Shown piece after piece: positions 1-64,000 of a stretch of DNA of 64,000 bases. Source of the DNA: Candidatus Aminicenantota bacterium (lineage in GTDB: Bacteria > Acidobacteriota > Aminicenantia > Aminicenantales > UBA4085); NCBI GenBank assembly GCA_003141555.1, contig PLMN01000025.1, forward strand, positions 1 through 64,000, in the 5' to 3' direction. The notes under the pieces were generated by a model. The model searched no databases and had not been told where the DNA came from. It worked only from the letters and a program-made list of their open reading frames with translations. How positions within the stretch are numbered: the first letter of the stretch is position 1; each line of letters starts with the position of its first letter. The translations under genes and the position numbers were made by a program.

Positions 1-147
1 CCGCTCGAGATCCCGCTTTACACCTTTTTGCAAATTTTGAGCGTCACGGTGTTCGAGAAAACGCCGTTGAATCAGCTGCTTGCGGATTCCTCCCCTCAAG
101 ATGATCTCTCCGACTCCCATAATCAATTGCTTTTGTTCAACTTATAA
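1..147 (+). mobile_element. IS4-type transposase, C-terminal fragment (partial, runs off the left edge)
   Basis: An open frame from base 1 encodes 48 residues ending at a TAA. The segment PLEIPLYTFLQILSVTVFEK followed by a hydrophilic tail ending NQLLLFNL is the characteristic C-terminus of DDE transposases of the IS4 group, which often end in NQLxLFD-like residues. The catalytic part lies left of the window. The DNA is clearly more AT-rich than the genes from 552 onward. The bases just after the stop (148-161, containing GGGACACTACTGA) probably include the terminal inverted repeat, but the other end is not visible, so this is not proven. The next coding trace is a methyltransferase tail that begins immediately after this point. 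Confidence 0.75.
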
Positions 148-161
148 TGGGACACTACTGA

Positions 162-509
162 TTAGGCATACTGAATTCAACTCTCGCGACTTATTTTGTT
201 AAGAAAGTGGCACTAGATCTGACGCAAGGCGCTTTTACAAAAATTAGAACAAATCAACTTGCTCGGCTACCTATTAAAAAAATCGACTTCAATAATAAGA
301 AGCAACTTGATCAATCCAACAAATTAATATTGTTGGTTGAAACTATGCTACATCTTCATAAAGATATTTCGCAGATCAAAACCCCGCACGAACAAGAATT
401 AATGCACCGCCAAATATCTGAAACGGACAGGCAGATCGATCAACTCGTCTACGAGCTTTACGGCCTAACCAAGGACGAGATTAAGATTGTCGAAGAGGCC
501 GGGACATAA
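162..509 (+). pseudogene. 3' remnant of a type IIG/Eco57I-like DNA methyltransferase, cut by the IS element
   Basis: A GTG at 207 opens a 100-residue frame, but the same frame is open back to about 162 and the extra residues (LGILNSTLATYFVKK) continue the family pattern, so the GTG is unlikely to be a real start. The segment FTKIRTNQLARLPIKKIDF, a helical stretch, and TDRQIDQLVYELYGLTKDE match the C-terminal target-recognition end of single-chain restriction/methyltransferase proteins of the TaqI/Eco57I type. These are normally around 1000 residues, and only the tail remains. A stop at 159 separates it from the transposase sequence. Low GC compared with the next operon suggests horizontal acquisition followed by IS disruption. 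It should be inactive. Confidence 0.7.
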
Positions 510-551
510 GGCCCGGCGCATGAGATTAGCCATCCACGGAGGAGACTGACC

Positions 552-1205
552 ATGAGCGAAAGCGAAGCTCCGAACAAGCACCACACGATCCTCTCGATCC
601 TCATCGCCTTGACGGCGGTCACGAGCGCGCTGACAAGCTGGTACGCCTCGCAGGTGGGCGGCGCCGCGTCGGGGCAGGACGGCAAGGCCATCACCGCGGC
701 CCTCGACGAGGCGGCGAGCGAAAGCGCCATCTCTTCGGAGATTTTCGGCTATTTGGTCAACGCCCGCCGGTTCCAGATCCATCGGGACAACTCCAAGGCC
801 GTCCGGGACGATGCGATGAAGAACGCCGCGGTCCCCGACCGGTGGCTCGACGAATGGCAGGGAGAAAGCATCCGGGCCCAGGCCCGGATCGGCGAGCTCG
901 ACCTGGATTTCCTCAAGACCGAAGGCGGGCGATGGACCTTCGACCGGGAACGCTATTATCAAACGCGCCGCAGCCAGATCGCCATGGAAAAGGCGCTCGA
1001 TCCGGCGCCCTTCGTGGAGCGCTCGGCGGTCAAGCGCCGGGAAGCGAATTTGCTGGTCTCGCTCAACGCCCTGTTCGCGGCGGCCATCTTCTTCTTCACC
1101 CTCGCCCTCAAGACCGAGTCGCGGAGCAAGCTTACCTGGACGGCCGCCGGCGGATTGATGTATCTGGCGGGGGCGGGCATCGCCCTCTGGCGCGTCCTGG
1201 GCTGA
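552..1205 (+). CDS. Conserved membrane protein resembling DUF4337-type proteins
   Basis: The 217-residue product starts at ATG 552 behind a GGAGGAG site (538-544). It has one hydrophobic segment near the N-terminus (about 11-30), a long hydrophilic helical middle rich in Ala, Glu and Arg, and two hydrophobic segments at the C-terminus (about 168-186 and 194-215). This two-end membrane layout resembles DUF4337-type proteins of unknown function; the family assignment is a guess from architecture. It is the first gene of a tight run of three (10-nt gaps) with a similar but larger membrane/TPR protein and a beta-barrel-like protein. No promoter of its own was found in the short gap after the methyltransferase remnant. 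Confidence 0.7.
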   Translation: MSESEAPNKHHTILSILIALTAVTSALTSWYASQVGGAASGQDGKAITAALDEAASESAISSEIFGYLVNARRFQIHRDNSKAVRDDAMKNAAVPDRWLDEWQGESIRAQARIGELDLDFLKTEGGRWTFDRERYYQTRRSQIAMEKALDPAPFVERSAVKRREANLLVSLNALFAAAIFFFTLALKTESRSKLTWTAAGGLMYLAGAGIALWRVLG

Positions 1206-1215
1206 GGAGACGACG

Positions 1216-2961
1216 ATGGAATCCAAGCCCATGAACCGCTCCCGGCTCATCCTGATGCTCAAGGACGACAAGACCTTCAAGACGACGGTGACCCTGATCC
1301 TGGCCGGGCTTACGATCGTGACGAGCCTGATCGTCATCTTCAACGTCCAGGCTTCGGCCCGCGGGTCGGCGGCCAGCCGGGACAGCCGGATCCTCGGCAT
1401 CCGCTATCTGACCCACCTCGACCGGTCCCAATGGGAATTCGCCGCCGAGAAGGACGCTCTCGATTTCTATAAAGAGCTGACCGGGTTGATGCTCCAGGCC
1501 GGGGCTTACGCGATGGGACCCGGCGCCCACGACGTCGTCTTTTACAATTTGAATCGGGACCGCCTGGACAGGGTCCGGGCGGTCCTAGCCGCCGAGGGGG
1601 AATTGACCCGGCCTCCGTATTTCAATCCGCGGACCGCCGGCGCCGACCTCCTTCAATACTACCTGGACAAGATCTTCATCCCCGCGGCCGAAATCCTGGA
1701 GCGCCAGGAACAGAAAAAGACCGAAGGCGGCTTCTGGGGATCGAAATCCGACTCTTATACCGCCGGTCTGGCGGTCATGGCCGTGGCTGTTTTCCTTCTA
1801 ACTCTCTCCCTGGTTCTTGGCGGGAAAATCCGATTCTTCATGGCCGGAGCGGGGCTCGTCCTCGTCGCGGCCGTGATCTCGATCGCCGCGGCCACGGGGA
1901 CGCGGGACTGGAGCGGCCCGGCGGACGAATCCATTCGGGAATACGCCCGCGCCTCGGGACTCGCGACCCGCGCTCAGATCATTTTCAACGCGACCGGGGA
2001 TTCCGCCGCCACGATCGCGGCTGCGGGAGAAGCCACGGCGAAGATCGATCGGATCCTCGCCCACGAGCCGCGGTATCGCGCCGCGATCCAGGTCCGATCC
2101 CGCCTCCGGATGCTCACGAGCGAGACCCTGTTTTACAGCGGCAAGACCGAAGAAAGCCGCCGGGAGCTGGAAAAGGCGACGGCCGATCTCGACACGCTCA
2201 TCCGCACCGGCCCGACCGACGGCTACCTGCATTGGTCGCGGGGATACGCGGAGTTTCTCCTGGGCCGCCGGGATGCCAGCCTGCGCTCGATTGGGCGGGC
2301 CCTCGAGCTCCTGCCCGATCAGGGATTCGCCCTGGGCGGGGTCAAGGCGGCTACGCTTATCACCAGTGGAAAGACCGACGACGCACGGGCCGCCCTGGAA
2401 ACGGCGATCGAATTCGCGGCCCGCAAGCCTCTGGCGTCCGATCCCATCTATTTCCGAACGCTCATCCAAAACATGGAGCGCTTTCAGGAGCTCACGCCGG
2501 TCGAAGGTCTTCCGGCTTACATCCGGCGGCTGAAGGAGGCCTCGGTCTCGCTGGCCGTCCTGAAGAAAAGCCACCCCCTCGGCGAAAAATCCGAGATCGC
2601 CCCGCCTCAGTTCGTGGCTCCGGTCTATGACAAGCTAGGGGACATTACCGATGTGCCGCCCTGCAATCGGTTCCCCAAATCCACGGCCCGGGCCTATTTC
2701 CTCCTCGAGCTCAAGGGGATGGAGAAAGGCCAGTCCATCGTCCGCAAAGTCTTCCGCCGCAACCCCGGCCAGCCGTTCTGGATCGAACAGCTCGTGCTCG
2801 GTCGGGCGGAGCATTGGGAAGGCCCGGCCGAAGCGCGACTCCTCGGCGACGTGGAAAACCCCATTCCCGAGGCCGGGCAGGTGTTGGCCTCAGGGGATTA
2901 TCGGATCGAAATCTACATCGAGGGCAACCTGAAAGCGACGAGCTTCTTCACCATCCTCTGA
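1216..2961 (+). CDS. Membrane protein with TPR-like C-terminal region
   Basis: The 581-residue protein begins at ATG 1216 (GAGGAGACGACG upstream). The first 230 residues repeat the layout of the preceding gene: a transmembrane segment at about 24-45, a soluble stretch with an Arg/Glu-rich helix, then two membrane segments at about 178-200 and 206-226. After this comes an extra-membrane region (about 235-430) with helical repeats rich in Ala, Leu and Tyr, such as the stretch around HWSRGYAEFLLGRRDASLRS, typical of TPR arrays. The C-terminal 130 residues look beta-rich and include a DUF2914-like pattern (an FPKSTARAYFLLELKGMEKG-type strand run ending FFTIL). I do not recognise a function. It may scaffold a complex with the proteins encoded on either side. 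Confidence 0.7.
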   Translation: MESKPMNRSRLILMLKDDKTFKTTVTLILAGLTIVTSLIVIFNVQASARGSAASRDSRILGIRYLTHLDRSQWEFAAEKDALDFYKELTGLMLQAGAYAMGPGAHDVVFYNLNRDRLDRVRAVLAAEGELTRPPYFNPRTAGADLLQYYLDKIFIPAAEILERQEQKKTEGGFWGSKSDSYTAGLAVMAVAVFLLTLSLVLGGKIRFFMAGAGLVLVAAVISIAAATGTRDWSGPADESIREYARASGLATRAQIIFNATGDSAATIAAAGEATAKIDRILAHEPRYRAAIQVRSRLRMLTSETLFYSGKTEESRRELEKATADLDTLIRTGPTDGYLHWSRGYAEFLLGRRDASLRSIGRALELLPDQGFALGGVKAATLITSGKTDDARAALETAIEFAARKPLASDPIYFRTLIQNMERFQELTPVEGLPAYIRRLKEASVSLAVLKKSHPLGEKSEIAPPQFVAPVYDKLGDITDVPPCNRFPKSTARAYFLLELKGMEKGQSIVRKVFRRNPGQPFWIEQLVLGRAEHWEGPAEARLLGDVENPIPEAGQVLASGDYRIEIYIEGNLKATSFFTIL

Positions 2962-2971
2962 GGAGGTCGAC

Positions 2972-4336
2972 ATGAAGGAACGACACGAGACTACGAAGCG
3001 CGGCCGCCGGCGAGGGCCGTTGGCCGGAATCGCGGCCCTGATCTTCGCCTTCGGCGCGGCCGGGCTCGCGGCGGAAGATCTCGGGACGGCCCTCGACAGG
3101 CTCGTCCGGCTCCTCGATGGGACGAAAAACAGTGAGGGGGCGCCCCTCCGTTTGTCCGCCGACCCGAAGGTCGCTTCGTTCCTGAAGGCCGTCGACGGGC
3201 TCCGGAGGATCGATCAGCGAATCGGGATCCTGAAGGCTTCCTTCTCGTTCGGCTATTCGGGGGACCGGAGCTATTCGGGAGACGATATCCGGGATTCGAA
3301 CCATCTCTTGAACGTCGACACGAATATCGTCAAGGACCGGTACCCGGACGCCCTGAAGTTCAGGACCTCGACCAAGCTCCTCATGAGCAAGGGCGCGCTC
3401 CAGAACGAGTCGTCCACGATCCTCCTGGCCCTCAACCATTACCTATTCCCCTTTCTCGAAGGGTATGTCTTCACCGAGAAGTTTTCGGATTCCTTCATGA
3501 GCATCAAGCAGCGCTACGAGATGGGCGCCGGCCTTAAGTTCGAGTACAATTTCGATCCCGTCCGGAGCGATCACGACGCGGACCCGGTTCGGACGCTCGA
3601 GGCCCTGACGCCGGCGGGATCCGATGCGCCGCCCAAGGCGCTCCGCCGGACCGCGGAGCTGGCCGAGAAGCGGTTCATGGACATCTTTCCCTCCCTCGAG
3701 GAAGGCTTCCTGCGCGCCCTCAAGGAGGCGGGGGTCTCGCCCGACGACCTGACCGGGATTTTCAGCTGCCTGGAGACCATGGAAAAGGTTTATGCCCGCC
3801 TAGATACGGCTCTCGCCAAGTCCCGCTCGTGGCTGACCGTGGGAGTCGCGTTCAGCGCCTTCTCCGAGGTCGAGCAGGACGAGATCGCGCCCTATTATTA
3901 CAGCCCGTCCGGCCAGAAGGTCTCGAAATCCTATCTCCTGGACCCGGAGCAGAGGTTCCGGTTCGTCATCCGGCCCTCCCTGGAGTGCATCATCGCCGAC
4001 GGCGTGGACCTCAGCTCGATGCTCTACTGCAAGCTGCCCCTGGGCGCCCCCTACACCAAGCTGATCATCCTCAATTCGGAAAACTCCTCGCAGAAGACGC
4101 GCTTCTATGATTGGCGGGTCGATTCGATCACCGACCTGAGGTTCGCCCTGGGCCGGAACATGTCCTGGGGAGGAGACATCTCCCTGACCCTGGAATACCA
4201 GTACCATTTCGACAACGCCCCGCCGGGGTTGCCCGAGACGCTCGCCGGGGTGACGTTCCAAGGCATGGGCTTGAAAAACACGGTCGCCGCCACCTCCCAC
4301 CAGTACTATATGCTGAAGTTCAACGTCGGGTTCTGA
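2972..4336 (+). CDS. Exported protein, probable outer-membrane barrel
   Basis: The 454-residue product has a basic start, a hydrophobic stretch at about 18-33 and an Ala-rich AAGLAAED site that fits a signal peptide cut near residue 34. A helical segment (about 35-80) is followed by alternating hydrophobic/polar strands. The last residues, YYMLKFNVGF, end in Phe after alternating aromatics, the usual signature for BAM-dependent barrel insertion. An insertion around 200-285 is helical. Start ATG 2972 has GAGGAGG at 2961-2967. It closes the three-gene operon begun at 552, whose other products are inner-membrane proteins, so the operon may span the envelope. No known family is recognised. Confidence 0.65.
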   Translation: MKERHETTKRGRRRGPLAGIAALIFAFGAAGLAAEDLGTALDRLVRLLDGTKNSEGAPLRLSADPKVASFLKAVDGLRRIDQRIGILKASFSFGYSGDRSYSGDDIRDSNHLLNVDTNIVKDRYPDALKFRTSTKLLMSKGALQNESSTILLALNHYLFPFLEGYVFTEKFSDSFMSIKQRYEMGAGLKFEYNFDPVRSDHDADPVRTLEALTPAGSDAPPKALRRTAELAEKRFMDIFPSLEEGFLRALKEAGVSPDDLTGIFSCLETMEKVYARLDTALAKSRSWLTVGVAFSAFSEVEQDEIAPYYYSPSGQKVSKSYLLDPEQRFRFVIRPSLECIIADGVDLSSMLYCKLPLGAPYTKLIILNSENSSQKTRFYDWRVDSITDLRFALGRNMSWGGDISLTLEYQYHFDNAPPGLPETLAGVTFQGMGLKNTVAATSHQYYMLKFNVGF

Positions 4337-4387
4337 GGCCGACGGGCGACCTGAACGGCGCCTCTCGGCCCCGGCGGAGGAAACAAC

Positions 4388-5584
4388 TCAGAAAAGGATC
4401 TTGATCCCGCCCGTGATCTGGAAGAAAGACGGATTCACCGGGAGGGTCGTTGTATAGGACGCGATGTAGCTGACGTCATCGGCCGTGACGGCCAACTGCT
4501 TGATCGTGCCGGCGAACATGCCGTCGTATGAGCCCGGCGTGAACGTCCAGCTCAGATTCTTCAAGCCGCCGTCGTAATAGCGCGCTTCGAGCGAAAGCGC
4601 CAGGCTGGACGACAGCTGATAGCTGATCCCGAGGCCCACGTTGAAGCCGATGCCCGTCCAGGACGTCATGGGAATCTCCGCCGGAATGGGCAGCGCATCC
4701 ACGTACTGAGAGACCGTATCCCCGACCTGCTGTTCCCAGGTCACGCCGTAGCCGACGGTCCCGCTCGCCTGGAACGAGCAGCGGAACAGGGTCAGCCCTC
4801 CGAAGAGGCTGTATGTCAGGGAGCCTTCGCCGAACCGACCGACCGCATCCAAGCTGAAGACGGTCGCCGACAGGCTGCTCTTCCCGGTCCAGCTCGCGCT
4901 CTGGTCGAAGGTGCCGCCGCCGGCCGTCGAGTCCCAGGTTGCGGAGAAGGTGAAGTCCGAAGCGGTCGCGACCGCGGGACTCAGATGGCCGGCCACGACC
5001 TGGACGCCGAAATTGGGCGTGAAGAAATAGGTGAACGACCCGCCGTAGGACAGCCCGCCCTTCGCCGGGACGGAGATGTCCGTGTTCTCCGCGACATCCG
5101 TCAGGAGATCGGCATACCATTCGCTGTAGTAGTTCGCCGGCCCCATTTTGAAAGTCGACGCGTAGCCGCCGAAAAGGCCGATCTCTATCTTCGAGAAGGG
5201 CCCGGCGGCCGGGGCGGGGGCCGGCGGGACGGGCTCGGCGGCCGGATGCTGAGCCGCGGCCGGGACCGCGGCTGGGGCCGGCGCCGGGACGGGCGCCGGG
5301 ACGGGCTTCCCATCCTCCCCGATCTCGACGACGATCGTCTCGCTCAGGTAGCCTTGTTTATTGTCGGGGAGCGCGACAAGATACCATGCGCCGACTTTCT
5401 TGATCACATCGAAGACGCGGTCCCTCTCCGCAATCAGGATCACGTCGGCAGCCGAGGACGGCGCGCTGCGGACATTGCCCCGAAAGACCGTGACCTTGAC
5501 CTTCGACGCGAGTCCGGGTCCGGCCGCCAGGGCGGCGGATGCGAGCAGCAGGAAGACAAGAGCGCAATATAGGGCTTTTTTCAT
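4388..5584 (-). CDS. Secreted SH3-like domain protein with C-terminal beta-barrel
   Basis: Translation is set to start at ATG 5584, which opens a clean signal peptide (MKKALYCALVFLLLASAALA) and has GAGG eight bases upstream; a longer frame to 5683 adds an implausible Arg-rich leader. The 398-residue product has, in order: signal peptide (1-20), a bacterial SH3 domain (about 25-90, with the NVRSAPSSAADVI and WYLVALPDNKQGYL motifs), a Pro/Ala linker (about 98-130), then a beta-strand-rich region ending GGIKILF, as in outer-membrane barrels. The SH3 part may bind peptidoglycan in the periplasm while the barrel anchors in the outer membrane; this is inferred. It converges on the upstream operon and is divergent from accB. 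Confidence 0.75.
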   Translation of the reverse strand: MKKALYCALVFLLLASAALAAGPGLASKVKVTVFRGNVRSAPSSAADVILIAERDRVFDVIKKVGAWYLVALPDNKQGYLSETIVVEIGEDGKPVPAPVPAPAPAAVPAAAQHPAAEPVPPAPAPAAGPFSKIEIGLFGGYASTFKMGPANYYSEWYADLLTDVAENTDISVPAKGGLSYGGSFTYFFTPNFGVQVVAGHLSPAVATASDFTFSATWDSTAGGGTFDQSASWTGKSSLSATVFSLDAVGRFGEGSLTYSLFGGLTLFRCSFQASGTVGYGVTWEQQVGDTVSQYVDALPIPAEIPMTSWTGIGFNVGLGISYQLSSSLALSLEARYYDGGLKNLSWTFTPGSYDGMFAGTIKQLAVTADDVSYIASYTTTLPVNPSFFQITGGIKILF

Positions 5585-5665
5585 GCGGCAAACCTCACCG
5601 CACATCATCCCCCGCTCTCTCCGGCGTGTCAATCCCCCGGCGCCCGCCCGAGCGTTCCCGCCAAG

Positions 5666-5695
5666 TTGACTTCGCCCGGCCAATGCTGTTAACGT
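5666..5695 (+). promoter_or_regulatory. Candidate sigma-70 promoter for accB-accC
   Basis: TTGACT (5666-5671) and TAACGT (5690-5695) are separated by 18 bases in the AT-rich gap between two divergent genes. The -35 is strong and the -10 weak. The predicted leader before accB is about 70 bases. Confidence 0.4.
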
Positions 5696-5769
5696 ATATC
5701 TAATTTCCGGCAGAGAGATCGCAAGGCAAAGATAACAAAGGCTTTCTCGATTCCGACGAGGAGACGCCC

Positions 5770-6246
5770 ATGAGCGCGCAGATCGATTTCGACGAAATCA
5801 ACCGCATCATCAAAATCCTGGACGACAATAGCCTGAACCAATTCGAGCTGGAGATCGAGGGTTTCAAGATCAAGATCGCCCGGAATGCGCCGGCCCCGGC
5901 CGCTCCCGTCCCCGCGGCCGTCTCCGCGCCTTCGAGGCGGGCGGGCGATTCGGCGCCGGCCGCAGCCGCTCCCCGGCCCTCCGAGGCGGCGGCCGCGGCG
6001 GGCCTGCACTACGTCACGTCGCCCATGGTGGGGACGTTCTACCGCGCCCCCGCGCCCAATGCCCCGGCTTTCGCCGAGGTCGGCGATCCCGTCCATAAGA
6101 CTCAGACGCTCTGCATCATCGAAGCCATGAAGCTCATGAACGAGATCGAATGCGACTTCGACGGGATCGTCAAGGAGATCCTCGTCGAGAACGGCAAGCC
6201 CGTGGAGTACGGCCAGAGGCTCTTTTCCATAGTCCCCCAACCCTAA
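5770..6246 (+). CDS. accB: Biotin carboxyl carrier protein of acetyl-CoA carboxylase
   Basis: The 158-residue protein carries the biotin that shuttles carboxylate between biotin carboxylase and carboxyltransferase in the first step of fatty-acid synthesis. An N-terminal helical region (1-38, with [20 protein letters not shown]) matches AccB, followed by an Ala/Pro-rich flexible linker (about 40-77) and a C-terminal biotinyl domain with the invariant EAMKLM motif; Lys121 is the biotinylation site. Length is normal for the family. The start ATG at 5770 has GAGGAG upstream. accC follows after six bases, so the two are co-transcribed. The carboxyltransferase genes accA and accD are not in the window. 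Confidence 0.95.
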
Positions 6247-6252
6247 GGCGCC

Positions 6253-7605
6253 ATGTTTTCGAAGATCCTCATTGCCAACCGCGGCGAGATCGCCCTCCGG
6301 ATCCTCCGGGCGGCCAAGGAGCTAGGGATCCGGACGGTGGCCGTCTACTCCGAGAGTGACCGGACCTCGCTCCATACCCTCCTCGCCGACGAAAAGTTCT
6401 GCATCGGCCCGGCCCGGGCCATGGACAGCTACCGGAATATCGCCAACATCCTGACCGTAGCCGAGCTGACCAAGGCCGACGCCATCCATCCCGGATACGG
6501 CTTCCTGGCCGAGAACGCCCGCTTCGCCGAGATCTGCGAGAACGCGGGGGTCACCTTCATCGGCCCGCCCCCCTCGATCATCCGCCTGATGGGCGACAAG
6601 AACCGCGCCCGCCAGGAGATGATCCGGGCCAAGCTGCCCGTCATCCCCGGAAGCGACAAGATTCTCGAGGAAATCGGCGAGGCCAAAGCCGCGGCCCAGA
6701 AGATCGGCTTTCCGGTCATCATCAAGGCGGCGGCCGGCGGCGGGGGGAAGGGGATGCGGATCTGCCGCACGCCCCAACACCTCGAGGAGCAGTTCCCGAT
6801 CGCCCGGAACGAGGCCAAGGCCGCCTTCGGCGACCCGTCCGTTTATCTCGAAAAATACCTGTCCGGAGCTCATCACATCGAGATCCAGGTCGTGGTCGAC
6901 AAGAAAGGCACGATCATCGTCTTCGGCGAGCGCGACTGCTCGGTCCAACGCAAGTATCAGAAGCTGATCGAGGAATCGCCCTCGCCGTTCGTCGACGAGC
7001 GGCTGCGGAAGAGGATGATGGGGGCCGTCGAGAGCGCGGTCAAGGCCATCGGCTACCAGAACGTGGGCACGTTCGAGTTTCTCGTGGACGAGAACAAGAA
7101 GTACTACTTCATGGAGGCCAACACCCGCATCCAGGTCGAGCACCCCGTCACCGAGAGCGTCTACGGGATCAACCTGGTCAAGGCCCAGATCCGGGCGGCG
7201 GCCGGGGAGAAGGTCACCTTCCCCTTCGAGCTCCAGATGAGGGGCCACGCCATCGAATGCCGGATCAACGCCGAGGATCCGACGACGTTCATCCCCTCGC
7301 CCGGCCGGATCGATTTCCTGGTGCTGCCGGGCGGCGAGGGCATCCGGGTGGACTCGGCCGCCTACGGCGGCTGGGTGATCCCGCCCGACTACGATTCCCT
7401 GATCGCCAAGATCATCGCCTACGCGCCCAACCGGCTGCTCGCCATCAAGAAAATGCAGACGGCGCTCGAGATGACGACCATCGTCGGGGTTAAAACCAAC
7501 ATCCCCCTTCACCTGACCATCCTGGCCAATTCGGACTTCCAGGGCGGCACATACAGCACCCAGCTCATGGAGAAGCTCCTCCCGCCGAACGGAACGCCGA
7601 AATAG
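6253..7605 (+). CDS. accC: Biotin carboxylase subunit of acetyl-CoA carboxylase
   Basis: The 450-residue enzyme carboxylates the biotin of AccB using ATP and bicarbonate. It shows the N-terminal pre-ATP-grasp domain (KILIANRGEIALRILRAAKE), the ATP-grasp glycine loop AGGGGKGMRI at about 161-170, the EANTRIQVEHPVTE catalytic segment near residue 290, and the C-terminal biotin carboxylase domain (RINAEDP onward). Length is typical for a stand-alone AccC, so this is not a pyruvate or propionyl-CoA carboxylase fusion. It sits six bases behind accB. Pairing with acyl-CoA carboxylases other than AccAD cannot be excluded, because no carboxyltransferase is nearby. Confidence 0.96.
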   Translation: MFSKILIANRGEIALRILRAAKELGIRTVAVYSESDRTSLHTLLADEKFCIGPARAMDSYRNIANILTVAELTKADAIHPGYGFLAENARFAEICENAGVTFIGPPPSIIRLMGDKNRARQEMIRAKLPVIPGSDKILEEIGEAKAAAQKIGFPVIIKAAAGGGGKGMRICRTPQHLEEQFPIARNEAKAAFGDPSVYLEKYLSGAHHIEIQVVVDKKGTIIVFGERDCSVQRKYQKLIEESPSPFVDERLRKRMMGAVESAVKAIGYQNVGTFEFLVDENKKYYFMEANTRIQVEHPVTESVYGINLVKAQIRAAAGEKVTFPFELQMRGHAIECRINAEDPTTFIPSPGRIDFLVLPGGEGIRVDSAAYGGWVIPPDYDSLIAKIIAYAPNRLLAIKKMQTALEMTTIVGVKTNIPLHLTILANSDFQGGTYSTQLMEKLLPPNGTPK

Positions 7606-7615
7606 GCGGGGGTAT

Positions 7616-7678
7616 TCGTCATCGCAAGGAGCCCCGGGCCGCATCAGATGCGGTAGCGGGATGAGGCGGCGATCCCCT
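7616..7678. repeat. Small interspersed repeat with a hairpin between converging genes
   Basis: The 85-base gap between accC and the minus-strand lectin-like gene contains CGTCATCGCAAGGAGC followed by a perfect hairpin CCGCATCAGATGCGG (7639-7653) and GCGGGATGAGGCGGCGATCC. The opening and closing phrases resemble the widespread bacterial TCATTGCGAGGAGC...GAAGCAATCCC-type interspersed repeat. No T-run follows, so it is not a standard terminator. Confidence 0.4.
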
Positions 7679-7692
7679 TCCGTTCGAGAGAC

Positions 7693-8214
7693 TTACTTCG
7701 CCTCGTGCTTGAGGTAGATTTTCACGTCGAACGCGCCGTCGTTGTCGTCCGTCAGGTTCTCGTTGACCCTGAAAAGCAGGCGGCCGGCCGCGGGGAAGAC
7801 GACGCGGTTCTCCTTGCCGATGAAGAACATCTCGCCGATGTCCCGCTCGATTTTTTCGCCGCCCCGATTGGCCTCGACGAACTCGATTTTTTCCCGGACT
7901 TTGCAGATCAAGGCGCCCAGGTTCTGGTCAAGGAGCGGCTGCTGCAGAGTCCTCATGGCCAGACCCTCCGGACCGCAGGAAGCGATGGGATTGTCTTTCT
8001 GGAGGGAAACCGTGCCTTCCGCCTGGAAATAGTATTCCTGGCCTTTCAGGACGTTCAGGCCCGAATCCGTCCAGGCGGCGGCCCCGGCAACCTGGACTTT
8101 GCCCACGAGGATGAAATCGGCGGGAGCTTCCTGCCCTCCACCGGGGGTGGCACTCGCCATCGACAGCAGGACGCCGCTCAAAATGACGGCGGCGGCCCGG
8201 GAATCCCCTCTCAT
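7693..8214 (-). CDS. Secreted LecA/PA-IL-like carbohydrate-binding domain protein
   Basis: The 173-residue product has an N-terminal hydrophobic segment (about 7-23) ending near TPGGGQ, consistent with a signal peptide. The rest matches the single-domain galactose-binding-like fold of the PA-IL type in pattern: WTDSGLNVLKGQEYYFQAEG early, then GPEG, NLGALICKVREK in the middle, and a late GRLLFRVNENLTDDNDGAFDVKI strand set. In the family this fold binds sugars through calcium; the exact ligands here are unknown. It starts two bases after the stop of the phosphatase gene, so it is the second gene of that operon. No catalytic motif is seen. Confidence 0.65.
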   Translation of the reverse strand: MRGDSRAAAVILSGVLLSMASATPGGGQEAPADFILVGKVQVAGAAAWTDSGLNVLKGQEYYFQAEGTVSLQKDNPIASCGPEGLAMRTLQQPLLDQNLGALICKVREKIEFVEANRGGEKIERDIGEMFFIGKENRVVFPAAGRLLFRVNENLTDDNDGAFDVKIYLKHEAK

Positions 8215-8216
8215 GA

Positions 8217-8996
8217 TCAGGACCTTTTGAGAATCGAAAGCATCGCCTCGTGGATCCGCCCGTTGCTTGCGCAGACCTCGGGCTGGTAGATGTCGACCGG
8301 CTCTCCCCGAAAATCCGTGATCCGGCCGCCCGCCTCCCTCAGGATCACCGCTCCGGCGGCCGTATCCCAGGGGCTGAGCTTCATCTCCCAGAAGCCGTCG
8401 AACCGGCCGCAGGCGACGTAACAGAGGTCGAGAGCCGCGGAGCCGCAGCGGCGGATGGCCTGCGTCCGGACAAGAAACTCGTCGTGATGGGCGATGTTGG
8501 CCCGCGTTTCCCGGATGTCATAGGGAAACCCGGTGGCGAGCAGGGCCTTGTCCAGGTCGCCGATCGGCGAGACCCGGATCGGGGCCTCTCCGAGAAAGGC
8601 GCCGCCGCCGAGATCTCCCCGGAACGTCTCGCCGCTGATCGGGTTGTAGACGACGCCGCAGACGAGCTCCCCGCGCCGCTCCAAGGCCAGGGAGACGCAG
8701 AACACCGGGAAGCGATGGGCGAAGTTCGTGGTCCCGTCGAGCGGATCGAAGACCCACCGGAATTCCGCGCCGCTCTCCTTGCGGAGCCCCTCCTCGGCCA
8801 GGAAATCGTGGTCCGGGAACCGGGCCGAGAGGCGCCGATGGATGAGCTCCTGGGAGGCCAGGTCGGTCTCGGTGACGAGGTTGACGATGCCCTTGAAGCG
8901 GACTTCGCCGGCCCGGGCATAGTCGGTCCGGAGGATGTCTCCGGCTTCGCGGACGACGTCCAGGGCCGCTTCGAGATATATCGAATACTCTCTCAT
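8217..8996 (-). CDS. suhB: Inositol monophosphatase family protein
   Basis: The 259-residue product contains the metal-binding signature of the family: the FLAEEG segment, then WVFDPLDGTTNFAH, and near the C-terminus WDTAAGAVILREAGG. Members hydrolyse phosphate from myo-inositol phosphates or related sugar phosphates with magnesium. I place the start at ATG 8996 because it gives the usual family length; a TTG at 9035 in frame would add 13 residues with no good ribosome site. The predicted promoter leaves almost no untranslated leader. The lectin-like gene follows two bases downstream on the same strand. SuhB is the nearest named homologue, but the substrate cannot be read from the sequence. 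Confidence 0.85.
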   Translation of the reverse strand: MREYSIYLEAALDVVREAGDILRTDYARAGEVRFKGIVNLVTETDLASQELIHRRLSARFPDHDFLAEEGLRKESGAEFRWVFDPLDGTTNFAHRFPVFCVSLALERRGELVCGVVYNPISGETFRGDLGGGAFLGEAPIRVSPIGDLDKALLATGFPYDIRETRANIAHHDEFLVRTQAIRRCGSAALDLCYVACGRFDGFWEMKLSPWDTAAGAVILREAGGRITDFRGEPVDIYQPEVCASNGRIHEAMLSILKRS

Positions 8997-9005
8997 GGTA
9001 GGGCT

Positions 9006-9035
9006 ATAATAACAATTTCCACCCCTCTCGGGCAA
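9006..9035 (-). promoter_or_regulatory. Candidate promoter for the phosphatase operon, predicted leaderless
   Basis: On the minus strand TTGCCC (9035-9030) and TATTAT (9011-9006) are 18 bases apart. A start point about seven bases after the -10 would lie within a few bases of ATG 8996, so the mRNA would be nearly leaderless. No Shine-Dalgarno sequence is seen in front of that ATG. Confidence 0.45.
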
Positions 9036-9036
9036 T

Positions 9037-9118
9037 AAAAGGGGACGGTTCTATTTTCTCCTGGCAATCCCCTCAAACTATCTATCGCGTCGTGGGAAAA
9101 ATAGAACCGTCCCCTTTT
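9037..9118. repeat. Palindromic REP-like element, copy 1 (family A)
   Basis: AAAAGGGGACGGTTCTATTT opens at 9037 and its reverse complement ends at 9118, giving perfect 21-base inverted arms (9037-9057 and 9098-9118) around a 40-base spacer. It lies between the divergent phosphatase and HlyD-like genes. Three relatives with the same AAAAGGGGAC...GTCCCCTTTT ends occur at 33296, 39331 and 48041. Such elements are often moved by RAYT/IS200-like transposases; none is in the window. Confidence 0.8.
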
Positions 9119-9145
9119 TCCTTTTCCCTCGCCCGCCCAAACTTT

Positions 9146-9174
9146 TTGCCTCCGGCCCCGTACTATAGTATGAT
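9146..9174 (+). promoter_or_regulatory. Sigma-70-type promoter for the HlyD/ABC operon
   Basis: TTGCCT (9146-9151) and TATGAT (9169-9174) are exactly 17 bases apart. AGAAAGG at about 9184 provides a ribosome site before ATG 9199. Confidence 0.55.
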
Positions 9175-9198
9175 GTTTGTTCCAGAAAGGTAGTTTCT

Positions 9199-10437
9199 AT
9201 GAAGAAGAAAACGGTCATTATCCTGGCGGTCGTCCTGATCGTCGTCCTCGCCGCCATCCTCGGCCTTAGCTCCAAGAAAGACAAGGGGGTCAAGGTGACC
9301 CTGGAGAAGGTCAAGCGGACCGACCTGACGTCGATCGTCTCGGCGTCGGGCGAGATCAAGCCCAAGAAGAGCATCAACATCAGCGCCCTCATCCCCGGCC
9401 GGATCGTCAAGATCGGGGTCAAGGAAGGCGACGTGGTCAAGGCGGGCGCTTTTCTCCTGAAGCTCGACGCCACCCAGTACGAGGCCAACGCCGAGCGGGA
9501 CCAGGCCTTCATCCAGTCTTCCCGGGCGGAGCTCATCAAGGCCCAGACGACGCTCGACAAAAACAAGAGCTTCTACGACCGGCAGGTGAACCTCTACGAC
9601 AACGGACTGATCTCCAAGGATCAGCTCGAGCAGGCCAAGAGCCAGCTCGACATCTCCGACGCCGGCGTCCGGTCCATCAACTTCCAGATCCAGCAGGCCC
9701 AGGCCTCGCTCAAGAGCACGGTCGACAATTTGAACAAGACCGAATTCCTGTCGCCCATCGACGGCGTCATCACCAGCCGCCCCGCCGAAGAAGGCGAAAT
9801 GGCCATCATCGGGACGATGAACAATCCGGGAACGGTCCTCATGACGATCGCCGACCTGTCGGTGATGGAAGTCGAGGTTCAAGTCGACGAGACCGACGTC
9901 ATCGGCGTCCAGCTCGGCCAGACGGCCGACATCAAGGTCGACGCGTTCCCGAGCCAGATCTTCACGGGCAAAGTCACCGAAATCGGCAGCTCGGCCATCC
10001 AGAAGACGACGCTCACCACGTCCTCCAATACCCAGGAGTCCAAGGACTTCAAGGTGAAGATCACGCTCGAAAACCCGTCCAAGCTCCTAAAACCGGGCCT
10101 CTCCGCGTCGGCCGACATCATCGCCGGCGAGAAGAAGAACGTCCTGGCCGTGCCCATCTCGGCCCTCGTCCTCCGCGACCGGAAAGCCGAGGCCGGCGCC
10201 CCGGCGGTCGCGGCGAAGAGGACCGGCAGCGAGGAGGAAGGGGTATACACCGTGAGCGGCGGGCGGGCCAAGTTCATCCCGGTCAAGAAGGGGATCCTGG
10301 GCGAGCTGATGATCGAAATCACGGACGGCCTCGCCGAGGGGCAGGAGATCGTGGCCGGCCCCTACGACGCCCTCCGCCAGCTCAAGGACGACACGCTCAT
10401 CAAACCCGACATCAAAAAAGACGACGCCAAGAAATGA
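9199..10437 (+). CDS. HlyD/MacA-type periplasmic adaptor (membrane fusion) protein
   Basis: The 412-residue protein has one N-terminal membrane segment (about 4-22) and the layout of an RND/MacA adaptor: a lipoyl-like half (VSASGEIKPKKSINISALIP, about 48-75), a helical hairpin (about 95-170, rich in Gln, Lys and Ala), the second lipoyl half (FLSPIDGVITSRPAEEGE), a beta-barrel region around 220-300 and a C-terminal membrane-proximal domain ending in a Lys/Asp-rich tail. In tripartite pumps it links an inner-membrane transporter to an outer-membrane channel. The ATPase gene overlaps its stop by four bases. The substrate is not predictable. Confidence 0.88.
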   Translation: MKKKTVIILAVVLIVVLAAILGLSSKKDKGVKVTLEKVKRTDLTSIVSASGEIKPKKSINISALIPGRIVKIGVKEGDVVKAGAFLLKLDATQYEANAERDQAFIQSSRAELIKAQTTLDKNKSFYDRQVNLYDNGLISKDQLEQAKSQLDISDAGVRSINFQIQQAQASLKSTVDNLNKTEFLSPIDGVITSRPAEEGEMAIIGTMNNPGTVLMTIADLSVMEVEVQVDETDVIGVQLGQTADIKVDAFPSQIFTGKVTEIGSSAIQKTTLTTSSNTQESKDFKVKITLENPSKLLKPGLSASADIIAGEKKNVLAVPISALVLRDRKAEAGAPAVAAKRTGSEEEGVYTVSGGRAKFIPVKKGILGELMIEITDGLAEGQEIVAGPYDALRQLKDDTLIKPDIKKDDAKK

Positions 10438-11135
10438 ACGCCCCGAACGGCCCGGTCATCTCGATCGAACACCTCGGCAAAACCTACGATCTGGGCAAGA
10501 CCCAGGTCAAGGCCCTGTGCGACGTGACGTTCGACGTCCAGAGGAACGAGTTCATGGCCATCATGGGGCCTTCGGGCTCCGGGAAATCGACGCTCATGAA
10601 CCTCCTCGGCTGCCTCGACTCGCCGACCGAGGGCCGCTACGTCCTCAACGGCAAGCTCGTCAGCCAGATGACCGAGAACGACCTGGCCTTCACCAGGAAC
10701 CGGGAGATCGGGTTCGTCTTCCAAGTCTTCAACCTCCTCCCCCGGGCGACCGCCTTCCGCAACGTCGAGCTCCCGCTCATCTACAAGGGCACGAAAAAAA
10801 AGGAGCGCGAGGAGAAGGTCCGCCGGGCGATCGCCATCGTGGGCATGACCGACCGCATCGATCACCGGCCGCCCGAGCTCTCGGGCGGCGAGCGGCAACG
10901 GATCGCCATCGCCCGGGCGCTGGTCAACGAGCCATCCATCCTCCTGGCCGACGAGCCGACGGGAAACCTCGATTCCAAGACCGGGCAAGAAATCCTGAAC
11001 CTCTTCCATAAGCTCCACGATTCGGGGAACACGATCATCATGGTCACCCACGACTCGAACGTGGCCCAGCAGACCGAGCGCATCCTATTCCTCAAGGACG
11101 GGCGCCTCGAGCGCGAAGTCCGCAAGGGCTCCTGA
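10434..11135 (+). CDS. ABC transporter ATP-binding protein, LolD/MacB-type
   Basis: The 233-residue ATPase has Walker A GPSGSGKST (about 45-53), a Q-loop in FVFQVFNLLPRATAFRNVE, the signature LSGGERQRIAIARALVNEP, Walker B ILLADEPTGNLD and the H-loop MVTHD. The PTGNLDSKTG segment and overall length fit the MacB/LolD/FtsE group, which powers permeases with large periplasmic domains. Its ATG overlaps the stop of the HlyD-like gene (ATGA). Unusually, no FtsX/MacB permease follows; the next 140 bases are a nested palindromic repeat and then an unrelated gene. The permease must be encoded elsewhere or has been lost. Confidence 0.93.
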   Translation: MNAPNGPVISIEHLGKTYDLGKTQVKALCDVTFDVQRNEFMAIMGPSGSGKSTLMNLLGCLDSPTEGRYVLNGKLVSQMTENDLAFTRNREIGFVFQVFNLLPRATAFRNVELPLIYKGTKKKEREEKVRRAIAIVGMTDRIDHRPPELSGGERQRIAIARALVNEPSILLADEPTGNLDSKTGQEILNLFHKLHDSGNTIIMVTHDSNVAQQTERILFLKDGRLEREVRKGS

Positions 11136-11140
11136 CCGAC

Positions 11141-11279
11141 CGGAAATCGGAGACGCGCGCGACCCCGGGAATTCGGTGACGCGATCCCGGGAATTCGGTG
11201 ACGCGACCCAATTCTCTTGATTTGGGATCGTGTCACCGAATTCCCAGCCTCACCGAATTCCCAGTGTCACCAATTTCCG
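11141..11279. repeat. Nested palindromic repeat element (family B, GGGAATTCGGTGAC type)
   Basis: Three left units (GGAAATCGGAGACGCG at 11142, GGGAATTCGGTGACGCG at 11167 and again at 11189) are mirrored by three right units (TGTCACCGAATTCCC at 11231, CTCACCGAATTCCC at 11249 and TGTCACCAATTTCC at 11265) around a central CCCAATTCTCTTGATTTGGG. The outer pair carries the same variant (AAAT/ATTT), so the order is a strict mirror. It fills the whole gap after the ABC ATPase. Its sequence is unrelated to family A. Confidence 0.8.
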
Positions 11280-11283
11280 TGAA

Positions 11284-11312
11284 TTGACAGGCCATCGTCC
11301 GTCCTATACATT
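11284..11312 (+). promoter_or_regulatory. Candidate leaderless promoter for the DUF4388 gene
   Basis: TTGACA (11284-11289) and TACATT (11307-11312) are 17 bases apart. The expected transcription start, about seven bases further on, coincides with ATG 11319, and there is no Shine-Dalgarno sequence. The -35 lies directly beside the end of the nested palindrome. Confidence 0.5.
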
Positions 11313-11318
11313 AAGCCC

Positions 11319-12419
11319 ATGAAGGACTGCCTTTTCGAGGGCTCGCTCGTCGAGACCCCTTTCCCCCGGCTTCTGTTCCTCCTCTGGCAGCGCGAGGCGA
11401 CGGGCCGGCTCCGCGTCCGCCGCGGCGCGGCGGAATCCGAGCTCCACTTCGACAAGGGGCGGATCGTCCTCGAAAAGGGCTCCTTCCCCGAGAAGGATTT
11501 CCTCAAGGCTCTGGTCAAGAAGAAAGTCCTTCCGGCCGAGGCCGCCCGGCAATGCGAGAAGCGCGCGGCCGAGGCGGGCATTTCGCGCATCCGGGCGATC
11601 GGAGAGCTCGGCCTCGTGCCGCCCCTCCCCCTCTGGAACCTGATGGAATCGTTCTTCGTCCGGCAGATGTTTCCCCTCTTCGAACGGATGGGAGGGCCGT
11701 TCGCCTACGAGCCCGGAATTCCGATCGCGAACGGGGAGCGGCTCGGCCTCCTGCCGACCCCCGACCTCATTCTCCAGGGACTCCGCCAGATCCGGGATGG
11801 CGCCCTACTCGACCGGCTCCTCCCTGACGAAAATGAGCCGATCTACGTGGGGACGCCTCCCTTCCTTCACCATTTGCCCTTCGAGCCGTACGAGAAGTAC
11901 GCGCTCGGCCTCCTGCGCCGCTCGCCGAATCTCAAGGCCTTCTACGAGCGCTCCGAGCTCGGTCTGGCCCAGAGCCGCAAGGTCCTCTTCACCCTGGCCT
12001 GCCTGGACATCCTGGCCGCGCCCGACAAGGGCCCGAAAGCGCGCCCGGCGGGGGACGGGGCGGCCTCGGATGCGCCGGCGGTCCTGGAGGCGCTGAACGA
12101 GAAATGCGCCTTCGTCCACAGGTACATCGCCAAGCAGATCGGGCCCCTCTCCCACACCATCCTCGGAAACAGCCTCGAGGAGGCCCGGGCCCACCTCGGC
12201 CCGGTCTTTCAGAAGATGAAGCTCCTCGCGGACGGCCGGGTGGCGATCGACCCCGCCCTCGAAGCGACGGCGAGCCATCTTCCCGAAGAGCTCTACCGGA
12301 CCCTCCTCCAGGGGTTCGACGAGATCCTGGCGGCCGAGGTCCTGGCCGTGAAGAAGGCCCTGGGCCCGGCCCATGAAGCCGCGCTCGTCCGGTCGATGGA
12401 GAAGGTCGGATGTCTTTGA
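11319..12419 (+). CDS. DUF4388 (PATAN-like) domain protein
   Basis: The 366-residue soluble protein opens with the DUF4388 pattern: FEGSLVETPFPRLLFLLWQR, then GRLRVRRGAAESELHFDKGR and IVLEKGSFPEKDFLKALVKK, as in proteins that often accompany two-component or gliding regulators. The middle (about 130-250) has Leu-rich helices, and the C-terminal third (about 255-366) looks all-helical with ALNEKCAFVHRYIAKQIG. No DNA-binding or receiver domain is obvious. The stop overlaps a very small membrane-protein frame, followed by miaA, so it may lead an operon running to 16635. The role is unknown; family members are thought to mediate protein contacts. Confidence 0.7.
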   Translation: MKDCLFEGSLVETPFPRLLFLLWQREATGRLRVRRGAAESELHFDKGRIVLEKGSFPEKDFLKALVKKKVLPAEAARQCEKRAAEAGISRIRAIGELGLVPPLPLWNLMESFFVRQMFPLFERMGGPFAYEPGIPIANGERLGLLPTPDLILQGLRQIRDGALLDRLLPDENEPIYVGTPPFLHHLPFEPYEKYALGLLRRSPNLKAFYERSELGLAQSRKVLFTLACLDILAAPDKGPKARPAGDGAASDAPAVLEALNEKCAFVHRYIAKQIGPLSHTILGNSLEEARAHLGPVFQKMKLLADGRVAIDPALEATASHLPEELYRTLLQGFDEILAAEVLAVKKALGPAHEAALVRSMEKVGCL

Positions 12420-12496
12420 GGCGCAAGCAAATCTTCGCCCTGCTCGTCCTCGTCACCCTCGTAGCCGTCTATCTCCTCATTCACCTTGCGACCTGA
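12410..12496 (+). CDS. 28-residue single-pass membrane protein (putative)
   Basis: ATG 12410 to TGA 12496 encodes 28 residues: a basic start (MSLRRKQ) followed by one hydrophobic run (IFALLVLVTLVAVYLLIHLA). The frame overlaps the end of the DUF4388 gene by 10 bases and the start of miaA by 11 bases, so it bridges the two and could couple their translation. It lacks a clear ribosome site (GAGAAGG at 12400 is the best match). The composition is that of a transmembrane helix, not a random GC-rich shadow, but conservation has not been tested. Confidence 0.45.
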   Translation: MSLRRKQIFALLVLVTLVAVYLLIHLAT

Positions 12497-13409
12497 AGCC
12501 AAATCCTTCGTCCTCATCGTCGGGCCCACCGGCGCCGGCAAGAGCGTTCTGGCCCTGGATCTCGCGGAGCGGACCGGCGGCGAAATCGTCAACGCCGATT
12601 CGATGCAGGTCTATCAGGGCTTCGATATCGGGACGGACAAGCCCTCGGCCGAGGACCGGCACCGGGTGCCCCATCACCTCCTGGACATCATCGACGCCCG
12701 CGCCCAATTCACGGCCGCCGATTTCGCGGCCCGGGCGTTCGAAGCGATCGGCGCCATCCGCGGGGGCGGCCGCCGGGCATTCGTCGTCGGCGGGACGGGG
12801 CTCTACATCAAGGCCCTGCTCGAGGGGCTGTTCCCGGGGCCGGGGCGCGACGAGGCCATCCGCGCCGCCCTCGACCGGGAAGCGGGCCAGGTGGGGCTCG
12901 ACGCCCTTTGGCGGCGGCTCGCGGCGGCCGATCCGGATTACGCGGCCAAGGTCGGGGCCCGCGACCGCATCCGGATCGTCCGGGCGCTCGAAGTCCAGAC
13001 CCTGACCGGGCGGACGATGTCGGACCATTTCCGCGAAACGCGCAGCCGCGTCGCCGATTTCAGCATCCTCAAGATCGGCCTCCTCCGGGAGCGGGCCGAT
13101 CTCGTCCGAAGGATCGAAGCCCGGACCGACAGGATGTTCGAGCGGGGCCTGGTCGAAGAGGTGGCCGGGCTGATCGCCTCCGGCCTGGACGAAACCGCGC
13201 CGCCGTTCCGGGCTCTCGGCTATCGCCACGTCCTTCGCCACCTCAAGGGCGAGATCGGGCGGAATGAGGCGGCCGCCCTGACGAAGATCGACACCCGCCG
13301 CTACGCCAAGCGGCAGATGACCTGGTTCCGGAAGATGGACGGGCTGACCTGGTTCCAGGCGGACGCGGGCGCGGAAATCCTGGCCCGGATCGAAGCGTCG
13401 AGGAGCTGA
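12486..13409 (+). CDS. miaA: tRNA dimethylallyltransferase
   Basis: The 307-residue enzyme transfers a dimethylallyl group to A37 of tRNAs reading UNN codons. It shows the P-loop GPTGAGKS (about 13-20), the NADSMQVYQGFDIGTDKPS substrate segment, HHLLDI, the GGTGLYIKALLEG motif and the C-terminal RRYAKRQMTWFRK. Length is normal. Translation probably begins at TTG 12486, inside the tail of the tiny membrane-protein frame, because no ATG lies between there and the P-loop. hflX follows after one base, a miaA-hflX order also seen in many other bacteria. Confidence 0.95.
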   Translation: MRPEAKSFVLIVGPTGAGKSVLALDLAERTGGEIVNADSMQVYQGFDIGTDKPSAEDRHRVPHHLLDIIDARAQFTAADFAARAFEAIGAIRGGGRRAFVVGGTGLYIKALLEGLFPGPGRDEAIRAALDREAGQVGLDALWRRLAAADPDYAAKVGARDRIRIVRALEVQTLTGRTMSDHFRETRSRVADFSILKIGLLRERADLVRRIEARTDRMFERGLVEEVAGLIASGLDETAPPFRALGYRHVLRHLKGEIGRNEAAALTKIDTRRYAKRQMTWFRKMDGLTWFQADAGAEILARIEASRS

Positions 13410-13410
13410 T

Positions 13411-14688
13411 ATGGAACATTCACCGGCCGAAAAAGCCATCCTCGTCCACCTGGCCGTGAACATCCGGCAAAAGCTCGAAGCCGAGGATTCGGTGGAGGAG
13501 CTCGGCGGCCTCGTCCGGGCCGCGGGGGCGACCGTCGTGGAGAAGGTCTTCCAGGTCCGGCCCAAGGTCAATCCCAAGACCTTCATCGGGGAGGGCAAGG
13601 TCGAGGAGATCCGGCGCCTGGTCCGGGAGCTCGAGGCCGGGCTCGTCGTGTTCGACAACAACCTCAGCCCCACCCAGCTCCGAAGCCTGGAGAAGGCCCT
13701 CGACGTCGCGGTCATCGACCGGACGCAGCTCATCCTGGACATCTTCGCCCAGCGGGCACGATCGAACGAGGGCAAGCTCCAGGTGGAGCTCGCCCAGCTG
13801 AGCTACCTCCGGCCCCGCCTGGTCGGGAAGGGCAAGGAGCTCTCGCGCCTTGGGGGTGGGATCGGGACGCGCGGCCCCGGCGAGAAGAAGCTCGAAGTCG
13901 ACCGCCGCCGCATCGAGGACCGCATCGCCCGGATCAAACGCGAGATCAAGGGCGTCCAAAAGCGGCGGGCGGGCCAGCGCCGCAGCCGGCGCGAAAGCCT
14001 CATCCCCCTCGTCTCCCTCGTCGGCTACACGAGCGTCGGCAAATCGACGCTCTTCAACCGGCTGGCCCAGGAGTCGACGTTCACCTCGCCCCAGCTCTTC
14101 GCGACGCTCGACCCCCTGGTCCGGCGGGCCTCGTTCCCCGACGGGCTGAGCTATTTCCTGAGCGATACCGTCGGATTTATCCGGAAGCTGCCGGTCGAGC
14201 TGGTCACGTCGTTCAAAGCAACGCTCGAGGAGGTCAACGAGGCCGACCTGATCATCCACGTCATCGACCTGAGCGCGGCCGGGGCCGACGCCCAGAGGGA
14301 GGCGGTCGTCCGGATCCTCGAGGAGATCGGGGCGGCTGAGATCCCCCGCCTGGACGTTTTCAACAAGATCGACCGCCTCCCGGACCCCGGGGAATTCCTG
14401 AAGCGCAACGCCGCGGCCGGGTCGGAAGGTCTGTACGTCTCCGCGGCCACGGGCGAGGGCGTCCCGGCCCTCCGCGATCGCCTCCGCTCTTTACTTTTCC
14501 AGCGACTCCAATTATTTTATGTGCGGATCCCGCGCGACCGGAAGGATGTCCTCGACGCGTTTCCGAAGTGGACGATCGTCCTGAAGAGGCGGGAGAGCGG
14601 GGAGAACTTCGAGATGCAGGTCATGGCCGATCCGGAGCAGATGTTGCCCTATCTGCCGTATATCGAGCGAGGAGGGACACCGTGGTGA
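13411..14688 (+). CDS. hflX: GTPase HflX
   Basis: The 425-residue protein has the HflX N-terminal domain (VRAAGATVVEKVFQVRPKVN, then NNLSPTQLRSLEKAL), the Gly-rich linker GGGIGTRGPGEKKLEVDRRR, and a GTPase domain with G1 GYTSVGKST (about 199-207), G3 DTVGFIRKLP, and NKID. HflX binds the 50S subunit and splits stalled or hibernating ribosomes. It is directly downstream of miaA, and its stop overlaps the GTG start of the next gene. The C-terminal domain is present, so the gene appears intact. Confidence 0.95.
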   Translation: MEHSPAEKAILVHLAVNIRQKLEAEDSVEELGGLVRAAGATVVEKVFQVRPKVNPKTFIGEGKVEEIRRLVRELEAGLVVFDNNLSPTQLRSLEKALDVAVIDRTQLILDIFAQRARSNEGKLQVELAQLSYLRPRLVGKGKELSRLGGGIGTRGPGEKKLEVDRRRIEDRIARIKREIKGVQKRRAGQRRSRRESLIPLVSLVGYTSVGKSTLFNRLAQESTFTSPQLFATLDPLVRRASFPDGLSYFLSDTVGFIRKLPVELVTSFKATLEEVNEADLIIHVIDLSAAGADAQREAVVRILEEIGAAEIPRLDVFNKIDRLPDPGEFLKRNAAAGSEGLYVSAATGEGVPALRDRLRSLLFQRLQLFYVRIPRDRKDVLDAFPKWTIVLKRRESGENFEMQVMADPEQMLPYLPYIERGGTPW

Positions 14689-16004
14689 AGAAGATCAGCG
14701 CCCTCGGGCTCCTGGCGCTGGGCCTCGCGGCGTGCGTGACCCTGACGCCTCCCCCGCCCTCGCTCCGGGTTGAGGCGCCGTCGCCCGGGGCGACGGCCGG
14801 GCTGTCGCTCGACGACCGCATCGCCGTCGCCGACGCCTGGGCCGCCCTCAAGCAGGGCGACCTCGAGAGGGCCCGGAAAATGCTGGGCGCCCTGGGCATC
14901 CGGAACCCGTTCTGCTATGCCGGCTTGGGCTATGCGGCGCTCATCGCCAACGACCTTCGCGCGGCCGAAGCCAACTTCCTGCAGTCCGTCCGGGACTTCC
15001 CGGAGCTCCCCCTCGCCTACATCGGGCTGGGCCAGATCTACCAGCGGACGAACCAGCCCGACCTGGCCTACAACGAGTACCTCGAAGCCCTAAAGCGGGA
15101 CCCCGAAAACGAATGGGCCGGGCGCGAAGCAGACGCCTACCGGACCGAGCGGACCGACCGGCTCCTGGCCGAGGGACGGGCCCACGTCACGGCCGGCGAC
15201 CTGGCCGAAGCCCGGGATTCCTACCTCCGGGCGCTCGAGTACGCGCCCAAGGCCCAGGAAGCCCATCTCGCCCTGGCCAGGATCTACCTCCGGGAGAAGA
15301 ACTATACGTCCGCGCTCTTCCACCTGAAAACGGCGAGCACGAACGATCCGAACGACAAGCAGATCCTCCTCGACTACGCCGACGCCTTACTCAAGGCCGG
15401 GCAGCAGTCGCGGAGCCTGGACGCCTACCAGCGCGTCCTGGATGTCGACCCCCAGAACAAGACGGCCAAGGACCGGGTTGATAGCCTGAAAGGCCGCCTC
15501 GGGGTCGTCGAGCTTCCGAGCCAGTACGGCGGCATCCCAGCCCTGGAGGCGGTGACCAAGGAGGACGTGGCCGCCCTGATCGGAGTCAAGTTCAGGGATA
15601 TGCTCGAGGAGTCCGCGCCTAAGCCCCCGGTCATCGTCGACATCACCACCTCCTGGGCGGGGCGCTACATCGTCAAGGTCGCGGCCTACGCCCTGATGGA
15701 GGTCTATTCCAACCACACCTTCCAGCCGCGGAAGATTCTCGCCCGGGCGGAGCTCGCGGAGACGCTCGTCCGGCTCGTGGATTTCCTGAAGAAGCAGAAA
15801 TACCGGATCATTGAGCAGATCCCGGTCGATCGGATCAAGATCGCCGACGTCCCCCCGGAACACGTCTATTTTCAGCCTATCGCCCAGGTGCTCGCCTATC
15901 AGCTGATGGAGCTTTCGGCCGACCGGACGTTCCGGCCGGAGCAGCCCGTTTCCGGCGCGGAGGCGACCCGGATCTTCGACCTCCTCCTGGGAATCATTAA
16001 ATAG
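14682..16004 (+). CDS. Lipoprotein with TPR repeats and C-terminal SLH-like domains
   Basis: Starting at GTG 14682 (GGAGGG five bases upstream) the 440-residue product opens with VVKKISALGLLALGLAAC, a lipoprotein signal whose lipobox LAAC predicts a lipidated Cys18. TPR units fill about 45-270 (for example LAYIGLGQIYQRTNQPDLAY and EAHLALARIYLREKNYTSAL). The C-terminal third holds two SLH-like units: DITTSWAGRYIVKVAAYALM with a following HTFQPRK, and DVPPEHVYFQPIAQVLAYQL with RTFRPEQ. A longer in-frame leader from 14568 lies inside hflX and is rejected. It may anchor envelope complexes to cell-wall polymer; this is inferred. Confidence 0.8.
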   Translation: MVKKISALGLLALGLAACVTLTPPPPSLRVEAPSPGATAGLSLDDRIAVADAWAALKQGDLERARKMLGALGIRNPFCYAGLGYAALIANDLRAAEANFLQSVRDFPELPLAYIGLGQIYQRTNQPDLAYNEYLEALKRDPENEWAGREADAYRTERTDRLLAEGRAHVTAGDLAEARDSYLRALEYAPKAQEAHLALARIYLREKNYTSALFHLKTASTNDPNDKQILLDYADALLKAGQQSRSLDAYQRVLDVDPQNKTAKDRVDSLKGRLGVVELPSQYGGIPALEAVTKEDVAALIGVKFRDMLEESAPKPPVIVDITTSWAGRYIVKVAAYALMEVYSNHTFQPRKILARAELAETLVRLVDFLKKQKYRIIEQIPVDRIKIADVPPEHVYFQPIAQVLAYQLMELSADRTFRPEQPVSGAEATRIFDLLLGIIK

Positions 16005-16029
16005 GAGGCGCGGCCGCCCCGACCGGACC

Positions 16030-16635
16030 ATGAACCAGAAGAGAACGGACGCCCTGAAATCGACCGTCCTCACGGTCCCCAACGTCCTCAGTCTATTCCG
16101 CATCCTCCTCGTACCGTTCTTCCTCCGGGCAATCCTCATCCGCCGGCCGACCGAAGCGCTCCTCATCTTCGTCCTGGCCAGCCTGACCGACCTTCTCGAC
16201 GGGTTCACCGCCCGCGTCTGGCATCAACGGTCCAAACTGGGGACGATCCTCGACCCGGCGGGGGACAAGCTCCTGATGGCGACCTCCTACGTGGTCCTCA
16301 CGATTCCGAAGCTCGGCGTGCCGAACTACATTCCCCTCGGACTGACTGTGCTCGTATTCGCCCGGGACATCATGATCGTGTCCGGCGCGGCGTACGCCTT
16401 CGTCTCCTGGGGCCAGAAGACGTTCGCCCCGTCCATCCTGGGCAAAGTGACCACCGCCTGCCAGGTGGGGACGGTGTTCCTCGTCCTCTGGTTGAACCAT
16501 CTCAGAACCGCGGCGGGCTACATGCCCTGGGTCTTCCGGATCACCGCCCTGGCAACGGTCGCCTCGGGCGTCTATTACTTCGTGCTGGGATTGTCGATCC
16601 TCCGCGAGCACCGGCGAGGGAAGAAAGCAGACTAG
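16030..16635 (+). CDS. pgsA: CDP-alcohol phosphatidyltransferase family protein (PgsA-like)
   Basis: The 201-residue integral membrane enzyme contains the family active-site pattern DGxxARxxxxxxxxGxxxDxxxD, seen here as DGFTARVWHQRSKLGTILDP followed by AGDK. About five to six membrane segments are present, one early (about 18-37). Members join a CDP-diacylglycerol to an alcohol; the length and motif fit phosphatidylglycerophosphate synthase best, but a phosphatidylinositol-type or cardiolipin-type enzyme cannot be excluded from sequence alone. The start ATG 16030 lies 26 bases after the lipoprotein gene and probably ends the operon. Confidence 0.85.
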   Translation: MNQKRTDALKSTVLTVPNVLSLFRILLVPFFLRAILIRRPTEALLIFVLASLTDLLDGFTARVWHQRSKLGTILDPAGDKLLMATSYVVLTIPKLGVPNYIPLGLTVLVFARDIMIVSGAAYAFVSWGQKTFAPSILGKVTTACQVGTVFLVLWLNHLRTAAGYMPWVFRITALATVASGVYYFVLGLSILREHRRGKKAD

Positions 16636-16715
16636 CGCCAGCCCGAAACTCTGATCGTCTTTCCGAGCGTAGCCCGGAATCTCTTCTTTAAAATGCCGAT
16701 CCCTCCGGGGCAGAG

Positions 16716-16766
16716 GAGATCCCTCGCAGCGCCTCTGGATTACAAGCAGTACCATTGCGAGGGGTC
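16716..16766. repeat. Imperfect inverted repeat in the pgsA-EPS gap
   Basis: GATCCCTCGCA (16718-16728) pairs with TGCGAGGGGTC (16756-16766) with one mismatch across a 27-base spacer. The surrounding 185-base gap also holds phrases (TTGCGAGGGGTCATCATG, CCGGAATCTC) resembling common interspersed repeats. It separates two converging operons. No T-run follows, so a terminator role is uncertain. Confidence 0.4.
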
Positions 16767-16820
16767 ATCATGCCGAAACGGCAGGAAGGCGCGCGTGCTT
16801 TTGAGTGGTACCCCCAAGCG

Positions 16821-18284
16821 CTATTTCTCTCCGAGGGTGATGCTCCGGTCGATGAAGCCCTTGCGGAAGGTCAGCCAGAGGATCTTGATGTCCAGGCCGA
16901 AGGACCAGTTCTGGATGTAGTAGAAGTCGTGCTCCAGCCGCTTTTCGATCGATGTCCCCTGCCGCAGCCCGTGGATCTGGGCCCAGCCGGTGATGCCTGA
17001 TTTCATCTTGTGGCGGAGCATGTACTTCGGGATCTTCTCCGTGAATTCCTTGACGAACTCGGGCCGCTCGGGCCTGGGCCCAACCAGGCTCATCGCCCCG
17101 CTGAAGACGTTGGCCAGTTGGGGGAGCTCGTCGAGGCTATAGCGCCGTAGGAACCGGCCGAAGGGGGTGATCCGCGGGTCGTCGGCCCGGCACATCACGG
17201 GCCCGGTGGCCTTTTCCGCGTCAAAGACCATCGTCCTGAACTTATGGCAGACGAACCGCCGGCCGTCCATGCCCACCCGCTCCTGATGGTAGAAGACCGG
17301 ACCGCGCGACGTAATCTTGATGACGGCCGCGACGATCAGGAAGAACGGAGACAGGACGAGCAGGCCGAAGCCCGAGGCCAGGATGTCGAAGAGCCGCTTG
17401 ATCACGCGCTTCCCCCCGCGGAGGGGGACCTCGTCGATGGAGATGACCGGGAAGCCGTCCAGGTCCTGGATATTGGCCTTGAGGGTCAGCAGCTGGAAGA
17501 GGTCGGGGATGAGCCGGACGTTCACCGGATACTTGTTCACGATCTGGACTGTGTCGATGATCTTCGCGTAGTTGGTCAGGTCCAGGGCGACGTAGATTTC
17601 CTGGATGTTGTAGTCTTCGATCACCCGGCTGAGGTCCTCGATCCGGCCGAGAACGGGAACCCCGCCGTCGATGGGAATGGACTCGCCCACCGTCCGCTCG
17701 TTGTCCAGGAAGCCTTTCACCACGAAGCCCAGATCGGCGTACTGGTAAAGCTTCTGGGCGACGGCCACGCCCATCTCCCCCGCCCCGACGACCACGACGT
17801 TCTGGAGGCCCAGTCCCCGGGCATAGCGGCGCTTCATGAAGTAGTAAATCTGGTTGCGGAGGAAGGCGATCATGAAGACGACGCCCAGGCCGTACGTCGC
17901 CAGGTAGAGCCGCGACGGCTCGACCACGGGCAGCCCAACCACGGTCAGGGGCCGGCCGCCGCCGTACATCTTGACGATGCCCAGGAACGCGACCACGATC
18001 GCGAAGGTGAGCAGGACGTTGAGGATGATGTAGAGGAAGTCGTCCAGCTTGGTCCTCTTCAGGCGGCTTCGGTAAAACCCCTGGAGATAGAAGATCGCCA
18101 GGTGGACGATCAGGAACAGGGGCAGGACGAGAAGATACGACCCGATCGCGGGGACGCCCTTGGTCACGGGGATGATATAGGAATAGAACCGGAACAGGTA
18201 CGTCCAGATGTAGGCCATGACGATGGCCACCGTGTCGCTCGCCACGAACAGCCCGAAAAGACGGGCGCGGGGCCTGTTGATCAC
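16821..18284 (-). CDS. Undecaprenyl-phosphate sugar phosphotransferase (exopolysaccharide initiator)
   Basis: The 487-residue enzyme starts polysaccharide repeat-unit assembly by moving a sugar-1-phosphate onto undecaprenyl phosphate. It has four to five membrane segments in the first 145 residues, a Rossmann-like CoA-binding-type middle (NVVVVGAGEMGVAVAQKL, about 163-180), another membrane segment near 300, then the bacterial sugar transferase domain with CHKFRTMVFDAE, RRYSLDELPQLANVFSGAMS, LVGPRPERPEF and GITGWAQIHGLRQ. The family sugar is usually glucose or galactose. It is the last gene of a six-gene minus-strand cluster, overlapping the preceding glycosyltransferase by four bases. Confidence 0.92.
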   Translation of the reverse strand: MINRPRARLFGLFVASDTVAIVMAYIWTYLFRFYSYIIPVTKGVPAIGSYLLVLPLFLIVHLAIFYLQGFYRSRLKRTKLDDFLYIILNVLLTFAIVVAFLGIVKMYGGGRPLTVVGLPVVEPSRLYLATYGLGVVFMIAFLRNQIYYFMKRRYARGLGLQNVVVVGAGEMGVAVAQKLYQYADLGFVVKGFLDNERTVGESIPIDGGVPVLGRIEDLSRVIEDYNIQEIYVALDLTNYAKIIDTVQIVNKYPVNVRLIPDLFQLLTLKANIQDLDGFPVISIDEVPLRGGKRVIKRLFDILASGFGLLVLSPFFLIVAAVIKITSRGPVFYHQERVGMDGRRFVCHKFRTMVFDAEKATGPVMCRADDPRITPFGRFLRRYSLDELPQLANVFSGAMSLVGPRPERPEFVKEFTEKIPKYMLRHKMKSGITGWAQIHGLRQGTSIEKRLEHDFYYIQNWSFGLDIKILWLTFRKGFIDRSITLGEK

Positions 18285-19399
18285 TTCGCTTCCTTGAATT
18301 CCCGCCAGCGGCGGCGGAGATAGGACGTCATCGCTTCCTTAAAGATGTCCCGCGAGAAACCCAGAGCATGGGATCGAATAGCCGATTTATTAAATTCCAG
18401 GCCTCCGAATTTGTCAAGCGCGGCCAGGAGGCTCTCCGGCGTGGGCTCGTCGAAGAAAAGGCCCGTTTTGCCCTCGAGGACGGTCTCGAGGGCGCCGCCG
18501 CGGCCGTAAGCTACGACCGGCGTCCCGCAGGCCTGGGCCTCGAGGACGGCAATTCCGAAATCCTCCTCCCCCGGCAGGATGAAAGCCCGCGCCTCGCGGT
18601 AGAGCCGGCGGAGGTCATCCCTCCCGAGCGGACCGAGGAATTGAACGTTCGGCCGGGCGGGCTTGCGCAGGGCCCGGTAATCCGGCCCCTCGCCCACGAT
18701 CCTGAGCGGCCGGCCGAGGCGGTTGTACGCCGCGATGGCCAGGTCGATCCTCTTGTAGGGAACGAGCGCGGAGACGATCAGGTCGTAGGAGCGATCCGGC
18801 TCGGCGTCGGGCGGGGTGAAGGCTTCGGTGTCGACGGGTGGATGGATCACATCGGCCGTCCGGCGGTAATATTTCTCGATGCGGCGGGCTACCGCCCTGG
18901 AATTAGCCACGAAATGGTCCACCCGGGCCGAGGACGACTCGTCCCACAGGCGGAGGTAATGGATGAGGGGCGGGATCGCGCGCCGGGACAGGTACGAGAG
19001 CTTGCCCGGCCCAAAATAGGAATGATACTGGTTCCAGGCGTACCGCATCGGGGAATGGACGTAGGACACATGGAGGGCGTCGGCCCGGGGGATGACGCCT
19101 TTAGCCGTGCAGTGCGAGCTCGAGACGACGAGGTCGTACTCCTGGAGGTCGAACTGTTCCGCGGCAAGCGGGAAGAGGGGCAGGTACGAGCGGTAGCGCT
19201 TCTTCAGGAAGGGCAGGCGCTGGACGAAGCTCGTCCGGATGTCCCGCTTTTCGATGGGTTCGATCTGGCTGCCGGGGAAGCGCAGGAGAGTGTAGATGGG
19301 AGCTTCGGGAAAGATTTCGGCCAGGACTTCCAGGACCTTTTCTCCTCCCCGGCGGCCGGTCAGCCAGTCGTGGACTAGGGCAACCTTGATGTTTTCCAT
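18281..19399 (-). CDS. Glycosyltransferase family 4 protein (WbaZ-like)
   Basis: The 372-residue enzyme begins NIKVALVHDWLTGRRGGEKV, a typical start of GT4 mannosyl/rhamnosyl transferases such as WbaZ. It has two Rossmann halves, an acceptor region with the SPMRYAWNQYHSYFG and SRAVARRIEKYY motifs, and a C-terminal donor site with ILPGEEDFGIAVLEAQACG (the E-x7-E motif). It transfers an activated sugar onto the growing lipid-linked oligosaccharide at the inner membrane. The stop overlaps the start of the phosphotransferase gene by four bases (ATGA), so translation is coupled. The sugar donor cannot be deduced. Confidence 0.88.
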   Translation of the reverse strand: MENIKVALVHDWLTGRRGGEKVLEVLAEIFPEAPIYTLLRFPGSQIEPIEKRDIRTSFVQRLPFLKKRYRSYLPLFPLAAEQFDLQEYDLVVSSSHCTAKGVIPRADALHVSYVHSPMRYAWNQYHSYFGPGKLSYLSRRAIPPLIHYLRLWDESSSARVDHFVANSRAVARRIEKYYRRTADVIHPPVDTEAFTPPDAEPDRSYDLIVSALVPYKRIDLAIAAYNRLGRPLRIVGEGPDYRALRKPARPNVQFLGPLGRDDLRRLYREARAFILPGEEDFGIAVLEAQACGTPVVAYGRGGALETVLEGKTGLFFDEPTPESLLAALDKFGGLEFNKSAIRSHALGFSRDIFKEAMTSYLRRRWREFKEAK

Positions 19400-19469
19400 C
19401 TCGTTGATTATATCAGATTTGTATCAGATTTGCGCGCGGCGGGACATCCCCCGGCTCCTTTTCCGGGGA

Positions 19470-20615
19470 TCAAGCCGGGATCTTGGCCGAGGCCAGATCG
19501 AGGTACAGGTTCTGGGTTTCCTTGACCATCCGCTCGAGGCTGAACTCGGCCTGGATTTCCGACCGCGCCGCCCCGCCGAGCCGCGCCGCGAGCCCGGGGT
19601 CGTCGAGCAGGCCGACAACGGCCGCGGCAAGCGCGTCCGGCCGGGCCGGCGGGACGAGGAGGCCGGTCTCACCGTCGCGGACGACTTCCCGCACACCGTC
19701 GATGTCCGTGGCGACGATGGGCTTCCCGAGCATGGCCGCCTCGAGGAGGACGAGGGGCAGACCTTCCCAAAGCGAGGGAAGGACGAGAACGTCGAAGAGG
19801 GCGAGCAGGTCCCGGGCGTCGGAACGCTCGCCGAGGAGCAGCACGCGGCGGTCCTGGCCCAGCCGCGTCACAAGGCGGCGCAACTCGCCCTCGAGCGGCC
19901 CGCCGCCCGCGACCACGATCCTGGCCTCCGGCCGGCGCCTCAGGATCTCCGGGGCCGCCCGCAGAAGGTAGATGACGCCCTTCTGGCGGTGGAGCCGGGA
20001 GACCGCGCCCACGACCGGGCCGTCGAGCTCGAGCGCCGCGCGAAGCGCCTCCCGGCGCCGACCGCCGTCGGGGCCGTCGTCGTCCGGGAGTGCGACGCCG
20101 TTCCTGATGAGGCGCATCTTCGGTTGCGGCGCCAGCCGGAACCACGTGCCGCGGTCATAATCGGCCCGAGAGACGAAGATCACGGCGTCGGTCCGGCGGG
20201 CCAGCCTCCTCTCCGCGAGGACAAGCAGGTATTTCAGGAAGGGATTGCGGTAGTGGAGGTAATGGATCCCATGGAGCGTATGGACGACGACGGGCGTCCC
20301 GGCTCTCGCCGCCGCCCGCCGGCCGACCAGGCCCGCCACGCCGCCGTGGGTGTGGAGGATGTCGATCCTCCGCTCGCGGAGGACACGGGCGATTGTCCGC
20401 GCGTCCTTTTGCGACAGGCTTTTCCGGACGGGAAGCGGGACGAACGGCAATCCGGCCTTGCGCGCCTCCTCCTCGAGCGGCCCGCCGCCCGCGGCCGCAA
20501 TCTCGACCTCGAACAGGCTCCCATCGAGATGCTTAGCCAGTGTCAGGAGGTGGACCTGCCCGCCGCCGAGCGACGGCTTGTCGATCATCTCTAAGACCCG
20601 GAGCTTGCGCATCAT
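19470..20615 (-). CDS. Glycosyltransferase family 4 protein
   Basis: The 381-residue GT-B enzyme starts MMRKLRVLEMIDKPSLGGGQ, where the GGGQ loop is the usual N-terminal donor/acceptor turn. The C-terminal half has RLHRQKGVIYLLRAAPEILR, VVAGGGPLEGEL and LPSLWEGLPLVLLEAAMLGK with the E-x7-E motif. Its start overlaps the stop of the upstream GT2 gene by four bases. It is followed after 70 bases by the WbaZ-like gene, a gap that contains two copies of TATCAGATTTG. Role in repeat-unit assembly is inferred from the cluster. Confidence 0.88.
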   Translation of the reverse strand: MMRKLRVLEMIDKPSLGGGQVHLLTLAKHLDGSLFEVEIAAAGGGPLEEEARKAGLPFVPLPVRKSLSQKDARTIARVLRERRIDILHTHGGVAGLVGRRAAARAGTPVVVHTLHGIHYLHYRNPFLKYLLVLAERRLARRTDAVIFVSRADYDRGTWFRLAPQPKMRLIRNGVALPDDDGPDGGRRREALRAALELDGPVVGAVSRLHRQKGVIYLLRAAPEILRRRPEARIVVAGGGPLEGELRRLVTRLGQDRRVLLLGERSDARDLLALFDVLVLPSLWEGLPLVLLEAAMLGKPIVATDIDGVREVVRDGETGLLVPPARPDALAAAVVGLLDDPGLAARLGGAARSEIQAEFSLERMVKETQNLYLDLASAKIPA

Positions 20616-21499
20616 GGCGCTTTCTCCTCCCGCAGGAGCGCCCGATACCGGGCCCGAAGCGTTCGTCCGGCTTCCCCGCGGAACGCCCCGCCCAGTCCGA
20701 GGAAGAGGACGTTCGCCCTGAGGGACGCCCGGAGCAAGCGCCGCGAGGCGGCGGAATTATGTTTCTGATAATAATAGAGCTGGCTGCGCCGATATTCGAA
20801 CCGGCTCGCGGCCCGGAGAGCCGGGGTTGCGGACGTCGTCGCGCCGCCCTCGTGGCCGACCTCCACGGACGGGACGTAGAGGAGCTTCCAGCCCGCCGCC
20901 CGCACCCGGACGCAGAGATCGATGTCCTCGAAATAAATAAAGAACCGCTCGTCGAACCCGCCGGCCCGGTCGAACGCCTCCCGCCGGCACAGGAGGCAGG
21001 CCGCGCTCAACCATCCGACTGAGCGCTCGTCCCGGCGCTTCCGGAGGGCGCGCTTCCAGCGGGGGTTCAGGACGAATTTCTGGTAGATCTGGGCCATGAA
21101 ATCCACGCGGTTCCCGAAAGAGACCTGGTAGTCGCCGGGCCCCCGGACCATGGCCGGGCCGGCGCCGCCGATCGACGGATCGGAGGCGAGGCGTCCGACG
21201 AGCGCCGTCAGCGCCCCGCGGGGAACGAGCGTGTCCGTGTTGAGGAAGAGAAGGAAGCGTCCCCGGCTCTCCGCGGCGCCCCGGTTGTTCGCCGCCGAAA
21301 ACCCGGCGTTTTGAGGATTCGCGATCACCCGGACGCCGGGGAATTCGCGGCGGACCGTCTCCGCGGTCCCATCGGTCGAGGCGTTGTCGACAACCAGGAT
21401 TTCATGCTCCGCGGCGGGCGGGTTCTCCCGGAGCGAGGCGAGGCAGGCCTTCAGGCGCCGGACATCGTTGTAGCTGACCAGGACGATCGACAGGTCCAT
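20612..21499 (-). CDS. Glycosyltransferase family 2 protein (rhamnosyltransferase-like)
   Basis: The 295-residue GT-A enzyme has the nucleotide-sugar site DLSIVLVSYNDVRRLKACLA, VDNASTDGTAETVRREFP, an NAGFSAANNRG segment and the metal-binding DxD-type NTDTLVP. FDERFFIYFEDIDLCVR is typical of dTDP-rhamnose-type GT2 enzymes. The C-terminal region is basic (RRSQLYYYQKH, RALLREEK), which suggests membrane association. It lies three bases from the next GT4 gene and overlaps the following one by four bases, so it is in the middle of the operon. Confidence 0.88.
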   Translation of the reverse strand: MDLSIVLVSYNDVRRLKACLASLRENPPAAEHEILVVDNASTDGTAETVRREFPGVRVIANPQNAGFSAANNRGAAESRGRFLLFLNTDTLVPRGALTALVGRLASDPSIGGAGPAMVRGPGDYQVSFGNRVDFMAQIYQKFVLNPRWKRALRKRRDERSVGWLSAACLLCRREAFDRAGGFDERFFIYFEDIDLCVRVRAAGWKLLYVPSVEVGHEGGATTSATPALRAASRFEYRRSQLYYYQKHNSAASRRLLRASLRANVLFLGLGGAFRGEAGRTLRARYRALLREEKAP

Positions 21500-21502
21500 G
21501 AG

Positions 21503-22657
21503 CTAAGCCGTCCCCAAGACATCGGCCAGCACGCTCTCGACGCCCCGGATCTGCTTTTCGAGAGAGTACTCCTCGCGGATCGTCCGGTAGCCGCCCTCGA
21601 CGGCGGCCGCGACCGCGGCCGGGTTCCCGATGATGAATTCCAGCCCGCGGGCGATGGCCTCGGGGGCGCGCGTTTCCATGAGGAAGCCGTTGTCGCCCGG
21701 ACGAATGATCTCGGTCAGGCCGCCGGCCCGCACGGCCAGGACGGGGATGCCCGCGGCCATGCCCTCGAGGGCCGGCCGGCCGAAGGACTCGACGACCGAG
21801 GCGACGACGACGGCATTCAGGAGCTTGAGGATGTCGCCGACGTCGGGCCGGTAGCCGAGGAACAAGACCCGCCGCTCCAGCCCGTTCGCCGCGACGAACG
21901 CCCGGAGCGACCGGGCGTAGGCCTCGTCCCGGACGTCGCCGATGACCAGGAGCTTGAAGCCCGGATGGCGGGGCGCCAGGAGGGCCGCGGCCGCCACGGC
22001 CTCCCTTTGGCCCTTCCCCTCGTAGATCTTGCCCACGATCCCGGCCGCAAAATCTCCCTTTTCGAGGCCGAGCTCGGCCCGCATGGCCTCCCGGCGGACG
22101 GAAGCCCCGGTCGTAATCTCCAAGCCGTTGGGAACGACCGCGATCTTGGCCTGGTCGCCGAATGCCGAGCCGGTCAGCTTCGAATTGACGATGACCTTCG
22201 CCGATCTCGCGAGGATGAAGCGGGCCAGGGCCCGGCGGCCATAGATCGAATGCAGGAAAGGCGCGTCTCCGCCCAGGACCTCGTGGATCACCCAGACGTG
22301 AGGGACGCCCAGGCGCCAGGCGGCTTTGGCTCCGCTGAAAATCACGGCTGAATTCGTGATCACGAGATCGATCCGCTCCCGGTGGATGATCCGTGCGAGC
22401 CGCTTGACGCTCACCACGTTCCAGAGCCCGGCGAACGGCTGGCGCCAGAGCCGGGATTTCTCGGTGATCGACCACTTCATGGGGACGATGCGGACCTCGA
22501 CGCCGATGGCCCGGACGGCATCCGCCAGGGGACCGGGCCGCGGGACGATGAGCCGGGGCGTATATTTCGCCCGGTCGAGCCCCCGCAGAGTTTCGAGCAG
22601 CCAAAGCTCGGCGCCGTTGAGCTCGGCGGAGTGCGAGACGAAGAGGATGGTCTTCAT
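21503..22657 (-). CDS. Glycosyltransferase family 4 protein
   Basis: The 384-residue GT-B enzyme begins MKTILFVSHSAELNGAELWL, where the NGAE turn is the N-terminal loop of GT4. Other marks are VPNGLEITTGASVRREAMRA, GKIYEGKGQREAVAAAALLA, and ASVVESFGRPALEGMAAGIP carrying the E-x7-E donor motif, then RPGDNGFLMETRAPEAIARG. Its ATG overlaps the stop of the gene at 22654 by four bases. It is one of three GT4 enzymes in the cluster closely packed with a GT2 enzyme; each probably adds one sugar to the repeat unit. Confidence 0.88.
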   Translation of the reverse strand: MKTILFVSHSAELNGAELWLLETLRGLDRAKYTPRLIVPRPGPLADAVRAIGVEVRIVPMKWSITEKSRLWRQPFAGLWNVVSVKRLARIIHRERIDLVITNSAVIFSGAKAAWRLGVPHVWVIHEVLGGDAPFLHSIYGRRALARFILARSAKVIVNSKLTGSAFGDQAKIAVVPNGLEITTGASVRREAMRAELGLEKGDFAAGIVGKIYEGKGQREAVAAAALLAPRHPGFKLLVIGDVRDEAYARSLRAFVAANGLERRVLFLGYRPDVGDILKLLNAVVVASVVESFGRPALEGMAAGIPVLAVRAGGLTEIIRPGDNGFLMETRAPEAIARGLEFIIGNPAAVAAAVEGGYRTIREEYSLEKQIRGVESVLADVLGTA

Positions 22658-23799
22658 CGCCGCCCGAGGACCTCGCCGTAGAACGCCAGCGTGGCGGCGG
22701 CCGTCTTTTCCCAGGTGAACAGCCGCGCCCGCTCCCGCCCCCGCGCCCGGAGCGTATCCCGAAGCCCGGGATCCTCGAGGAGCCGGACGATCTGGGCCGC
22801 CATTTCCGCGGGATCGTCCGGCCGGAAATAGAGCGCCGCATCACCGCCGACCTCAGGCAGGGCGGAGACGCCCGACACCGCGGAGGGCAGCCCGGAGGCC
22901 ATGGCCTCGAGGAGGGGGAGCCCGAATCCCTCACAATGCGAGGGGAAGACGAAGGCCGCGGCGGCATGATAAAGGCCGCGGACTTCGGGCTCGGGAAGGT
23001 AGCCGAGCAGGCGAACCCAGGGATCGAGCCCGCGGGCCTTGATCCCGGCCAGGACCCGGGTGCGGTCTCCACCCGCGCGGCCGACGAGAACCAGGGGGAC
23101 GGGCCGATGGGTCTTGTGGACGATCGACAGGGCTTCGATCAGACGAGGCAGGTTCTTGCGCGGCTCCATGGCGCCGACGAACAGGAGGAATTCGTCGGGC
23201 AGGCCATAGGCTCGGCGCGTCGCCTCGGCGGCGCCGGGCGGAGCGACCTCGAAGAAGGGCCGGCTCAGCCCGAGCGGAGTCACGATGATTTTCGCCGCGT
23301 CGAGTCTGAAACGATCTCGAAGGGCCTTCTTCGTGAACTCCGAGATCGTAATGATCCCGTCCGCCCGCCGAAGCGAGGCTTCCGTCTTATTCAGGAAATG
23401 GCGGCGCGCCTCGGCATCGGCCTTCCCGGGATCGTCCATGAAGAACAAGTCGCAGACGGTGACGATCTTCCGCCCGCGCGTGGGGAGCGGCAGGGGCGTC
23501 GGGGAATGGGTCAGGTCGAGGCGCGCGCCGAAGACCGCATCGAGGCTCGGCCGGCCGAACAGGTACCAGCCGAAATTCACGGCCTTGACCGGCCGCCGGA
23601 GGTCGCGGAAATGCAAATGGCGGAAGGGAGGGATTCTTTCCGGAGGAAAGCGGTCCTTCCAAGAGGCCGAGAAGAGATAATATTCGTTCTCCGCGTCCAG
23701 GCGGGCGAGCTCGAACAGGAGATTCCGGAAATACACGCCGACACCCGTTTCGTGCTTGAGGAAGGGACGCAGATCGAAGCCCAGACGCATGCGCTTCAT
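22654..23799 (-). CDS. Glycosyltransferase family 4 protein, first gene of the EPS cluster
   Basis: The 381-residue enzyme reads MRLGFDLRPFLKHETGVGVY near the start, the loop typical of WbpY/MtfB-like mannosyltransferases. ISEFTKKALRDRFRLDAAKI, VGAMEPRKNLPRLIEALSIV and FPSHCEGFGLPLLEAMASGL mark acceptor, donor and E-x7-E sites. It is the promoter-proximal gene of the minus-strand cluster and diverges from the permease operon at 23944. No good ribosome site precedes ATG 23799, so ATG 23790 (residue 4) is an alternative start. No Wzx flippase or Wzy polymerase is in the window. Confidence 0.86.
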   Translation of the reverse strand: MKRMRLGFDLRPFLKHETGVGVYFRNLLFELARLDAENEYYLFSASWKDRFPPERIPPFRHLHFRDLRRPVKAVNFGWYLFGRPSLDAVFGARLDLTHSPTPLPLPTRGRKIVTVCDLFFMDDPGKADAEARRHFLNKTEASLRRADGIITISEFTKKALRDRFRLDAAKIIVTPLGLSRPFFEVAPPGAAEATRRAYGLPDEFLLFVGAMEPRKNLPRLIEALSIVHKTHRPVPLVLVGRAGGDRTRVLAGIKARGLDPWVRLLGYLPEPEVRGLYHAAAAFVFPSHCEGFGLPLLEAMASGLPSAVSGVSALPEVGGDAALYFRPDDPAEMAAQIVRLLEDPGLRDTLRARGRERARLFTWEKTAAATLAFYGEVLGRR

Positions 23800-23897
23800 G
23801 TTTGCTCAAAGAGGCCGAAAAGTCAATTCAGGATGGGGAGATGAAGCGGCTCTCCGAGGCACGCCGGTTGTCCGACGAAATGCCCCGCCAACTTCCC

Positions 23898-23926
23898 TTG
23901 ACCGTGACCGGGCGCAGGACTACAAT
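23898..23926 (+). promoter_or_regulatory. Sigma-70-type promoter for the permease/dipeptidase operon
   Basis: TTGACC (23898-23903) and TACAAT (23921-23926) are exactly 17 bases apart. The predicted start leaves only about 11 bases before ATG 23944, with GGAG in the leader. Confidence 0.6.
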
Positions 23927-23943
23927 CCGCGCTTGGAGCCTAC

Positions 23944-25257
23944 ATGACCCTGCAAATCGGTGCCATCCTTCTCCTCATGGTGGCCGCCTACGCGGTGGCC
24001 AGTTTCAAGAAGCTTTCCGTCGAGCTCAGCATCCTGGCCGCCGCCGTCGCCGGGGGACTGGGCGGCGCCTTCCTCAAGACGCCGCCGATCGCCGAGCTCC
24101 CGCGCCACCTCGTCGAGGGCATGTTCCCCTACCTCGACGTCATGCTCGTCTTCTCCACGGCCACGATCTTCATGGCCCTGGTCAACGAGTCGGGCGGCGT
24201 CAACTACGTCGTCCGGGGCGCCATCCGGCTCTTCTACAACGTCCGGGTGGTGGCCCTGCTGGTGCTGATGATCATCATCCTGATCCCGGGCGCCCTGACG
24301 GGAGCGGGCAGCGTCTCGCTCCTGGTCGTCGGCGCCCCGGTCGCCCTGGCCCTCAAGGCCCTCGGCATCCCCGAGCGCAAGGTGGCCGCCATCCTGTTCA
24401 TCGTGGCCGGCCTGGCCGCGGCCGCGCCCCCGGTCAACATCTGGGCCATGATCCTCTGCGCCGGGACGGCGATCCCCTATGTCGGGTTCACCTACACCCT
24501 GGGCATCCCGGTCCTCATCCTCGGCACCTTTACCATCCTCTGGTTCGGGCTGAAGAAGGAGGGCGGGATGGACAAAGCCGCCGCTCTGGCCGCCCTGCCC
24601 CCGGCCCCGCCCGGGATGAACGGCTGGCGGGTGCTCATGCCCTTCCTCGTCTTCTTCGGCCTGATCATCGCCAATCGGATTTGGCCGTTCGCGACCCCGA
24701 TCTTCGGCCTGCCGCTCGAATTCACGGCGGCCGCCCTCACGGCCTGGCTGGTCAGCCCCAAGCGGCTTCACGTCCTGAAGCTGGCCCGAGAGACGATGCA
24801 GCGGCTCCTGCCGTTGCTCGCGACCATGATCGTCGTCGGCATGCTCCAGCAGATCATGACCGCGACGGGCGTGCGGGGGATGATCTCCTATTCGGTCATC
24901 ATCATCCCCCTCGTCCTGCTCTTCATCTCCCTGGCCGTCATCATCCCGGTCTCCGAGGGGGTGCTGACCTACGGCGCGGCGGCCATCCTGGGCATCCCCC
25001 TGATCTGGTTCTTCGACTCGATCGGGCTGCACGCCACGGTGGCCATCGCCGGCTTGAGCATTCTCTGGCCGCTCGGCGACGGCCTGCCGCCTACGGCCCT
25101 GATCGGCCGCTTGAGCGTCATGGTCTCCGAATACAAAGGAACATACTGGTCCTTCCTCCGCCAGACCTGGCTGCCCTGGCTGGTCATCACGATCACCGGC
25201 ATCCTGATGGTCGTCTACAGCGCCAAGCTGGCCTTCCTCGTCCGCTGGAGCATGTGA
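23944..25257 (+). CDS. DctM-like/TRAP-type large permease (ion transporter superfamily)
   Basis: The 437-residue protein is almost all membrane helices, about eleven to twelve segments, with a GALTGAGSVSLLVVGAP loop and the repeat-like helix pair ending IIIPLVLLFISLAVIIPVSE; this two-fold layout with re-entrant Gly/Ser loops fits the DctM/ArsB/GntP ion-transporter superfamily. Partners typical of a TRAP system (solute-binding DctP and a four-helix DctQ) are missing, although a 51-residue membrane protein follows. It heads an operon with a deacylase and two secreted dipeptidases, so a peptide-derived carboxylate or acyl-amino acid is a reasonable substrate. That assignment is inferred. Confidence 0.7.
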   Translation: MTLQIGAILLLMVAAYAVASFKKLSVELSILAAAVAGGLGGAFLKTPPIAELPRHLVEGMFPYLDVMLVFSTATIFMALVNESGGVNYVVRGAIRLFYNVRVVALLVLMIIILIPGALTGAGSVSLLVVGAPVALALKALGIPERKVAAILFIVAGLAAAAPPVNIWAMILCAGTAIPYVGFTYTLGIPVLILGTFTILWFGLKKEGGMDKAAALAALPPAPPGMNGWRVLMPFLVFFGLIIANRIWPFATPIFGLPLEFTAAALTAWLVSPKRLHVLKLARETMQRLLPLLATMIVVGMLQQIMTATGVRGMISYSVIIIPLVLLFISLAVIIPVSEGVLTYGAAAILGIPLIWFFDSIGLHATVAIAGLSILWPLGDGLPPTALIGRLSVMVSEYKGTYWSFLRQTWLPWLVITITGILMVVYSAKLAFLVRWSM

Positions 25258-25267
25258 GGTCCCCGCC

Positions 25268-25423
25268 ATGAACATCATCATGATCCTCTACTACGTGATC
25301 ACGGCCGGGCTGGTCCTCCTTCTCGGCTGGAACTTCCTGCGCGAGAGGAAGAGCGCCAACGACTTGATCCTGGGCCTGCTGGTTCTCGTCCCGCTCGTCC
25401 TCCGCCTCTTGAGGGTCAAATGA
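25268..25423 (+). CDS. 51-residue two-helix membrane protein in the permease operon
   Basis: ATG 25268 to TGA 25423 encodes 51 residues with two hydrophobic helices (about 2-20 and 33-47) joined by a charged turn, RERKSAND. It sits 10 bases after the permease gene, has GAGGTCC as a ribosome site, and its stop overlaps the start of the deacylase gene by four bases (ATGA), so it is clearly part of the operon. Its size is too small for a normal DctQ. It may be a minimal accessory subunit of the permease, but no family is recognised. Confidence 0.65.
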   Translation: MNIIMILYYVITAGLVLLLGWNFLRERKSANDLILGLLVLVPLVLRLLRVK

Positions 25424-26607
25424 GCGCCCCGGAGCCCGAAATCATGGCCCATCCGGCCCGTCTCAAGGCCGTCCTGGCCGTCCTCTTCGCCGCCCTGACC
25501 GTCGCCGGAGGCGTCCCGCTGTTCAAGCACCGCCACTATGGCATGACCTTCGTGGCCGGCCCGGGCGTAACCAAGGTCATCAAGCTTTCCGACTACTCGC
25601 CCGGCCTCAAGGGCTCGTTCACGGACCCCGACGTCTTCATCCTGGAAGGCGCCGAGCCCGGAGGCAAGGCCCTGCTCATGGCCGACACCCACGCCAACGA
25701 GCCGGCCGGCCTCCTGGCCGTCCTGATCATGATCGAGAACACCGTCGTCGAGAAGGGGACGCTCTACATCATCCCCACCCTGAACGTCTCGGGCAGCCGG
25801 AACACGAAGGCGGGTGACGGCTACCCGTTGTACTTCGACATCCCCACCGACTGGGGCAAGGTCCGGTTCCGAATGGGGACGCGGGACGCCTCGCCGCTGG
25901 AGTCCTGGCCGGATCCGGACGTCTACATCCACTACCCGGAGAAGCAGATGCTGTCCTATCTCGACGTCCGCAACACCAACCGGACCTGGCCCGGCCGGCC
26001 GGACGGCCCGCCCATGGAGCGGGTCACCTACGCGGCCATGGAGCTGATGCGCAAGGAGAAGGTCGACATCGCCTTCGACTTGCATGGCGCCGAGACGATG
26101 TTCCCGGTCACCAATTGCATCGTGGCTCCCCAGAAATCGGCCAAGATCGCCACCCTGGCGGCCATGACGGTCAAGGCCATGGAGGGCTATGACAGCCACG
26201 TCGAGCCCTCGCCCCAGAACTTCCGCGGTCTATCCCACCGGGAGATCGGAGACTATTCCGACACCCTGCCCTTCCTGCTCGAGGCGCCGATTCCCTTCCT
26301 GGACCAGCCCACCGGCCCCAAGACCGTGAAGCTCCTGCTCGACGGCAAGGATCCCTTCCTTCTCAGCCTGGCCGGGAAGAAGAAGCTCTTCGTCGCCTAC
26401 GATGAAAAGGGCTGGCCGATGGACAAGCGGGTCGGCCAGCACATGAGCACGACCCTGGAGATCATCCGCCAGTTCAGCAAGAAGACGCCCGACAAGGCCA
26501 TCCGCCTGACCGGCGCGCCCAAGTACGCCGACCTTGTCCGCGACGGCGCAGGCCACTACTACCGCGACCCGGCCAAGGCCGCCCCGGACCGGATCCACTA
26601 CGAATGA
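25420..26607 (+). CDS. Succinylglutamate desuccinylase/aspartoacylase-like zinc hydrolase
   Basis: The 395-residue enzyme has one N-terminal membrane segment (about 10-27). Zinc-site features of the AstE/AspA branch of the M14 fold are visible: ADTHANEPAG (His/Glu zinc ligands), NTNRTWPGRP in the place of the family RDLNRxFPG loop, and DIAFDLHGAE with the third ligand His. Members cleave acyl groups from N-acyl amino acids. The mature domain probably faces the periplasm, which matches the secreted dipeptidases encoded next. The 29-base gap to the dipeptidase gene and the overlaps upstream support one operon. The acyl substrate is unknown. Confidence 0.78.
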   Translation: MSAPEPEIMAHPARLKAVLAVLFAALTVAGGVPLFKHRHYGMTFVAGPGVTKVIKLSDYSPGLKGSFTDPDVFILEGAEPGGKALLMADTHANEPAGLLAVLIMIENTVVEKGTLYIIPTLNVSGSRNTKAGDGYPLYFDIPTDWGKVRFRMGTRDASPLESWPDPDVYIHYPEKQMLSYLDVRNTNRTWPGRPDGPPMERVTYAAMELMRKEKVDIAFDLHGAETMFPVTNCIVAPQKSAKIATLAAMTVKAMEGYDSHVEPSPQNFRGLSHREIGDYSDTLPFLLEAPIPFLDQPTGPKTVKLLLDGKDPFLLSLAGKKKLFVAYDEKGWPMDKRVGQHMSTTLEIIRQFSKKTPDKAIRLTGAPKYADLVRDGAGHYYRDPAKAAPDRIHYE

Positions 26608-26635
26608 CATCTCTTCGAACCCAAGGAGCCCCTCG

Positions 26636-28345
26636 ATGAAGCGACCCCGACGCCCCGCCTTCACCCTCTTCGCGGCGCTGGTCCTCCTGGCCGCCGCGAC
26701 CGTCTTTCTGGCCCTGCCGACCCGGCCGTCCGCGAGCGGGCCCGAAGCGACGAGCGACAACTGCACCGTCATCATGGTCGGCAAGGACGCCTCCACGGAC
26801 GGCTCGACCATGGCCACCCACACGGCCGATTGCGGCACGTGCGACTGGACCTGGCGCAAGGTCCCGGCCGCCGACCACAAGCCCGGCGAGATGCGCCGGC
26901 TCTACACCATCTCCCAGATGAAGACCTGGCCGCCCAAGGAAGGGCTCAAGTGGGACCTGATCAAGAAGGACTTCGCCGGGGTCGAGATCCCCGAGCCGGC
27001 TCACACCTACGGCTACATGCACGGCGTCTTCGGCTACATGAACGACCAGCAGCTCGGCATCGGCGAGTCGACGATCGGCAACGTGCGCAAGCTCGGCAAC
27101 CCCACCCAAAGCGCCAAGACCAACATCACCATGCTGACCCTGCTGGCCATGGAGCGCTGCCGGACGGCCCGCGAGGCCATCCGGCTCATGGGCGGACTGG
27201 CCGAGAAGTACGGCTACGGCTTCGTCGACAGCGGCGAGATGCTGGCCGTGGCCGATCCCAGGGAAGTCTGGATCTTCGAGATCTTCCCGGCAGGGCCGCT
27301 TTGGACGCCCGAGAGCGGCAAACCGGGAGCCGTCTGGTGCGCGGAGCGGGTGCCGGACGACATGGTCAGCGTCTGCCCCAACGAATCGCGGATCGGAGAG
27401 ATCGACCTGGCCAACCAGGACTATTTCCTGGCCTCGCCCAACGCCGTCTCGTTCGCCGTCGAGCAGAAGCTCTACGACCCCGCCTCGGGCCAGCCCTTCA
27501 ACTGGAAGCGGACCTACTCCCCCGGCGCCGGCAGCGCCCTCAGCAGCAAAGGCATGCGCCAGCGCCTCTGGCGGTTCTTCTCGGCCGTGGCTCCCTCCCA
27601 GGACTTCCGCCCCGACCGCGAGAACATGGATTTCCCCTTCGCGGTCAAGCCCGACAAGAAGCTCTCGGTGCAGGACGTCATGGCCCTGACCCGGGACAAG
27701 TCCTACGGCACGCCGTTCGACCCCGTCCAAGGCATCCGCGGCGGCCCCTTCCAGAACCCCAACTACTGGGCGAGGACCCGCAAGATCAGCGTGGCCAACG
27801 CCGAGTACACCAGCGTGACCCAGAGCCGGGCCTGGCTTCCGGACCCCGTCGGCGGTATCGTCTGGCTGGCCTGGGGCGCCCAGGACACCGCCTGCTACAT
27901 GCCTTTCTACGCCGGCATCACGGCCATCCCCCCTTCGTTCAGCGTCGGCGACCACTTCGAGTTCAACCGGGCCTCGGCCCGTTGGGCTTTCGACTACGTC
28001 GATTTCCACACCCAGGTCGTCTATTCCGAGGCCATCAAGGACGTCCAGAAGGCCCAGCGGGAGTGGGAAGACGGGGCCTTGACCAAGATGGCGGAGATCG
28101 ACAAACAGGCCCAGGCCCTCTACGCCAAGTCGCCGGCCGAGGCCGTCAAGCTCCTGACGAAGTTCAGCACCGAGAACGCCGAGCAGGTCGTGGCGGCCTG
28201 GTGGGACCTGGGCGACGCCCTGCTCGTCAAATACAATCACTTCGCCCTCTACGACGCCGCAAAACGGGCCCGGGGCCGGGCCTCCCTGGCCGGCCCGCTA
28301 TGGAACAAGGCCGTTCGCGTCGTCGATAGCGCCCTGGAAAATTGA
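26636..28345 (+). CDS. Secreted C69 family dipeptidase, copy 1
   Basis: Translation starts at ATG 26636 with AAGGAG at 26623; the 569-residue product has a membrane-spanning signal (about 10-29) and then the C69 mature start DNCTVIMVGKDASTDGSTMA, where the Cys (residue 43) would become the N-terminal nucleophile after cleavage. The THTADCGTCDWTW and PNESRIGEIDL segments are typical of the secreted PepD-like branch; others include TPESGKPGAVWCAERVPDD and RDKSYGTPFDPVQGIRGGPF. Members hydrolyse dipeptides. The next gene is a close paralogue 16 bases downstream, so a tandem duplication is likely. Confidence 0.9.
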   Translation: MKRPRRPAFTLFAALVLLAAATVFLALPTRPSASGPEATSDNCTVIMVGKDASTDGSTMATHTADCGTCDWTWRKVPAADHKPGEMRRLYTISQMKTWPPKEGLKWDLIKKDFAGVEIPEPAHTYGYMHGVFGYMNDQQLGIGESTIGNVRKLGNPTQSAKTNITMLTLLAMERCRTAREAIRLMGGLAEKYGYGFVDSGEMLAVADPREVWIFEIFPAGPLWTPESGKPGAVWCAERVPDDMVSVCPNESRIGEIDLANQDYFLASPNAVSFAVEQKLYDPASGQPFNWKRTYSPGAGSALSSKGMRQRLWRFFSAVAPSQDFRPDRENMDFPFAVKPDKKLSVQDVMALTRDKSYGTPFDPVQGIRGGPFQNPNYWARTRKISVANAEYTSVTQSRAWLPDPVGGIVWLAWGAQDTACYMPFYAGITAIPPSFSVGDHFEFNRASARWAFDYVDFHTQVVYSEAIKDVQKAQREWEDGALTKMAEIDKQAQALYAKSPAEAVKLLTKFSTENAEQVVAAWWDLGDALLVKYNHFALYDAAKRARGRASLAGPLWNKAVRVVDSALEN

Positions 28346-28361
28346 GGAAAGGAGACGATCG

Positions 28362-30110
28362 ATGAGACATCCGCAACGTTGGGCGGTCGGTGCCGCCCTG
28401 ATGGCGGGCCTGCTGGCCGCCGCTTTCGCCCTCGTCGGTCCGGCCCGGACCGAGACGCCGGACTTGACCCTGACCCCCGACTCCGAAGCCTGCACCGTCA
28501 TCATGGTCGGCAAAGGAGCGTCGGTCGACGGGTCGACGATGACCACCCATACCTGCGACTGCGGCACCTGTGACTGGACCTGGGGCCACGTGCCCTCGGC
28601 CGACCACAAGCCGGGCTCGGTCCGCAAGATCTGGCACATCAACCAGTACACGACCTGGCCGGAAGGGACCAAGTGGCAGGTCGCCCCGGCCAAGGGCGAC
28701 ACCGGGTTCTCGATCCCCGAGATCGCCCACACCTACGCCTACCACCACGGCATGTTCGGCTACATGAACGAGAACCAGGTGGCCATCTCCGAATCGACCA
28801 TCGGCACGGTCCGCAAGCTGGTCAACAATACGCCTTCGGCCAAGATCGACCTGACCATGCTCTCGCTCCTGGGCATGGAGCGGAGCAAGACCGCCCGCGA
28901 GTGCATCCAGGTCATGGGCAAGCTGACCGAGACCTACGGCTATGGGTTCAACGACAACGGCGAGATGTTCGCCGTGTCCGACCCGAACGAAGTCTGGATC
29001 TTCGAGATCATGCCGGTCGGCCCGCTGTGGACGCCCGAGAGCGGCAAGCCCGGCGCGGTCTGGTGCGCGGAGCGGGTGCCCGACGACAACGTCAGCGTCT
29101 GCCCCAACGAGTCCCGCATCGGCGAGATCAAGCTGGAGGACAAGGACAACTTCCTGGCCTCATCCAACGTCGTCTCCTGCGCCGTCGAGAACAAGCTCTA
29201 CGACCCGGCCGCCGGCAAGCCCTTCAACTGGAAGCTGGCCTATTCGCCGGCCCAAGGCTCGGCCGTCAGCACCAACGGCGGCCGCCAGAGGCTGTGGCGG
29301 TTCCTGGCCGGCTGCGCCCCCTCGCTCAAGCTCGATCCCAACACGCCCGACATGGACCTGCCCTTCTCGGTCAAGCCCGACCAGAAGCTCTCGGCCCAGG
29401 ACGTCATGAATTGGACCCGCGACAAATCCTACGGCACGATCTTCGATCCCGTCCAGGGCATCCGGGGCGGTCCCTTCCAGAACCCCAACTACTACGGCCG
29501 AACCCGCAAGATCAGCGTGGCCAACGTCGAATACACCAGCCTGGTCCAGTGCCGGCCCGGCCTGCCGAATGAAATCGGGGGCATCGTCTGGGTCGCGTTC
29601 GGGCCCCAGGACACGGCTTGTTACATGCCGCTCTACGCGGGCATGAACGCGGTGCCCAAGTCCTTCACCGTCGGCGACCACTTCGTCTTCAACCGGGCCT
29701 CGGCCCGCTGGGCTTCCGACTACGTCGACTTCCATGCCCAGGTCATCTACAACCAGGCCATCAAGGACGTCCAGAAAGCCCAGCTGGAGTTCGAGGGCGG
29801 CGCCCTGCAGAAGATCCCGGAGATCGACAAGCAGGCCCTGGACCTCTACGCCAAGAGCCCGGCCAAGGCCCGCGAGTATCTGACCAAAACGGTCATCGAT
29901 CTCAACGACAAGATCGTCGCCGGCTGGTGGGATCTGGGCGACAAGCTGCTCGTCAAGTACAACCACCTGGGCTTCTACAACTCGGAGAAGCGCACCCGCG
30001 AGCGCGTCAACGCCTACGGCGGCCAGTGGAACAAGGCCGTCCGTATGGTCGATGCCTGGTTGGAAGAGGACGCGGTTCCCGGAGGCCCGGGCGGTCCCCC
30101 CCGCCGCTGA
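28362..30110 (+). CDS. Secreted C69 family dipeptidase, copy 2
   Basis: This 582-residue paralogue of the preceding protein shares the same blocks in order, including EACTVIMVGKGASVDGSTMT with the candidate nucleophile Cys44, THTCDCGTCDWTW, WTPESGKPGAVWCAERVPDD, RDKSYGTIFDPVQGIRGGPF and NPNYYGRTRKISVANVEYTS. The N-terminus has a hydrophobic signal (about 8-25). A Cys replaces Ala in THTxDCGTC relative to copy 1. The C-terminus is longer, ending in a Gly/Pro-rich GGPGGPPRR tail. GGAAAGGAG lies upstream of ATG 28362. The two proteins may differ in dipeptide preference. Confidence 0.9.
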   Translation: MRHPQRWAVGAALMAGLLAAAFALVGPARTETPDLTLTPDSEACTVIMVGKGASVDGSTMTTHTCDCGTCDWTWGHVPSADHKPGSVRKIWHINQYTTWPEGTKWQVAPAKGDTGFSIPEIAHTYAYHHGMFGYMNENQVAISESTIGTVRKLVNNTPSAKIDLTMLSLLGMERSKTARECIQVMGKLTETYGYGFNDNGEMFAVSDPNEVWIFEIMPVGPLWTPESGKPGAVWCAERVPDDNVSVCPNESRIGEIKLEDKDNFLASSNVVSCAVENKLYDPAAGKPFNWKLAYSPAQGSAVSTNGGRQRLWRFLAGCAPSLKLDPNTPDMDLPFSVKPDQKLSAQDVMNWTRDKSYGTIFDPVQGIRGGPFQNPNYYGRTRKISVANVEYTSLVQCRPGLPNEIGGIVWVAFGPQDTACYMPLYAGMNAVPKSFTVGDHFVFNRASARWASDYVDFHAQVIYNQAIKDVQKAQLEFEGGALQKIPEIDKQALDLYAKSPAKAREYLTKTVIDLNDKIVAGWWDLGDKLLVKYNHLGFYNSEKRTRERVNAYGGQWNKAVRMVDAWLEEDAVPGGPGGPPRR

Positions 30111-30143
30111 CGCGGCCTCGCCGGCTTCCCGCCGAAAAAGAGG

Positions 30144-30149
30144 TATAAT
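30144..30149 (+). promoter_or_regulatory. Perfect TATAAT -10 element before the small secreted gene
   Basis: TATAAT at 30144-30149 follows GAAAAAGAGG in the 68-base gap after the second dipeptidase gene. No good -35 lies 16-18 bases upstream. A start here would give the next gene its own transcript in addition to read-through from the operon. Confidence 0.4.
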
Positions 30150-30178
30150 GCGGTCCTAAACCCGCAAGGAGCTCCCTC

Positions 30179-30823
30179 ATGAAGAAAGCATTCGTCATCC
30201 TTCTCGCCGTCGCCGCGGCCGCGTCCCTGGCCGCCGGCCAAACGGCTCCTCCCAAGGCTATGCTGCCCGTGCTGACCACATCGGCCGGCCAGAGCAACGA
30301 CGTCAACGCCCTGAACATCGTCCTCGAGGAAGCCGACATCAAGTACGACTACTGCGACGTCCCGACCCCCGAGATGGTCGCCGCCGGCGTCGGACTGGGC
30401 AACAAGCAGTCGGCTGAGGGCTTCCACGTCGAGAGCACTACCGACCCGGCCAAGTTTCCCAAGGGGACGCCGTTCAAGGCCATCATGGTGGCCATCGGCT
30501 CCAGCCTCAAGGGCATGGGCGCTTCGGGCCTGACCATCGAAACCGAGGAAGCCCGGGTCAAGAAGGTCCTCGAGTATTGCAAGAAGAACAAGATCCTCGT
30601 GGTCGCCGTCCATGTCGGCGGCGAAGCCGGACGCGGCCCCGCCGGCAGCGACAATGAGCGGATGATCGACACCGTGGCCCCCCTGGCCGACTTTATCGTC
30701 GTGACCACGGACAGCAACAAGGACGGGCGCTTCAGCAAGATCGCCGAGAAGGGCAAGATCCCCTTCCAGCAGATCGGCTACGCCCTGGGCCTGGTCGACA
30801 TCGTCAAGAAGATGTTCAACTGA
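30179..30823 (+). CDS. Small exported protein, DUF6305-like
   Basis: The 214-residue product has a signal peptide (1-20, ending SLAAGQ), and an alpha/beta body with TTSAGQSNDVNALNIVLEEA, KAIMVAIGSSLKGMGASGLT and KNKILVVAVHVGGEAGRGP. This resembles the DUF6305 type, but I am not certain of the family number. The repeated strand-then-helix order suggests a Rossmann-like fold, and the AGQSND and GGEAGRG loops could bind a small ligand. AAGGAG lies upstream of ATG 30179. Being in line with the permease/deacylase/dipeptidase genes it may be the periplasmic ligand-binding partner; this is speculative. Confidence 0.65.
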   Translation: MKKAFVILLAVAAAASLAAGQTAPPKAMLPVLTTSAGQSNDVNALNIVLEEADIKYDYCDVPTPEMVAAGVGLGNKQSAEGFHVESTTDPAKFPKGTPFKAIMVAIGSSLKGMGASGLTIETEEARVKKVLEYCKKNKILVVAVHVGGEAGRGPAGSDNERMIDTVAPLADFIVVTTDSNKDGRFSKIAEKGKIPFQQIGYALGLVDIVKKMFN

Positions 30824-30844
30824 TCCCGGGAAAGGCGGGGCGGA

Positions 30845-31321
30845 TTATTCGGCTTTGGGCTCGCCGGGTCCCTTGTCCGGATCCTGGGCTTTGGCCTTAT
30901 CCTGCTTGTCGAGCCAGGCTTCGAAGGCGGCTTTCCCCTCGTCTTTCCAATACTGGTCGTATCGGCGCCAATTCCGATGGGATCCTCGCGGCGCCCAATC
31001 GTCTCCCCAGTCCTCCGCGCCGCAAGAGCCCTTGTCCCAGCGATCCCAGCGCCGGGCTCTCTTTTTCCAGCCGCGGTGGCCGGGACCGTAATGGCCCCCG
31101 CCCGACCCGCCGAAGAGGATCTTGGCCAGGATCACGAGTCCGAAGGCCTGCCAGTAATTGATCGTTCCGGCGTGGAGCAGGGGCGGCATGAGCCAGTTCC
31201 AGAGCAGCATGACCAGAGAGCCGAACAGGAAAGCGATGATCACCGCCCCGACGAGGCCGAGGACGGTCATCCCGACGATCCGGGCCACGGTGGACCCGGG
31301 ATGGGCGTGTTCCGAATACAT
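30845..31321 (-). CDS. Small membrane protein encoded with an ECF sigma factor
   Basis: Start is placed at ATG 31321, two bases after the stop of the sigma factor gene; a longer frame to 31429 lies inside that gene. The 158-residue product has a short N-terminal tail, a long hydrophobic span (about 13-40, which could be one or two helices), another near 52-70, and then a very charged, Trp- and Arg-rich cytoplasmic-like tail (RGWKKRARRWDRWDKGS) ending in a Lys/Asp stretch. Position and translational coupling suggest it controls or is controlled by the sigma factor. It lacks a recognisable anti-sigma zinc motif (HxxxCxxC). Confidence 0.65.
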   Translation of the reverse strand: MYSEHAHPGSTVARIVGMTVLGLVGAVIIAFLFGSLVMLLWNWLMPPLLHAGTINYWQAFGLVILAKILFGGSGGGHYGPGHRGWKKRARRWDRWDKGSCGAEDWGDDWAPRGSHRNWRRYDQYWKDEGKAAFEAWLDKQDKAKAQDPDKGPGEPKAE

Positions 31322-31323
31322 GA

Positions 31324-31887
31324 TTATGCTCCTTCTCCAATGAATTTTCCCGAAGCTTCCAGAGTCCTTCTGATTTTCTTCAAAGCGCGCGCCTTGCGGG
31401 CCAGCAGTGTCCCGAGGGGCGCATCCCATTCCTCGGCGAGGTCGCGGAATGTCGCGCCCTCGATCTCCGTGGCCAGGACGATCGCCCGGTCCTCCGGCGG
31501 AAGGGCGTCGAGAGCCTGGTACAGAAGCTTGTAGATCTCCTTCCGCTCCAGGTCGCTTTGGGGGGAGACCGCATTGTCGCTCAGAAGATCGGCGAGAGCG
31601 GGCTCCCGTTCGTCGCTCCGCGGCCGGTCCAGGGAGACGGACGATTTTTTCCGCCGGAAATAGTCGACAATGCGGTTTTTAAGGGAGCGATAGACGTAGG
31701 CCGAGAGATCGCGGATCGGGGCCATGATGTCGGCCCGGTCGAAGAGGTTGAGGGCCACGTCCTGGATAATGTCCTCGGCCTCCTCGGCGGCGATGTCGTC
31801 CAGCCATCCCCGGACGAAGCCGACGAGACGGCCGTGCTCTTCCCGGAAGAACTCGGCCACGGCCGGATGGGGAAACTCGGCGCTCAT
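31324..31887 (-). CDS. ECF-type RNA polymerase sigma factor
   Basis: The 187-residue product has region 2 (EEAEDIIQDVALNLFDRADI, then YVYRSLKNRIVDYFRRKKSS) and region 4 (LDALPPEDRAIVLATEIEGA, TFRDLAEEWDAPLGTLLARK), with a linker at about 85-115. Sigma regions 1.1 and 3 are missing, as in ECF members. It directs RNA polymerase to stress or envelope promoters; the target is unknown. The next gene on the same strand, a small membrane protein, starts two bases after its stop. A TATAAT (31941-31936, minus) lies 49 bases upstream of the ATG. Confidence 0.88.
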   Translation of the reverse strand: MSAEFPHPAVAEFFREEHGRLVGFVRGWLDDIAAEEAEDIIQDVALNLFDRADIMAPIRDLSAYVYRSLKNRIVDYFRRKKSSVSLDRPRSDEREPALADLLSDNAVSPQSDLERKEIYKLLYQALDALPPEDRAIVLATEIEGATFRDLAEEWDAPLGTLLARKARALKKIRRTLEASGKFIGEGA

Positions 31888-31984
31888 GTCTTCTAAGACG
31901 GGCGGGAAGCGATTTTATTGCCGTCCCGCCGGATTATTATAAGCGCCGCGCGCGGAAATGGACAGGGATGCTCCTATTGCCTTC

Positions 31985-32013
31985 TTGCCAATTCGGCGGG
32001 GGGGTGATATATA
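31985..32013 (+). promoter_or_regulatory. Sigma-70-type promoter for the M20 peptidase gene
   Basis: TTGCCA (31985-31990) and TATATA (32008-32013) are 17 bases apart. AAGGAG at 32038-32043 precedes ATG 32049 by five to six bases. The leader is about 30 bases. Confidence 0.6.
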
Positions 32014-32048
32014 TTTTGTTCATACCCATCATGCCCAAGGAGTCTCCC

Positions 32049-33275
32049 ATGTCTTTTGATAAGATTTCCCAACGCCTCGAATCCTACCGCAATGAAATGG
32101 TCGATCTTCAGGTGAAGCTCGCCTCCATCCCCGCCATCTCGCCCGCCAGCGGCGGCGAAGGCGAAGCCAAAAAAGCAGAATTCCTGGTCGGCTTCCTGAA
32201 GGCCAACGGCTTCCAAGACATCGACGTGATCAAGGCGCCGGATCTCGACGCGCCCTCCGGGTACCGGCCCAACATTCTGGCCTATTACCGGGGCCGAAGC
32301 TCCGCCCGGACGATCTGGATCATGGCCCATACGGACATCGTCCCACCGGGCGAGCTGTCGCTCTGGAGCGGCGATCCGTTCAAGCCCTGGGTCGAAGGAG
32401 GCAAGATCTACGGGCGCGGGGTCGAGGACAATCAACAGGACCTGGTCGCCTCGATCTTCGCCGTGAAGGCCTTCCGCGACCTCGGCCTGAAGCCGGCCTA
32501 CGATATCGGGCTGGCCCTGGTGGCCGACGAGGAGACGGGCAGCGACAAGGGCCTCGCCTACGTCCTCGAGCACTCGAAGGCCTTCCGCAAGAACGACCTG
32601 ATCCTCGTCCCCGACGCGGGCAACGAGGACGGGACCATGATCGAGATCGCGGAGAAGAGCATTCTCTGGCTCAAGATCAAGACGATGGGCAAGCAGGCCC
32701 ACGGATCGATGCCCGAGCGGGGGATCAACGCCTTCAAGGCCGCCTCGTTCCTGGCCGCCGAATTGGACAAGCTCTACGAAGCCTTCCCCTTGAGCGACCC
32801 GGTCTTCGACCCGCCGATCTCGACCTTCGAGCCGACCAAGAAGGAAAATAACGTCCCCAACATCAACACCATCCCGGGCGAGGACGTGTTCTACATGGAC
32901 TGCCGGATCCTGCCCCAATACAAGGTGGAGGACGTCCAGGCGCGCATCCGGAAGACGGCTGACGCGATCGAGGCCAAATTCAAGGTGAAAATCACGATCG
33001 AGGACCAGCAGAACGCTCCGGCCGCGCCGCCGACGCCGGCCAAGGCCGCCGTGGTCATCGCCCTCGAGAAGGCGGTCAAGGCCGTCTACGGCAAGGAGGG
33101 CAAGCCCATGGGCATCGGCGGCGGGACCGTGGCCGCCCTGTTCCGGCGCGAGGGCTTCGAGGCGGCCTGCTGGTCGCGTCTCGACGAGACGGCCCACCAG
33201 CCCAACGAATACTGCATCATCGACAACATGGTGGGCGACGCCAAGGTCTTCGCCCACATTTTCCTTCAGGAGTGA
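32049..33275 (+). CDS. M20 family metallopeptidase (dipeptidase-like)
   Basis: ATG 32049 is chosen for its AAGGAG site; in-frame ATGs upstream have none. The 408-residue enzyme shows the two-zinc pattern: IMAHTDIVPPGE (His, Asp), GRGVEDNQQ (bridging Asp), DEETGSDKG (Glu), and a late His in ARLDETAH-like SRLDETAHQPNE. The VGF/KTMGKQAHGSMPERGINA segment forms the lid domain. There is no signal peptide, so it acts in the cytoplasm, where it could cut imported dipeptides or remove acyl groups. DapE/ArgE-type deacylase activity is an alternative. Confidence 0.88.
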   Translation: MSFDKISQRLESYRNEMVDLQVKLASIPAISPASGGEGEAKKAEFLVGFLKANGFQDIDVIKAPDLDAPSGYRPNILAYYRGRSSARTIWIMAHTDIVPPGELSLWSGDPFKPWVEGGKIYGRGVEDNQQDLVASIFAVKAFRDLGLKPAYDIGLALVADEETGSDKGLAYVLEHSKAFRKNDLILVPDAGNEDGTMIEIAEKSILWLKIKTMGKQAHGSMPERGINAFKAASFLAAELDKLYEAFPLSDPVFDPPISTFEPTKKENNVPNINTIPGEDVFYMDCRILPQYKVEDVQARIRKTADAIEAKFKVKITIEDQQNAPAAPPTPAKAAVVIALEKAVKAVYGKEGKPMGIGGGTVAALFRREGFEAACWSRLDETAHQPNEYCIIDNMVGDAKVFAHIFLQE

Positions 33276-33295
33276 GCGGCGCCCCGACGGCCTCC

Positions 33296-33366
33296 GGAAA
33301 AAGGGGACATAGAACCCCGAGGATTGCCCGCTAATAGTTGGTTGGCGTTCTGTGTCCCCTTTTTCC
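33296..33366. repeat. Palindromic REP-like element, copy 2 (family A)
   Basis: GGAAAAAGGGGACATAGAAC (33296-33315) and GTTCTGTGTCCCCTTTTTCC (33347-33366) form inverted arms with one mismatch around a loop containing GGATTGCCCGCTAATAG. It starts 20 bases after the M20 stop codon. It is joined to a composite repeat, C, at 33367. Confidence 0.85.
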
Positions 33367-33414
33367 GGTCCCATTCGCTTCGGCCGGCGGGGCGCCCCGG
33401 TCGGCGCCACCCGC
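33367..33414. repeat. Composite repeat C, right part
   Basis: The 48-base stretch opening GGTCCCATTCGCTTCGGCCG and closing GGTCGGCGCCACCCGC is identical to 44633-44680. A shorter version (only the GGTCGGCGCCACCCGC end) follows the family A palindrome at 39402. It therefore travels with the palindrome as one unit. Confidence 0.8.
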
Positions 33415-33442
33415 AGAATGACGTTTTTTAGAAACGCAGCGA

Positions 33443-34408
33443 CTACTGTCTCGGCCACTTCCGGGCGACCTTTTGGGCGGCCCGGATGGTGTTGATGTGG
33501 ACATCCACGCTGTCCTGGATGTCCCGGGCATAGCCCCCGGCGAACACCACGGCCACGGGAATCCCCAAGCCCCGCGCGCTTTCAAGGACGATCATGTCCC
33601 GGGCGAACAGGCCGTCCTTCGTGACCGTCAGACCGCCGAGCTGGTCCCCCTCCAAGGGGTCGGAGCCGGCGAGGTAGATCACGATGTCGGGCCGGAACCG
33701 GCGGAACAGGCGCGGGAAATGCTCGCGGATCGCGGCCAGATACTTGTCATCCCCGTCCCCCGCCCACAGGCCGACGTCCAGCGTGCTCGACGGCTTGTCG
33801 GCCGGGTAGCAGTCCATCTGGTGAATGGAAAAGGTGAAGACGTAGTCCTTCCGGCCCAGGATGCCCGCCGTGCCGTTGCCTTGGTGCAGATCGCAGTCGA
33901 CCACCATGACCCTCTCGATCTTCCCCTCGGCCTTCAGCGCCTCCACGGCGGCGGCCACGTCGTTGACGACGCAGAACCCCTCGCCGTGGTCGGCGAAGGC
34001 GTGGTGGAACCCGCCGCCGATGTGAACGCAGAGGCCGTCGGCGAGCGCCTGGCGGGCGGCGAGGATCGTCCCGCCGGCCTGGAGCCAGGCGAACTTGACG
34101 AGGTCGGTGGAATAGGGCAACTCCAGCATGTGGATCTCGGCCGGCGAAAGCTCGCCGGCCTTGAGCCGCCGGATGTATCGCGGCGTATGGACGCGGAACA
34201 GGTCCTCGTCGAGGGCGGGCCGGGGCTCGAGGAAGTTCTCCCGCTTGGCGCCGAGGGCGATCAACTTTTCGTAGACAAGGCGGTACTTCCTCACCGGGAA
34301 GACGTGCTTGCCGATGTTGACCATCCAGTATTCGTCGCTGTAGACGAACTTGAAGGGGAATTTCTTGCCGAAGAATAGCTCGAGCAGGCCCATGGAATGA
34401 GGAAGCAT
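33443..34408 (-). CDS. Histone deacetylase/AcuC-family deacetylase
   Basis: The 321-residue product carries the HDAC catalytic features in order: HIGGGFHHAFADHGEGFCVVND (tandem His), VVDCDLHQGNGTA (zinc Asp/His), YLAGSDPLEGDQLGG (zinc Asp) and a final Gly-rich loop FAGGYARDIQDS before a helix. The bacterial enzymes remove acetyl groups from acetyl-lysine, acetoin-pathway proteins or acetylpolyamines. I place the start at ATG 34408 (GGA upstream) or ATG 34393; longer frames have no support. It diverges from the oxidoreductase operon with overlapping -10 elements. The substrate is unknown. Confidence 0.85.
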   Translation of the reverse strand: MLPHSMGLLELFFGKKFPFKFVYSDEYWMVNIGKHVFPVRKYRLVYEKLIALGAKRENFLEPRPALDEDLFRVHTPRYIRRLKAGELSPAEIHMLELPYSTDLVKFAWLQAGGTILAARQALADGLCVHIGGGFHHAFADHGEGFCVVNDVAAAVEALKAEGKIERVMVVDCDLHQGNGTAGILGRKDYVFTFSIHQMDCYPADKPSSTLDVGLWAGDGDDKYLAAIREHFPRLFRRFRPDIVIYLAGSDPLEGDQLGGLTVTKDGLFARDMIVLESARGLGIPVAVVFAGGYARDIQDSVDVHINTIRAAQKVARKWPRQ

Positions 34409-34427
34409 ACCATAATTCCGGACCCCT

Positions 34428-34437
34428 ATGATATAAT
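34428..34437. promoter_or_regulatory. Overlapping divergent -10 elements
   Basis: TATAAT on the plus strand (34432-34437) faces the oxidoreductase operon, while TATCAT on the minus strand (34433-34428) faces the deacetylase gene. The two -10 boxes share two bases. Neither has a convincing -35 at 17 bases, so an activator may be needed. Confidence 0.4.
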
Positions 34438-34490
34438 GGCGCACTTGCGGCCGGGACCTGCGCGCCGGGACCGGCTTACTAGGAGGCTGC

Positions 34491-36596
34491 GTGAGCGAAT
34501 ACCGCATCGAGCGACACCCGATCCTGCCCCCTCCCACCTCCGAAACCATCCCGTTCACCTGGAAAGGCCGACCTCTCGCCGCCAGGAAGGGCGAAACCAT
34601 CGCCTCCGCGCTTTTCGCCCACGGCGAGCGCATCTTCAGCTATCATCACAAGGACCACGCCCCTCAAGGCCTCTTCTGCGCCAACGGCCAGTGCGCCCAA
34701 TGCCTCGTCCTGGCCGACGGGCTGCCGGTCAAAGCCTGCATGGAGCTCGTCAGCCCGGGGAGCCGCATCGAGCCCGTGGACGGCCTCCCCGAGCTCCCGA
34801 AGGTCGGGGCGGCGCCCGGTATCCGGCAGATCGAGGAGATCGAGGTGCCCGTCCTGATCATCGGCGGCGGGCCGGCGGGCCTGTCGGCCGCGATCGAGCT
34901 CGGCCGCCGCGGGATCGAGACGCTCCTCGTCGACGACAAGCACCGCCTCGGCGGGAAGCTCGTCCTCCAGACGCACCGCTTCTTCGGCGCGGCCGCGCTC
35001 GTCTGGGCCGGGACGCGGGGGATCGACATCGCCACCAAGCTCGAGACCGAGCTCCGGACTTTTCCGAGCGTCCGCATCTGGCTCCAGAGCGCGGCCCTGG
35101 CCGTCTTCAGCGACGGGCGGGTCGGCATCCTTGCCGAGGGGACGCGCTATGTGCTCATCAAGCCTCAGGTCCTGCTCGTGACCGCGGGGGCGCGGGAGAA
35201 ATCCCTCGCCTTCAAGGGCAACACCCTGCCCGGCGTCTATGGGGCCGGGGCGTTCCAGACGCTCGTCAACCGCGACCTCGTCCGCTCCGCGGACAGGCTG
35301 TTCATCGTCGGAGGGGGCAACGTCGGCCTGATCGCCGGCTACCACGCCCTCCAGGCGGGCATCTCGGTCGTCGGGCTGGCCGAGGCCCTGCCCGAGTGCA
35401 GCGGCTACAAGGTCCACAAGGACAAGCTCCGGCGGTTCGGCGTGCCGATCTACACCTCCCACACGATCCTAAGCGCGAACGGCAAGGACTCGGTCGAGTC
35501 CGTGACGATCGCCCGGCTCGACAAGGACTGGAAGGCCGTGCCCGGCACGGAGCGCTCCTTCGCCTGCGATACCGTCCTCATCGCCATCGGCCTCGACCCG
35601 GTCGACGAGTTCATCCACAAGGCGCGCGACTTCGGGATGACGGTTTTCGCCGCCGGCGACGCCGAGGAGATCGCCGAGGCCTCGGCCGCGATCTTCTCGG
35701 GCAAGATCCGCGGCCTCGAGGTCGCCCGGGCCCTCGGCCGCGACGTCGGCGAGATCCGGAAGGAGTGGTACGAGACGGCCGAGATCCTCAAGTCGAAGCC
35801 CGGGGCGACGACGCCGGAGCAGGTCCCGGAGGGAGAGGCCGGCGTCTTCCCCGTCCTCCACTGCGTCCAGGAAATTCCCTGCGACCCGTGCGCCACGGTC
35901 TGCAAAAACGACCTCATCCACCTCTGCGTCAGCGACATCCGCGGCCTGCCGGTATTCGTCGACCGCGGCCCGGGGAAGGGCTGCACGGGCTGCGAGAAAT
36001 GCGTGACGATCTGCCCCGGCCTGGCCATCTCGCTCGTCGACTTCCGCAAGGATCGCGAATTCCCGACCGTGACCCTGCCCTACGAGTTCCTCAAGGAGAG
36101 CATCGAGCCCGGGGACCGGGTGGCCGTCCTCGACACCGGAGGCGAGCGGCTCGGGGAGGTCGAGGTCATCGGCGTCCGGGCGATCAAGGCCAATGACCGG
36201 ACCCTCCTGGTCAAGGTCCGCGCCCCCAAGGCCATCGCCAAGAAGATCGCCGGCCTGGAGGTCCAAGAAGCCGCCGTCGGGAAGCCCCTCGCCCGCTTCG
36301 TCGAGCGCACGGCCGACGACACGATCGTCTGCCGCTGCGAGCGCGTGACCGCCGGCGATCTGCGGGCCCGCATCCGCGAAGGGGCCCGGGACATCAACGC
36401 CCTCAAGGCCGTCACCCGGGCCTGCATGGGCTCGTGCGGGGCCAAGACCTGCACCCCGCTCATCCACCGGATCTTCCGCGAAGAGGGCGTCCCGGAGGGG
36501 GAGATCGTCGATCAGCCCAAACGGCCGCTGTTCATGGAGGTGGCGCTCGGCCTGTTCGCCGGCAGTCATGACGACGTCCCGGGAGGCCGGCCGTGA
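34491..36596 (+). CDS. Fused FAD/NAD(P)- and iron-sulfur-containing subunit of an amine/imino-acid dehydrogenase
   Basis: The 701-residue protein joins in one chain: a [2Fe-2S] domain (CANGQCAQCLVLADGLPVKA then C, about 63-83), an FAD-binding Rossmann domain (IIGGGPAGLSAAIELGRRGI, about 123-142), an NAD(P)-type site (FIVGGGNVGLIAGYHAL), a clustered-Cys ferredoxin-like region (CDPCATVC, then CTGCEKCVTICP), and a C-terminal BFD-like [2Fe-2S] domain (CRCERV and CMGSCGAKTC). These parts are separate subunits in archaeal proline dehydrogenases and in heteromeric sarcosine oxidase-like enzymes. The partner gene, a DAO-type beta subunit, overlaps its stop (GTGA). GTG 34491 has AGGAGGC upstream. Confidence 0.82.
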   Translation: MSEYRIERHPILPPPTSETIPFTWKGRPLAARKGETIASALFAHGERIFSYHHKDHAPQGLFCANGQCAQCLVLADGLPVKACMELVSPGSRIEPVDGLPELPKVGAAPGIRQIEEIEVPVLIIGGGPAGLSAAIELGRRGIETLLVDDKHRLGGKLVLQTHRFFGAAALVWAGTRGIDIATKLETELRTFPSVRIWLQSAALAVFSDGRVGILAEGTRYVLIKPQVLLVTAGAREKSLAFKGNTLPGVYGAGAFQTLVNRDLVRSADRLFIVGGGNVGLIAGYHALQAGISVVGLAEALPECSGYKVHKDKLRRFGVPIYTSHTILSANGKDSVESVTIARLDKDWKAVPGTERSFACDTVLIAIGLDPVDEFIHKARDFGMTVFAAGDAEEIAEASAAIFSGKIRGLEVARALGRDVGEIRKEWYETAEILKSKPGATTPEQVPEGEAGVFPVLHCVQEIPCDPCATVCKNDLIHLCVSDIRGLPVFVDRGPGKGCTGCEKCVTICPGLAISLVDFRKDREFPTVTLPYEFLKESIEPGDRVAVLDTGGERLGEVEVIGVRAIKANDRTLLVKVRAPKAIAKKIAGLEVQEAAVGKPLARFVERTADDTIVCRCERVTAGDLRARIREGARDINALKAVTRACMGSCGAKTCTPLIHRIFREEGVPEGEIVDQPKRPLFMEVALGLFAGSHDDVPGGRP

Positions 36597-37837
36597 GCGC
36601 CGCCCCAAGCGCGAAGCGCCCGGCGCGCGAAGCGCGGGGGGGACGAGCTCCAGAGAGCTGCGGGGGGGACTGGCCCAAGAGGGCCGCCCGGTCCTACGAC
36701 GTCATCGTCATCGGGGCCGGGAGCGTGGGCACGCCGACCGCCCTCTTCCTCGCCCGCCGGGGGATCCGGACGCTGGTCCTCGAACGGGCCGCGAGCGCCG
36801 GCCAGGGATCGAACAAGGAAGCCATCGGAGGGCTGCGGGCGACCCATTCCGATCCGGCCAAGATCCGGATCGTCCTCCGGAGCATCGAGATCATATCGTC
36901 CTGGCAGGAGCGCCACGGACAGAGCCTCGAATGGCACAAGGGCGGCTATGCCTTCGCCGCCTATGCCCGAGAGGAGGAGACGGCCCTCAAGGAGCTCCTC
37001 GTCACGCAGCAGGGCTTAGGGCTGAACATCCAATGGCTCGACGCGAAGGGCCTCCTCGAGGTCATCCCCGACCTGAATCCCGACGGCCTGATCGGAGGGA
37101 CGTTCTCGCCCGACGACGGGCACGCCTCGCCGCTCCTCGCCGCCCAGGTGTTCCATGCCGAGGCCGTCCGGGCGGGCGCCGAGTTCCGCTTCCGGGAAAA
37201 TGTGACCGGCCTCATGATCGAGGGCGGCCGGGTGCGCGGCGTCAAGACCGACCGGGGGAGCTATGGGGCCGGCGTCGTGATCGACGCCGCCGGGGCGTGG
37301 GGCGCGGAAATCGCCCGGATGGCCGGGCTCGACGTCCCCGTCCGGCCCGATTCCCACGAAGGCGCCGTGACCGAGCCGGTGGCCCGGTTCCTCGAGCCGA
37401 TGGTCGTGGATATCCATCCCATCGACGCCTCGGCCAGCTACTACTTCTACCAGCATGCGACCGGGCAGGTGATCTTCTGCATCACCCCCCAGCCGAGCCT
37501 CTGGGGCTTCGACACGCGGGAGACGAGCTCCTTCCTGCCCATGGTCGCCCGGCGGATGGTCCGCATCATGCCCCGCCTCAAGAACCTGCGCGTCCGGCGC
37601 ACCTGGCGCGGCCTCTATCCCATGACCCCCGACGGCGCGCCGCTCGCCGGCTGGGCCCGGGACGTGGAGGGATTCCTCCTCGCGGTCGGGATGTGCGGCC
37701 AGGGATTCATGATGGGCCCGGGCCTCGGCGAGATGCTCGCCAACCTCGTCCAGGGCGAGCTATCGGCCAGGGACAGGGAGATGCTGGAGCTCCTGTCGCC
37801 GTACAGGGAATTCAAGGGGATGGAAAAGCTGAAATAA
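36593..37837 (+). CDS. DAO-type FAD oxidoreductase, beta-like subunit (sarcosine/proline dehydrogenase family)
   Basis: The 414-residue protein has a disordered, Ala/Arg/Gly-rich leader of about 33 residues and then the FAD dinucleotide fold SYDVIVIGAGSVGTPTALFL (about 34-53). The RRTWRGLYPMTPDGAPLAGW and GMCGQGFMMGPGLGEMLANL segments are typical of the beta subunit of sarcosine oxidase, glycine oxidase or proline dehydrogenase complexes. It oxidises an amine/imino acid and hands electrons to the iron-sulfur subunit encoded just upstream, which it overlaps by four bases. Sarcosine, proline, hydroxyproline and opines are all possible; the sequence alone does not decide. Confidence 0.85.
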   Translation: MSAAPSAKRPAREARGGRAPESCGGDWPKRAARSYDVIVIGAGSVGTPTALFLARRGIRTLVLERAASAGQGSNKEAIGGLRATHSDPAKIRIVLRSIEIISSWQERHGQSLEWHKGGYAFAAYAREEETALKELLVTQQGLGLNIQWLDAKGLLEVIPDLNPDGLIGGTFSPDDGHASPLLAAQVFHAEAVRAGAEFRFRENVTGLMIEGGRVRGVKTDRGSYGAGVVIDAAGAWGAEIARMAGLDVPVRPDSHEGAVTEPVARFLEPMVVDIHPIDASASYYFYQHATGQVIFCITPQPSLWGFDTRETSSFLPMVARRMVRIMPRLKNLRVRRTWRGLYPMTPDGAPLAGWARDVEGFLLAVGMCGQGFMMGPGLGEMLANLVQGELSARDREMLELLSPYREFKGMEKLK

Positions 37838-37856
37838 GGCCTTCGGCCCGCCCCGG

Positions 37857-39173
37857 CTAAGCGCCCGCCGGAGTTGTCCCGCCGGGATCGCCGCCGCCCT
37901 TGCGCCGTCTCCGACGGCGTCTCCGCCTCCTGATCTGGGCCTCGAGCGGCGCCTCGGGGTGGGCCGCCTTGAACAGGGACTCGAAGGTCTCGTCGTCCGC
38001 CGGCGGCCGTCCTTTTTCGATCAGGAACAGGAGCCGGGTCGCCTGCGGCAGATGCGAGCGGTGGAGCAGGGCCGCCCGCGGGTGCCCGGAGCGGAGGGCC
38101 TGGATCAGCCCGTCCATGAGGACGAGGATCTGGATGACGTTGGCCCGCAATGCCTTGGGGATGGTCATCTTCATCTCCGCGTTCTGGAAGGCGGCGCCCA
38201 AGACCGGGGCCATATCCTCACCCCCCTCTTCGAACAGGGGTTCGAGCCAGGGCCAGAAGACGAGAGCGTATATCTCGTCGAGCGAAAGCAGGAAGCCGTC
38301 CTTCCTGGCCCGCTCCTCGACGTCGAGAAGCGAGACGACCCGGGCGAAAAGGGCCGGATCGGTTTCATAATCGAGCCCGGCCTTTCCCAGGAAATGGCGA
38401 AGGAGCCCGTTCGCCCGGAGGGCCTCGAAGACCGGCCGCGTCTCGGCGCCGAGGTCCTTGTTGAATTCCTCGTAAAGCCGGGATCCCGCCGCGGAGGCAA
38501 GCAGGGGACCATGGCTGTGGATCGCGCCGGCCGTGGCCGGCTCGATGTCGAAGCCCAGCCGGGCGGCGTGGCGGAGGACGCGCCAGAGGCGGACCGGGTC
38601 CTCGGTGAACCGCACCCCCGGGTCGCCGATGGTCCGGACGCGGCGGCGGCGCATGTCCTCGAGGCCGCCGACATAGTCGATGACCGCGTCGATCGCGGGG
38701 TCATAGAAGAGGGCGTTGATGGTGATGTCCCGCCGAAATGCGTCCTCGCGGGGGGTGCCATAGATGGCGTGCGGGTCGGGATCGACGTCCGCCGCGGGCG
38801 CGGGATCGGGGTCGCGTCGGAACGTCGCCACCTCGACGATCTTCCCGCCGGGGAAATGGACGTGGGCCAGGCGGAATCTCCGGCCGATGATGAAGACGTT
38901 GGCGAAGCGCTTCCGGATCTGGCCGGGGCGGGCGTCGGTCGCCACGTCGAAATCCTTCGGCGTCCGTCGGAGCATCAGGTCGCGGACCGCGCCGCCGCAG
39001 AGATAGGCGATGAAGCCCATCCGCTGGAGTCGGGTCATGATCCTCAGCGCGTCGGGGTCGATGTCGGCCCGGCGGATGGGATGGCCGGGCCGGGTGAGGA
39101 CGACGGGCGGCTCGGGAATGCGCAGCGCGTCCGGCGGATCGGGAGGATTCAAAGCGTCGTCGAAGTCATCCAT
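37857..39173 (-). CDS. pcnB: Poly(A) polymerase / CCA-adding tRNA nucleotidyltransferase family
   Basis: The 438-residue enzyme has the class II nucleotidyltransferase head: FIAYLCGGAVRDLMLRRTPK, the DxD pair in KDFDVATDA, VFIIGRRFRLAHVHFPGG and the RRDITINALFYDP motif, followed by the VDYVGGLEDMRRRRVRTIGD and RFTEDPVRLWRVLRHAARLG helices. It ends with an Arg/Lys-rich tail (about 415-425) and GGGDPGGTTPAGA. PcnB-type poly(A) polymerases have a basic tail like this, while CCA enzymes usually do not, so poly(A) polymerase I is favoured. tRNA nucleotidyl transfer is the alternative. It is transcribed alone, converging on the oxidoreductase genes. Confidence 0.85.
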   Translation of the reverse strand: MDDFDDALNPPDPPDALRIPEPPVVLTRPGHPIRRADIDPDALRIMTRLQRMGFIAYLCGGAVRDLMLRRTPKDFDVATDARPGQIRKRFANVFIIGRRFRLAHVHFPGGKIVEVATFRRDPDPAPAADVDPDPHAIYGTPREDAFRRDITINALFYDPAIDAVIDYVGGLEDMRRRRVRTIGDPGVRFTEDPVRLWRVLRHAARLGFDIEPATAGAIHSHGPLLASAAGSRLYEEFNKDLGAETRPVFEALRANGLLRHFLGKAGLDYETDPALFARVVSLLDVEERARKDGFLLSLDEIYALVFWPWLEPLFEEGGEDMAPVLGAAFQNAEMKMTIPKALRANVIQILVLMDGLIQALRSGHPRAALLHRSHLPQATRLLFLIEKGRPPADDETFESLFKAAHPEAPLEAQIRRRRRRRRRRKGGGDPGGTTPAGA

Positions 39174-39295
39174 GGGAAAAAACGGCTGGGGAGGGATTCG
39201 GTAGGCAGCGCGTATCTATCAACGTTCGGTTCTCGAAGGGAGAATGATGATAAAAGAAAGGCCCGCAATAGTCAATTTAGGGGATGGTGTGGCCG

Positions 39296-39417
39296 GCGGG
39301 TCCTGTCGCCGACCAGCCCCAACGGCCTCCGGAAAAAGGGGACACAGAACCCAGAGGATTGCCTGCTCAGGGTTGGCTGGCGTTCTGTGTCCCCTTTTTC
39401 CGGTCGGCGCCACCCGC
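39296..39417. repeat. Composite repeat with family A palindrome, copy 3
   Basis: It opens with GCGGGTCCTGTCGCCGACCA (39296-39315), a phrase found again at 44581. The family A palindrome follows with perfect 20-base arms (GGAAAAAGGGGACACAGAAC at 39331-39350 and its complement at 39382-39401), then the shortened C segment GGTCGGCGCCACCCGC to 39417. Relative to 33367 and 44633 about 32 bases are missing between the palindrome and the final 16 bases. The element occupies most of the 390-base gap before the DPP-IV gene. Confidence 0.85.
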
Positions 39418-39426
39418 TCCTCGTCC

Positions 39427-39455
39427 TTGCGCATTTCATTCGTTGTCCATATAAT
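39427..39455 (+). promoter_or_regulatory. Sigma-70-type promoter for the DPP-IV-like gene
   Basis: TTGCGC (39427-39432) and TATAAT (39450-39455) are exactly 17 bases apart, just after the composite repeat. The leader before ATG 39567 is about 105 bases and ends with AAGGAGG at 39552-39558. Confidence 0.55.
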
Positions 39456-39566
39456 TGCCCGGTGCGCGTCCTTTCGGATACCCGCTCTTCCCACCCATTC
39501 CGCGAAGGACCGCGCCCTTCTCCGGTATTCATTCCGCCATTTCATGACCCCAAGGAGGTTCCCCCG

Positions 39567-41672
39567 ATGAAACGCTTCACGACGGCCCGCCGGGCGTGGG
39601 CCCTGATCGTTGCCGTCCTGGTGCTCGCCGGCGCGCTCGCGCTAACGGCGAAAGCCCAGGACCGGCTCAAGACTTACCCCGGCTACGACCAATACCAGAA
39701 GATGAGCAAGGAGATGCTGGGCGCGTTCAAGTCCGGCGCCCTGCAGGTGACATGGAAGGACGGCGGCAAGGCCTTCGAATACCCCCGCGACGGCAAGGTC
39801 TGGCGGTTCGACATCGCCTCGAAGAAGGCCGCCGAGGTGCCGGGCACGGCCGCCCCCGAGCCGGGCGGGATGCGCGGCGGCCGGGGGGGACAAGGCGGGC
39901 CGGCGCGCGGCCGGCAGTTCGCCGAAGCCCTCTCGCCCGACAAGAAGATCAAGGCCTTCTACCGCGACCACAACCTCTGGCTGAGCGATCCCGACGGCAA
40001 GAACGAATTCGCCGTCACGACCGAGGGCAACGAGAAGGCGCGGATCAAGTACGCCTCGGCCAGCTGGGTCTACGGTGAGGAATTGACCCAGAGCTCGGCC
40101 ATGTGGTGGTCCCCCGACGGCACGAAGCTCGCCTACTATCGGTTCGACGAGAGCAAAGTCCCGGACTACATCCTCCAGATGGACCAGACCAAGCAGTACT
40201 CCAAGGCCGACATTGAAGCCTACCCGAAGGCCGGCGAGCCCAATCCCGTGGCCGACATCTACGTCTACGACGTCGCCGCGAAGAAGAGCACGCAGCTCGA
40301 CGTCCGCGACGGCAAGCCGTTCGACAACGCCGTCCTCGGGCACTACGTCTACCATGTGGCCTGGAGCCCGGACGGCAAGGAGATCCTCTTCAACCGGACC
40401 AACCGGCGCCAGAACATCCTCGAGTTCTGCGGGGCCGACCCCGCCACGGGCAAGGTCCGGGTCATCCTCCGCGAGGAATGGCCGACGGGCTGGGTCGAGA
40501 ACTCGCCGGCCATCACTTGGCTCAAGGACAACAAGCGCTTCATCTGGACATCGGAGCGGTCGGGCTTCCACAACTTCTACCTCTATGACCTGACCGGCAA
40601 GCTCCTGGTGACGCTTACGAACCACCCGTTCGAGGTGGCCAACGTCGTCAAGCTCGACGAGGACGCGGGCGTCCTGTACTACATGGCCCGCGACGGGGCC
40701 AACTACATGATGACCCAGCTCCACCGGGTCAAGCTCACGGGCAAGGACGACGTCCGCCTGACCGATCCCGCTTACAACCACCAGGTGAACCTGTCGCCCG
40801 ACGGCAAGTATTTCGTCGACGTCGCCCAGACCCACGACGCCCCCCCCTTCACCCGGCTCGTCGACGTCAAAGGCAAGGTCGTGGCGGACCTCGCCAAGAG
40901 CGACCTGACCAAGTTCGACCAGCTTGGGCTGAAGAAGTCTGAGCTCTTCAAGTACAAGGCCGCCGACGGGAGCACCGACCTCTATGGAATCCTGAGCTTC
41001 CCCTCGAATTTCGATCCCTCCAAGAAGTATCCGCTCCTCGTCAGCGTCTACGCCGGCCCGGCCACCAACGGCGCCCGCGAACAGTTCAGCCCGCCCAGCC
41101 CGCTCACCGAATACGGCTTCCTGATCGCCAGCCTCGACTCGCGGAGCGCGGCCCAGAAAGGCAAAAAGGCCATGGACACCATCTACCTCAAGCTCGGGAT
41201 CGTCGAGATCGACGACCAGGCCGCGGGAGTGAAGGCCCTCGGGGAGCGGCCCTACGTCAACAAGGAGCGGGTCGGCATCTTCGGCACATCCTACGGCGGC
41301 TTCTCCTCCGCGATGTGCCTCCTCCGCTTCCCCGATGTCTTCGCCGCCGCCTGCGCCCAGTCGGCCGTCACCTCCTGGAATCAGTACGACAGCATCTACA
41401 CCGAGCGCTACATGTGGATCCCCCAGGAGAACAAGGAGGGCTACGAAGCCGGTTCGGCCATGAAGTACGTGGACAACCTCAAAGGCCGGCTGATGATCTA
41501 CTATGGCACGGCGGACAACAACGTCCACCCGACGAACGCCATGCAGCTCATCACCGCCTTGCAGAAGGCCGGCAAGAGCTTTGAAGTTCAGGTCGGGCCC
41601 GATATGGGCCACACCGGCGTCAACCAGCAGCGGATGATGGAGTTCTTTATCGAGAACCTCGTCCTGAGATAA
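39567..41672 (+). CDS. Secreted dipeptidyl peptidase IV-like S9 peptidase
   Basis: Starting at ATG 39567 (AAGGAGG nine bases upstream) the 701-residue product has a signal peptide (about 8-30, TAKAQ cut site). The first half is an eight-bladed propeller typical of S9B enzymes (WWSPDGTKLAYYRFDES and VAWSPDGKEILFNRTNRR). The C-terminal alpha/beta-hydrolase carries GTSYGGFSSAM (nucleophile Ser), GTADNNVHPT (Asp) and DMGHTG (His). The enzyme removes X-Pro or X-Ala dipeptides from peptide N-termini. A Gly/Arg-rich loop (GGMRGGRGGQGGPARGR) at about 95-112 is an insert. It probably acts in the periplasm or outside. Confidence 0.93.
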   Translation: MKRFTTARRAWALIVAVLVLAGALALTAKAQDRLKTYPGYDQYQKMSKEMLGAFKSGALQVTWKDGGKAFEYPRDGKVWRFDIASKKAAEVPGTAAPEPGGMRGGRGGQGGPARGRQFAEALSPDKKIKAFYRDHNLWLSDPDGKNEFAVTTEGNEKARIKYASASWVYGEELTQSSAMWWSPDGTKLAYYRFDESKVPDYILQMDQTKQYSKADIEAYPKAGEPNPVADIYVYDVAAKKSTQLDVRDGKPFDNAVLGHYVYHVAWSPDGKEILFNRTNRRQNILEFCGADPATGKVRVILREEWPTGWVENSPAITWLKDNKRFIWTSERSGFHNFYLYDLTGKLLVTLTNHPFEVANVVKLDEDAGVLYYMARDGANYMMTQLHRVKLTGKDDVRLTDPAYNHQVNLSPDGKYFVDVAQTHDAPPFTRLVDVKGKVVADLAKSDLTKFDQLGLKKSELFKYKAADGSTDLYGILSFPSNFDPSKKYPLLVSVYAGPATNGAREQFSPPSPLTEYGFLIASLDSRSAAQKGKKAMDTIYLKLGIVEIDDQAAGVKALGERPYVNKERVGIFGTSYGGFSSAMCLLRFPDVFAAACAQSAVTSWNQYDSIYTERYMWIPQENKEGYEAGSAMKYVDNLKGRLMIYYGTADNNVHPTNAMQLITALQKAGKSFEVQVGPDMGHTGVNQQRMMEFFIENLVLR

Positions 41673-41717
41673 GGATCCGCGGTCTCCGCCCCCGGGGCGG
41701 CCGGATCCGTCCTCCGG

Positions 41718-44489
41718 TCAGCGCTTCCGGGAGTGCGCCTTGGATTTGGGCGCCGCCTTCTTGGCGGGCGTCTTCGCCGCCGGCGGGTTTAGGAGCGCCG
41801 CCCGGGCCGCCGCGAGGCGGGCGATGGGGACGCGGAACGGGGAGCAGCTGACGTAGTTCAGCCCGATAAGGTGGCAGAACTCGATGCTCGACGGCTCGCC
41901 GCCGTGCTCGCCGCAGATGCCGAGCTTGATCCCGGGCCGGGTCGCACGTCCCTTCTCGACGGCCATCTTCATCAGCTGGCCCACGCCGTCCCGGTCCAGG
42001 ACCTCGAACGGGTCCTTGGCGTAGATCTCCATCTCGACGTAGGGCCTGAGGAAGCTGGCCGCGTCATCGCGGCTGACGCCCAGGGTGGTCTGAGTCAGGT
42101 CGTTCGTCCCAAAGCTGAAGAACTCGGCCGCGGACGCGATCTCGTCGGCCGTCACGGCGCCGCGGGGGATCTCGATCATCGTCCCGACGAGATACTTGAA
42201 CTTGACGCCTTGCTCCTTCATGACCGCCTCGGCGGTCGCCCGCACGAGCTTCTCCTGGTTCACGAGTTCCTTGACGTTGCCCACGAGGGGGATCATGACC
42301 TCGGGCTCGACGTCGATGCCCTTCTTCTTGGTCGCCGCGGCGGCCTCGAAGATGGCTCGGGCCTGCATCTCGGTGATCTCGGGGTAGATGATCCCCAAGC
42401 GGCAGCCGCGGAGGCCGAGCATGGGATTGAACTCGTGGAGGGACTCGACGCGCTCCTTCACCTTCTCGAAGGGAATGCCCATCTCGGCGGCGAGCGCCCG
42501 CTGGTCCTTCTCCTCGTGGGGCAGGAACTCATGAAGCGGCGGGTCGATCGTTCGGATGGTCACCGGCCGGCCGGCCATGACCTCGAAGATGCCGGCGAAG
42601 TCCTTCCGCTGGAGCGGGAGGAGCTTGGCCAGGGCGGTCTTGCGCTGCTCGACCGTATCGGCCAGGATCATCTCCCGCATCGGGCCGATCTTGCCTTCGC
42701 CGAAGAACATATGCTCGGTCCGGCACAGGCCGATGCCCTGGGCGCCGAAGGCCACGGCGTTGGCCGCTTGGTCGGGCTGGTCGGCGTTCGTCCGGATCTT
42801 CAAGGTGCGGTATTTGTCCGCCCAGGCCATGATCTTGGCGAACGTCCGGTAGACCGGGGCGTCCTTGGCTTCCATCGTCTTCTCGATCAGGACCTGGAGC
42901 ACCTCGGAAGGCCGCGTCTGGATCTTGCCTTCGAGGACCTGCCCGGTCGTGCCGTCGATCGAGATCCAGTCGCCCTCTTTCAGGGTCCGGTCCTTGACCG
43001 TCATCGTATGCTGGCCATAATCGATCAGAAGATCGCTGCAACCCGCGACGCACACCCGGCCCATCTGCCGGGCGACGAGGGCGGCGTGCGAGGTCATGCC
43101 GCCCCGCGCCGTCAGGATTCCCTCGGCCACGCTCATGCCCTTGATGTCCTCGGGCGAGGTCTCGATCCGGGTTAGGATGACCTTCTCGCCTCTCTTCGCC
43201 CACGCTTCCGCGTCGACGGAGTTGAAGACGAGCCGGCCCGTGGCCGCGCCGGGACCGGCGTTCAGGCCCTTGGTCAGCAGCCGCCCGCCTTTGATCGCCG
43301 CTTCCTTCTCCCGGAGGTCGAAGATCGGCCGGAGGAGCTGGTTCAGCTGGTCGGGCTCGACGCGGGCCAGGGCCTCCTTCTCGTCGATGAGTTTCTCGCC
43401 CACCATGTCGACCGCGATCCGGATCGCGGCGAAGGCCGTCCGCTTGCCGACGCGGCATTGGAGCATGTAGAGCTTGCCCTGCTGGATGGTGAACTCGACG
43501 TCCATCATGTCCGCGTAGTGCTTTTCCAGGATGTGCCGGATCTTTTCGAGCTCGGCGTAGGATTTGGGGTCGTCCTTCTTGAGCTCCGCGATGGGGAGCG
43601 GCGTCCGGGTGCCGGCCACGACGTCTTCGCCCTGGGCGTTCATCAGATATTCGCCGTAGAAGATGTTCTCGCCCGTGGCCGCGTCGCGCGTGAAGGCGAC
43701 GCCCGTGCCGGAGTCGTTGCCCATGTTGCCGAAGACCATGAGCTGGACGTTGACCGCCGTGCCCCAGGATTCGGGGATGTCGTACAGCTTGCGGTAGGCG
43801 ATGGCCCGGTCGTTCATCCAGGAGCCGAAAACCGCGCCGACCGCGCCCCAGAGCTGTTTCATCGGGTCCTCGGGGAAGTCGCGGCCGGTCTTGGCCTTGA
43901 TCGCCGCCTTGAATTGGGCCACCAGGTCCTTCAGGTCGTCCGCGGTCAGGTCGGTGTCGGTCTGGACGCCGCGGTCGCGCTTCTTGCGCTCGATGATCTC
44001 CTCGAAGGGGTCGATGTCGTCCTTCTTCACGGGCTTCAGGCCGAGGACGACGTCGCCGTACATCTGGACGAAGCGCCGGTAGGAGTCGTAGGCGAACCGG
44101 GGATTGCCCGTCTTGACGATCAGGCCGGCGACCGTCTTCTCGTTCAGGCCGAGGTTCAGGATCGTGTCCATCATGCCGGGCATCGAGGCCCGGGCGCCGG
44201 ATCGGATGGAGACGAGGAGGGGATTTTTCGGGTCGCCGAAGTCCTGGCCGACCGCTTTCTCCAGCTTTTTGAGGTTCTTCTCGATTTCTTGCCGGACGGC
44301 CGCCGGGATCGCCTTGCGGCTCCTGTAAAAGAGCTCGCAGACTTCGGTCGAGACCGTGAACCCGGGAGGCACGGGCAGGCCGAGCCCGGCCATCTCGGCC
44401 AGGTTGGCGCCTTTGCCGCCGAGGAGGTTCTTCATGCTCTTGTCGCCCTCGGCCGTTCCGGCGCCGAAAAAGTATACGTATTTTTTCAT
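41718..44489 (-). CDS. ppdK: Pyruvate phosphate dikinase
   Basis: The 923-residue enzyme interconverts pyruvate, ATP and phosphate with phosphoenolpyruvate, AMP and pyrophosphate. Visible marks: N-terminal nucleotide-binding domain ([40 protein letters not shown]), the swivel His in [20 protein letters not shown], and the PEP/pyruvate domain with [20 protein letters not shown] and GICGEHGG. Length is normal; a Lys/Ala-rich tail ([19 protein letters not shown]) is extra. It is single on the minus strand with AAAGGAG before the ATG. In fermenting anaerobes it often runs in the glycolytic, ATP-forming direction. Confidence 0.97.
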
Positions 44490-44535
44490 CTGAACAGCGC
44501 TCCTTTAAGAGTTAAAATGGGCCGTAAAACACCCT

Positions 44536-44565
44536 ACTATAGACCAAAAAGGCGGGAATATTCAA
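44536..44565 (-). promoter_or_regulatory. Candidate promoter for ppdK
   Basis: On the minus strand TTGAAT (44565-44560) and TATAGT (44541-44536) are 18 bases apart, about 47 bases before ATG 44489. It lies just outside the left arm of the inverted-repeat element. Confidence 0.5.
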
Positions 44566-44580
44566 GGCGGAGTAAGCCCC

Positions 44581-44916
44581 GCGGGTCCTGTCGCCGACCA
44601 GCCCCACCGGCCTCGCTCATCACCCTGACGAGGGTCCCATTCGCTTCGGCCGGCGGGGCGCCCCGGTCGGCGCCACCCGCCAGCGCATCAAGACGACGCG
44701 CCACGGAGTTGTTCCGTTCGATCTCTCTTCGGCCGTGCGGCGATGGGGCAGAGAGCAAGGAGGCCGTGTGGAGGCGAGCGAGCATGGTGCGACGCCCGCA
44801 GGGCGGAGCGAGCGAGCCGGAACCCGAGCCGGTTTCCGCGCTGGGGAAACCGGCGTGCCGACGGCTCTCTGCCCCATCGCCCTTTTCACAGTGAGCTGGT
44901 CGGCGACAGGACCCGC
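44581..44916. mobile_element. 336-bp element with perfect 22-bp terminal inverted repeats and an internal palindrome
   Basis: The left end GCGGGTCCTGTCGCCGACCA plus GC (44581-44602) is the exact reverse complement of 44895-44916. Inside are the 48-base segment C (44633-44680) and a second, nested inverted repeat: GCGATGGGGCAGAGAGC near 44739 and GCTCTCTGCCCCATCGC near 44864. No open frame codes for a transposase, so this looks like a non-autonomous (MITE-like) element or a compound REP. Its left end and C segment also occur at 39296 and 33367. It fills the 450-base gap between ppdK and the aminotransferase gene. Confidence 0.7.
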
Positions 44917-44941
44917 GGCGGGGCATGACATCGTAGGGCGA

Positions 44942-46141
44942 TCAGCGCTCCACGGTCGCCCTGTATTTTTCCAAGCCCGCCTTGAACACGACGAGGGCCG
45001 TCTTGATGTCCTCCTCGTTCAGGACATAAGCCATCCGGATCTCGTCCAGGCCTTTGCCCGGCGTCGAGTAGAAGCCCTGGCCGGGCGCGACCATTACGGT
45101 CTTCCCGTCGAGCGAGAAATCGTTCAGCATCCAGACGACGAAGCGCTCGGCGTCCTTGATCGGCAGCTTGACGGTCATGTAGAACGCGCCCTGCGGCTTG
45201 CGGACCACGACCCCGGGGATCGAGGTCAGCCCGGCGTGGAGGACGTCGCGGCGGCGCTGGTATTCCTGCCGGACGGGCTCGAAATACCCCAGCCCCATCT
45301 TGTAGGCGGCCAAGGCCGCCTTCTGCTCGATCGAGGGCGGGCAGAGCCGCGCCTGGGCGAAGCGGAGCATGGCCTGGTAGACGGCCTCGTTCCGGGTGAT
45401 GGCCGCCCCGATCCGCGCCCCGCAGCAGCTGAAGCGCTTGGAGATGCTGTCCACGACGATCACCCGGTCCCTGGCATCCCCGAACTCGAGGATGCTCTTG
45501 TGCTTCAGGCCGTCGTAGACGAACTCTTTGTAGACCTCGTCGCCGATCAGGAACAGGTCGTGCTTCAGGCAGATCGAGACCACCCGCTCCAGCTCCTCGG
45601 GCGAATAGACCGTGCCGGTGGGATTATTGGGCGAGCAGAGGAGGATCGCCTTCGTCCGGGGCGTGATCTTGGCCTCGATCTCCTCCCGGGACGGGAGGCG
45701 GTACCCATCCTCCGGCCGCAGGGTCAAGGGCGTTATTTTAACATTGGCCAGCGAGGCGTAGCCGTTGTAGTTCGTGTAGAACGGCTCCGGGATGATGATC
45801 TCGTCGCCGCAGTCCGCGACCGTGGCGAAGGCCAGGAGGATGGCCTCCGAGCCGCCGACGGTGATGATGACGTTCTCCGAATCCAGGTCGATGCCGTAGC
45901 CCTTGAAGTATCCGGCAATGGCCTGGCGCAGCTCGAGGAAGCCCTGGGCCGGGCCGTAGCCCAGGATCTTGTCGTTGTATCTCCGGACCTCGTCCAGGAT
46001 GGGCACGGGGGTCGGGATATCGGGGTCGCCGATGTTCAGGAAGTAGACGCGGATGCCCCTGGCCAGAGCCTTGTCGGCGTAGGGCTTGAGCTTCCGGATC
46101 GGGGAAGCCTGAACCGTTTGACCGCGATGAGAGATTTCCAT
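44942..46141 (-). CDS. Class I/II pyridoxal-phosphate aminotransferase
   Basis: The 399-residue fold-type I enzyme has SPIRKLKPYADKALARGIRV, LNIGDPDIPTPVPI, a substrate segment LCSPNNPTGTVYSPEEL, the DEVYKEFVYDG block, and the PLP lysine in VDSISKRFSCCGARIG. These fit the aspartate/alanine/aromatic aminotransferase group of AspC/AlaA-like enzymes, but substrate preference is not resolved. It is transcribed alone from a strong promoter that diverges from pyrK. AGGAG lies seven bases before ATG 46141. In a peptide-degrading cell it would feed 2-oxoacids to the ferredoxin-dependent oxidoreductases, which are not in the window. Confidence 0.9.
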   Translation of the reverse strand: MEISHRGQTVQASPIRKLKPYADKALARGIRVYFLNIGDPDIPTPVPILDEVRRYNDKILGYGPAQGFLELRQAIAGYFKGYGIDLDSENVIITVGGSEAILLAFATVADCGDEIIIPEPFYTNYNGYASLANVKITPLTLRPEDGYRLPSREEIEAKITPRTKAILLCSPNNPTGTVYSPEELERVVSICLKHDLFLIGDEVYKEFVYDGLKHKSILEFGDARDRVIVVDSISKRFSCCGARIGAAITRNEAVYQAMLRFAQARLCPPSIEQKAALAAYKMGLGYFEPVRQEYQRRRDVLHAGLTSIPGVVVRKPQGAFYMTVKLPIKDAERFVVWMLNDFSLDGKTVMVAPGQGFYSTPGKGLDEIRMAYVLNEEDIKTALVVFKAGLEKYRATVER

Positions 46142-46176
46142 AGGACGACTCCTCGCTGTTCTATATAGGAGTTTTG

Positions 46177-46206
46177 ATTATGACCCAGGGCCTCGCTTAA
46201 TGTCAA
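46177..46206 (-). promoter_or_regulatory. Strong sigma-70 promoter for the aminotransferase gene
   Basis: On the minus strand TTGACA (46206-46201, perfect) and CATAAT (46182-46177) are 18 bases apart. Confidence 0.65.
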
Positions 46207-46217
46207 AGCGGCAGGGG

Positions 46218-46238
46218 CCCCCAAGCTTAGCTTGGGGG
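46218..46238. repeat. Perfect hairpin between divergent promoters
   Basis: CCCCCAAGC (46218-46226) pairs with GCTTGGGGG (46230-46238) across a TTA loop. It lies between the divergent aminotransferase and pyrK promoters, ten bases upstream of the minus-strand -35, so an operator role for both is possible. A T-run is absent. Confidence 0.5.
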
Positions 46239-46297
46239 GATCAGCGCCGCAGTCCCGGCGAGCGCCTAAAACCGCGCGCCGGGGCAAAACCGGACGG

Positions 46298-46326
46298 TTG
46301 TCAAAGCGCCCGCGTTCTGGTATTTT
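46298..46326 (+). promoter_or_regulatory. Sigma-70-type promoter for pyrK-pyrD
   Basis: TTGTCA (46298-46303) and TATTTT (46321-46326) are exactly 17 bases apart, ahead of ATG 46345. Confidence 0.6.
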
Positions 46327-46344
46327 GACCGAGGACCCCATCCC

Positions 46345-47139
46345 ATGCGCCAGGAACCCGCCGCCCGGATCGCCCTCCGTCAAAGCTGGGACGACTACGT
46401 CCTTCTCCGCCTGGAAGCCCCGGATGTCGCGGCCGAGGCTCGGCCCGGGCAGTTCCTCATGGTCCGGGTGGGCGAGACGCTCGATCCTCTTCTCCGCCGC
46501 CCGATCAGCCTTCATGCCCGCGAGGGCGGATCGCTTGAGATCTTCTTCCAAGTCGCAGGCCGGGGAACGGCCCTTCTGGCCGAAAAGGAGGAGGGCGAGA
46601 CGCTCGACATCCTCGGGCCGCTCGGCCGGGGCTTCGACCTCGAGGCCGATTTTCACGGGCGTCGGGCGGTCCTCGTCGGCGGCGGGCGGGGCATCGCCCC
46701 GCTCTTCTACCTGGGCCGCGAGCTCCGGGCCAAGGGCGCGGACGTCAAGGTCCTCTACGGCGGCAGAAGCCTTAGGGATCTCCCCGTCCGGGACAAGTTC
46801 GCCGCCGACGGGCTGGACATCGCCTGCGCCACGGACGACGGGTCGTTCGGCCGCCCGGGCTTTGTGACCGGCCTGCTCGAGGCCGAGATCGCCCGCCGCG
46901 CGCCCGACGCCCTGTTCGTCTGCGGGCCCGATCCCATGATGCGGGCCGCGGCCGGCATCGCCGCGGCCGGGCGCATCCCGGCCCAAATCTCGCTCGAATC
47001 GCTGATGGGTTGCGGGTTCGGCGCCTGCTGGGGCTGCGTGAAGCGCATCGTCCGGGGGGACGGTGGCCGCTGGCGCAAGATCTGCGAAGACGGCCCGGTG
47101 TTCCCCGCCGGGGAGATCCTGTGGGAGGGCGCGGAATGA
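46345..47139 (+). CDS. pyrK: Dihydroorotate dehydrogenase electron-transfer subunit
   Basis: The 264-residue protein passes electrons from class 1B dihydroorotate dehydrogenase to NAD. It has the ferredoxin reductase-like FAD site (GQFLMVRVGETLDPLLRRPI then S), the NAD-binding VGGGRGIAPLFYLGRELRAK, and the C-terminal [2Fe-2S] cluster loop MGCGFGACWGCVKRI with a fourth Cys in KICEDGPVF. Length and motifs match PyrK. Its stop overlaps the pyrD start (ATGA). GAGG is present in the short leader. Confidence 0.95.
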   Translation: MRQEPAARIALRQSWDDYVLLRLEAPDVAAEARPGQFLMVRVGETLDPLLRRPISLHAREGGSLEIFFQVAGRGTALLAEKEEGETLDILGPLGRGFDLEADFHGRRAVLVGGGRGIAPLFYLGRELRAKGADVKVLYGGRSLRDLPVRDKFAADGLDIACATDDGSFGRPGFVTGLLEAEIARRAPDALFVCGPDPMMRAAAGIAAAGRIPAQISLESLMGCGFGACWGCVKRIVRGDGGRWRKICEDGPVFPAGEILWEGAE

Positions 47140-48074
47140 CGCCGGACCTCTCTACCGACCTCGGCTTCCTCAAGCTGCGCAACCCCATCCTCGCGGCGAG
47201 CGGCACCTTCGGCTACGGCCTCGAGTTCACCCAGTTCATGAGCCTCGCGGCCGTCGGGGGGATCGTGGTCAAGGGCCTGTACTACGGGCCGCGCGAGGGC
47301 AACCCCCCGCCGCGCCTCGTCGAGACGGCCGGCGGCCTGATCAACGCCATCGGCCTCCAGGGTGTGGGCGTGGAAGCGTTCGCGGCCGATGTCCTCCCGA
47401 AGCTGCGCGCCGCCGAGGCGACGGTGATCGCCAACGTCTGCGGCGCGGACGACGACGAATATGTCCGGGTCATCGAATTCCTCGACCGGCAGGAAGGCCT
47501 CGCCGCCTACGAGCTCAACATCTCCTGCCCGAACGTCCGGAGGAACGGCCTCTGCCCCGCCCTCCGCCCCGAGACGACCCGGGACCTCGTCGCCCGCTGC
47601 AAAGCCGCCAGCCGCCGGCCGATCATCGCCAAGCTGTCGCCCAACGTGACCGACATCGCCGAGATCGCCGCGGCCGCCGAGGCGGGCGGCGCGGACGCCG
47701 TCTCGCTCATCAACACCCTCCTCTCCCTGGCGATCGACGCCCGGACGCGCCGGCCGCGGCTGGCCAACGTCCTCGGGGGGCTGAGCGGGCCGGCCGTCAA
47801 GCCGATCGCCCTGCGGATGGTCTACCAGGCCGCGGCGGCGGTGCGGATCCCGGTCATCGGCTTGGGCGGGATCACGAGCGGCGAGGACGCCGCCGAGTTC
47901 CTTATCGCCGGGGCCCGGGCCGTCGAGGTCGGCACGGCCAATTTCGTCGACCCGACCGCGACCGTCCGGATCGCGCGGGAGCTCTCGGAATTCTGCGCGC
48001 GGGAGGGCATCGCCCGTTCGGCCGACCTCGTCGGCACGCTAGGAAAAGGGGGACACGGAACGCTTGCCCGCTAA
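47136..48074 (+). CDS. pyrD: Dihydroorotate dehydrogenase, class 1B catalytic subunit
   Basis: The ATG at 47136, overlapping the pyrK stop, gives a 312-residue TIM-barrel enzyme that oxidises dihydroorotate to orotate with FMN. Marks are KLRNPILAASGTFGYGLEF, the NAIGLQGVG loop, the catalytic-Cys segment YELNISCPNVRRNG, LSPNVTDI and GLGGITSGEDAAEFLIAGA. An upstream in-frame extension to 47010 lies in pyrK and is rejected. The last ten residues (GKGGHGTLAR) are encoded inside a palindromic repeat that begins at 48041, so the original 3' end has been replaced. The catalytic core is untouched. Confidence 0.94.
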   Translation: MTPDLSTDLGFLKLRNPILAASGTFGYGLEFTQFMSLAAVGGIVVKGLYYGPREGNPPPRLVETAGGLINAIGLQGVGVEAFAADVLPKLRAAEATVIANVCGADDDEYVRVIEFLDRQEGLAAYELNISCPNVRRNGLCPALRPETTRDLVARCKAASRRPIIAKLSPNVTDIAEIAAAAEAGGADAVSLINTLLSLAIDARTRRPRLANVLGGLSGPAVKPIALRMVYQAAAAVRIPVIGLGGITSGEDAAEFLIAGARAVEVGTANFVDPTATVRIARELSEFCAREGIARSADLVGTLGKGGHGTLAR

Positions 48075-48112
48075 CGAAAGAAGGAATGCGGGGTTCCGTG
48101 TCCCCTTTTTCT
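48041..48112. repeat. Palindromic REP-like element, copy 4 (family A), overlapping the pyrD 3' end
   Basis: AGGAAAAGGGGGACACGGAA (48041-48060) and GTTCCGTGTCCCCTTTTTCT (48093-48112) are inverted arms with one extra G on the left. The loop includes CTTGCCCGCTAAC, like the ATTGCCCGCTAATAG of copy 2. Its left arm provides the last codons and stop of pyrD. Confidence 0.85.
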
Positions 48113-48149
48113 CTTCGCTCGGGATGACATCCTTCAGAAGGAGACCGCC

Positions 48150-48872
48150 ATGAACCGACTCGCCGATCCCGCCGCGCGCATCATCATCGCCCTCGATGTC
48201 GAAAGCCGGGGGCCGGCGCTGGACCTCGTCCGGGAGCTGCCCGAGGCCGAGATCTTCAAGGTCGGGCTCGAGCTCTTCACCGCCGAAGGCCCGGCCCTGC
48301 TCGAGGACATCCGGGCCCTCGGAAAGCAGGTCTTCCTCGACCTCAAGCTCCACGACATCCCCAACACGGTGGCCGGGGCTGCTCGCCTCGGCGTCCGGCA
48401 CGGCGCTCGGATGATGACGATCCACGCCTCGGGCGGGGCGGAGATGATGTCCGGCGCGGCCGAAGCGGCCCGGGCCGAATCCGCCCGCCTGGGCGCGGCG
48501 AAGCCGCTCCTCCTCGGCGTGACCATCCTCACCAGCCTCAAGAATGACGATCTGGCCGCGATCGGCATGATGCCCGACGCGGGCGCCCAAGTCCTGAGAT
48601 TGGCCGTGCTGGCGGCGGGGGCGGGGATGGACGGCGTGGTTTGCGCCGCCCAGGAAATCGAGATCGTCAGGAAAAAGATCGGGCCCGGCTTCCTGATCGT
48701 GACGCCGGGGATCCGCCCCGCCTGGGCGGCCGCCCAGGATCAGAAGCGGATCATGACGCCGGCCGAGGCGGTCGGCAGGGGTTCAGATTACCTCGTCGTA
48801 GGGAGGCCCGTGACCCGGGCCTCCTCCCCGCGCGAGGCGTTCCGGAAGATCGTCGAAGAGATGTCGGCTTAA
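48150..48872 (+). CDS. pyrF: Orotidine 5'-phosphate decarboxylase
   Basis: The 240-residue enzyme makes UMP from OMP. It has IIIALDVESRGPALDLVREL, FKVGLELFTAEGP, the catalytic DxKxxD motif as FLDLKLHDIPNTV (Asp, Lys, Asp), and the GIRPAW and VVGRPVTRASSPREAFRKI phosphate-site segments. The C-terminus is complete. A 75-base gap containing the palindrome separates it from pyrD. The ATG at 48150 has AGAAGGAG upstream. It ends four bases inside the converging Yip1 gene. Confidence 0.95.
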   Translation: MNRLADPAARIIIALDVESRGPALDLVRELPEAEIFKVGLELFTAEGPALLEDIRALGKQVFLDLKLHDIPNTVAGAARLGVRHGARMMTIHASGGAEMMSGAAEAARAESARLGAAKPLLLGVTILTSLKNDDLAAIGMMPDAGAQVLRLAVLAAGAGMDGVVCAAQEIEIVRKKIGPGFLIVTPGIRPAWAAAQDQKRIMTPAEAVGRGSDYLVVGRPVTRASSPREAFRKIVEEMSA

Positions 48873-49465
48873 AGCCCCGTGGTGACGGCGCCGACGGCGA
48901 AGATCGCGCCGATGATGACCGAGACGATGGCGTAGAGCACGACATAAACGACGATGCTCACCACGCAGTAGCCGATGACCTTGTCCTTGGGCGTCTCCAT
49001 CAGCGGCGAATCGAAGCCCAGGTACAGGATGTAGAGGCTGTAGATCCCGGCCAGCATCGCCAGGATGGACAGGGGCAGGAAGATATAGAAGATCCCGCCG
49101 ACCCAGACAGCCGTCATGCTGTAGATCGCAAGCTTCATCGCGTTTTCGGGATTCGGCTTCGATCCGAAGCTCGGGGCGAGCAAGTTGATGACGAAGCCGA
49201 ACGCGTAGACGGACACGAGGCCGAGCACGTAAAAGAGGATGGCCCGGAACAGGGAAGACCCGAGACCGAGGCGAACCAGCCCGATGAACGGGATGCGCTG
49301 GCCGATCAGGCCGTAGCCGATGAACTGGGCCACGGCGGGGATCAGGGCCAGAATCGCGGCGTACGAGGTGAACAGCTGCGGGATCGGGGTGGATTCGGCC
49401 TTGATTTTCACCCACTCGTCCTTGGGCTTCATCAGGATGTTTTGAGCTCTCGAAACTAGATCCAT
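48869..49465 (-). CDS. Yip1-domain-like integral membrane protein
   Basis: The 198-residue protein starts with a short amphipathic stretch (MDLVSRAQNILMKPKDEWVK) and has five hydrophobic segments, consistent with the Yip1/YIF1-like domain of small bacterial membrane proteins. The KPKDEWVKIKAESTPI segment before the first helix is a typical feature. No catalytic residues are apparent. AAAGGAGG precedes ATG 49465. Transcription is from a clear upstream promoter, and it converges with pyrF, overlapping by four bases. Confidence 0.75.
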   Translation of the reverse strand: MDLVSRAQNILMKPKDEWVKIKAESTPIPQLFTSYAAILALIPAVAQFIGYGLIGQRIPFIGLVRLGLGSSLFRAILFYVLGLVSVYAFGFVINLLAPSFGSKPNPENAMKLAIYSMTAVWVGGIFYIFLPLSILAMLAGIYSLYILYLGFDSPLMETPKDKVIGYCVVSIVVYVVLYAIVSVIIGAIFAVGAVTTGL

Positions 49466-49491
49466 GGCGGACCTCCTTTCAGAATGGGGAA

Positions 49492-49520
49492 ACTATATAC
49501 TGACAATAAAAGCAAGTCAA
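49492..49520 (-). promoter_or_regulatory. Sigma-70-type promoter for the Yip1-like gene
   Basis: On the minus strand TTGACT (49520-49515) and TATAGT (49497-49492) are 17 bases apart, 27 bases before the start. Confidence 0.65.
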
Positions 49521-49530
49521 ATGGGAAGTG

Positions 49531-49716
49531 AGGGGGGAATCGTCAGCGCCGCTGCCTAACGCGCTTCCGACTTTTCTTAGTGGTAGCGTTTTGGGGAACA
49601 AGATTCTGTATTTCGAATGACCACGGATTACTTCACGTTTTTGCCCAAATTACTCCCAACTCTTTTTATCGGTCTTAACCCCCCTACCCCCCTTCAAATA
49701 AGGGGGGAATCGTCAG
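49531..49716. repeat. Direct repeats flanking a 154-base gene-free stretch
   Basis: AGGGGGGAATCGTCAG occurs at 49531-49546 and again at 49701-49716. The second copy is the right side of a hairpin CCCCCCTT/AAGGGGGG (49687-49694 and 49700-49707). The intervening sequence is AT-richer than the surroundings and holds no coding frame or RNA I can recognise. The hairpin lies after the tRNA genes in their direction of transcription but has no T-run. Confidence 0.55.
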
Positions 49717-49730
49717 TAATTTGGGAAATG

Positions 49731-49803
49731 AGGCGCGGGCCGGATTCGAACCGGCGAATCGAGGTTTTGCAGACCTCTCCCTTAGCCACTTGGGTACCGC
49801 GCC
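49731..49803 (-). tRNA. trnC: tRNA-Cys (anticodon GCA)
   Basis: The 73-base minus-strand gene folds as a standard cloverleaf. The acceptor pair is GGCGCGG/CCGCGCC with discriminator T; the anticodon stem-loop is GAGGT-CTGCAAA-ACCTC with GCA in the centre; the T-arm is CCGGTTCGAATCCGG. The 3' CCA is not encoded. A U at the discriminator position is normal for tRNA-Cys. Confidence 0.95.
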
Positions 49804-49843
49804 GCGAACAATCGGACGATGCCGCTGAACGGGGGTTTCGTGG

Positions 49844-49915
49844 AGCGGGCGATGGGACTTGAACCCACGACCTTCTGCATGGCAAGCAGACGTTCTACCA
49901 CTGAACTACGCCCGC
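49844..49915 (-). tRNA. trnG: tRNA-Gly (anticodon GCC)
   Basis: The 72-base minus-strand gene has an acceptor GCGGGCG/CGCCCGC with discriminator T, a D-arm GTTCAGTGGTAGAAC, an anticodon arm CTGCTTGCCATGCAG with GCC, and a T-arm GTGGGTTCAAGTCCCAT. CCA is not encoded. It lies 40 bases upstream of tRNA-Cys on the same strand, so both are likely on one transcript. Confidence 0.95.
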
Positions 49916-49984
49916 AAAACATCGTTTACCCTAGCAAAAAGCCCCCGCCCTGTCAACATGCATTTCCGGCCGCCGGACGGATCG

Positions 49985-50755
49985 TCACTTCATCTGGACG
50001 AGGTCGCCGACGTGCACCGGGGTTTTCGCGGTCAAGATCTTGACCGTGGCCGAGGTCCGGCCCGCATCGATCACGACCGCGTTGGCCGAGGATTCGAACG
50101 GCTGGTCCGCCCCCGCCTGGAAGAAGACCGTCAGCTGTCGGCCGACGTCGAGGCCGTCGTCCCGGCCGAGGTCGATCAAGACCCGCTGGTCGGTCGCAGC
50201 CTGGACGGCGTTGTCCTCGAGGAACAGCACCCGGCCGGACGGCTTGTCGCCGTTCCGGGTCAGGGCGGTGAACCCCGATTCCTTGACCTGGAATTTCGCC
50301 TTTTCGACGAACGGGACAAGGACGCAGCCGGGCATCAGGGATCCGCAGGTCTTTTCGATGCGGGCCGTGCCGGCGACGCCCTCGACGCTCAGGATCCGGA
50401 CCCGGCCGCGCTGGATCGCCAGCCGGCCCGGCGAGGGCTTCCGGCCGAGACCGTCGATCTTGGGCCCGATCTCGAGGACGGCCATGACCTGGCCGGCTTG
50501 AAGCCCGGCGAGGCCGCGGCCCGTGAGGGCGATCCGGTCGCCGTCGGCAAGAAGCGTCCGGCCGTCCTCCCCGCCCGCGATCTTCAGCGCCGGCTCCGTG
50601 TCCAGGATGAAAAAGGAACAATACAGGTCGGTGTCGGAGATGAGGAAATTTGCCGCGCGGTCGGACTGGGACGCAACGGGAGCCTGCGGCCCGGCCCCCG
50701 CAAACACGGCGAGAAGAATGCCGGCCGCCGAAAGAATCATCAGGACATTTTTCAT
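49985..50755 (-). CDS. Exported protein of unknown function, beta-rich
   Basis: The start is set at ATG 50755 (MKNVLMILSAAGILLAVFAG, a signal peptide), which has GAGG six to seven bases upstream; an in-frame TTG at 50761 is less likely. The 256-residue product is beta-rich with short, alternating strands; the C-terminal part, VLIDLGRDDGLDVGRQLTVF followed by a T-rich strand set ending HVGDLVQMK, resembles flagellar assembly FlgT-like or pilus-associated C-terminal domains in pattern only. Two Cys pairs are absent. It is transcribed alone, upstream of the two tRNA genes on the same strand. Confidence 0.65.
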   Translation of the reverse strand: MKNVLMILSAAGILLAVFAGAGPQAPVASQSDRAANFLISDTDLYCSFFILDTEPALKIAGGEDGRTLLADGDRIALTGRGLAGLQAGQVMAVLEIGPKIDGLGRKPSPGRLAIQRGRVRILSVEGVAGTARIEKTCGSLMPGCVLVPFVEKAKFQVKESGFTALTRNGDKPSGRVLFLEDNAVQAATDQRVLIDLGRDDGLDVGRQLTVFFQAGADQPFESSANAVVIDAGRTSATVKILTAKTPVHVGDLVQMK

Positions 50756-50846
50756 GGTCAACCTCGCTCGCTCCCGCGACCCCGTGTTTTCCTCATTATA
50801 GTGCTTCCAACGGACCTTGACAATACATCGTTTTTCTTTGTGCCCC

Positions 50847-50876
50847 TTGACTTTTCATCGGAATTCCCTCTAAGAT
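50847..50876 (+). promoter_or_regulatory. Sigma-70-type promoter for the HU gene
   Basis: TTGACT (50847-50852) and TAAGAT (50871-50876) are 18 bases apart. A second TTGACA lies at 50817-50822. AGGAGAGGAGG (50905-50915) is a strong ribosome site before ATG 50922. Confidence 0.55.
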
Positions 50877-50921
50877 AAACGTTAGATCAGCCTACAAGCG
50901 CAAAAGGAGAGGAGGTCCGTC

Positions 50922-51191
50922 ATGGGGAAAAAAGAGATTACGGCGCGCATGGCCAAGGATGCGGGGATCACCCTCCATCAAGCCCAGGGCGCCTTCGCCT
51001 CACTGCTCGACGGAATCCGGGAAGACCTCAAAAAGGGCAACAAGGTCAATCTTTCGGGATTCGGCAGTTTCGAAATCAAGGTCCGCGAGGCCCGCAAGGG
51101 CCGCAATCCCAAAACCGGGGAATCCATCGACATCCCCGGCAAGAAACGCATCAAATTCAATCCCAGCCGCCAATTCAAGAACTCCCTCTGA
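50922..51191 (+). CDS. hup: HU/IHF family DNA-binding protein
   Basis: The 89-residue protein has the HU fold: two N-terminal helices, the LSGFGSFEIKVREARKGRNP beta arm with the conserved GRNPKTGE loop, and the IDIPGKKRIKFNPSRQFK end. HU bends and compacts DNA as a homodimer. The family usually begins MTK..., here MGKKEITARMAKDAGI. It is followed 68 bases later by ddl, probably as a separate unit. Confidence 0.95.
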   Translation: MGKKEITARMAKDAGITLHQAQGAFASLLDGIREDLKKGNKVNLSGFGSFEIKVREARKGRNPKTGESIDIPGKKRIKFNPSRQFKNSL

Positions 51192-51259
51192 CGCCGCGCG
51201 GGGGCGCGGTGGACAAAAAGGGGCGTCTTCACTAGAATAACCCCCGAAGCCGCGCTCCC

Positions 51260-52327
51260 ATGACGAAAAAGACGACCGTCGCCCTCCTGTTCGGGGGGCG
51301 TTCCGCGGAACACGACATCTCGGTCCTCTCGGCTCGGGCCATCTTTCGCAACCTGGACCGGAGGAAGTTTCGCCCGATTTCGATCTACATCGACCGGGAC
51401 GGGCGATGGCGCCGGGTCGCATCGCCGCTCTTCGCCGCGGACAAGCTCGCCCGGCGTCCGGCCGCCGGTTTTCTGCCCTGGGCCGGCCGCCCCCTCGCCC
51501 GCCCTTTCCAGGCGGACATCTATTTCCCCGTCCTTCACGGACCTTACGGCGAGGACGGCACGATCCAAGGCCTTCTCGAAATGGCCGATGTGCCCTTCGT
51601 CGGCGCGGGGGTGCTCGGCTCCGCCGCGGGCATGGACAAGGCCGTGATGAAAATCCTCTTCGAGGCCCGGGGCGTGCCCGTCGTCCCCTACCGTGTCGTC
51701 CACGAAACCGAATGGCGGAAAGCCCCCGGGTCGGTCTTGACCCGCCTGCGCCGCGCGTTCTCCCCGCCGATTTTCGTCAAGCCGGCCAACATGGGATCGA
51801 GCGTCGGCATCACCAAGGTCCGGCGCTCCGCGGAAGCGCGGGCCGCCCTCGAGCTCGCCTTCCGCTACGACCGCAAGGTGATCGTCGAGGCGGGCATCCG
51901 CGGCCGCGAGCTCGAATGCAGCGTCCTGGGCAACGACCGGCCCGCCGCCTCGCTCCCCGCGGAAATCGTGCCCTTCCGGGACTTTTACGACTACGAGGAA
52001 AAATATCTCGACGGCCAGACCGTCTTCCATATCCCGGCCAAGCTCCCCGCCGCGGTCCTGGCCGCCGTTCGCAAGACGGCGGTGGCGGCCTTCTCGGCCT
52101 GCGGCTGCGAAGGGCTGGCCCGGGTCGATTTCTTCCTCGAGGCGACGACCGGCCGGCTCTATGTCAACGAGATCAACACCATTCCCGGCTTCACCGAGAT
52201 CAGCATGTACCCCAAGCTCTGGGAGGCGAGCGGCCTGCCGTTCCCGCGCCTCGTCGAGCGCTTGATCGATCTGGGCTTCGAGCGCCATCGGGCGAAAAAA
52301 AGGTGCGTGGCGAGGACGCCGCGGTGA
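51260..52327 (+). CDS. ddl: D-alanine-D-alanine ligase
   Basis: The 355-residue ATP-grasp enzyme makes the D-Ala-D-Ala dipeptide for peptidoglycan. Marks are VALLFGGRSAEHDISVLSAR at the start, the FPVLHGPYGEDGTIQGLLE block, the ATP-grasp strand FVKPANMGSSVGITKVRRS, and the C-terminal metal site LYVNEINTIPGFTEISMYP. Its stop codon overlaps the GTG start of ruvX by four bases. The Leu/Ser-type loop YDYEEKYLDGQ fits dipeptide, not D-Ala-D-Lac, ligases, though this needs alignment. Confidence 0.95.
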   Translation: MTKKTTVALLFGGRSAEHDISVLSARAIFRNLDRRKFRPISIYIDRDGRWRRVASPLFAADKLARRPAAGFLPWAGRPLARPFQADIYFPVLHGPYGEDGTIQGLLEMADVPFVGAGVLGSAAGMDKAVMKILFEARGVPVVPYRVVHETEWRKAPGSVLTRLRRAFSPPIFVKPANMGSSVGITKVRRSAEARAALELAFRYDRKVIVEAGIRGRELECSVLGNDRPAASLPAEIVPFRDFYDYEEKYLDGQTVFHIPAKLPAAVLAAVRKTAVAAFSACGCEGLARVDFFLEATTGRLYVNEINTIPGFTEISMYPKLWEASGLPFPRLVERLIDLGFERHRAKKRCVARTPR

Positions 52328-52755
52328 GGGTCCTCGGGATTGATTTCGGCGATCGCAACATCGGCCTGGCCTTGAGCGACGTGCTGCGGATGACCGCCCA
52401 GCCGCAGGGAACGTATCTGTTCAAGAACCGTCCGGAGGAGGACGCCCTCTTTTTCAAGGACCTGGTCGCCCGCCAGAGCGTCAGCGAGATCGTGGTTGGC
52501 CTTCCCCTCCGCATGGACGGCTCGCCGGGAACCCGGGTCGACAAGACCAGGGCCTTCGCCCGGTGGCTCGGCGAGGCCGTCGGCCTCCCCATCGTCTTCT
52601 GGGACGAGCGGCTGACCACCCACCAGGCCCATAACGTCATGCAGGAACAGAAGGTCAGGACCAAGGACAAGCGGGCGGTCGTCAACCAGATCTCGGCCGC
52701 GATCATCCTCCAGGGCTATCTCGACAGCCGGCGTCCCGATGCGGATCTTCCTTAG
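52324..52755 (+). CDS. ruvX: Putative pre-16S rRNA nuclease / Holliday-junction resolvase homologue
   Basis: GTG 52324, overlapping the ddl stop, opens a 143-residue RuvX/YqgF protein: VRVLGIDFGDRNIGLALSDV (first catalytic Asp), VVGLPLRMDGSPGTRV, FWDERLTTHQA and DKRAVVNQISAAIILQGYL. Members process the 5' end of 16S rRNA or resolve branched DNA. Its own C-terminus overlaps the start of mltG by 17 bases, so the three genes are translationally linked. Confidence 0.92.
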   Translation: MRVLGIDFGDRNIGLALSDVLRMTAQPQGTYLFKNRPEEDALFFKDLVARQSVSEIVVGLPLRMDGSPGTRVDKTRAFARWLGEAVGLPIVFWDERLTTHQAHNVMQEQKVRTKDKRAVVNQISAAIILQGYLDSRRPDADLP

Positions 52756-53749
52756 GATCGCAAAAGGCGTTCTCCTGGCCCTCCAGGTGGTCCTGATGGG
52801 CGGATGGGTCTGGCTCTACCTCGAATCCCGGGCGCCGGCCGGGCCGGGCAACGCCGGCACGGCGATGGTCGAGATCGAGAAGGGCCGCGGGGTTCGGACG
52901 ATCGCCGCCGGCCTCAAGTCCAAGGGGGTCCTTCGCAAGGCCACGCCCTTCGTCCTGCGCTATGAGCTGTTTTTCCGGCCGCAGAGCCTCAAGGCGGGGG
53001 AATACCAGTTGCCGCTCGGCGGGACGGCCCGCGACGTCCTGGAGATGCTGCTCAAGGGCAGGGTCTTCCTCCACCCGGTCACCGTGGCCGAAGGATTGAC
53101 CGGGGCGGAGACCATGGAAGCCTTGATCGCGGCCGGCTTCGGCCGGCCGGAGGATTTCACGGCGGCGTTCCGCGAAACAGACGACATCGCCCTCTGGGAC
53201 CCGCTCGCCGGGGACTTGGAAGGGTACCTCTTCCCCGAGACGTATCGTCTGCCGCGCGGGATCCCGGCCCGGGACATCTTCAAAAAGATGACCGCCCAGT
53301 TCAAGACGGTGTTCGGCGACGCCGGGCGCCGCCGGGCCCGGGAGCTGGGGATGAGCGTCCGCGACGTCGTCACGCTCGCCTCGCTCATCGAGAAGGAAAC
53401 CTCGCTGCCCGCCGAGAAGCGGCTCGTCTCGGCCGTCTTTCACAACAGGCTGAGGATCGGGATGAAGCTCGACTGCGACCCGACGATCATCTACGCCCTC
53501 AAGAAGGCCGAGCCGTTCGAAGGCCGGCTCCTGACGAGGGACCTGAAATACGACTCGCCGTACAACACCTACCTCCACCCCGGCCTCCCGCCGGGGCCGA
53601 TCACGAACCCCGGGCGCGAGTCGATCGAAGCCGCCCTCGAGCCGGCGGACTCCGATTACCTCTACTTCGTCTCGCGCAATGACGGCAGCCACCAGTTCAG
53701 CCGGACGTTCGCCGAGCACCGGGCCGCCGTGAACAGGTTCCGGCGATAG
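52739..53749 (+). CDS. mltG: Endolytic murein transglycosylase
   Basis: The 336-residue protein has one N-terminal membrane helix (about 4-26), a LysM-like segment (GRGVRTIAAGLKSKGVLRKA) and the YceG domain with the catalytic Glu in LASLIEKETSLPAEKRLVSA, then FHNRLRIGMKLDCDPTIIYA and YNTYLHPGLPPGPITNPGR. MltG cleaves nascent glycan strands and sets their length. ATG 52739 lies within ruvX. The pairing with ddl and ruvX places peptidoglycan genes together. Confidence 0.95.
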   Translation: MRIFLRIAKGVLLALQVVLMGGWVWLYLESRAPAGPGNAGTAMVEIEKGRGVRTIAAGLKSKGVLRKATPFVLRYELFFRPQSLKAGEYQLPLGGTARDVLEMLLKGRVFLHPVTVAEGLTGAETMEALIAAGFGRPEDFTAAFRETDDIALWDPLAGDLEGYLFPETYRLPRGIPARDIFKKMTAQFKTVFGDAGRRRARELGMSVRDVVTLASLIEKETSLPAEKRLVSAVFHNRLRIGMKLDCDPTIIYALKKAEPFEGRLLTRDLKYDSPYNTYLHPGLPPGPITNPGRESIEAALEPADSDYLYFVSRNDGSHQFSRTFAEHRAAVNRFRR

Positions 53750-53806
53750 CCCCGGCGGAAGAAAGACCGGCCGGATTCGTCTAATAAACGGATGGAGTTC
53801 CGAGGA

Positions 53807-53835
53807 TTGCCATGCCCCGAGGTTTCTGGTATAAA
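53807..53835 (+). promoter_or_regulatory. Sigma-70-type promoter with extended -10
   Basis: TTGCCA (53807-53812) and TATAAA (53830-53835) are 17 bases apart, and TGG directly precedes the -10, forming an extended element. A second promoter of another class lies about 80 bases further downstream. Confidence 0.55.
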
Positions 53836-53915
53836 TAACGGTCCCCGGCGTAAAGGGAGTTTACAGAGGGCGATCCCGATCCCTCCGAAAGGCGAGGGTT
53901 TCCGCGGGATGAAGA

Positions 53916-53931
53916 TGGCATGGAACTTGCT
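53916..53931 (+). promoter_or_regulatory. Sigma-54 (-24/-12) promoter
   Basis: TGGCATGGAACTTGCT matches the YTGGCAYRNNNNTTGCW consensus at all defined positions, with GG and GC ten bases apart. The expected start is about 53942, 40 bases before ATG 53985. No rpoN or activator gene is in the window. Confidence 0.65.
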
Positions 53932-53984
53932 TAAAAGGAAATGTGAAATACCGCTTACGCTATGAAAGAGGAGGCCTCCCCACC

Positions 53985-55043
53985 ATGAAAAAGCTTATCG
54001 TCCCCATCGTTCTCGCGGGATTCATCCTCGGTCTCTTGACCGCCCCGGGAACCGCCCAAGACCAGAAGCCCGCGCCCGCGAAGCAGGCGACCACGCGAAT
54101 CATCATTCCCAAGGAAGTCAAGGACGCCCTCGACGCGGGCCTGGCGACCAAGCAGGGCCGGCAGGACATCCCCTTCACCATCTTCAACAGCACCTTCCTG
54201 CCCGCCCAGCAGGCGTTCTACATCGTCCTGTTCGCCAAGATCAAGAACGCCGACCTCGGCTTCGTGCCCGCGCCGCCCTCGCCGGTGGCGGATGCCGCCG
54301 CCCCGGCGTCGTCCAATCTCCGCGCGACCTTCGACGTCTTCCTGGATTTCCATAAGGTCACGAACGGCGCCGTCGGCCCCACGCTCCGGGAAGTCTATGT
54401 TCCCGTGACGGAAGAGCAGCCCGCGGCCGGATTCGATCCCGCCAAGGAAGAATGGTACTCGATCGGCTACACGCTTCTTCCGGGCGACTATCTCGTCGGC
54501 GTCGCGGCCTCGACCCACGACCTGAAGAAGATCGGGACGCAGTATTTTGAATTCAGCCTGCCCGATCCCGCGAAGCTGGTCAATGCCCTGGACACGACCC
54601 CCGTCTTCTTCGTGAAGGACCTCCAGAACCTCGGTCAGGTCGAACAGGCGCCCAAGCTCCACCGCGGGAAGTTCCGGTACTCGGTTCTCGAGATCGTGCC
54701 CAACATCGACCGCCTTTTCACCGCGGGCGATTTGCTCGACGTCTTCTTCACGATCCTGGGCGCCAAGCAATCGGCCGACGGCAAGAGCTCGATCGAGGTC
54801 GTGTACGAGGTTACGAAGGGCGAGGAGCCGGCGATCAAGTTCCAGCCGGCCATGTACGACGCCCCGCTGGTCAGCCATCCGCTGCCCCTGAAGCAGACCG
54901 TCCAGATCAAAACGGGCGACGAGGTGAAGCAGGTAGTCCGGGATCTGGCCCCGGGCGACTACACCCTGCACCTCAAGATCACGGACAAGCTCGCCGAGCC
55001 GCCGGTCAGCTGCACGAAGCAGATCGATTTCACGGTCAAGTAA
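53985..55043 (+). CDS. Exported protein of unknown function under dual promoters
   Basis: ATG 53985 is preferred over a GTG at 53943 because it opens a proper signal peptide (MKKLIVPIVLAGFILGLLTA, cut after GTAQ) and has GAGGAGG at 53968. The 352-residue mature part is beta-rich with a helix-poor pattern, for example QQAFYIVLFAKIKNADLGFV, VPVTEEQPAAGFDPAKEEWY and DLAPGDYTLHLKITDKLAEP at the end. This last block resembles the C-terminal region of GWxTD-associated proteins, but the GWxTD motif is absent. It has its own sigma-70 and sigma-54 promoters, suggesting controlled expression. Confidence 0.68.
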   Translation: MKKLIVPIVLAGFILGLLTAPGTAQDQKPAPAKQATTRIIIPKEVKDALDAGLATKQGRQDIPFTIFNSTFLPAQQAFYIVLFAKIKNADLGFVPAPPSPVADAAAPASSNLRATFDVFLDFHKVTNGAVGPTLREVYVPVTEEQPAAGFDPAKEEWYSIGYTLLPGDYLVGVAASTHDLKKIGTQYFEFSLPDPAKLVNALDTTPVFFVKDLQNLGQVEQAPKLHRGKFRYSVLEIVPNIDRLFTAGDLLDVFFTILGAKQSADGKSSIEVVYEVTKGEEPAIKFQPAMYDAPLVSHPLPLKQTVQIKTGDEVKQVVRDLAPGDYTLHLKITDKLAEPPVSCTKQIDFTVK

Positions 55044-55096
55044 ATCCCTCCGGCGCCGGGCCGCGTCCCGCTCGGGGCGAGGCCCGGCGCCGTCGT

Positions 55097-56011
55097 CTAT
55101 TTCTTCAGATAGTCGAGAAACCCCTTGACCTGGGCGGACCTCGGCGAATCGGGATCGATCTTCATGTACTGCTCGAAGGTCGCGATGGCCTCGGCTTTGC
55201 GCTGGAGATTGGTGTAGGTCAAGCCGAGCTGGTAAAGGCCGTCGAGATAGTCCTTCTGCACGTCGACGGACCGCTTGTAGAACTTCAGGGCGTCCTCGAA
55301 TTTCGACATATTGTAGTAGTTCGTCCCGATGTTGTAGAGGACCGTGGCATCCGTAATCTTGTCGAAATCGATCTTGCCGTACCATTCGAGGGCTTTGTCG
55401 GCTTGGCCGCGGTTGGCGTAACAATTGCCGATGGAGATCGTCGCGTCGACGTTGCCCGGCATTTTCTCCAGAACCTTCTTGTAGGCCTCCTCGGCCTGAT
55501 CGTACTTCTCCTGGGTGAAATAGGTGTTGCCCACGTTCTGCCAGAGGATGTAGGCTTCGGGATATTTGACCAGGAGGGCCTGGAAGGCGGCCAGGGCGCC
55601 GGCGTAGTCCTTCCGCTCGAAGATCTCGTTCGCCTTGTTCAGCCCGTTTTTCAGATCATCGGTCACCATCAGGCCTTCGACCTTCTTGAGGTTCATCTTG
55701 ATGTCCGGATTCTTGCGCTGCTCGGCGATGTCGACTACGATCTTCCTGATTTCATAGCCCATCTTCTCAAAATCGACGTTCCAAGCGCCGCTGGCCATCC
55801 ACGCGGCCAGGAATTTGCCTTCCTTGTCCGTGACGACTTCGAACCCGCCGCCGGCCTTGGGCAGGAAGAACTTGATCCGGACGCCCTCGATGGGCTTGTT
55901 GTCCTGGTCCAGGACCTGGCCGCTGAGCCGGCCCTTGCCCTTGTAATCCTGGGCGGCGAGCGTGCCCGCCGCCAGGACGATGCAGAGCGTCAGGAGAATG
56001 GCTTTTTTCAT
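55097..56011 (-). CDS. Exported TPR protein with N-terminal carboxypeptidase-regulatory-like domain
   Basis: ATG 56011 gives a signal peptide (MKKAILLTLCIVLAAGTLAA) and has GGAGG eight bases upstream. The 304-residue product then has a CarboxypepD-reg-like beta domain (GRLSGQVLDQDNKPIEGVRI onward, about 27-95) with the K-EVVTDKEGKFL pattern, and a run of TPRs (about 120-295), such as AYILWQNVGNTYFTQEKYDQ and ATVLYNIGTNYYNMSKFEDA. Proteins of this layout in Aminicenantes-like genomes are usually periplasmic. It converges on the upstream gene and precedes the PHP gene, which is on the other strand. Confidence 0.75.
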   Translation of the reverse strand: MKKAILLTLCIVLAAGTLAAQDYKGKGRLSGQVLDQDNKPIEGVRIKFFLPKAGGGFEVVTDKEGKFLAAWMASGAWNVDFEKMGYEIRKIVVDIAEQRKNPDIKMNLKKVEGLMVTDDLKNGLNKANEIFERKDYAGALAAFQALLVKYPEAYILWQNVGNTYFTQEKYDQAEEAYKKVLEKMPGNVDATISIGNCYANRGQADKALEWYGKIDFDKITDATVLYNIGTNYYNMSKFEDALKFYKRSVDVQKDYLDGLYQLGLTYTNLQRKAEAIATFEQYMKIDPDSPRSAQVKGFLDYLKK

Positions 56012-56133
56012 CGGTCGCCTCCACGCGGTCATCATGAGTTTCGAGGATTCCGTTCGAGAAACCATTTTATCATCGCCGCCGCCAAAAAAAAAGAAGGGCG
56101 TCCCCGGCCGGGAGGCGAATGTTCGGGCAGGGC

Positions 56134-56205
56134 GGGCGCTTCGCCTTGCACCCCCGCGCAAGCCGGTGCGGGCGCTTCGCCCTGCACTCCCGCGCAAGCC
56201 GGGGC
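56134..56205. repeat. Two-copy 36-bp tandem repeat
   Basis: GGGCGCTTCGCCTTGCACCC opens the first unit (56134-56169) and GGGCGCTTCGCCCTGCACTC the second (56170-56205); they differ at four positions. A partial third copy is possible from 56206. It lies upstream of the PHP-domain gene. Two directly adjacent units with no spacers rule out CRISPR. Confidence 0.75.
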
Positions 56206-56247
56206 TTGAATTCCCGCGCCGGATTCTCTACACTGGGCATCCATCCC

Positions 56248-57546
56248 ATGAAATTCCTCGCCGACCTTCATCTCCATTCCAAGTTCTCCCGCGCCACGTC
56301 GCGCGACATGACCCTCGACACGATGGCCGCCTGGGCCGGGGTCAAGGGAATCCGGGTCCTGGCCTCCGCGGATTTCACCCATCCCGAGTGGTTCTTCCTG
56401 ATCAAGGAAAAGCTCGAGCCGGCGGGCAACGGCCTTTTCCGCTTGAAATCTCCCCAGCCGCCCGACGACGAGCAGCTGCGGTCGGTCCCGGCCCCGCCCG
56501 GCGGCGTCCTCTTCGTCCTCTCCGCCGAGCTTAGCTTCATCTACTCGAAGCAGGGCAAGGTGCGCAAGATCCATCTCGTCCTCCTGGCCCCGGACTTCGA
56601 GTCCGTGGAGAAGATCAACGGCCGGCTGCACGGTCTGGGGGCCAACCTCCGGTCGGACGGCCGGCCCATCATCGGCATGGACGCCCGGACGTTCGTCAGG
56701 CTGGTCGCCGACCTTTGCCCCCGCTGCGTCGTGATCCCGTCGCACATCTGGACGCCCTGGTTCTCGGTCTTCGGGGCCAATTCGGGATTCGACACGATCG
56801 AGGAATGCTTCGAGGAGATGACCCCCTTCATCTTCGCCCTCGAAACCGGCCTGTCCTCCGACCCGCCGATGAACCGGCGCCTGTCCGCCCTCGACCGGTA
56901 TGCCCTCGTCTCGAACTCCGACGCCCATTCCCCATCGAAGATCGGCCGTGAAGCGAACGCCTTCGACACCGACTTCAGCTACAAGAGCCTCGTCGAGGCC
57001 GTCCGGAGCAAGGACCCCGCCCGGTTCCTGTACACGGTCGAGTTCTTCCCCGAGGAAGGAAAATACCACTACGACGGCCACCGCAAGTGCGGCGTCGTGT
57101 TCTCGCCCCGGGAGTCCCTGGCCCACAACGACCTCTGCCCGGTCTGCGGCAAGAAGCTCACGATCGGCGTCGCCCACCGGGTCGAGGAGCTCGCCGACCG
57201 GGAGGACATCCGCGACGCGGGGCTCCGGGTGCCGTTCAAGAGCCTGATTCCCCTCAACGAGATCATCGGCGAAGCTACCGACAAGACGGCCGATTGCCAG
57301 AGCGTCTGGGACACGTACTTCAAGTTCATCCGGGAGTTCGGGGACGAGCACCGGATCCTGACCGAGGTCCCGATCGCCGACCTGTGCCGCCTCGGCCCGG
57401 AGAAAGTCGGCCGGGGCGTGGACCGGGTACGCAAGGGCCTGGTCAAAATCGTCCCGGGCCACGACGGTGAATACGGCGCGATCCGCCTGTTCGACGGGGA
57501 TGAGGACGCCGGCGGGCCGGGCCCCGGCCAGATGTCGCTTTTCTGA
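56248..57546 (+). CDS. Endonuclease Q-like PHP-domain protein
   Basis: ATG 56248 gives a 432-residue protein with the PHP motifs in order: FLADLHLHSKFSRATSRDM, ASADFTHPEWF, VIPSHIWTPWFSVFG and LVSNSDAHSPSK. A C-terminal Cys-rich zinc-finger-like segment (HRKCGVVFSPRESLAHNDLC then PVCGKKLT) follows, then a helical tail. This order matches the EndoQ family, which in archaea and a few bacteria cuts DNA next to deaminated bases. The longer in-frame leader from 56119 runs through a 36-bp repeat and is rejected. It stands alone. Confidence 0.85.
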   Translation: MKFLADLHLHSKFSRATSRDMTLDTMAAWAGVKGIRVLASADFTHPEWFFLIKEKLEPAGNGLFRLKSPQPPDDEQLRSVPAPPGGVLFVLSAELSFIYSKQGKVRKIHLVLLAPDFESVEKINGRLHGLGANLRSDGRPIIGMDARTFVRLVADLCPRCVVIPSHIWTPWFSVFGANSGFDTIEECFEEMTPFIFALETGLSSDPPMNRRLSALDRYALVSNSDAHSPSKIGREANAFDTDFSYKSLVEAVRSKDPARFLYTVEFFPEEGKYHYDGHRKCGVVFSPRESLAHNDLCPVCGKKLTIGVAHRVEELADREDIRDAGLRVPFKSLIPLNEIIGEATDKTADCQSVWDTYFKFIREFGDEHRILTEVPIADLCRLGPEKVGRGVDRVRKGLVKIVPGHDGEYGAIRLFDGDEDAGGPGPGQMSLF

Positions 57547-57998
57547 AAAGCCGGGCGGCAATTCCTCGCCCTCATCCGACAGCTCGGAAATTCAACCAAG
57601 CCTTAAATCATTCGATATATCTTTTCCAATTTATTGAATATTATCCAAATTTTAGAATTAATGAGGCTCAAGGTCTCTGACAAATTCTTATAAATTATTG
57701 ATTTAATTCAAATTATGTTTTTCATGAATTGGCACGACTTTTGCACACCAAATATATCAGATATTACTTGTGCAGAAAAGAATTATTGAATTGACTTGAG
57801 GCGTCTCATTTCAAACACATCAGCCATGATCATTGTCCAATCCGTCAGGGACGCGCTATGCCAGACGGATACGGCAAAATCGGCAAAGCCAACAAAAAAG
57901 GAGGCGAGAAATCGGGTAGAGATCACAATGTCGGGGATTGGCTGAGTGGAACTCCACTCAAAAGGAAAGGAAGACATCACATCTCAAAAGGAGGGAAT
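57547..57998 (+). promoter_or_regulatory. AT-rich regulatory region with a sigma-54 promoter for the TonB receptor gene
   Basis: TTGGCACGACTTTTGCA (57729-57745) is a near-perfect -24/-12 site, with GG and GC ten bases apart. It lies within a 450-base, strongly AT-rich gap. Upstream is an inverted pair, TTTAGAATTAAT (57651-57662) and ATTTAATTCAAAT (57701-57713), that could bind an activator. The transcript would carry a leader of about 240 bases containing an AAAAGGAGGG ribosome site directly before GTG 57999. No riboswitch family is recognised. Confidence 0.65.
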
Positions 57999-60900
57999 GT
58001 GAAGAGAATCTTGACTGTTCTTTTCGTTCTCACTTTGGCCGTTTCCCTCGGCGCGCAGATCCGCACGGGAAACATCACCGGCCAGGTCGTCGACAAGGAT
58101 GGCGCCGGGCTCCCCGGCGTCACGGTGACGCTCATCAGCAGCCTTTCGGTTTCGCTGACGGCGGTCACCTCAACCTCGGGCGACTTCCGGTTCATCTCCC
58201 TTCCGCCGGCCGGGGACTATAAAATCAAGGCCGAGCTCTCCGGCTTCAAAACCCGGACGGAAGAAGGCCTCATCGTCTCCATCGGCAACAGCACCAACGT
58301 CATCGTGAAGATGGAGCAGGGCGTTCTCGAGGAGCAGGTCACGGTTGTCGCGATCAGCCCCGTCGTCGACGTCAAGAAGACGTCGACCGGCAAGAACGTC
58401 AACCAGGAAACCCTGCAGTCGCTGCCCACGGCCCGCGACCCCTGGGTCATCATGCAAATGGCCCCCTCGATCATCATGGACCGGGAGAACGTCGGCGGCA
58501 ACGAATCGGGCCAGCAGTCCTACTATATCGCCAAGGGTGATGCGAGCGGCGGCGCAAACGGCGTCTGGTCCCTCGACGGCGTCGTCATCACCGACCCCTC
58601 GGCCATCGGATCCTCGCCCACCTACTGGGACTTCGACTCCTTCGAGGAGATGAACGTCACCACGGGCGGCTCGGACGTCACCATCCAGACCGGCGGCGTC
58701 GCCCTGAACCTGGTCACCCGCCGCGGCGGCAACCTGCCCAGCCTGGGCGGCCGCGTCTATTACACGGACAATCACCTCGAAGCCGACAAGGGCTACATCA
58801 CCTCCGCGCTCGCCTCACAGGGCCTGGTGAACATCAACAAGATCAATTCGATCAAGGACTTCGGGGTCAACGTCGGCGGGCCGATCATCAAGGACCATGC
58901 CTGGCTGTGGGGGTCCTACGGTGTCCAGGAAATCGATAACCTGTCCATCGTCAATACGCCCATCAAGCCGATCCTGAAGGACTACAACGCCAAGTTGAAC
59001 CTTCAGATCATCCCCGAAAACAAGTTCGAAGTCCTGGTGTCGTCCGGCGACAAGGACTTTCTCGGCCGGTCCGCGTCCCAATCGCTCCCCCAGGGCCTGC
59101 ATCAGCGCAGCGCCTTCGCCTTCGGCTCCCCGATCATCAAGGTCCAGGACGAGCACATGTTCGGCGATAACCTCCTGGTGTCCGCGAAGTTCGGCTATTC
59201 CGGCAATTCGTGGGGCATGTGGCCGGTCATGGACGAAACCGAGTCACAATACGCCACCTACGACCCGACGGCGGACCTCTGGACCAAGTCCCAATACTAT
59301 TACGTCACGACCCGGCCGATGTATGACTGGAATGCCTCCCTGAACTACTTCAACGACAGCCTGTTCGGGGTTAAACACGACATCAAGGTCGGCGTCGAAT
59401 ATTCCACCCGCCGCGTCACGACCGACTCGTCGACCCCCGGCAACGTCGTCGACAACATCAACTTGAACTATGAAAGCATCTCGCCCAATGGCGACGGCAT
59501 TCCGATCCTCTACCCCGGGATGCAGCAGATTAACGTGTTCACCCAGTGGAACCTGGACTACCAGGTCACCCAGCTCGCGGCCTACTTCAGCGACACGGTC
59601 ACCATCGGCAAGGTGAACCTCCTCCTCGGCCTGCGCTATGACCGCCAGACGCCTTCGGTCAATTCCAGCGTCTACCACACGGTCGAGCCGTCCAACGCGA
59701 TCTGGACGCAGTATTTCGACTCCACCACGGCGACCGTCCTCCACGCCCAGCTTCCCGACACGACGATGCCCAACATCAAGCCGGACTACCACTGGAACGT
59801 CTTCTCGCCCCGCCTCGGCCTGACCTACGACATCTTCGGGAACGGCAAGACGACTTTCAAGTTCAACTTCGCCCAGTACGGCGACTTCATGGGCACCGGC
59901 ATGGCCGGCTATTTCAACCTCCTGGGCCCCGGCGGTTGGATGAACTTCTGGTGGATCGACGCCAACAAAAACGGCAAGGCGGACTTCAACGAGCTGTACT
60001 GGAACGATCCCAACACCTACGCTCCCCAGCGGGTCATCAACGACGCCGGCCAGTGGATCGGCGACTATGCCGGCAACGCCGGCACGAACTGGGGCTCGTT
60101 CACCCCGGGCGCCACGACCCTCAGCCCCAACGCCTACAAGGTCGATTCCAATGCCGGCTCGAGCCTCACGACCGAGTATCTGCTGTCGGTCGAGCATGAG
60201 CTCTTCGCCGACTTCGGCCTCGGCCTCGATTTCACCTACCGGCGCTACAGCGACTTCAGCCAGGTCGTCCCCATGACGGCGGACGGCATCGACCGGTCGC
60301 AGGCCAGCTATGTCGTGGCCGGGACCGTGCCCTCCTCGTTCAACGGCACCTCCACCCAAGGCGCCGCGGGCCGGAGCTGGTACGTCCTCAGCCCCACCAC
60401 CCCCTACACCCCCTATTCTCACTACACCGGGGACAGCAACTACGCCGCCTACTGGGGCGTGGACTTCCGCTTTACCAAGCGGCTGTCCAACAAGTGGATG
60501 CTCGACGGGTCCTTCTCCTTCATGAACCAGTGGTACCACTACGGCACCGACGCCTACGTCAACCCCACCAACCTCTGGATGCAGCAGGATAAGCTCTGGG
60601 CGCCCTACATCGGCTCGGCCAGCGGCAAGGTCAGCCAATACGCCTACTCCCCCTGGATGTTCAAGATCGAAGGCCTCTACCAGCTCCCGTTCGATTTCAA
60701 CATCTCCGGCACGTTCAACGCCCGGGCCGGCCACATGATCCCCCAATACTTCACCATCGCCGACTCGAGCCTCCAAAACGCGTTCTCCAAGAGCGCCACG
60801 GTTTATCTCGCGGGGATTGACGCCCTGAAGCTGCCCACGTTCTACCAGCTCAACCTCCGTATCGAGAAGATGATCAAGATCGGCACGGGCCGGGCCTACC

Positions 60901-61076
60901 TCATGGTGGACGCGTTCAACGCCCTGAACACCGCCGTCATCAACCGAAGATACGACGAGAACTACGGAACCTACCAGCTCACGACCAGCCACCTGGCCGC
61001 CTATGCCAACTTCTACAAGATCAACGAGGTTCTGAACCCGAGAATCTTCCGGTTCGGCGTCCGCTTCCAGTTCTGA
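57999..61076 (+). CDS. Oar-like TonB-dependent outer-membrane receptor
   Basis: GTG 57999, with AGGAGG four bases upstream, opens a signal peptide (VKRILTVLFVLTLAVSLGAQ). The 1025-residue protein has an N-terminal carboxypeptidase-regulatory-like domain (TGNITGQVVDKDGAGLPGVT), a plug domain (about 125-235, with TVVAISPVVDVKKTSTGKNV and RGGNLPSLGGRVYY), and a long beta barrel ending FRFGVRFQF with terminal Phe. Such Oar/SusC-like receptors import peptides or sugars with TonB energy. Its preceding 450 bases hold a sigma-54 promoter. An in-frame extension back to 57858 crosses the leader and is unlikely to be translated. Confidence 0.88.
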   Translation: MKRILTVLFVLTLAVSLGAQIRTGNITGQVVDKDGAGLPGVTVTLISSLSVSLTAVTSTSGDFRFISLPPAGDYKIKAELSGFKTRTEEGLIVSIGNSTNVIVKMEQGVLEEQVTVVAISPVVDVKKTSTGKNVNQETLQSLPTARDPWVIMQMAPSIIMDRENVGGNESGQQSYYIAKGDASGGANGVWSLDGVVITDPSAIGSSPTYWDFDSFEEMNVTTGGSDVTIQTGGVALNLVTRRGGNLPSLGGRVYYTDNHLEADKGYITSALASQGLVNINKINSIKDFGVNVGGPIIKDHAWLWGSYGVQEIDNLSIVNTPIKPILKDYNAKLNLQIIPENKFEVLVSSGDKDFLGRSASQSLPQGLHQRSAFAFGSPIIKVQDEHMFGDNLLVSAKFGYSGNSWGMWPVMDETESQYATYDPTADLWTKSQYYYVTTRPMYDWNASLNYFNDSLFGVKHDIKVGVEYSTRRVTTDSSTPGNVVDNINLNYESISPNGDGIPILYPGMQQINVFTQWNLDYQVTQLAAYFSDTVTIGKVNLLLGLRYDRQTPSVNSSVYHTVEPSNAIWTQYFDSTTATVLHAQLPDTTMPNIKPDYHWNVFSPRLGLTYDIFGNGKTTFKFNFAQYGDFMGTGMAGYFNLLGPGGWMNFWWIDANKNGKADFNELYWNDPNTYAPQRVINDAGQWIGDYAGNAGTNWGSFTPGATTLSPNAYKVDSNAGSSLTTEYLLSVEHELFADFGLGLDFTYRRYSDFSQVVPMTADGIDRSQASYVVAGTVPSSFNGTSTQGAAGRSWYVLSPTTPYTPYSHYTGDSNYAAYWGVDFRFTKRLSNKWMLDGSFSFMNQWYHYGTDAYVNPTNLWMQQDKLWAPYIGSASGKVSQYAYSPWMFKIEGLYQLPFDFNISGTFNARAGHMIPQYFTIADSSLQNAFSKSATVYLAGIDALKLPTFYQLNLRIEKMIKIGTGRAYLMVDAFNALNTAVINRRYDENYGTYQLTTSHLAAYANFYKINEVLNPRIFRFGVRFQF

Positions 61077-61105
61077 CGCGCTCTTTCCCGAAACGAAGGA
61101 ACGCC

Positions 61106-61140
61106 GCCCCTCCCCCGCCGGGGGGAGGGGCTTTTTTTTC
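61106..61140 (+). terminator. Rho-independent terminator after the TonB receptor gene
   Basis: GCCCCTCCCC, a CGCCG loop and GGGGGAGGGGC form a very GC-rich hairpin, followed directly by TTTTTTTT. It ends the TonB receptor transcript 30 bases after its stop codon. Confidence 0.9.
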
Positions 61141-61172
61141 CCGGACGAGCGTCCGGGCGTTGGCCCTCGTGC

Positions 61173-61178
61173 TACAAT
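61173..61178 (+). promoter_or_regulatory. -10 element for the sulfatase-like gene
   Basis: TACAAT (61173-61178) lies 20 bases before ATG 61199. No good -35 is 17 bases upstream. GGAAGGAG precedes the ATG. Confidence 0.35.
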
Positions 61179-61198
61179 AAGGTTTTGGAAGGAGACCG

Positions 61199-63307
61199 AT
61201 GATGAAGAGACTCGGAGGAGCGCTCGTCCTGGCCGCGGCCGGGATGCTCGGGGCGCTCCCCGCCGCCTTTGCGGCGGCGGCGGCCGCCCGGCCGAATCTC
61301 CTCCTGATCACCATCGACACGCTCCGCCCCGACCGGTTGGGGTGCTACGGCTCCGCGACGATCGCCACGCCGAACATCGACGCCCTGGCCCGACGGGGGG
61401 TCGTCTTCACCCGGGCCTTCGCCCACACGCCGACCACCCTGCCTTCCCACACGAACATCCTTCTCGGAACCACGCCCCTCCGCCACGGCGTCCACGACAA
61501 TGGGTTCTTCAAGGTTCCCGCCGGGTTCCCAACCCTGGCGACGCACCTGAAAGCCCAAGGCTACGCTACGGCGGCCGTGGTCGGCGCCTTCCCCCTCGAC
61601 TCCCGGTTCGGCCTCGACCGGGGGTTCGACCTCTACGACGACGACTACGGCACGGGGGGAGCCCTGGATTTCAAGTTCGTCGAGCGAAAGGCGGACGTCG
61701 TGGTCGAGCGGGCCCTGGCCTGGCTCAAGGGCCGGACCGGCCCCTGGTTCCTGTGGGTCCATTGTTTCGACCCGCACCAGCCCTACGAGCCGCCCGAGCC
61801 GTTCCTGTCGCGCTATCGGGGCGATCTTTACGGCGGCGAAGTGGCCTATGTGGATTCCGCACTGGGGAAGCTCCTCGTCGGCCTGGCGGATTCGGGCCAA
61901 GCCAAGACCACGGCCGTCATCCTCACCGGGGACCACGGCCAGTCCCTGGGGGAGCACGGCGAGACAACGCACGGCTATTTCGCCTACAATTCGACCTTGT
62001 GGATCCCCTTGATCGTTTCGGCTCCGGGCCTGGCCCCGGCCCGGGTGGATCAGAACGCCTGCCACATCGACATCTTCCCGACGGCCTGCGGCCTCCTCGA
62101 GACGCCCCCGCCGCCCGGCCTGCAGGGCATATCGCTCGTCCCGGCCGCCCGCGGGAAGAAGCTGGCCGGCCGGCCGATCTATTTCGAGTCGCTCTATCCG
62201 TATTATCGCCGGGGGTGGGCGCCCCTGAGGGGCTATATCGAAAACGATGAGAAGTTCATCGAATCCCCCATTTCGGAAGTCTATGATCTCAAGGCCGACT
62301 TCGGCGAATCGAAAAATCTGGCCGGGAAGGACCTCGGCCGGGAACGGGCAACGCTCGCCCGTCTGATGAAAGAGGAATCGGCAACGGAAAGCGCCGCCCG
62401 GCCGCGGCTGGACGCGGCGGCCCAGCGGATGCTCCAGAGCCTGGGCTATGTCGGGGGCTACCAGCCGCCGACCCGGGAAAGCTTCGGCCCCGAAGACGAT
62501 CTGAAAACGCTCCTGCCCTACAACCGGAAATTCGAGGAAGCCGTGGATCTGAGCGGCCGAGGAGACACGGAACGGAGCATCTCCCTCCTCCGCGAGCTCA
62601 TCGCCGAGCGCAAGGACTTCGACAATCCCTATCTGTACCTGGCGACCGTCCTCCAGGCGAAGCGCCGGCTCCAGGAAGCGGCGGCCGTGCTGGAAAAGGG
62701 GTCGAAGGACAATCCGCGCTCCTACAAGCTGGCCATGGAATACGGGATCGTCCTGGCCGAGACCGGCCGGAACGACGAAGCCGTCGCCGTCCTGACCAGA
62801 GCCGCGGGCATCATCGATTGGGACCCGGAGCTCTGGAACTACCTCGGCGTGGCGTATTGGAACAAGGGCGATCTCGACCAGGCCCGGGCCGCCTACGAAA
62901 AGGCCCTGGCCCTCGACCCCGGCTACGCGGTCGTCCTGAACAACCTGGGATCCGTCGCCTTTTCCCAGGCCGTGAAGGACAAGGACGCGGCCGGATTGCG
63001 CCGGGCCATCGAATACTTCCGGAAGGCGATCAGCCACGACCCGGGCTACGCCCCGGCCTACAACGGCTTGGGGTCGGCGACCCTGATGGCCGGCGACGCG
63101 GACGGAGCGATCGCGAGCTGGCTGAAGGCCCTCGAGATCGATCCGGCCCAGAAATTCGCCTTGTACAATCTGGGCGCGGCCTATCTCGAGCGGGGGGACA
63201 AGGCCAAAGCCCGGGCCTTCTGGACAAAATACAAGGATCTCTACTACCGGACGCTCTCGGCGGCCGAGAAGGCGGCCCTCGACGCCGACCTCGAGAAGAC
63301 CCGATGA
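61199..63307 (+). CDS. Sulfatase-like (alkaline phosphatase superfamily) hydrolase fused to TPRs
   Basis: The 702-residue exported protein (signal about 5-26, AAFAAA) has an alkaline phosphatase-type metal fold: LLLITIDTLRPDRLGCYG (metal Asp), PTTLPSHTNILLGTTPLR, and ILTGDHGQSLGEHGETTHGY (metal Asp/His). The segment where sulfatases have C/S-x-P-x-R is here TLPSH, so the formylglycine site is absent; a Thr may be the nucleophile. From about 480 to 690 TPR units follow (ASPDP-type WNYLGVAYWNKGDLDQARAA, APAYNGLGSATLMAGDADGA). Similar fusions are common in Acidobacteriota relatives. The substrate is unknown. Confidence 0.85.
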   Translation: MMKRLGGALVLAAAGMLGALPAAFAAAAAARPNLLLITIDTLRPDRLGCYGSATIATPNIDALARRGVVFTRAFAHTPTTLPSHTNILLGTTPLRHGVHDNGFFKVPAGFPTLATHLKAQGYATAAVVGAFPLDSRFGLDRGFDLYDDDYGTGGALDFKFVERKADVVVERALAWLKGRTGPWFLWVHCFDPHQPYEPPEPFLSRYRGDLYGGEVAYVDSALGKLLVGLADSGQAKTTAVILTGDHGQSLGEHGETTHGYFAYNSTLWIPLIVSAPGLAPARVDQNACHIDIFPTACGLLETPPPPGLQGISLVPAARGKKLAGRPIYFESLYPYYRRGWAPLRGYIENDEKFIESPISEVYDLKADFGESKNLAGKDLGRERATLARLMKEESATESAARPRLDAAAQRMLQSLGYVGGYQPPTRESFGPEDDLKTLLPYNRKFEEAVDLSGRGDTERSISLLRELIAERKDFDNPYLYLATVLQAKRRLQEAAAVLEKGSKDNPRSYKLAMEYGIVLAETGRNDEAVAVLTRAAGIIDWDPELWNYLGVAYWNKGDLDQARAAYEKALALDPGYAVVLNNLGSVAFSQAVKDKDAAGLRRAIEYFRKAISHDPGYAPAYNGLGSATLMAGDADGAIASWLKALEIDPAQKFALYNLGAAYLERGDKAKARAFWTKYKDLYYRTLSAAEKAALDADLEKTR

Positions 63308-63431
63308 GCGCCGCTACCCGCCGCAACGGGGCGTTCCCCGCCCTCGTTATAAATATTGGATTCGAAGGGATGGCCGTCGTCTGCGCGCCCCGGCCGGGCG
63401 GGCGGATCGCCATCTGCGTGAGGTACAGGCC

Positions 63432-64000
63432 ATGAAGAAATTCGGAATCGCCCTGTTGCTCCTGGGAGGGGTCTTATCCCTCGGCCTCGCCGCCCAGGAC
63501 GCCAAGCCCGCTCCGGCGGCCCCCAAGCCTCCGAAGATCAACGTCAAAGCCCTCCCCGAACAATACCGGGATTTCCTCGATCTGACCGCCTATATCATCA
63601 CCGACGCGGAAAAGGACATCTTCCCCCGCCTGACGAATGACCGCGACCGCGACATCTTCATCGAGAACTTTTGGAAGCTCCGCGATCCGACGCCCGGGAC
63701 ACCTGAGAACGAATACAAGGAAGAGATCATCCGGCGGTTCAACTACGCCAACAAGAAGTTCGGCACCGGGCGGCCGGGCTGGATGACCGACCGGGGCAAG
63801 TTCTATATCATCCTCGGCGAGCCGCGGAGCTACGACCGGTATCCCGGGACCCTCGGCCTCGTCCCCTGCGAAGTCTGGTATTATTATACCGATGAGACCA
63901 AGGGGTTGCCTTCTCATTTCGGCCTGGTCTTCTATCAGAAGGGCGGCGCGGGGGACTACCGGCTGTACGATCCGTTCATGGACGGCCCCAAGGCGCTCAT
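63432..64000 (+). CDS. GWxTD-domain protein (5' part, runs off the right edge)
   Basis: ATG 63432 opens a signal peptide (MKKFGIALLLLGGVLSLGLA, then AQD), a Pro/Ala-rich linker, and the start of the GWxTD domain: ALPEQYRDFLDLTAYIITDA, FIENFWKLRDPTPGTPENEY, KKFGTGRPGWMTDRGKFYII and LGEPRSYDRYP. The GW-M-TD motif is intact. The frame is open to the edge at 64000 after 189 residues; the rest is not visible. GWxTD proteins are exported, of unknown function, and typical of Acidobacteriota/Aminicenantes and related phyla. It sits 124 bases after the sulfatase-like gene. Confidence 0.85.
   Translation, partial: MKKFGIALLLLGGVLSLGLAAQDAKPAPAAPKPPKINVKALPEQYRDFLDLTAYIITDAEKDIFPRLTNDRDRDIFIENFWKLRDPTPGTPENEYKEEIIRRFNYANKKFGTGRPGWMTDRGKFYIILGEPRSYDRYPGTLGLVPCEVWYYYTDETKGLPSHFGLVFYQKGGAGDYRLYDPFMDGPKAL

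Follow-up and report, generated by a model that had tools for sequence, protein, structure and literature searches.

A co-conserved gene pair encoding predicted inner-membrane proteins, one with a TPR extension, in Candidatus Aminicenantota

Organization of the locus

The window analysed here is the first 64 kb of the 135-kb contig PLMN01000025.1 (genome G000) of a Candidatus Aminicenantota bacterium. Near its start lie three genes, all on the plus strand and separated by gaps of 10 and 10 bases (Table 1), and the coordinates and layout given for them in the first-pass annotation proved to be correct. An AGGAG-like site precedes each of genes 1, 2 and 3, and all three reading frames were chosen as coding by a codon-usage gene caller, which preferred a later start for gene 3. 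Comparison with G001, a genome of the same genus, indicates purifying selection on genes 1 and 2 (dN/dS 0.23 and 0.34, respectively). The promoter scan returned promoters at chance level, and the terminator scan returned 11 predictions against 6.1 +/- 3.0 expected; the latter lie mostly within genes, and neither set was used.

At the contig start, positions 174-509 hold a C-terminal remnant of a type IIG restriction enzyme-methyltransferase, of which 111 aa can be read (PADLOC; E value 3e-13) and which has a GC content of 41%. Homology to G001 starts only at position 548, after this remnant and shortly before gene 1.

Table 1. Positions of genes 1 to 3, of the predicted parts of gene 2 and of the segment that differs from G001.
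Feature	Position	Strand	Description
Gene 1	552-1205	+	ORF, 217 aa; predicted inner-membrane protein: N-terminal TM helix continuing as a long helix, a soluble part made of helices and a beta hairpin, and a TM hairpin at the C terminus
Gene 2	1216-2961	+	ORF, 581 aa
Gene 2, residues 1-229	1216-1902	+	Membrane module, element order as in gene 1 (AF2, hhalign)
Gene 2, residues 237-447	1924-2556	+	TPR solenoid, putatively periplasmic
Gene 2, residues 462-581	2599-2961	+	Seven-strand beta-sandwich domain (AF2, lower confidence)
Gene 3	2972-4336	+	ORF, 454 aa; predicted to be exported, probable outer-membrane beta-barrel; lineage-specific neighbour outside the conserved pair
Segment	2964-5656		Gene 3 and a minus-strand SH3/barrel gene; absent from the same place in the congener G001 (blastn)

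A membrane module common to genes 1 and 2

In the products of both genes 1 and 2, an N-terminal transmembrane (TM) segment is followed by some 135-150 aa of soluble sequence and then by a hydrophobic hairpin. The third TM segment exceeds the Kyte-Doolittle threshold in four of six gene-2 proteins and in four of seven gene-1 proteins, the window's own gene 1 not being among the latter four, and the hairpin helices are present in the AlphaFold models of both window proteins. The AF2 models, each of which was built on five sequences, have a pLDDT of 74.6 and a pTM of 0.44 for gene 1 and a pLDDT of 75.7 and a pTM of 0.63 for gene 2. The gene 1 model contains helices at residues 6-90 and 96-115, a beta hairpin at 121-130, and helices at 132-146, 151-187 and 190-216. 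The module of gene 2 is modelled with helices at 8-99 and 108-126, short strands near 136-143, and helices at 145-200 and 205-229. Structure prediction had been suggested as a check in the first-pass annotation, and it returned the same order of elements in both proteins, the difference being that gene 1 has two helices (132-146 and 151-187) in place of the single helix 145-200 of gene 2.

Profile comparison by hhalign aligned the two families over the part from the hairpin to TM2 and TM3 (probability 62%; E value 7.6e-5), with a probability of 31.5% in a variant using fewer sequences. The score of 35.5 compares with a maximum of 33.2 among 100 within-block column shuffles and 17.4 for the reversed profile; one shuffle thus came near the real score, and the match between the profiles is modest (31-62%). 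Together with the models, it makes a relationship of genes 1 and 2 as paralogues moderately supported. The initial description of two membrane proteins of matching layout in one operon, the second of which carries a TPR extension, is upheld.

None of the Aminicenantia gene-1 proteins matched a Pfam family above the cut-off, and neither an NCBIfam nor a PADLOC family was found for gene 1; no named family covers it. The comparison of gene 1 with solved structures gave no significant match, and no plasmid-borne relatives of gene 1 were found.

The TPR and sandwich parts of gene 2

Downstream of the module, the AF2 model of gene 2 shows TPR helices over residues 237-447, followed by a seven-strand sandwich at 462-580. 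The former fit the tandem helix-turn-helix repeats of 34 residues that characterise TPRs. The best single Pfam TPR match of the window gene has an E value of 1.3e-5, below the cut-off, while the G118 homologue has Pfam TPR matches above the cut-off and the family profile matches TPR structures of designed as well as natural proteins, with E values as low as 1e-21. The TPRs of the window gene are therefore real but divergent. Searches of gene 2 against Pfam, NCBIfam and PADLOC returned TPR models only, and these weakly; its matches among solved structures fall mainly in the TPR part, and in the structure comparison nothing stood out beyond TPR-like helical repeats and one designed helical protein. 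The Pfam scan of the beta-sandwich piece was empty. Charge counts around TM1 follow the positive-inside pattern, with the N terminus cytosolic. With three TM helices, this pattern would place the TPR and sandwich parts in the periplasm.

A solenoid in that compartment might suggest a periplasmic chaperone or assembly helper: gene 2 would be a TPR protein anchored in the membrane and escorting exported proteins, and gene 1 would be its partner there. PpiD/YfgM or BamD-type TPR factors play a comparable role, and in the window an exported-protein gene directly follows gene 2. However, domain scans of the genes revealed no chaperone or PPIase domain, the distribution of the pair is rare and patchy, and both gene 1 and the FHA domain described below would be left unexplained. 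We regard this reading as rather unlikely.

Conservation and genomic context of the pair

In a set of 99 related genomes, relatives of gene 1 occur in six and matches to gene 2 in eleven, of which five are full length and six cover TPR stretches only. Matches confined to the TPRs were excluded as homologues, namely these six and those in G370, G430 and G465. All five genomes with a full-length gene 2 are among the six with gene 1; the remaining one is G005, whose contig runs only three bases past gene 1. Across the class, the gene-2 profile found a full-length match in 5 of 142 genomes, and a sixth match (G465) covers TPRs only. In a sample of 396 genomes from the phylum, the same profile matched five, with long matches in G000, G008 and the distant G118 and TPR-only matches in G370 and G430, while the gene-1 profile matched four (G000, G005, G008 and G118). 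Among named relatives, those closest to gene 2 come from metagenome-assembled genomes labelled Candidatus Aminicenantes (three) or Acidobacteriota (one).

Wherever both genes are visible they are adjacent and on the same strand (six of six genomes), with spacings of 10, 10, 11, -4, 4 and 15 bases in G000, G001, G008, G010, G023 and G118, respectively. G118 belongs to another class, which is represented by two genomes in the collection; of these two, only G118 has gene 2 of the pair. Its pair shares 22-29% identity with the others, and the persistence of the linkage at this distance argues that it does not merely reflect recent shared descent. We conclude that the pair is a real module, conserved together and so far without a name. 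As full-length gene 2 is rare and patchy (5 of 142 genomes), the pair is not a core envelope function.

The surroundings of the pair vary. In G001 it is flanked by nagA and accB, an unremarkable position in the chromosome. In G005 and G010, gene 1 is preceded by an AddA-like helicase gene; in G008 and G010, the pair is followed by a flavodoxin gene; and in G118 a PilT-family ATPase gene and a DksA-type zinc-finger gene lie upstream. No neighbour is common to all of the loci, and thus no pathway is indicated.

Two of these regions merit description in their own right. In G001 (L024, 1-3850), two phosphosugar-mutase-like genes, the second of them a glmM match, together with nagA directly precede gene 1, with an overlap of 4 bases; this amino-sugar context is found in G001 only, the other loci being without it. 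In G118 (L039, 6286-6750), the ORF with the DksA/TraR zinc finger upstream of the pair encodes 154 aa, and by eye its C-terminal part looks like the beginning of a PP2C/SpoIIE-type phosphatase, cut short.

The patchy distribution, along with the restriction enzyme tail just upstream in the window and its low GC, could also point to an accessory island, mobile or defence-linked, in which the pair would include a membrane effector. Single gene-1 members gave matches to DUF4231 (E value 0.013) and SLATT_1 (E value 2.9), although both are at noise level. Against such an origin, the GC content of the pair equals that of its surroundings (61-66%), its position in G001 is an ordinary one, and PADLOC has no match for genes 1-3. 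We consider this explanation very improbable. A known anti-phage defence protein was likewise rejected, as PADLOC matched neither genes 1-3 nor gene 1 of G118.

An FHA domain in the G118 homologue

Gene 1 of G118 encodes 326 aa and has an N-terminal FHA domain (PF00498; 65.3 bits, E value 6.7e-18). It is the only one of seven gene-1 proteins with this domain, and Pfam finds none in gene 1 of the window. FHA domains are readers of phosphothreonine, and the location at the N terminus fits a topology in which this end is cytosolic. This points to a possible coupling between the pair and Ser/Thr kinase signalling. The cytosolic tail of the Aminicenantia gene-1 proteins is short, and a phospho-input therefore cannot be general. 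If the reading of the pair proposed below is right, the FHA-bearing homologue offers a concrete handle on the role of the pair, i.e., which kinase phosphorylates what.

Gene 3, a loosely associated barrel candidate

The first-pass annotation described gene 3 as an exported, beta-barrel-like protein. This is plausible, if not proved, from a signal-like hydrophobic segment at the N terminus and from its strand pattern; no Pfam family was found. The sequence has 11 amphipathic 9-mers against 6.8 +/- 2.1 in 500 shuffles (P 0.04), its two relatives give P 0.08 and 0.03 in the same test, and a C-terminal phenylalanine is present in all three family members. NCBIfam and PADLOC searches also returned no family for gene 3, and the comparison with solved structures gave no significant match. 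The DUF481 outer-membrane proteins, to which gene 3 was likened on inspection of the sequence, are likewise exported with a strand-rich pattern. That assignment found no support: none of the three family members matched PF04338, a profile comparison with two DUF481 members only gave a probability of 0.3%, and there is no DUF481 match anywhere in G000.

By blastn, window positions 548-2963 match G001 3843-6258 and positions 5657-7610 match G001 6320-8281. Because identity stops at 2963 and resumes at 5657, G001 lacks at this place both gene 3 and the minus-strand gene after it, and its gene 2 is directly followed by accB-accC. G001, which is listed as 98% complete, has no relative of gene 3. 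The segment containing gene 3 has the GC content of its neighbourhood (60-66%), and the difference may reflect a gain in the lineage of the window or a loss in G001. The minus-strand gene (4388-5584), missing together with gene 3 at the G001 counterpart site, encodes an exported protein that has an SH3-like domain at its N terminus and whose C-terminal part resembles an outer-membrane barrel, all matches being below the cut-off.

The initial proposal of a fixed three-gene complex reaching from the inner to the outer membrane is unsupported, since gene 3 adjoins the pair in the window genome only. Conservation of the three-gene order in relatives, on which that proposal had been made to depend, was not found: all five other genomes with the pair (G001, G008, G010, G023 and G118) lack an adjoining gene 3, the contig of G023 ending soon after gene 2. 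As a conserved unit, the complex was rejected. A true three-part complex could still be imagined, with the pair residing in the inner membrane, the TPR arm across the periplasm and gene 3 as an outer-membrane barrel that other genomes encode elsewhere. In the window the three genes form a single apparent transcription unit, with a 10-base gap and a good ribosome site before gene 3, and the three genomes with gene 3 (G000, G008 and G010; 3 of 99), two of which are from one genus, all have the pair. Yet no relative of gene 3 was found in G001, G005 and G023, which have the pair or gene 1. Moreover, both relatives, 31-37% identical to gene 3, come from that one genus, and in G008 (L029, 945-2015) and G010 (L030, 8228-9307) each is a single gene divergent from tldD, on a different contig from the pair. 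Such an assembly is decidedly unlikely, and close spacing of 10 bases in a single genome is not enough to make the barrel gene a member of a complex.

Proposed function of the pair

We propose that the pair encodes a hetero-oligomeric inner-membrane module of paralogous three-TM subunits, with a periplasmic TPR/sandwich binding arm and, in the FHA version, a signalling input; a probability of roughly 0.45, i.e., somewhat below even, seems appropriate. For genes 1 and 2, gene order, co-conservation, the predicted order of elements and the FHA domain of one homologue are observed; topology, hetero-oligomerisation and signalling are all features that we infer. Both subunits would derive from one duplicated module of three TM segments and a long helix, gene 1 being the bare module and gene 2 the module plus a periplasmic arm, a TPR solenoid and an Ig-like sandwich, whose binding partner would be a protein or the wall. 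As a pair, the long helices might transmit the binding of the arm across the membrane, or anchor it. In the FHA version, the cytosolic end would read threonine phosphorylation and so link phospho-signalling with a binding event in the periplasm. Gene 3, as a probable outer-membrane barrel, would have joined or stayed in the transcription unit only in the lineage of the window and may be a client or accessory outside the core.

A more far-reaching version, which we regard as a long shot, is a complex of the Acidobacteriota, as yet without a name, that signals or couples force across the membrane and is built on duplicated long-helix membrane modules. Cytosolic threonine phosphorylation would, in the FHA version, control its periplasmic TPR/Ig arm, and lineage-specific outer-membrane barrels like gene 3 would be recruited as its outer end. 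Should the proposed hetero-oligomeric module prove correct, the envelope of the Aminicenantes, about which very little is known, would gain a strictly paired membrane module that has no name so far. No long-standing question becomes directly testable through the pair.

Comparison with known systems

No published description of the pair was found, as judged by title or abstract. Membrane proteins of the DUF4337 family have a layout of TM segment, soluble part and TM hairpin, which gene 1 shares. Membership of this family found no support at the level of Pfam profiles, as none of the seven gene-1 proteins matched PF14235; any relation would be remote. With generic TPR proteins (the structures of the CadC periplasmic domain, MamA and LbcA), the likeness of gene 2 is that of a TPR or similar helical-repeat fold; it differs from them in its membrane part, its extra C-terminal sandwich and its conserved partner gene.

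The nearest conceptual parallel is the Glt apparatus of Myxococcus, which spans the envelope and comprises the inner-membrane FHA protein GltG, the TPR proteins GltD/E/C/I and the outer-membrane proteins GltH/GltA (PMC3169522). The likeness thus lies in combining an FHA protein of the inner membrane with TPR proteins that are exported and with barrel-like proteins. The present pair differs in that gene 1 encodes three TM segments with an FHA domain in one of seven members, and in that the TPRs of gene 2 are fused to a second membrane module. GltG is described there as bitopic with a TonB C-terminal domain (PMC3169522), whereas gene 1 of neither the window nor G118 has a TonB C-terminal match; on this account the pair is likened to Glt, not assigned to it. 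By analogy with that apparatus, the pair may work like a Glt-style trans-envelope linker.

What the first reader, a model, noticed from the sequence alone, without database searches (positions are those of the whole stretch)
23944..30823. Possible new peptide/acyl-peptide use module
A DctM-like permease, a 51-residue two-helix protein, a membrane-anchored AstE-like deacylase, two secreted C69 dipeptidases and a small exported alpha/beta protein are packed in one operon behind one promoter. The set would cleave and deacylate dipeptides outside the cytoplasm and import the products. I know of no described system with this composition; it is the best candidate for a new one in this window.
Basis: inference. 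Interest (0 to 1): 0.65.

Follow-up and report, generated by a model that had tools for sequence, protein, structure and literature searches.

The report
Polyglutamate-linked hydrolase and permease operon
Six neighbouring genes in an uncultured Aminicenantes bacterium form a conserved set, found across several bacterial phyla, that is linked to the genes that make the polymer poly-gamma-glutamate and probably breaks that polymer (or related gamma-glutamyl peptides) down outside the cell and takes the pieces back in; I found no description of this set in the papers I could search.

Summary
The operon is real: a DctM-like permease, a 51-aa two-helix protein, a membrane-anchored AstE-type metallohydrolase, two exported C69 N-terminal-nucleophile hydrolases and an exported DUF6305 protein, all co-directional with gaps of -4 to 68 bp. 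It is not a one-off. In 80 related loci the small protein follows the permease in 77 of 78, AstE in 73 of 73, and DUF6305 and C69 sit nearby in nearly all. Of 14 phylum genomes with the permease, 13 carry pgsB and pgsW, which are rare among the other 185. In a second phylum all 17 pgsW genomes carry the permease. Whole operons join both sets, for example ggt-DUF6305-permease-47aa-AstE-pgsB-pgsC-pgsW in Cetobacterium somerae. In a permease tree, C69 and gamma-glutamyltransferase partners change once, so C69 is an exchangeable part. The window's genome has three such modules, one pgsBCW and no pgsA. Best reading: extracytoplasmic hydrolysis of poly-gamma-glutamate or gamma-glutamyl oligomers plus recapture of glutamate. 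The coupling to Pgs is well supported; substrate and transport direction are inferred. New variant of a known kind.

The parts
23944..25257 (+). DctM-like permease, 437 aa, about 12 transmembrane segments, ion-transporter (elevator) superfamily
   Evidence: ORF; relatives match PF06808, best 2.8e-12 in 9 of 20; AF2 model pLDDT 87.6, TM 0.70 to TRAP SiaM 7qha_B
25268..25423 (+). 51-aa two-helix membrane protein; immediately follows the permease gene in 77 of 78 testable loci; Y8 and L45-R46 invariant across phyla
   Evidence: annotated as a 47-aa hypothetical protein in Cetobacterium
25420..26607 (+). AstE/AspA-type zinc hydrolase with an N-terminal membrane anchor (residues 17-35); H91xxE94, R184-N185, H222 and E288 invariant in 19 relatives
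   Evidence: PF24827 2.8e-7; alignment A2; profile matches Mlr6093, DABA deacetylase DoeB and, over a short stretch, 4wcm/4q6m 'conserved hypothetical secreted protein'
26636..28345 (+). C69 N-terminal-nucleophile hydrolase a, N-terminal hydrophobic export segment, putative nucleophile Cys43
   Evidence: PF03577 2.5e-61; NF033678 193 bits, below its 250 cut-off; matches the C69 dipeptidase 5iau
28362..30110 (+). C69 N-terminal-nucleophile hydrolase b, 66% identical to a, N-terminal hydrophobic export segment, putative nucleophile Cys44
   Evidence: PF03577 5.3e-61; ACTVIMVGKGASVDGST aligned with SCTSILVGKKASIDGST of 5imh
30179..30823 (+). DUF6305 exported alpha/beta protein; the invariant residues lie in loops after four strands, a likely ligand or active site
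   Evidence: PF19823 6e-36; alignment A3; AF2 pLDDT 91.9; no confident fold match
23898..23926 (+). possible sigma-70-like promoter, TTGACC-17-TACAAT
   Evidence: 1 found, 0.6 expected by chance, so weak

Best explanation
The operon is the extracytoplasmic half of a poly-gamma-glutamate (PGA) system. PgsB-PgsC-PgsW, encoded elsewhere in the same genome (G000:C2), make gamma-linked glutamate chains. Outside the cytoplasm the anchored AstE-type zinc hydrolase and the exported C69 hydrolases (replaced by gamma-glutamyltransferase in the sister subtype) cleave gamma-glutamyl bonds. The DctM-like elevator permease, with its two-helix partner and probably DUF6305 as the exported substrate-binding component, brings glutamate or short gamma-glutamyl products back in. 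Shown: gene content, conservation, linkage and co-occurrence with Pgs, family membership and catalytic residues, permease fold. Inferred: that the substrate is PGA or gamma-glutamyl oligomers, that transport is inward, and the roles of DUF6305 and the two-helix protein.
For: (1) Same-strand operons joining both halves: Cetobacterium somerae plasmid ggt-DUF6305-TRAP permease-47aa-succinylglutamate desuccinylase-pgsB-pgsC-pgsW; L223 PgsB-PgsC-PgsW-DUF6305-permease-small-AstE-C69x3; L225 DUF6305-permease-small-AstE-C69-PgsB-PgsC-PgsW; L122/L229, L151, L224. (2) Presence and absence: 13 of 14 permease genomes share PgsB and PgsW among 199 of the phylum (Fisher 2e-18 and 2e-19); a second phylum has 17 of 17 PgsW genomes with the permease and only 2 permease-only genomes of 103; 13 of 14 further MAGs with the module have PgsW, 0 of 14 controls. 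(3) The window's genome has PgsB, PgsC and PgsW above NCBI cut-offs, and each of its three DUF6305 genes sits with a permease-AstE pair. (4) GGT and C69 exchange once on the permease tree; GGT-family enzymes degrade or anchor PGA (PMC4497714). (5) AstE chemistry: desuccinylases cleave N-succinyl-glutamate, a close analogue of N-(gamma-glutamyl)-glutamate (family knowledge); PghP, a known PGA hydrolase, is a carboxypeptidase-A-related zinc enzyme (PMC4497714). (6) The permease fold matches carboxylate and N-acyl-glutamate transporter families (TRAP, INDY, AbgT).
Against: In the window the Pgs genes are not adjacent: they lie on another contig, near a second copy of the module. Genomes can hold 3-4 modules but one PgsBCW, so some modules may have other substrates. 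C69 enzymes are named dipeptidases, and cleavage of gamma bonds by them is not shown. Fisher values ignore kinship. Some linked loci are MAGs that may be misbinned. No biochemical test was found for any gene of the set.
Confidence: 0.6

Rival explanations
1. The module works during synthesis or anchoring: the Ntn hydrolases and AstE trim, release or attach nascent chains (CapD-like), and the permease supplies glutamate or exports short oligomers rather than recapturing breakdown products.
For: Joined operons with pgsBC(W); B. anthracis CapD, a GGT-family enzyme of the cap operon, anchors PGA (PMC4497714, PMC3815933); IT-superfamily members include exporters such as MtrF and YdaH.
Against: Many genomes carry more modules than synthases (three against one in the window's genome); the closest structural neighbours are TRAP and DASS proteins, mostly importers; a polymer cannot pass an elevator carrier (family knowledge).
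Confidence: 0.2
2. One reading: a general scavenging system for dipeptides or N-acyl dipeptides, with no special link to PGA.
For: C69 proteins are named dipeptidases and AstE-type enzymes deacylate amino acids; Aminicenantes are thought to ferment peptides (general knowledge).
Against: Co-occurrence and shared operons with PgsB, PgsC and PgsW in several phyla; replacement of C69 by GGT.
Confidence: 0.13
3. Recycling of cell-wall stem peptides: AstE-like proteins cut gamma-D-Glu bonds of muropeptides and the permease takes up the fragments.
For: The AstE profile touches PDB 4wcm/4q6m over about 50 residues (8.6e-6); from memory these entries are H. pylori Csd4, a gamma-D-Glu-mDAP carboxypeptidase.
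Against: Only a short stretch matches; most wall-bearing genomes of the phylum lack the module (14 of 199 have it); no amidase or muropeptide gene recurs in the clusters, whereas Pgs does.
Confidence: 0.05

Closest known systems
Bacillus pgsBCA(E)-pgdS and capBCA(D/E) poly-gamma-glutamate operons
   Same: PgsB and PgsC over their NCBI cut-offs; a GGT-family enzyme in the operon of one subtype, as capD in B. anthracis; a small membrane protein of about 50 aa (position only; no homology to PgsE/CapE tested)
   Different: No PgsA (PF09587) in the window's genome; PgsW instead; no PgdS seen among the neighbours; plus permease, AstE-type hydrolase, DUF6305 and C69, which those operons lack
Francisella capBCA (capA annotated as poly-gamma-glutamate system protein, PMC5362203)
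   Same: A CapB-CapC partner bearing the same product name as TIGR04332/PgsW
   Different: Presence of the permease-AstE-DUF6305 module there was not tested
TRAP transporters (DctP-DctQ-DctM)
   Same: The permease is DctM-like by sequence of relatives and fold (TM 0.70)
   Different: No DctP or four-helix DctQ in the operon; instead a two-helix 51-aa protein and exported DUF6305
C69 dipeptidases (5iau/5imh)
   Same: PF03577 match; Ntn cysteine and flanking motif
   Different: Below the NCBI equivalog cut-off (193 and 188 against 250 bits); exported; linked to PGA genes
AstE/AspA-DoeB zinc deacylases; PghP-type PGA hydrolases
   Same: AstE_AspA_cat domain with the zinc and substrate motif conserved; PghP is also a carboxypeptidase-A-related zinc enzyme (PMC4497714)
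   Different: Membrane-anchored, outside the cytoplasm; no curated AstE, AspA or DoeB equivalog match (DoeB 22.9 bits against 402.7)

Membership tests
Classical pgsBCA/capBCA PGA synthase system | PgsB (TIGR04012) and PgsC (TIGR04011) in the genome | tested here: met
   G000:C2: 247 bits (cut-off 222.7) and 105.9 bits (cut-off 96.45), adjacent
Classical pgsBCA/capBCA PGA synthase system | PgsA/CapA (PF09587) | tested here: not met
   No match in G000, G072 or G060; PgsW (TIGR04332) present instead, 328 bits
PgsB-PgsC-PgsW (poly-gamma-glutamate system protein) type | TIGR04332 next to PgsB and PgsC | tested here: met
   L230 6597-9411 and most other genomes tested
PgsB-PgsC-PgsW (poly-gamma-glutamate system protein) type | The product is poly-gamma-glutamate | not testable with these tools
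   Reviews cite a demonstration for Fusobacterium nucleatum (PMC3815933); its gene set was not checked here
TRAP transporter | DctM-type large subunit | tested here: met
   by relatives and fold, not by the window protein's own Pfam match
TRAP transporter | DctP binding protein and four-helix DctQ encoded with it | tested here: not met
   None in the window operon; the neighbours are a two-helix 51-aa protein and DUF6305; free-standing genes elsewhere not searched
C69 dipeptidase | Ntn cysteine and family profile | tested here: met
C69 dipeptidase | Dipeptidase activity (NCBI equivalog NF033678) | tested here: inconclusive
   Profile matched below its cut-off
AstE/AspA deacylase | HxxE...RN...H...E zinc and catalytic motif | tested here: met
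   Invariant H91, E94, R184, N185, H222, E288
AstE/AspA deacylase | Known substrate (succinylglutamate, N-acetylaspartate or N-acetyl-DABA) | not testable with these tools
   No curated equivalog match

The most novel reading that the evidence does not exclude
A PgsA-less class of poly-gamma-glutamate system, spread over several phyla of mostly anaerobic bacteria, with its own recovery machinery: exported Ntn hydrolases (GGT or C69), an anchored AstE-type hydrolase, and a new kind of binding-protein-dependent carrier in which a DctM-type permease works with a two-helix subunit and DUF6305 as the substrate-capturing protein for gamma-glutamyl products.
Probability: 0.35. Interest if true: 0.75.

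Novelty: new variant of a known kind. Interest (0 to 1): 0.6.

Why it matters
Poly-gamma-glutamate is known mainly from Bacillus operons, with PgsA and with PgdS, GGT or CapD as the cutting enzymes. If this holds, a second architecture exists in uncultured Aminicenantes, Thermotogota, Fusobacteriota, Spirochaetes and Firmicutes, with built-in recovery of the polymer. It would give a first working context to DUF6305, to a 50-aa two-helix protein and to a permease clade with no family of its own, and it turns 'hypothetical' annotations into a testable eight-gene unit in an organism that has been grown in pure culture (Cetobacterium somerae).

Tried and rejected
Permease or two-helix protein as a diverged PgsC: profile comparison negative (hhalign probability 0.1-0.4). 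DUF6305 as a known fold: high-confidence model but no PDB match above TM 0.39 by query length in the best 50 (SGNH hydrolases, DJ-1, B12-binding domains), so its function stays inferred. Phage origin: no permease match in phage records; the only PHROG match, for the two-helix protein, was weak. M20 peptidase 31968-33272 as part of the set: separated by two opposite-strand genes and not found beside the module elsewhere with the window M20 as query. Housekeeping genes beside type-3 modules (ScpA, ScpB, TrpS, S1, HU, LytB) are conserved neighbourhood only. Papers: none with DUF6305, none joining Aminicenantes with poly-gamma-glutamate, none describing the set.
Full report
1. What is there. Gaps are 10, -4, 28, 16 and 68 bp, with recognisable ribosome sites before several genes. 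The proteins are: a 12-helix permease; a 51-aa protein with two hydrophobic helices; an AstE/AspA-type hydrolase with one N-terminal membrane anchor; two C69 hydrolases with N-terminal hydrophobic export segments and a conserved cysteine after them; and an exported DUF6305 protein. The permease alone has no Pfam match, but 9 of 20 relatives match DctM (best 2.8e-12) and its predicted structure (pLDDT 87.6) resembles TRAP SiaM (TM 0.70), INDY and AbgT carriers. The AstE zinc and substrate residues (H91, E94, R184-N185, H222, E288) are invariant in 19 relatives.

2. The set is conserved. In 199 genomes of the phylum the permease and the AstE-like gene each occur in 14, and they occur as neighbouring pairs. 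The window's genome has three such modules, on contigs C18 (the window), C2 and C19, and each of its three DUF6305 genes sits beside one. A scan of GTDB contigs gave 446 relatives; in the best 80 the two-helix gene follows the permease in 77 of 78 testable loci, AstE in 73 of 73, DUF6305 lies nearby in 66 of 66 and C69 in 69 of 75 (the DUF6305 and C69 denominators include loci where the gene was seen on a short contig, and the 80 are those most like the window). The two-helix protein keeps Y8 and L45-R46 across phyla.

3. The missing partner. In paralogous and distant clusters the neighbours are gamma-glutamyltransferase (TIGR00066 4.8e-151) and the poly-gamma-glutamate genes PgsB, PgsC and PgsW (TIGR04012, TIGR04011, TIGR04332). 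Several lineages carry both halves on one strand: L122/L229 (KSB1 MAG) PgsB-PgsC-PgsW-C69-DUF6305-permease-small-AstE; L223 PgsB-PgsC-PgsW-DUF6305-permease-small-AstE-C69x3; L225 (Spirochaetes MAG) DUF6305-permease-small-AstE-C69-PgsB-PgsC-PgsW; L151 and L224 likewise; L211 and L213, from the phylum that holds Kosmotogales (Thermotogota), have the two halves convergent. An independently annotated record, plasmid p1 of cultured Cetobacterium somerae (NZ_CP143320.1), reads ggt, DUF6305, TRAP large permease, 47-aa hypothetical, succinylglutamate desuccinylase, pgsB, pgsC, pgsW without interruption.

4. Presence and absence. Among 199 phylum genomes, PgsB at strong scores occurs in 14 and PgsW in 13; 13 of the 14 permease genomes have both (Fisher 2e-18 and 2e-19). 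Nine other genomes of the same class lack all three. The one permease genome without Pgs (G069, 83% complete) has a same-genus relative with PgsB (G090). In the phylum of the Kosmotogales genome G211, PgsW occurs in 17 of 103 genomes and all 17 have the permease; two more have the permease alone. Thirteen of 14 further MAGs with the module, labelled as diverse taxa, have PgsW, against none of 14 control genomes. These tests are not corrected for kinship, but they agree in two phyla and with the physical linkage.

5. Which parts are core. The permease tree splits into a gamma-glutamyltransferase clade and a C69 clade, with one change of partner between them, and Pgs-linked loci occur in both. 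So DUF6305, permease, two-helix protein and AstE are the core, and the N-terminal-nucleophile hydrolase is exchangeable. The window belongs to the C69 subtype. In the window's genome PgsB, PgsC and PgsW lie on C2 (39632-42284), 7-10 kb from the second module, and pass NCBI's cut-offs. PgsA (PF09587) is absent there.

6. How it probably works. GGT-family enzymes remove terminal residues from, or anchor, PGA, and the phage PGA hydrolase PghP is a zinc enzyme related to carboxypeptidase A (PMC4497714). AstE-type enzymes cleave N-succinyl-glutamate; the C-terminal unit of PGA is N-(gamma-glutamyl)-glutamate, a close chemical analogue (inference from family chemistry). The exported or anchored hydrolases would therefore cut gamma-glutamyl bonds outside the cytoplasm, and the DctM-type carrier, of a fold that moves dicarboxylates and acyl-glutamates, would import glutamate or short oligomers. 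DUF6305 has a high-confidence alpha/beta model (pLDDT 91.9) with no confident known match; its invariant residues (S35, G37-Q38, S109, K111, H145, D182) fall in loops after four strands, as in a ligand pocket. In place of the missing DctP and DctQ it may be the binding component, with the two-helix protein as a minimal second subunit. These role assignments are inference.

7. Limits. No enzyme of the set has been assayed as far as I could find. Several loci come from MAGs labelled Clostridiales, Atribacteria, Deferribacteres or KSB1 whose permeases fall inside the Aminicenantes clade; they may be misbinned or transferred, so the strongest cross-phylum evidence is Cetobacterium, the single-contig genome G274, the Spirochaetes locus and the Firmicutes loci L226 and L227. 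F. nucleatum is reported to make polyglutamate (cited in PMC3815933), but its operon was not examined here.

8. Verdict. The 'peptide use' idea is right in outline but pointed at the wrong substrate class and missed the Pgs link. This is a new variant of a known kind: a PgsA-less poly-gamma-glutamate system with a dedicated hydrolase and permease module.

Noticed in passing
L106, L111, L119, L122, L129: Module loci in MAGs labelled Clostridiales, Atribacteria, Deferribacteres, KSB1 or just 'bacterium' have permeases 63-72% identical to the window's and fall inside the Aminicenantes clade: misbinning, mislabelling or transfer.
   Followed up: partly
L072:5913-9788 (-): AstE-PgsB-PgsC-PgsW in one operon without the permease, so AstE is the module member most tightly tied to the synthase there.
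   Followed up: no
L063:10395-13234 and L061, L062, L064: Type-2 modules carry an unassigned protein of about 200 aa (no Pfam or NCBIfam match) and an M28 peptidase between the permease and DUF6305.
   Followed up: partly
L211:7115-8155, L213:5953-7002: A second AstE-like gene lies between DUF6305 and the permease in these GGT-type clusters.
   Followed up: no
L003 (G000:C31:77783-79375): A C69 gene 66% identical to the window's C69a stands elsewhere in the genome without the module; further distant C69 loci also occur.
   Followed up: partly
31324-31887 (-) and 30845-31429 (-): ECF-type sigma factor and a membrane protein of unknown family, convergent with the operon; a possible regulator pair not tied to the module elsewhere.
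   Followed up: no
31968-33272 (+): M20 metallo-hydrolase (PRK13983 type, 561 bits), a likely cytosolic peptidase or deacylase just beyond the operon.
   Followed up: partly
L231:17522-22203: In Cetobacterium a response regulator and an ATP-binding protein precede the ggt operon, and a second ggt follows a pair of chromate-transporter genes.
   Followed up: no
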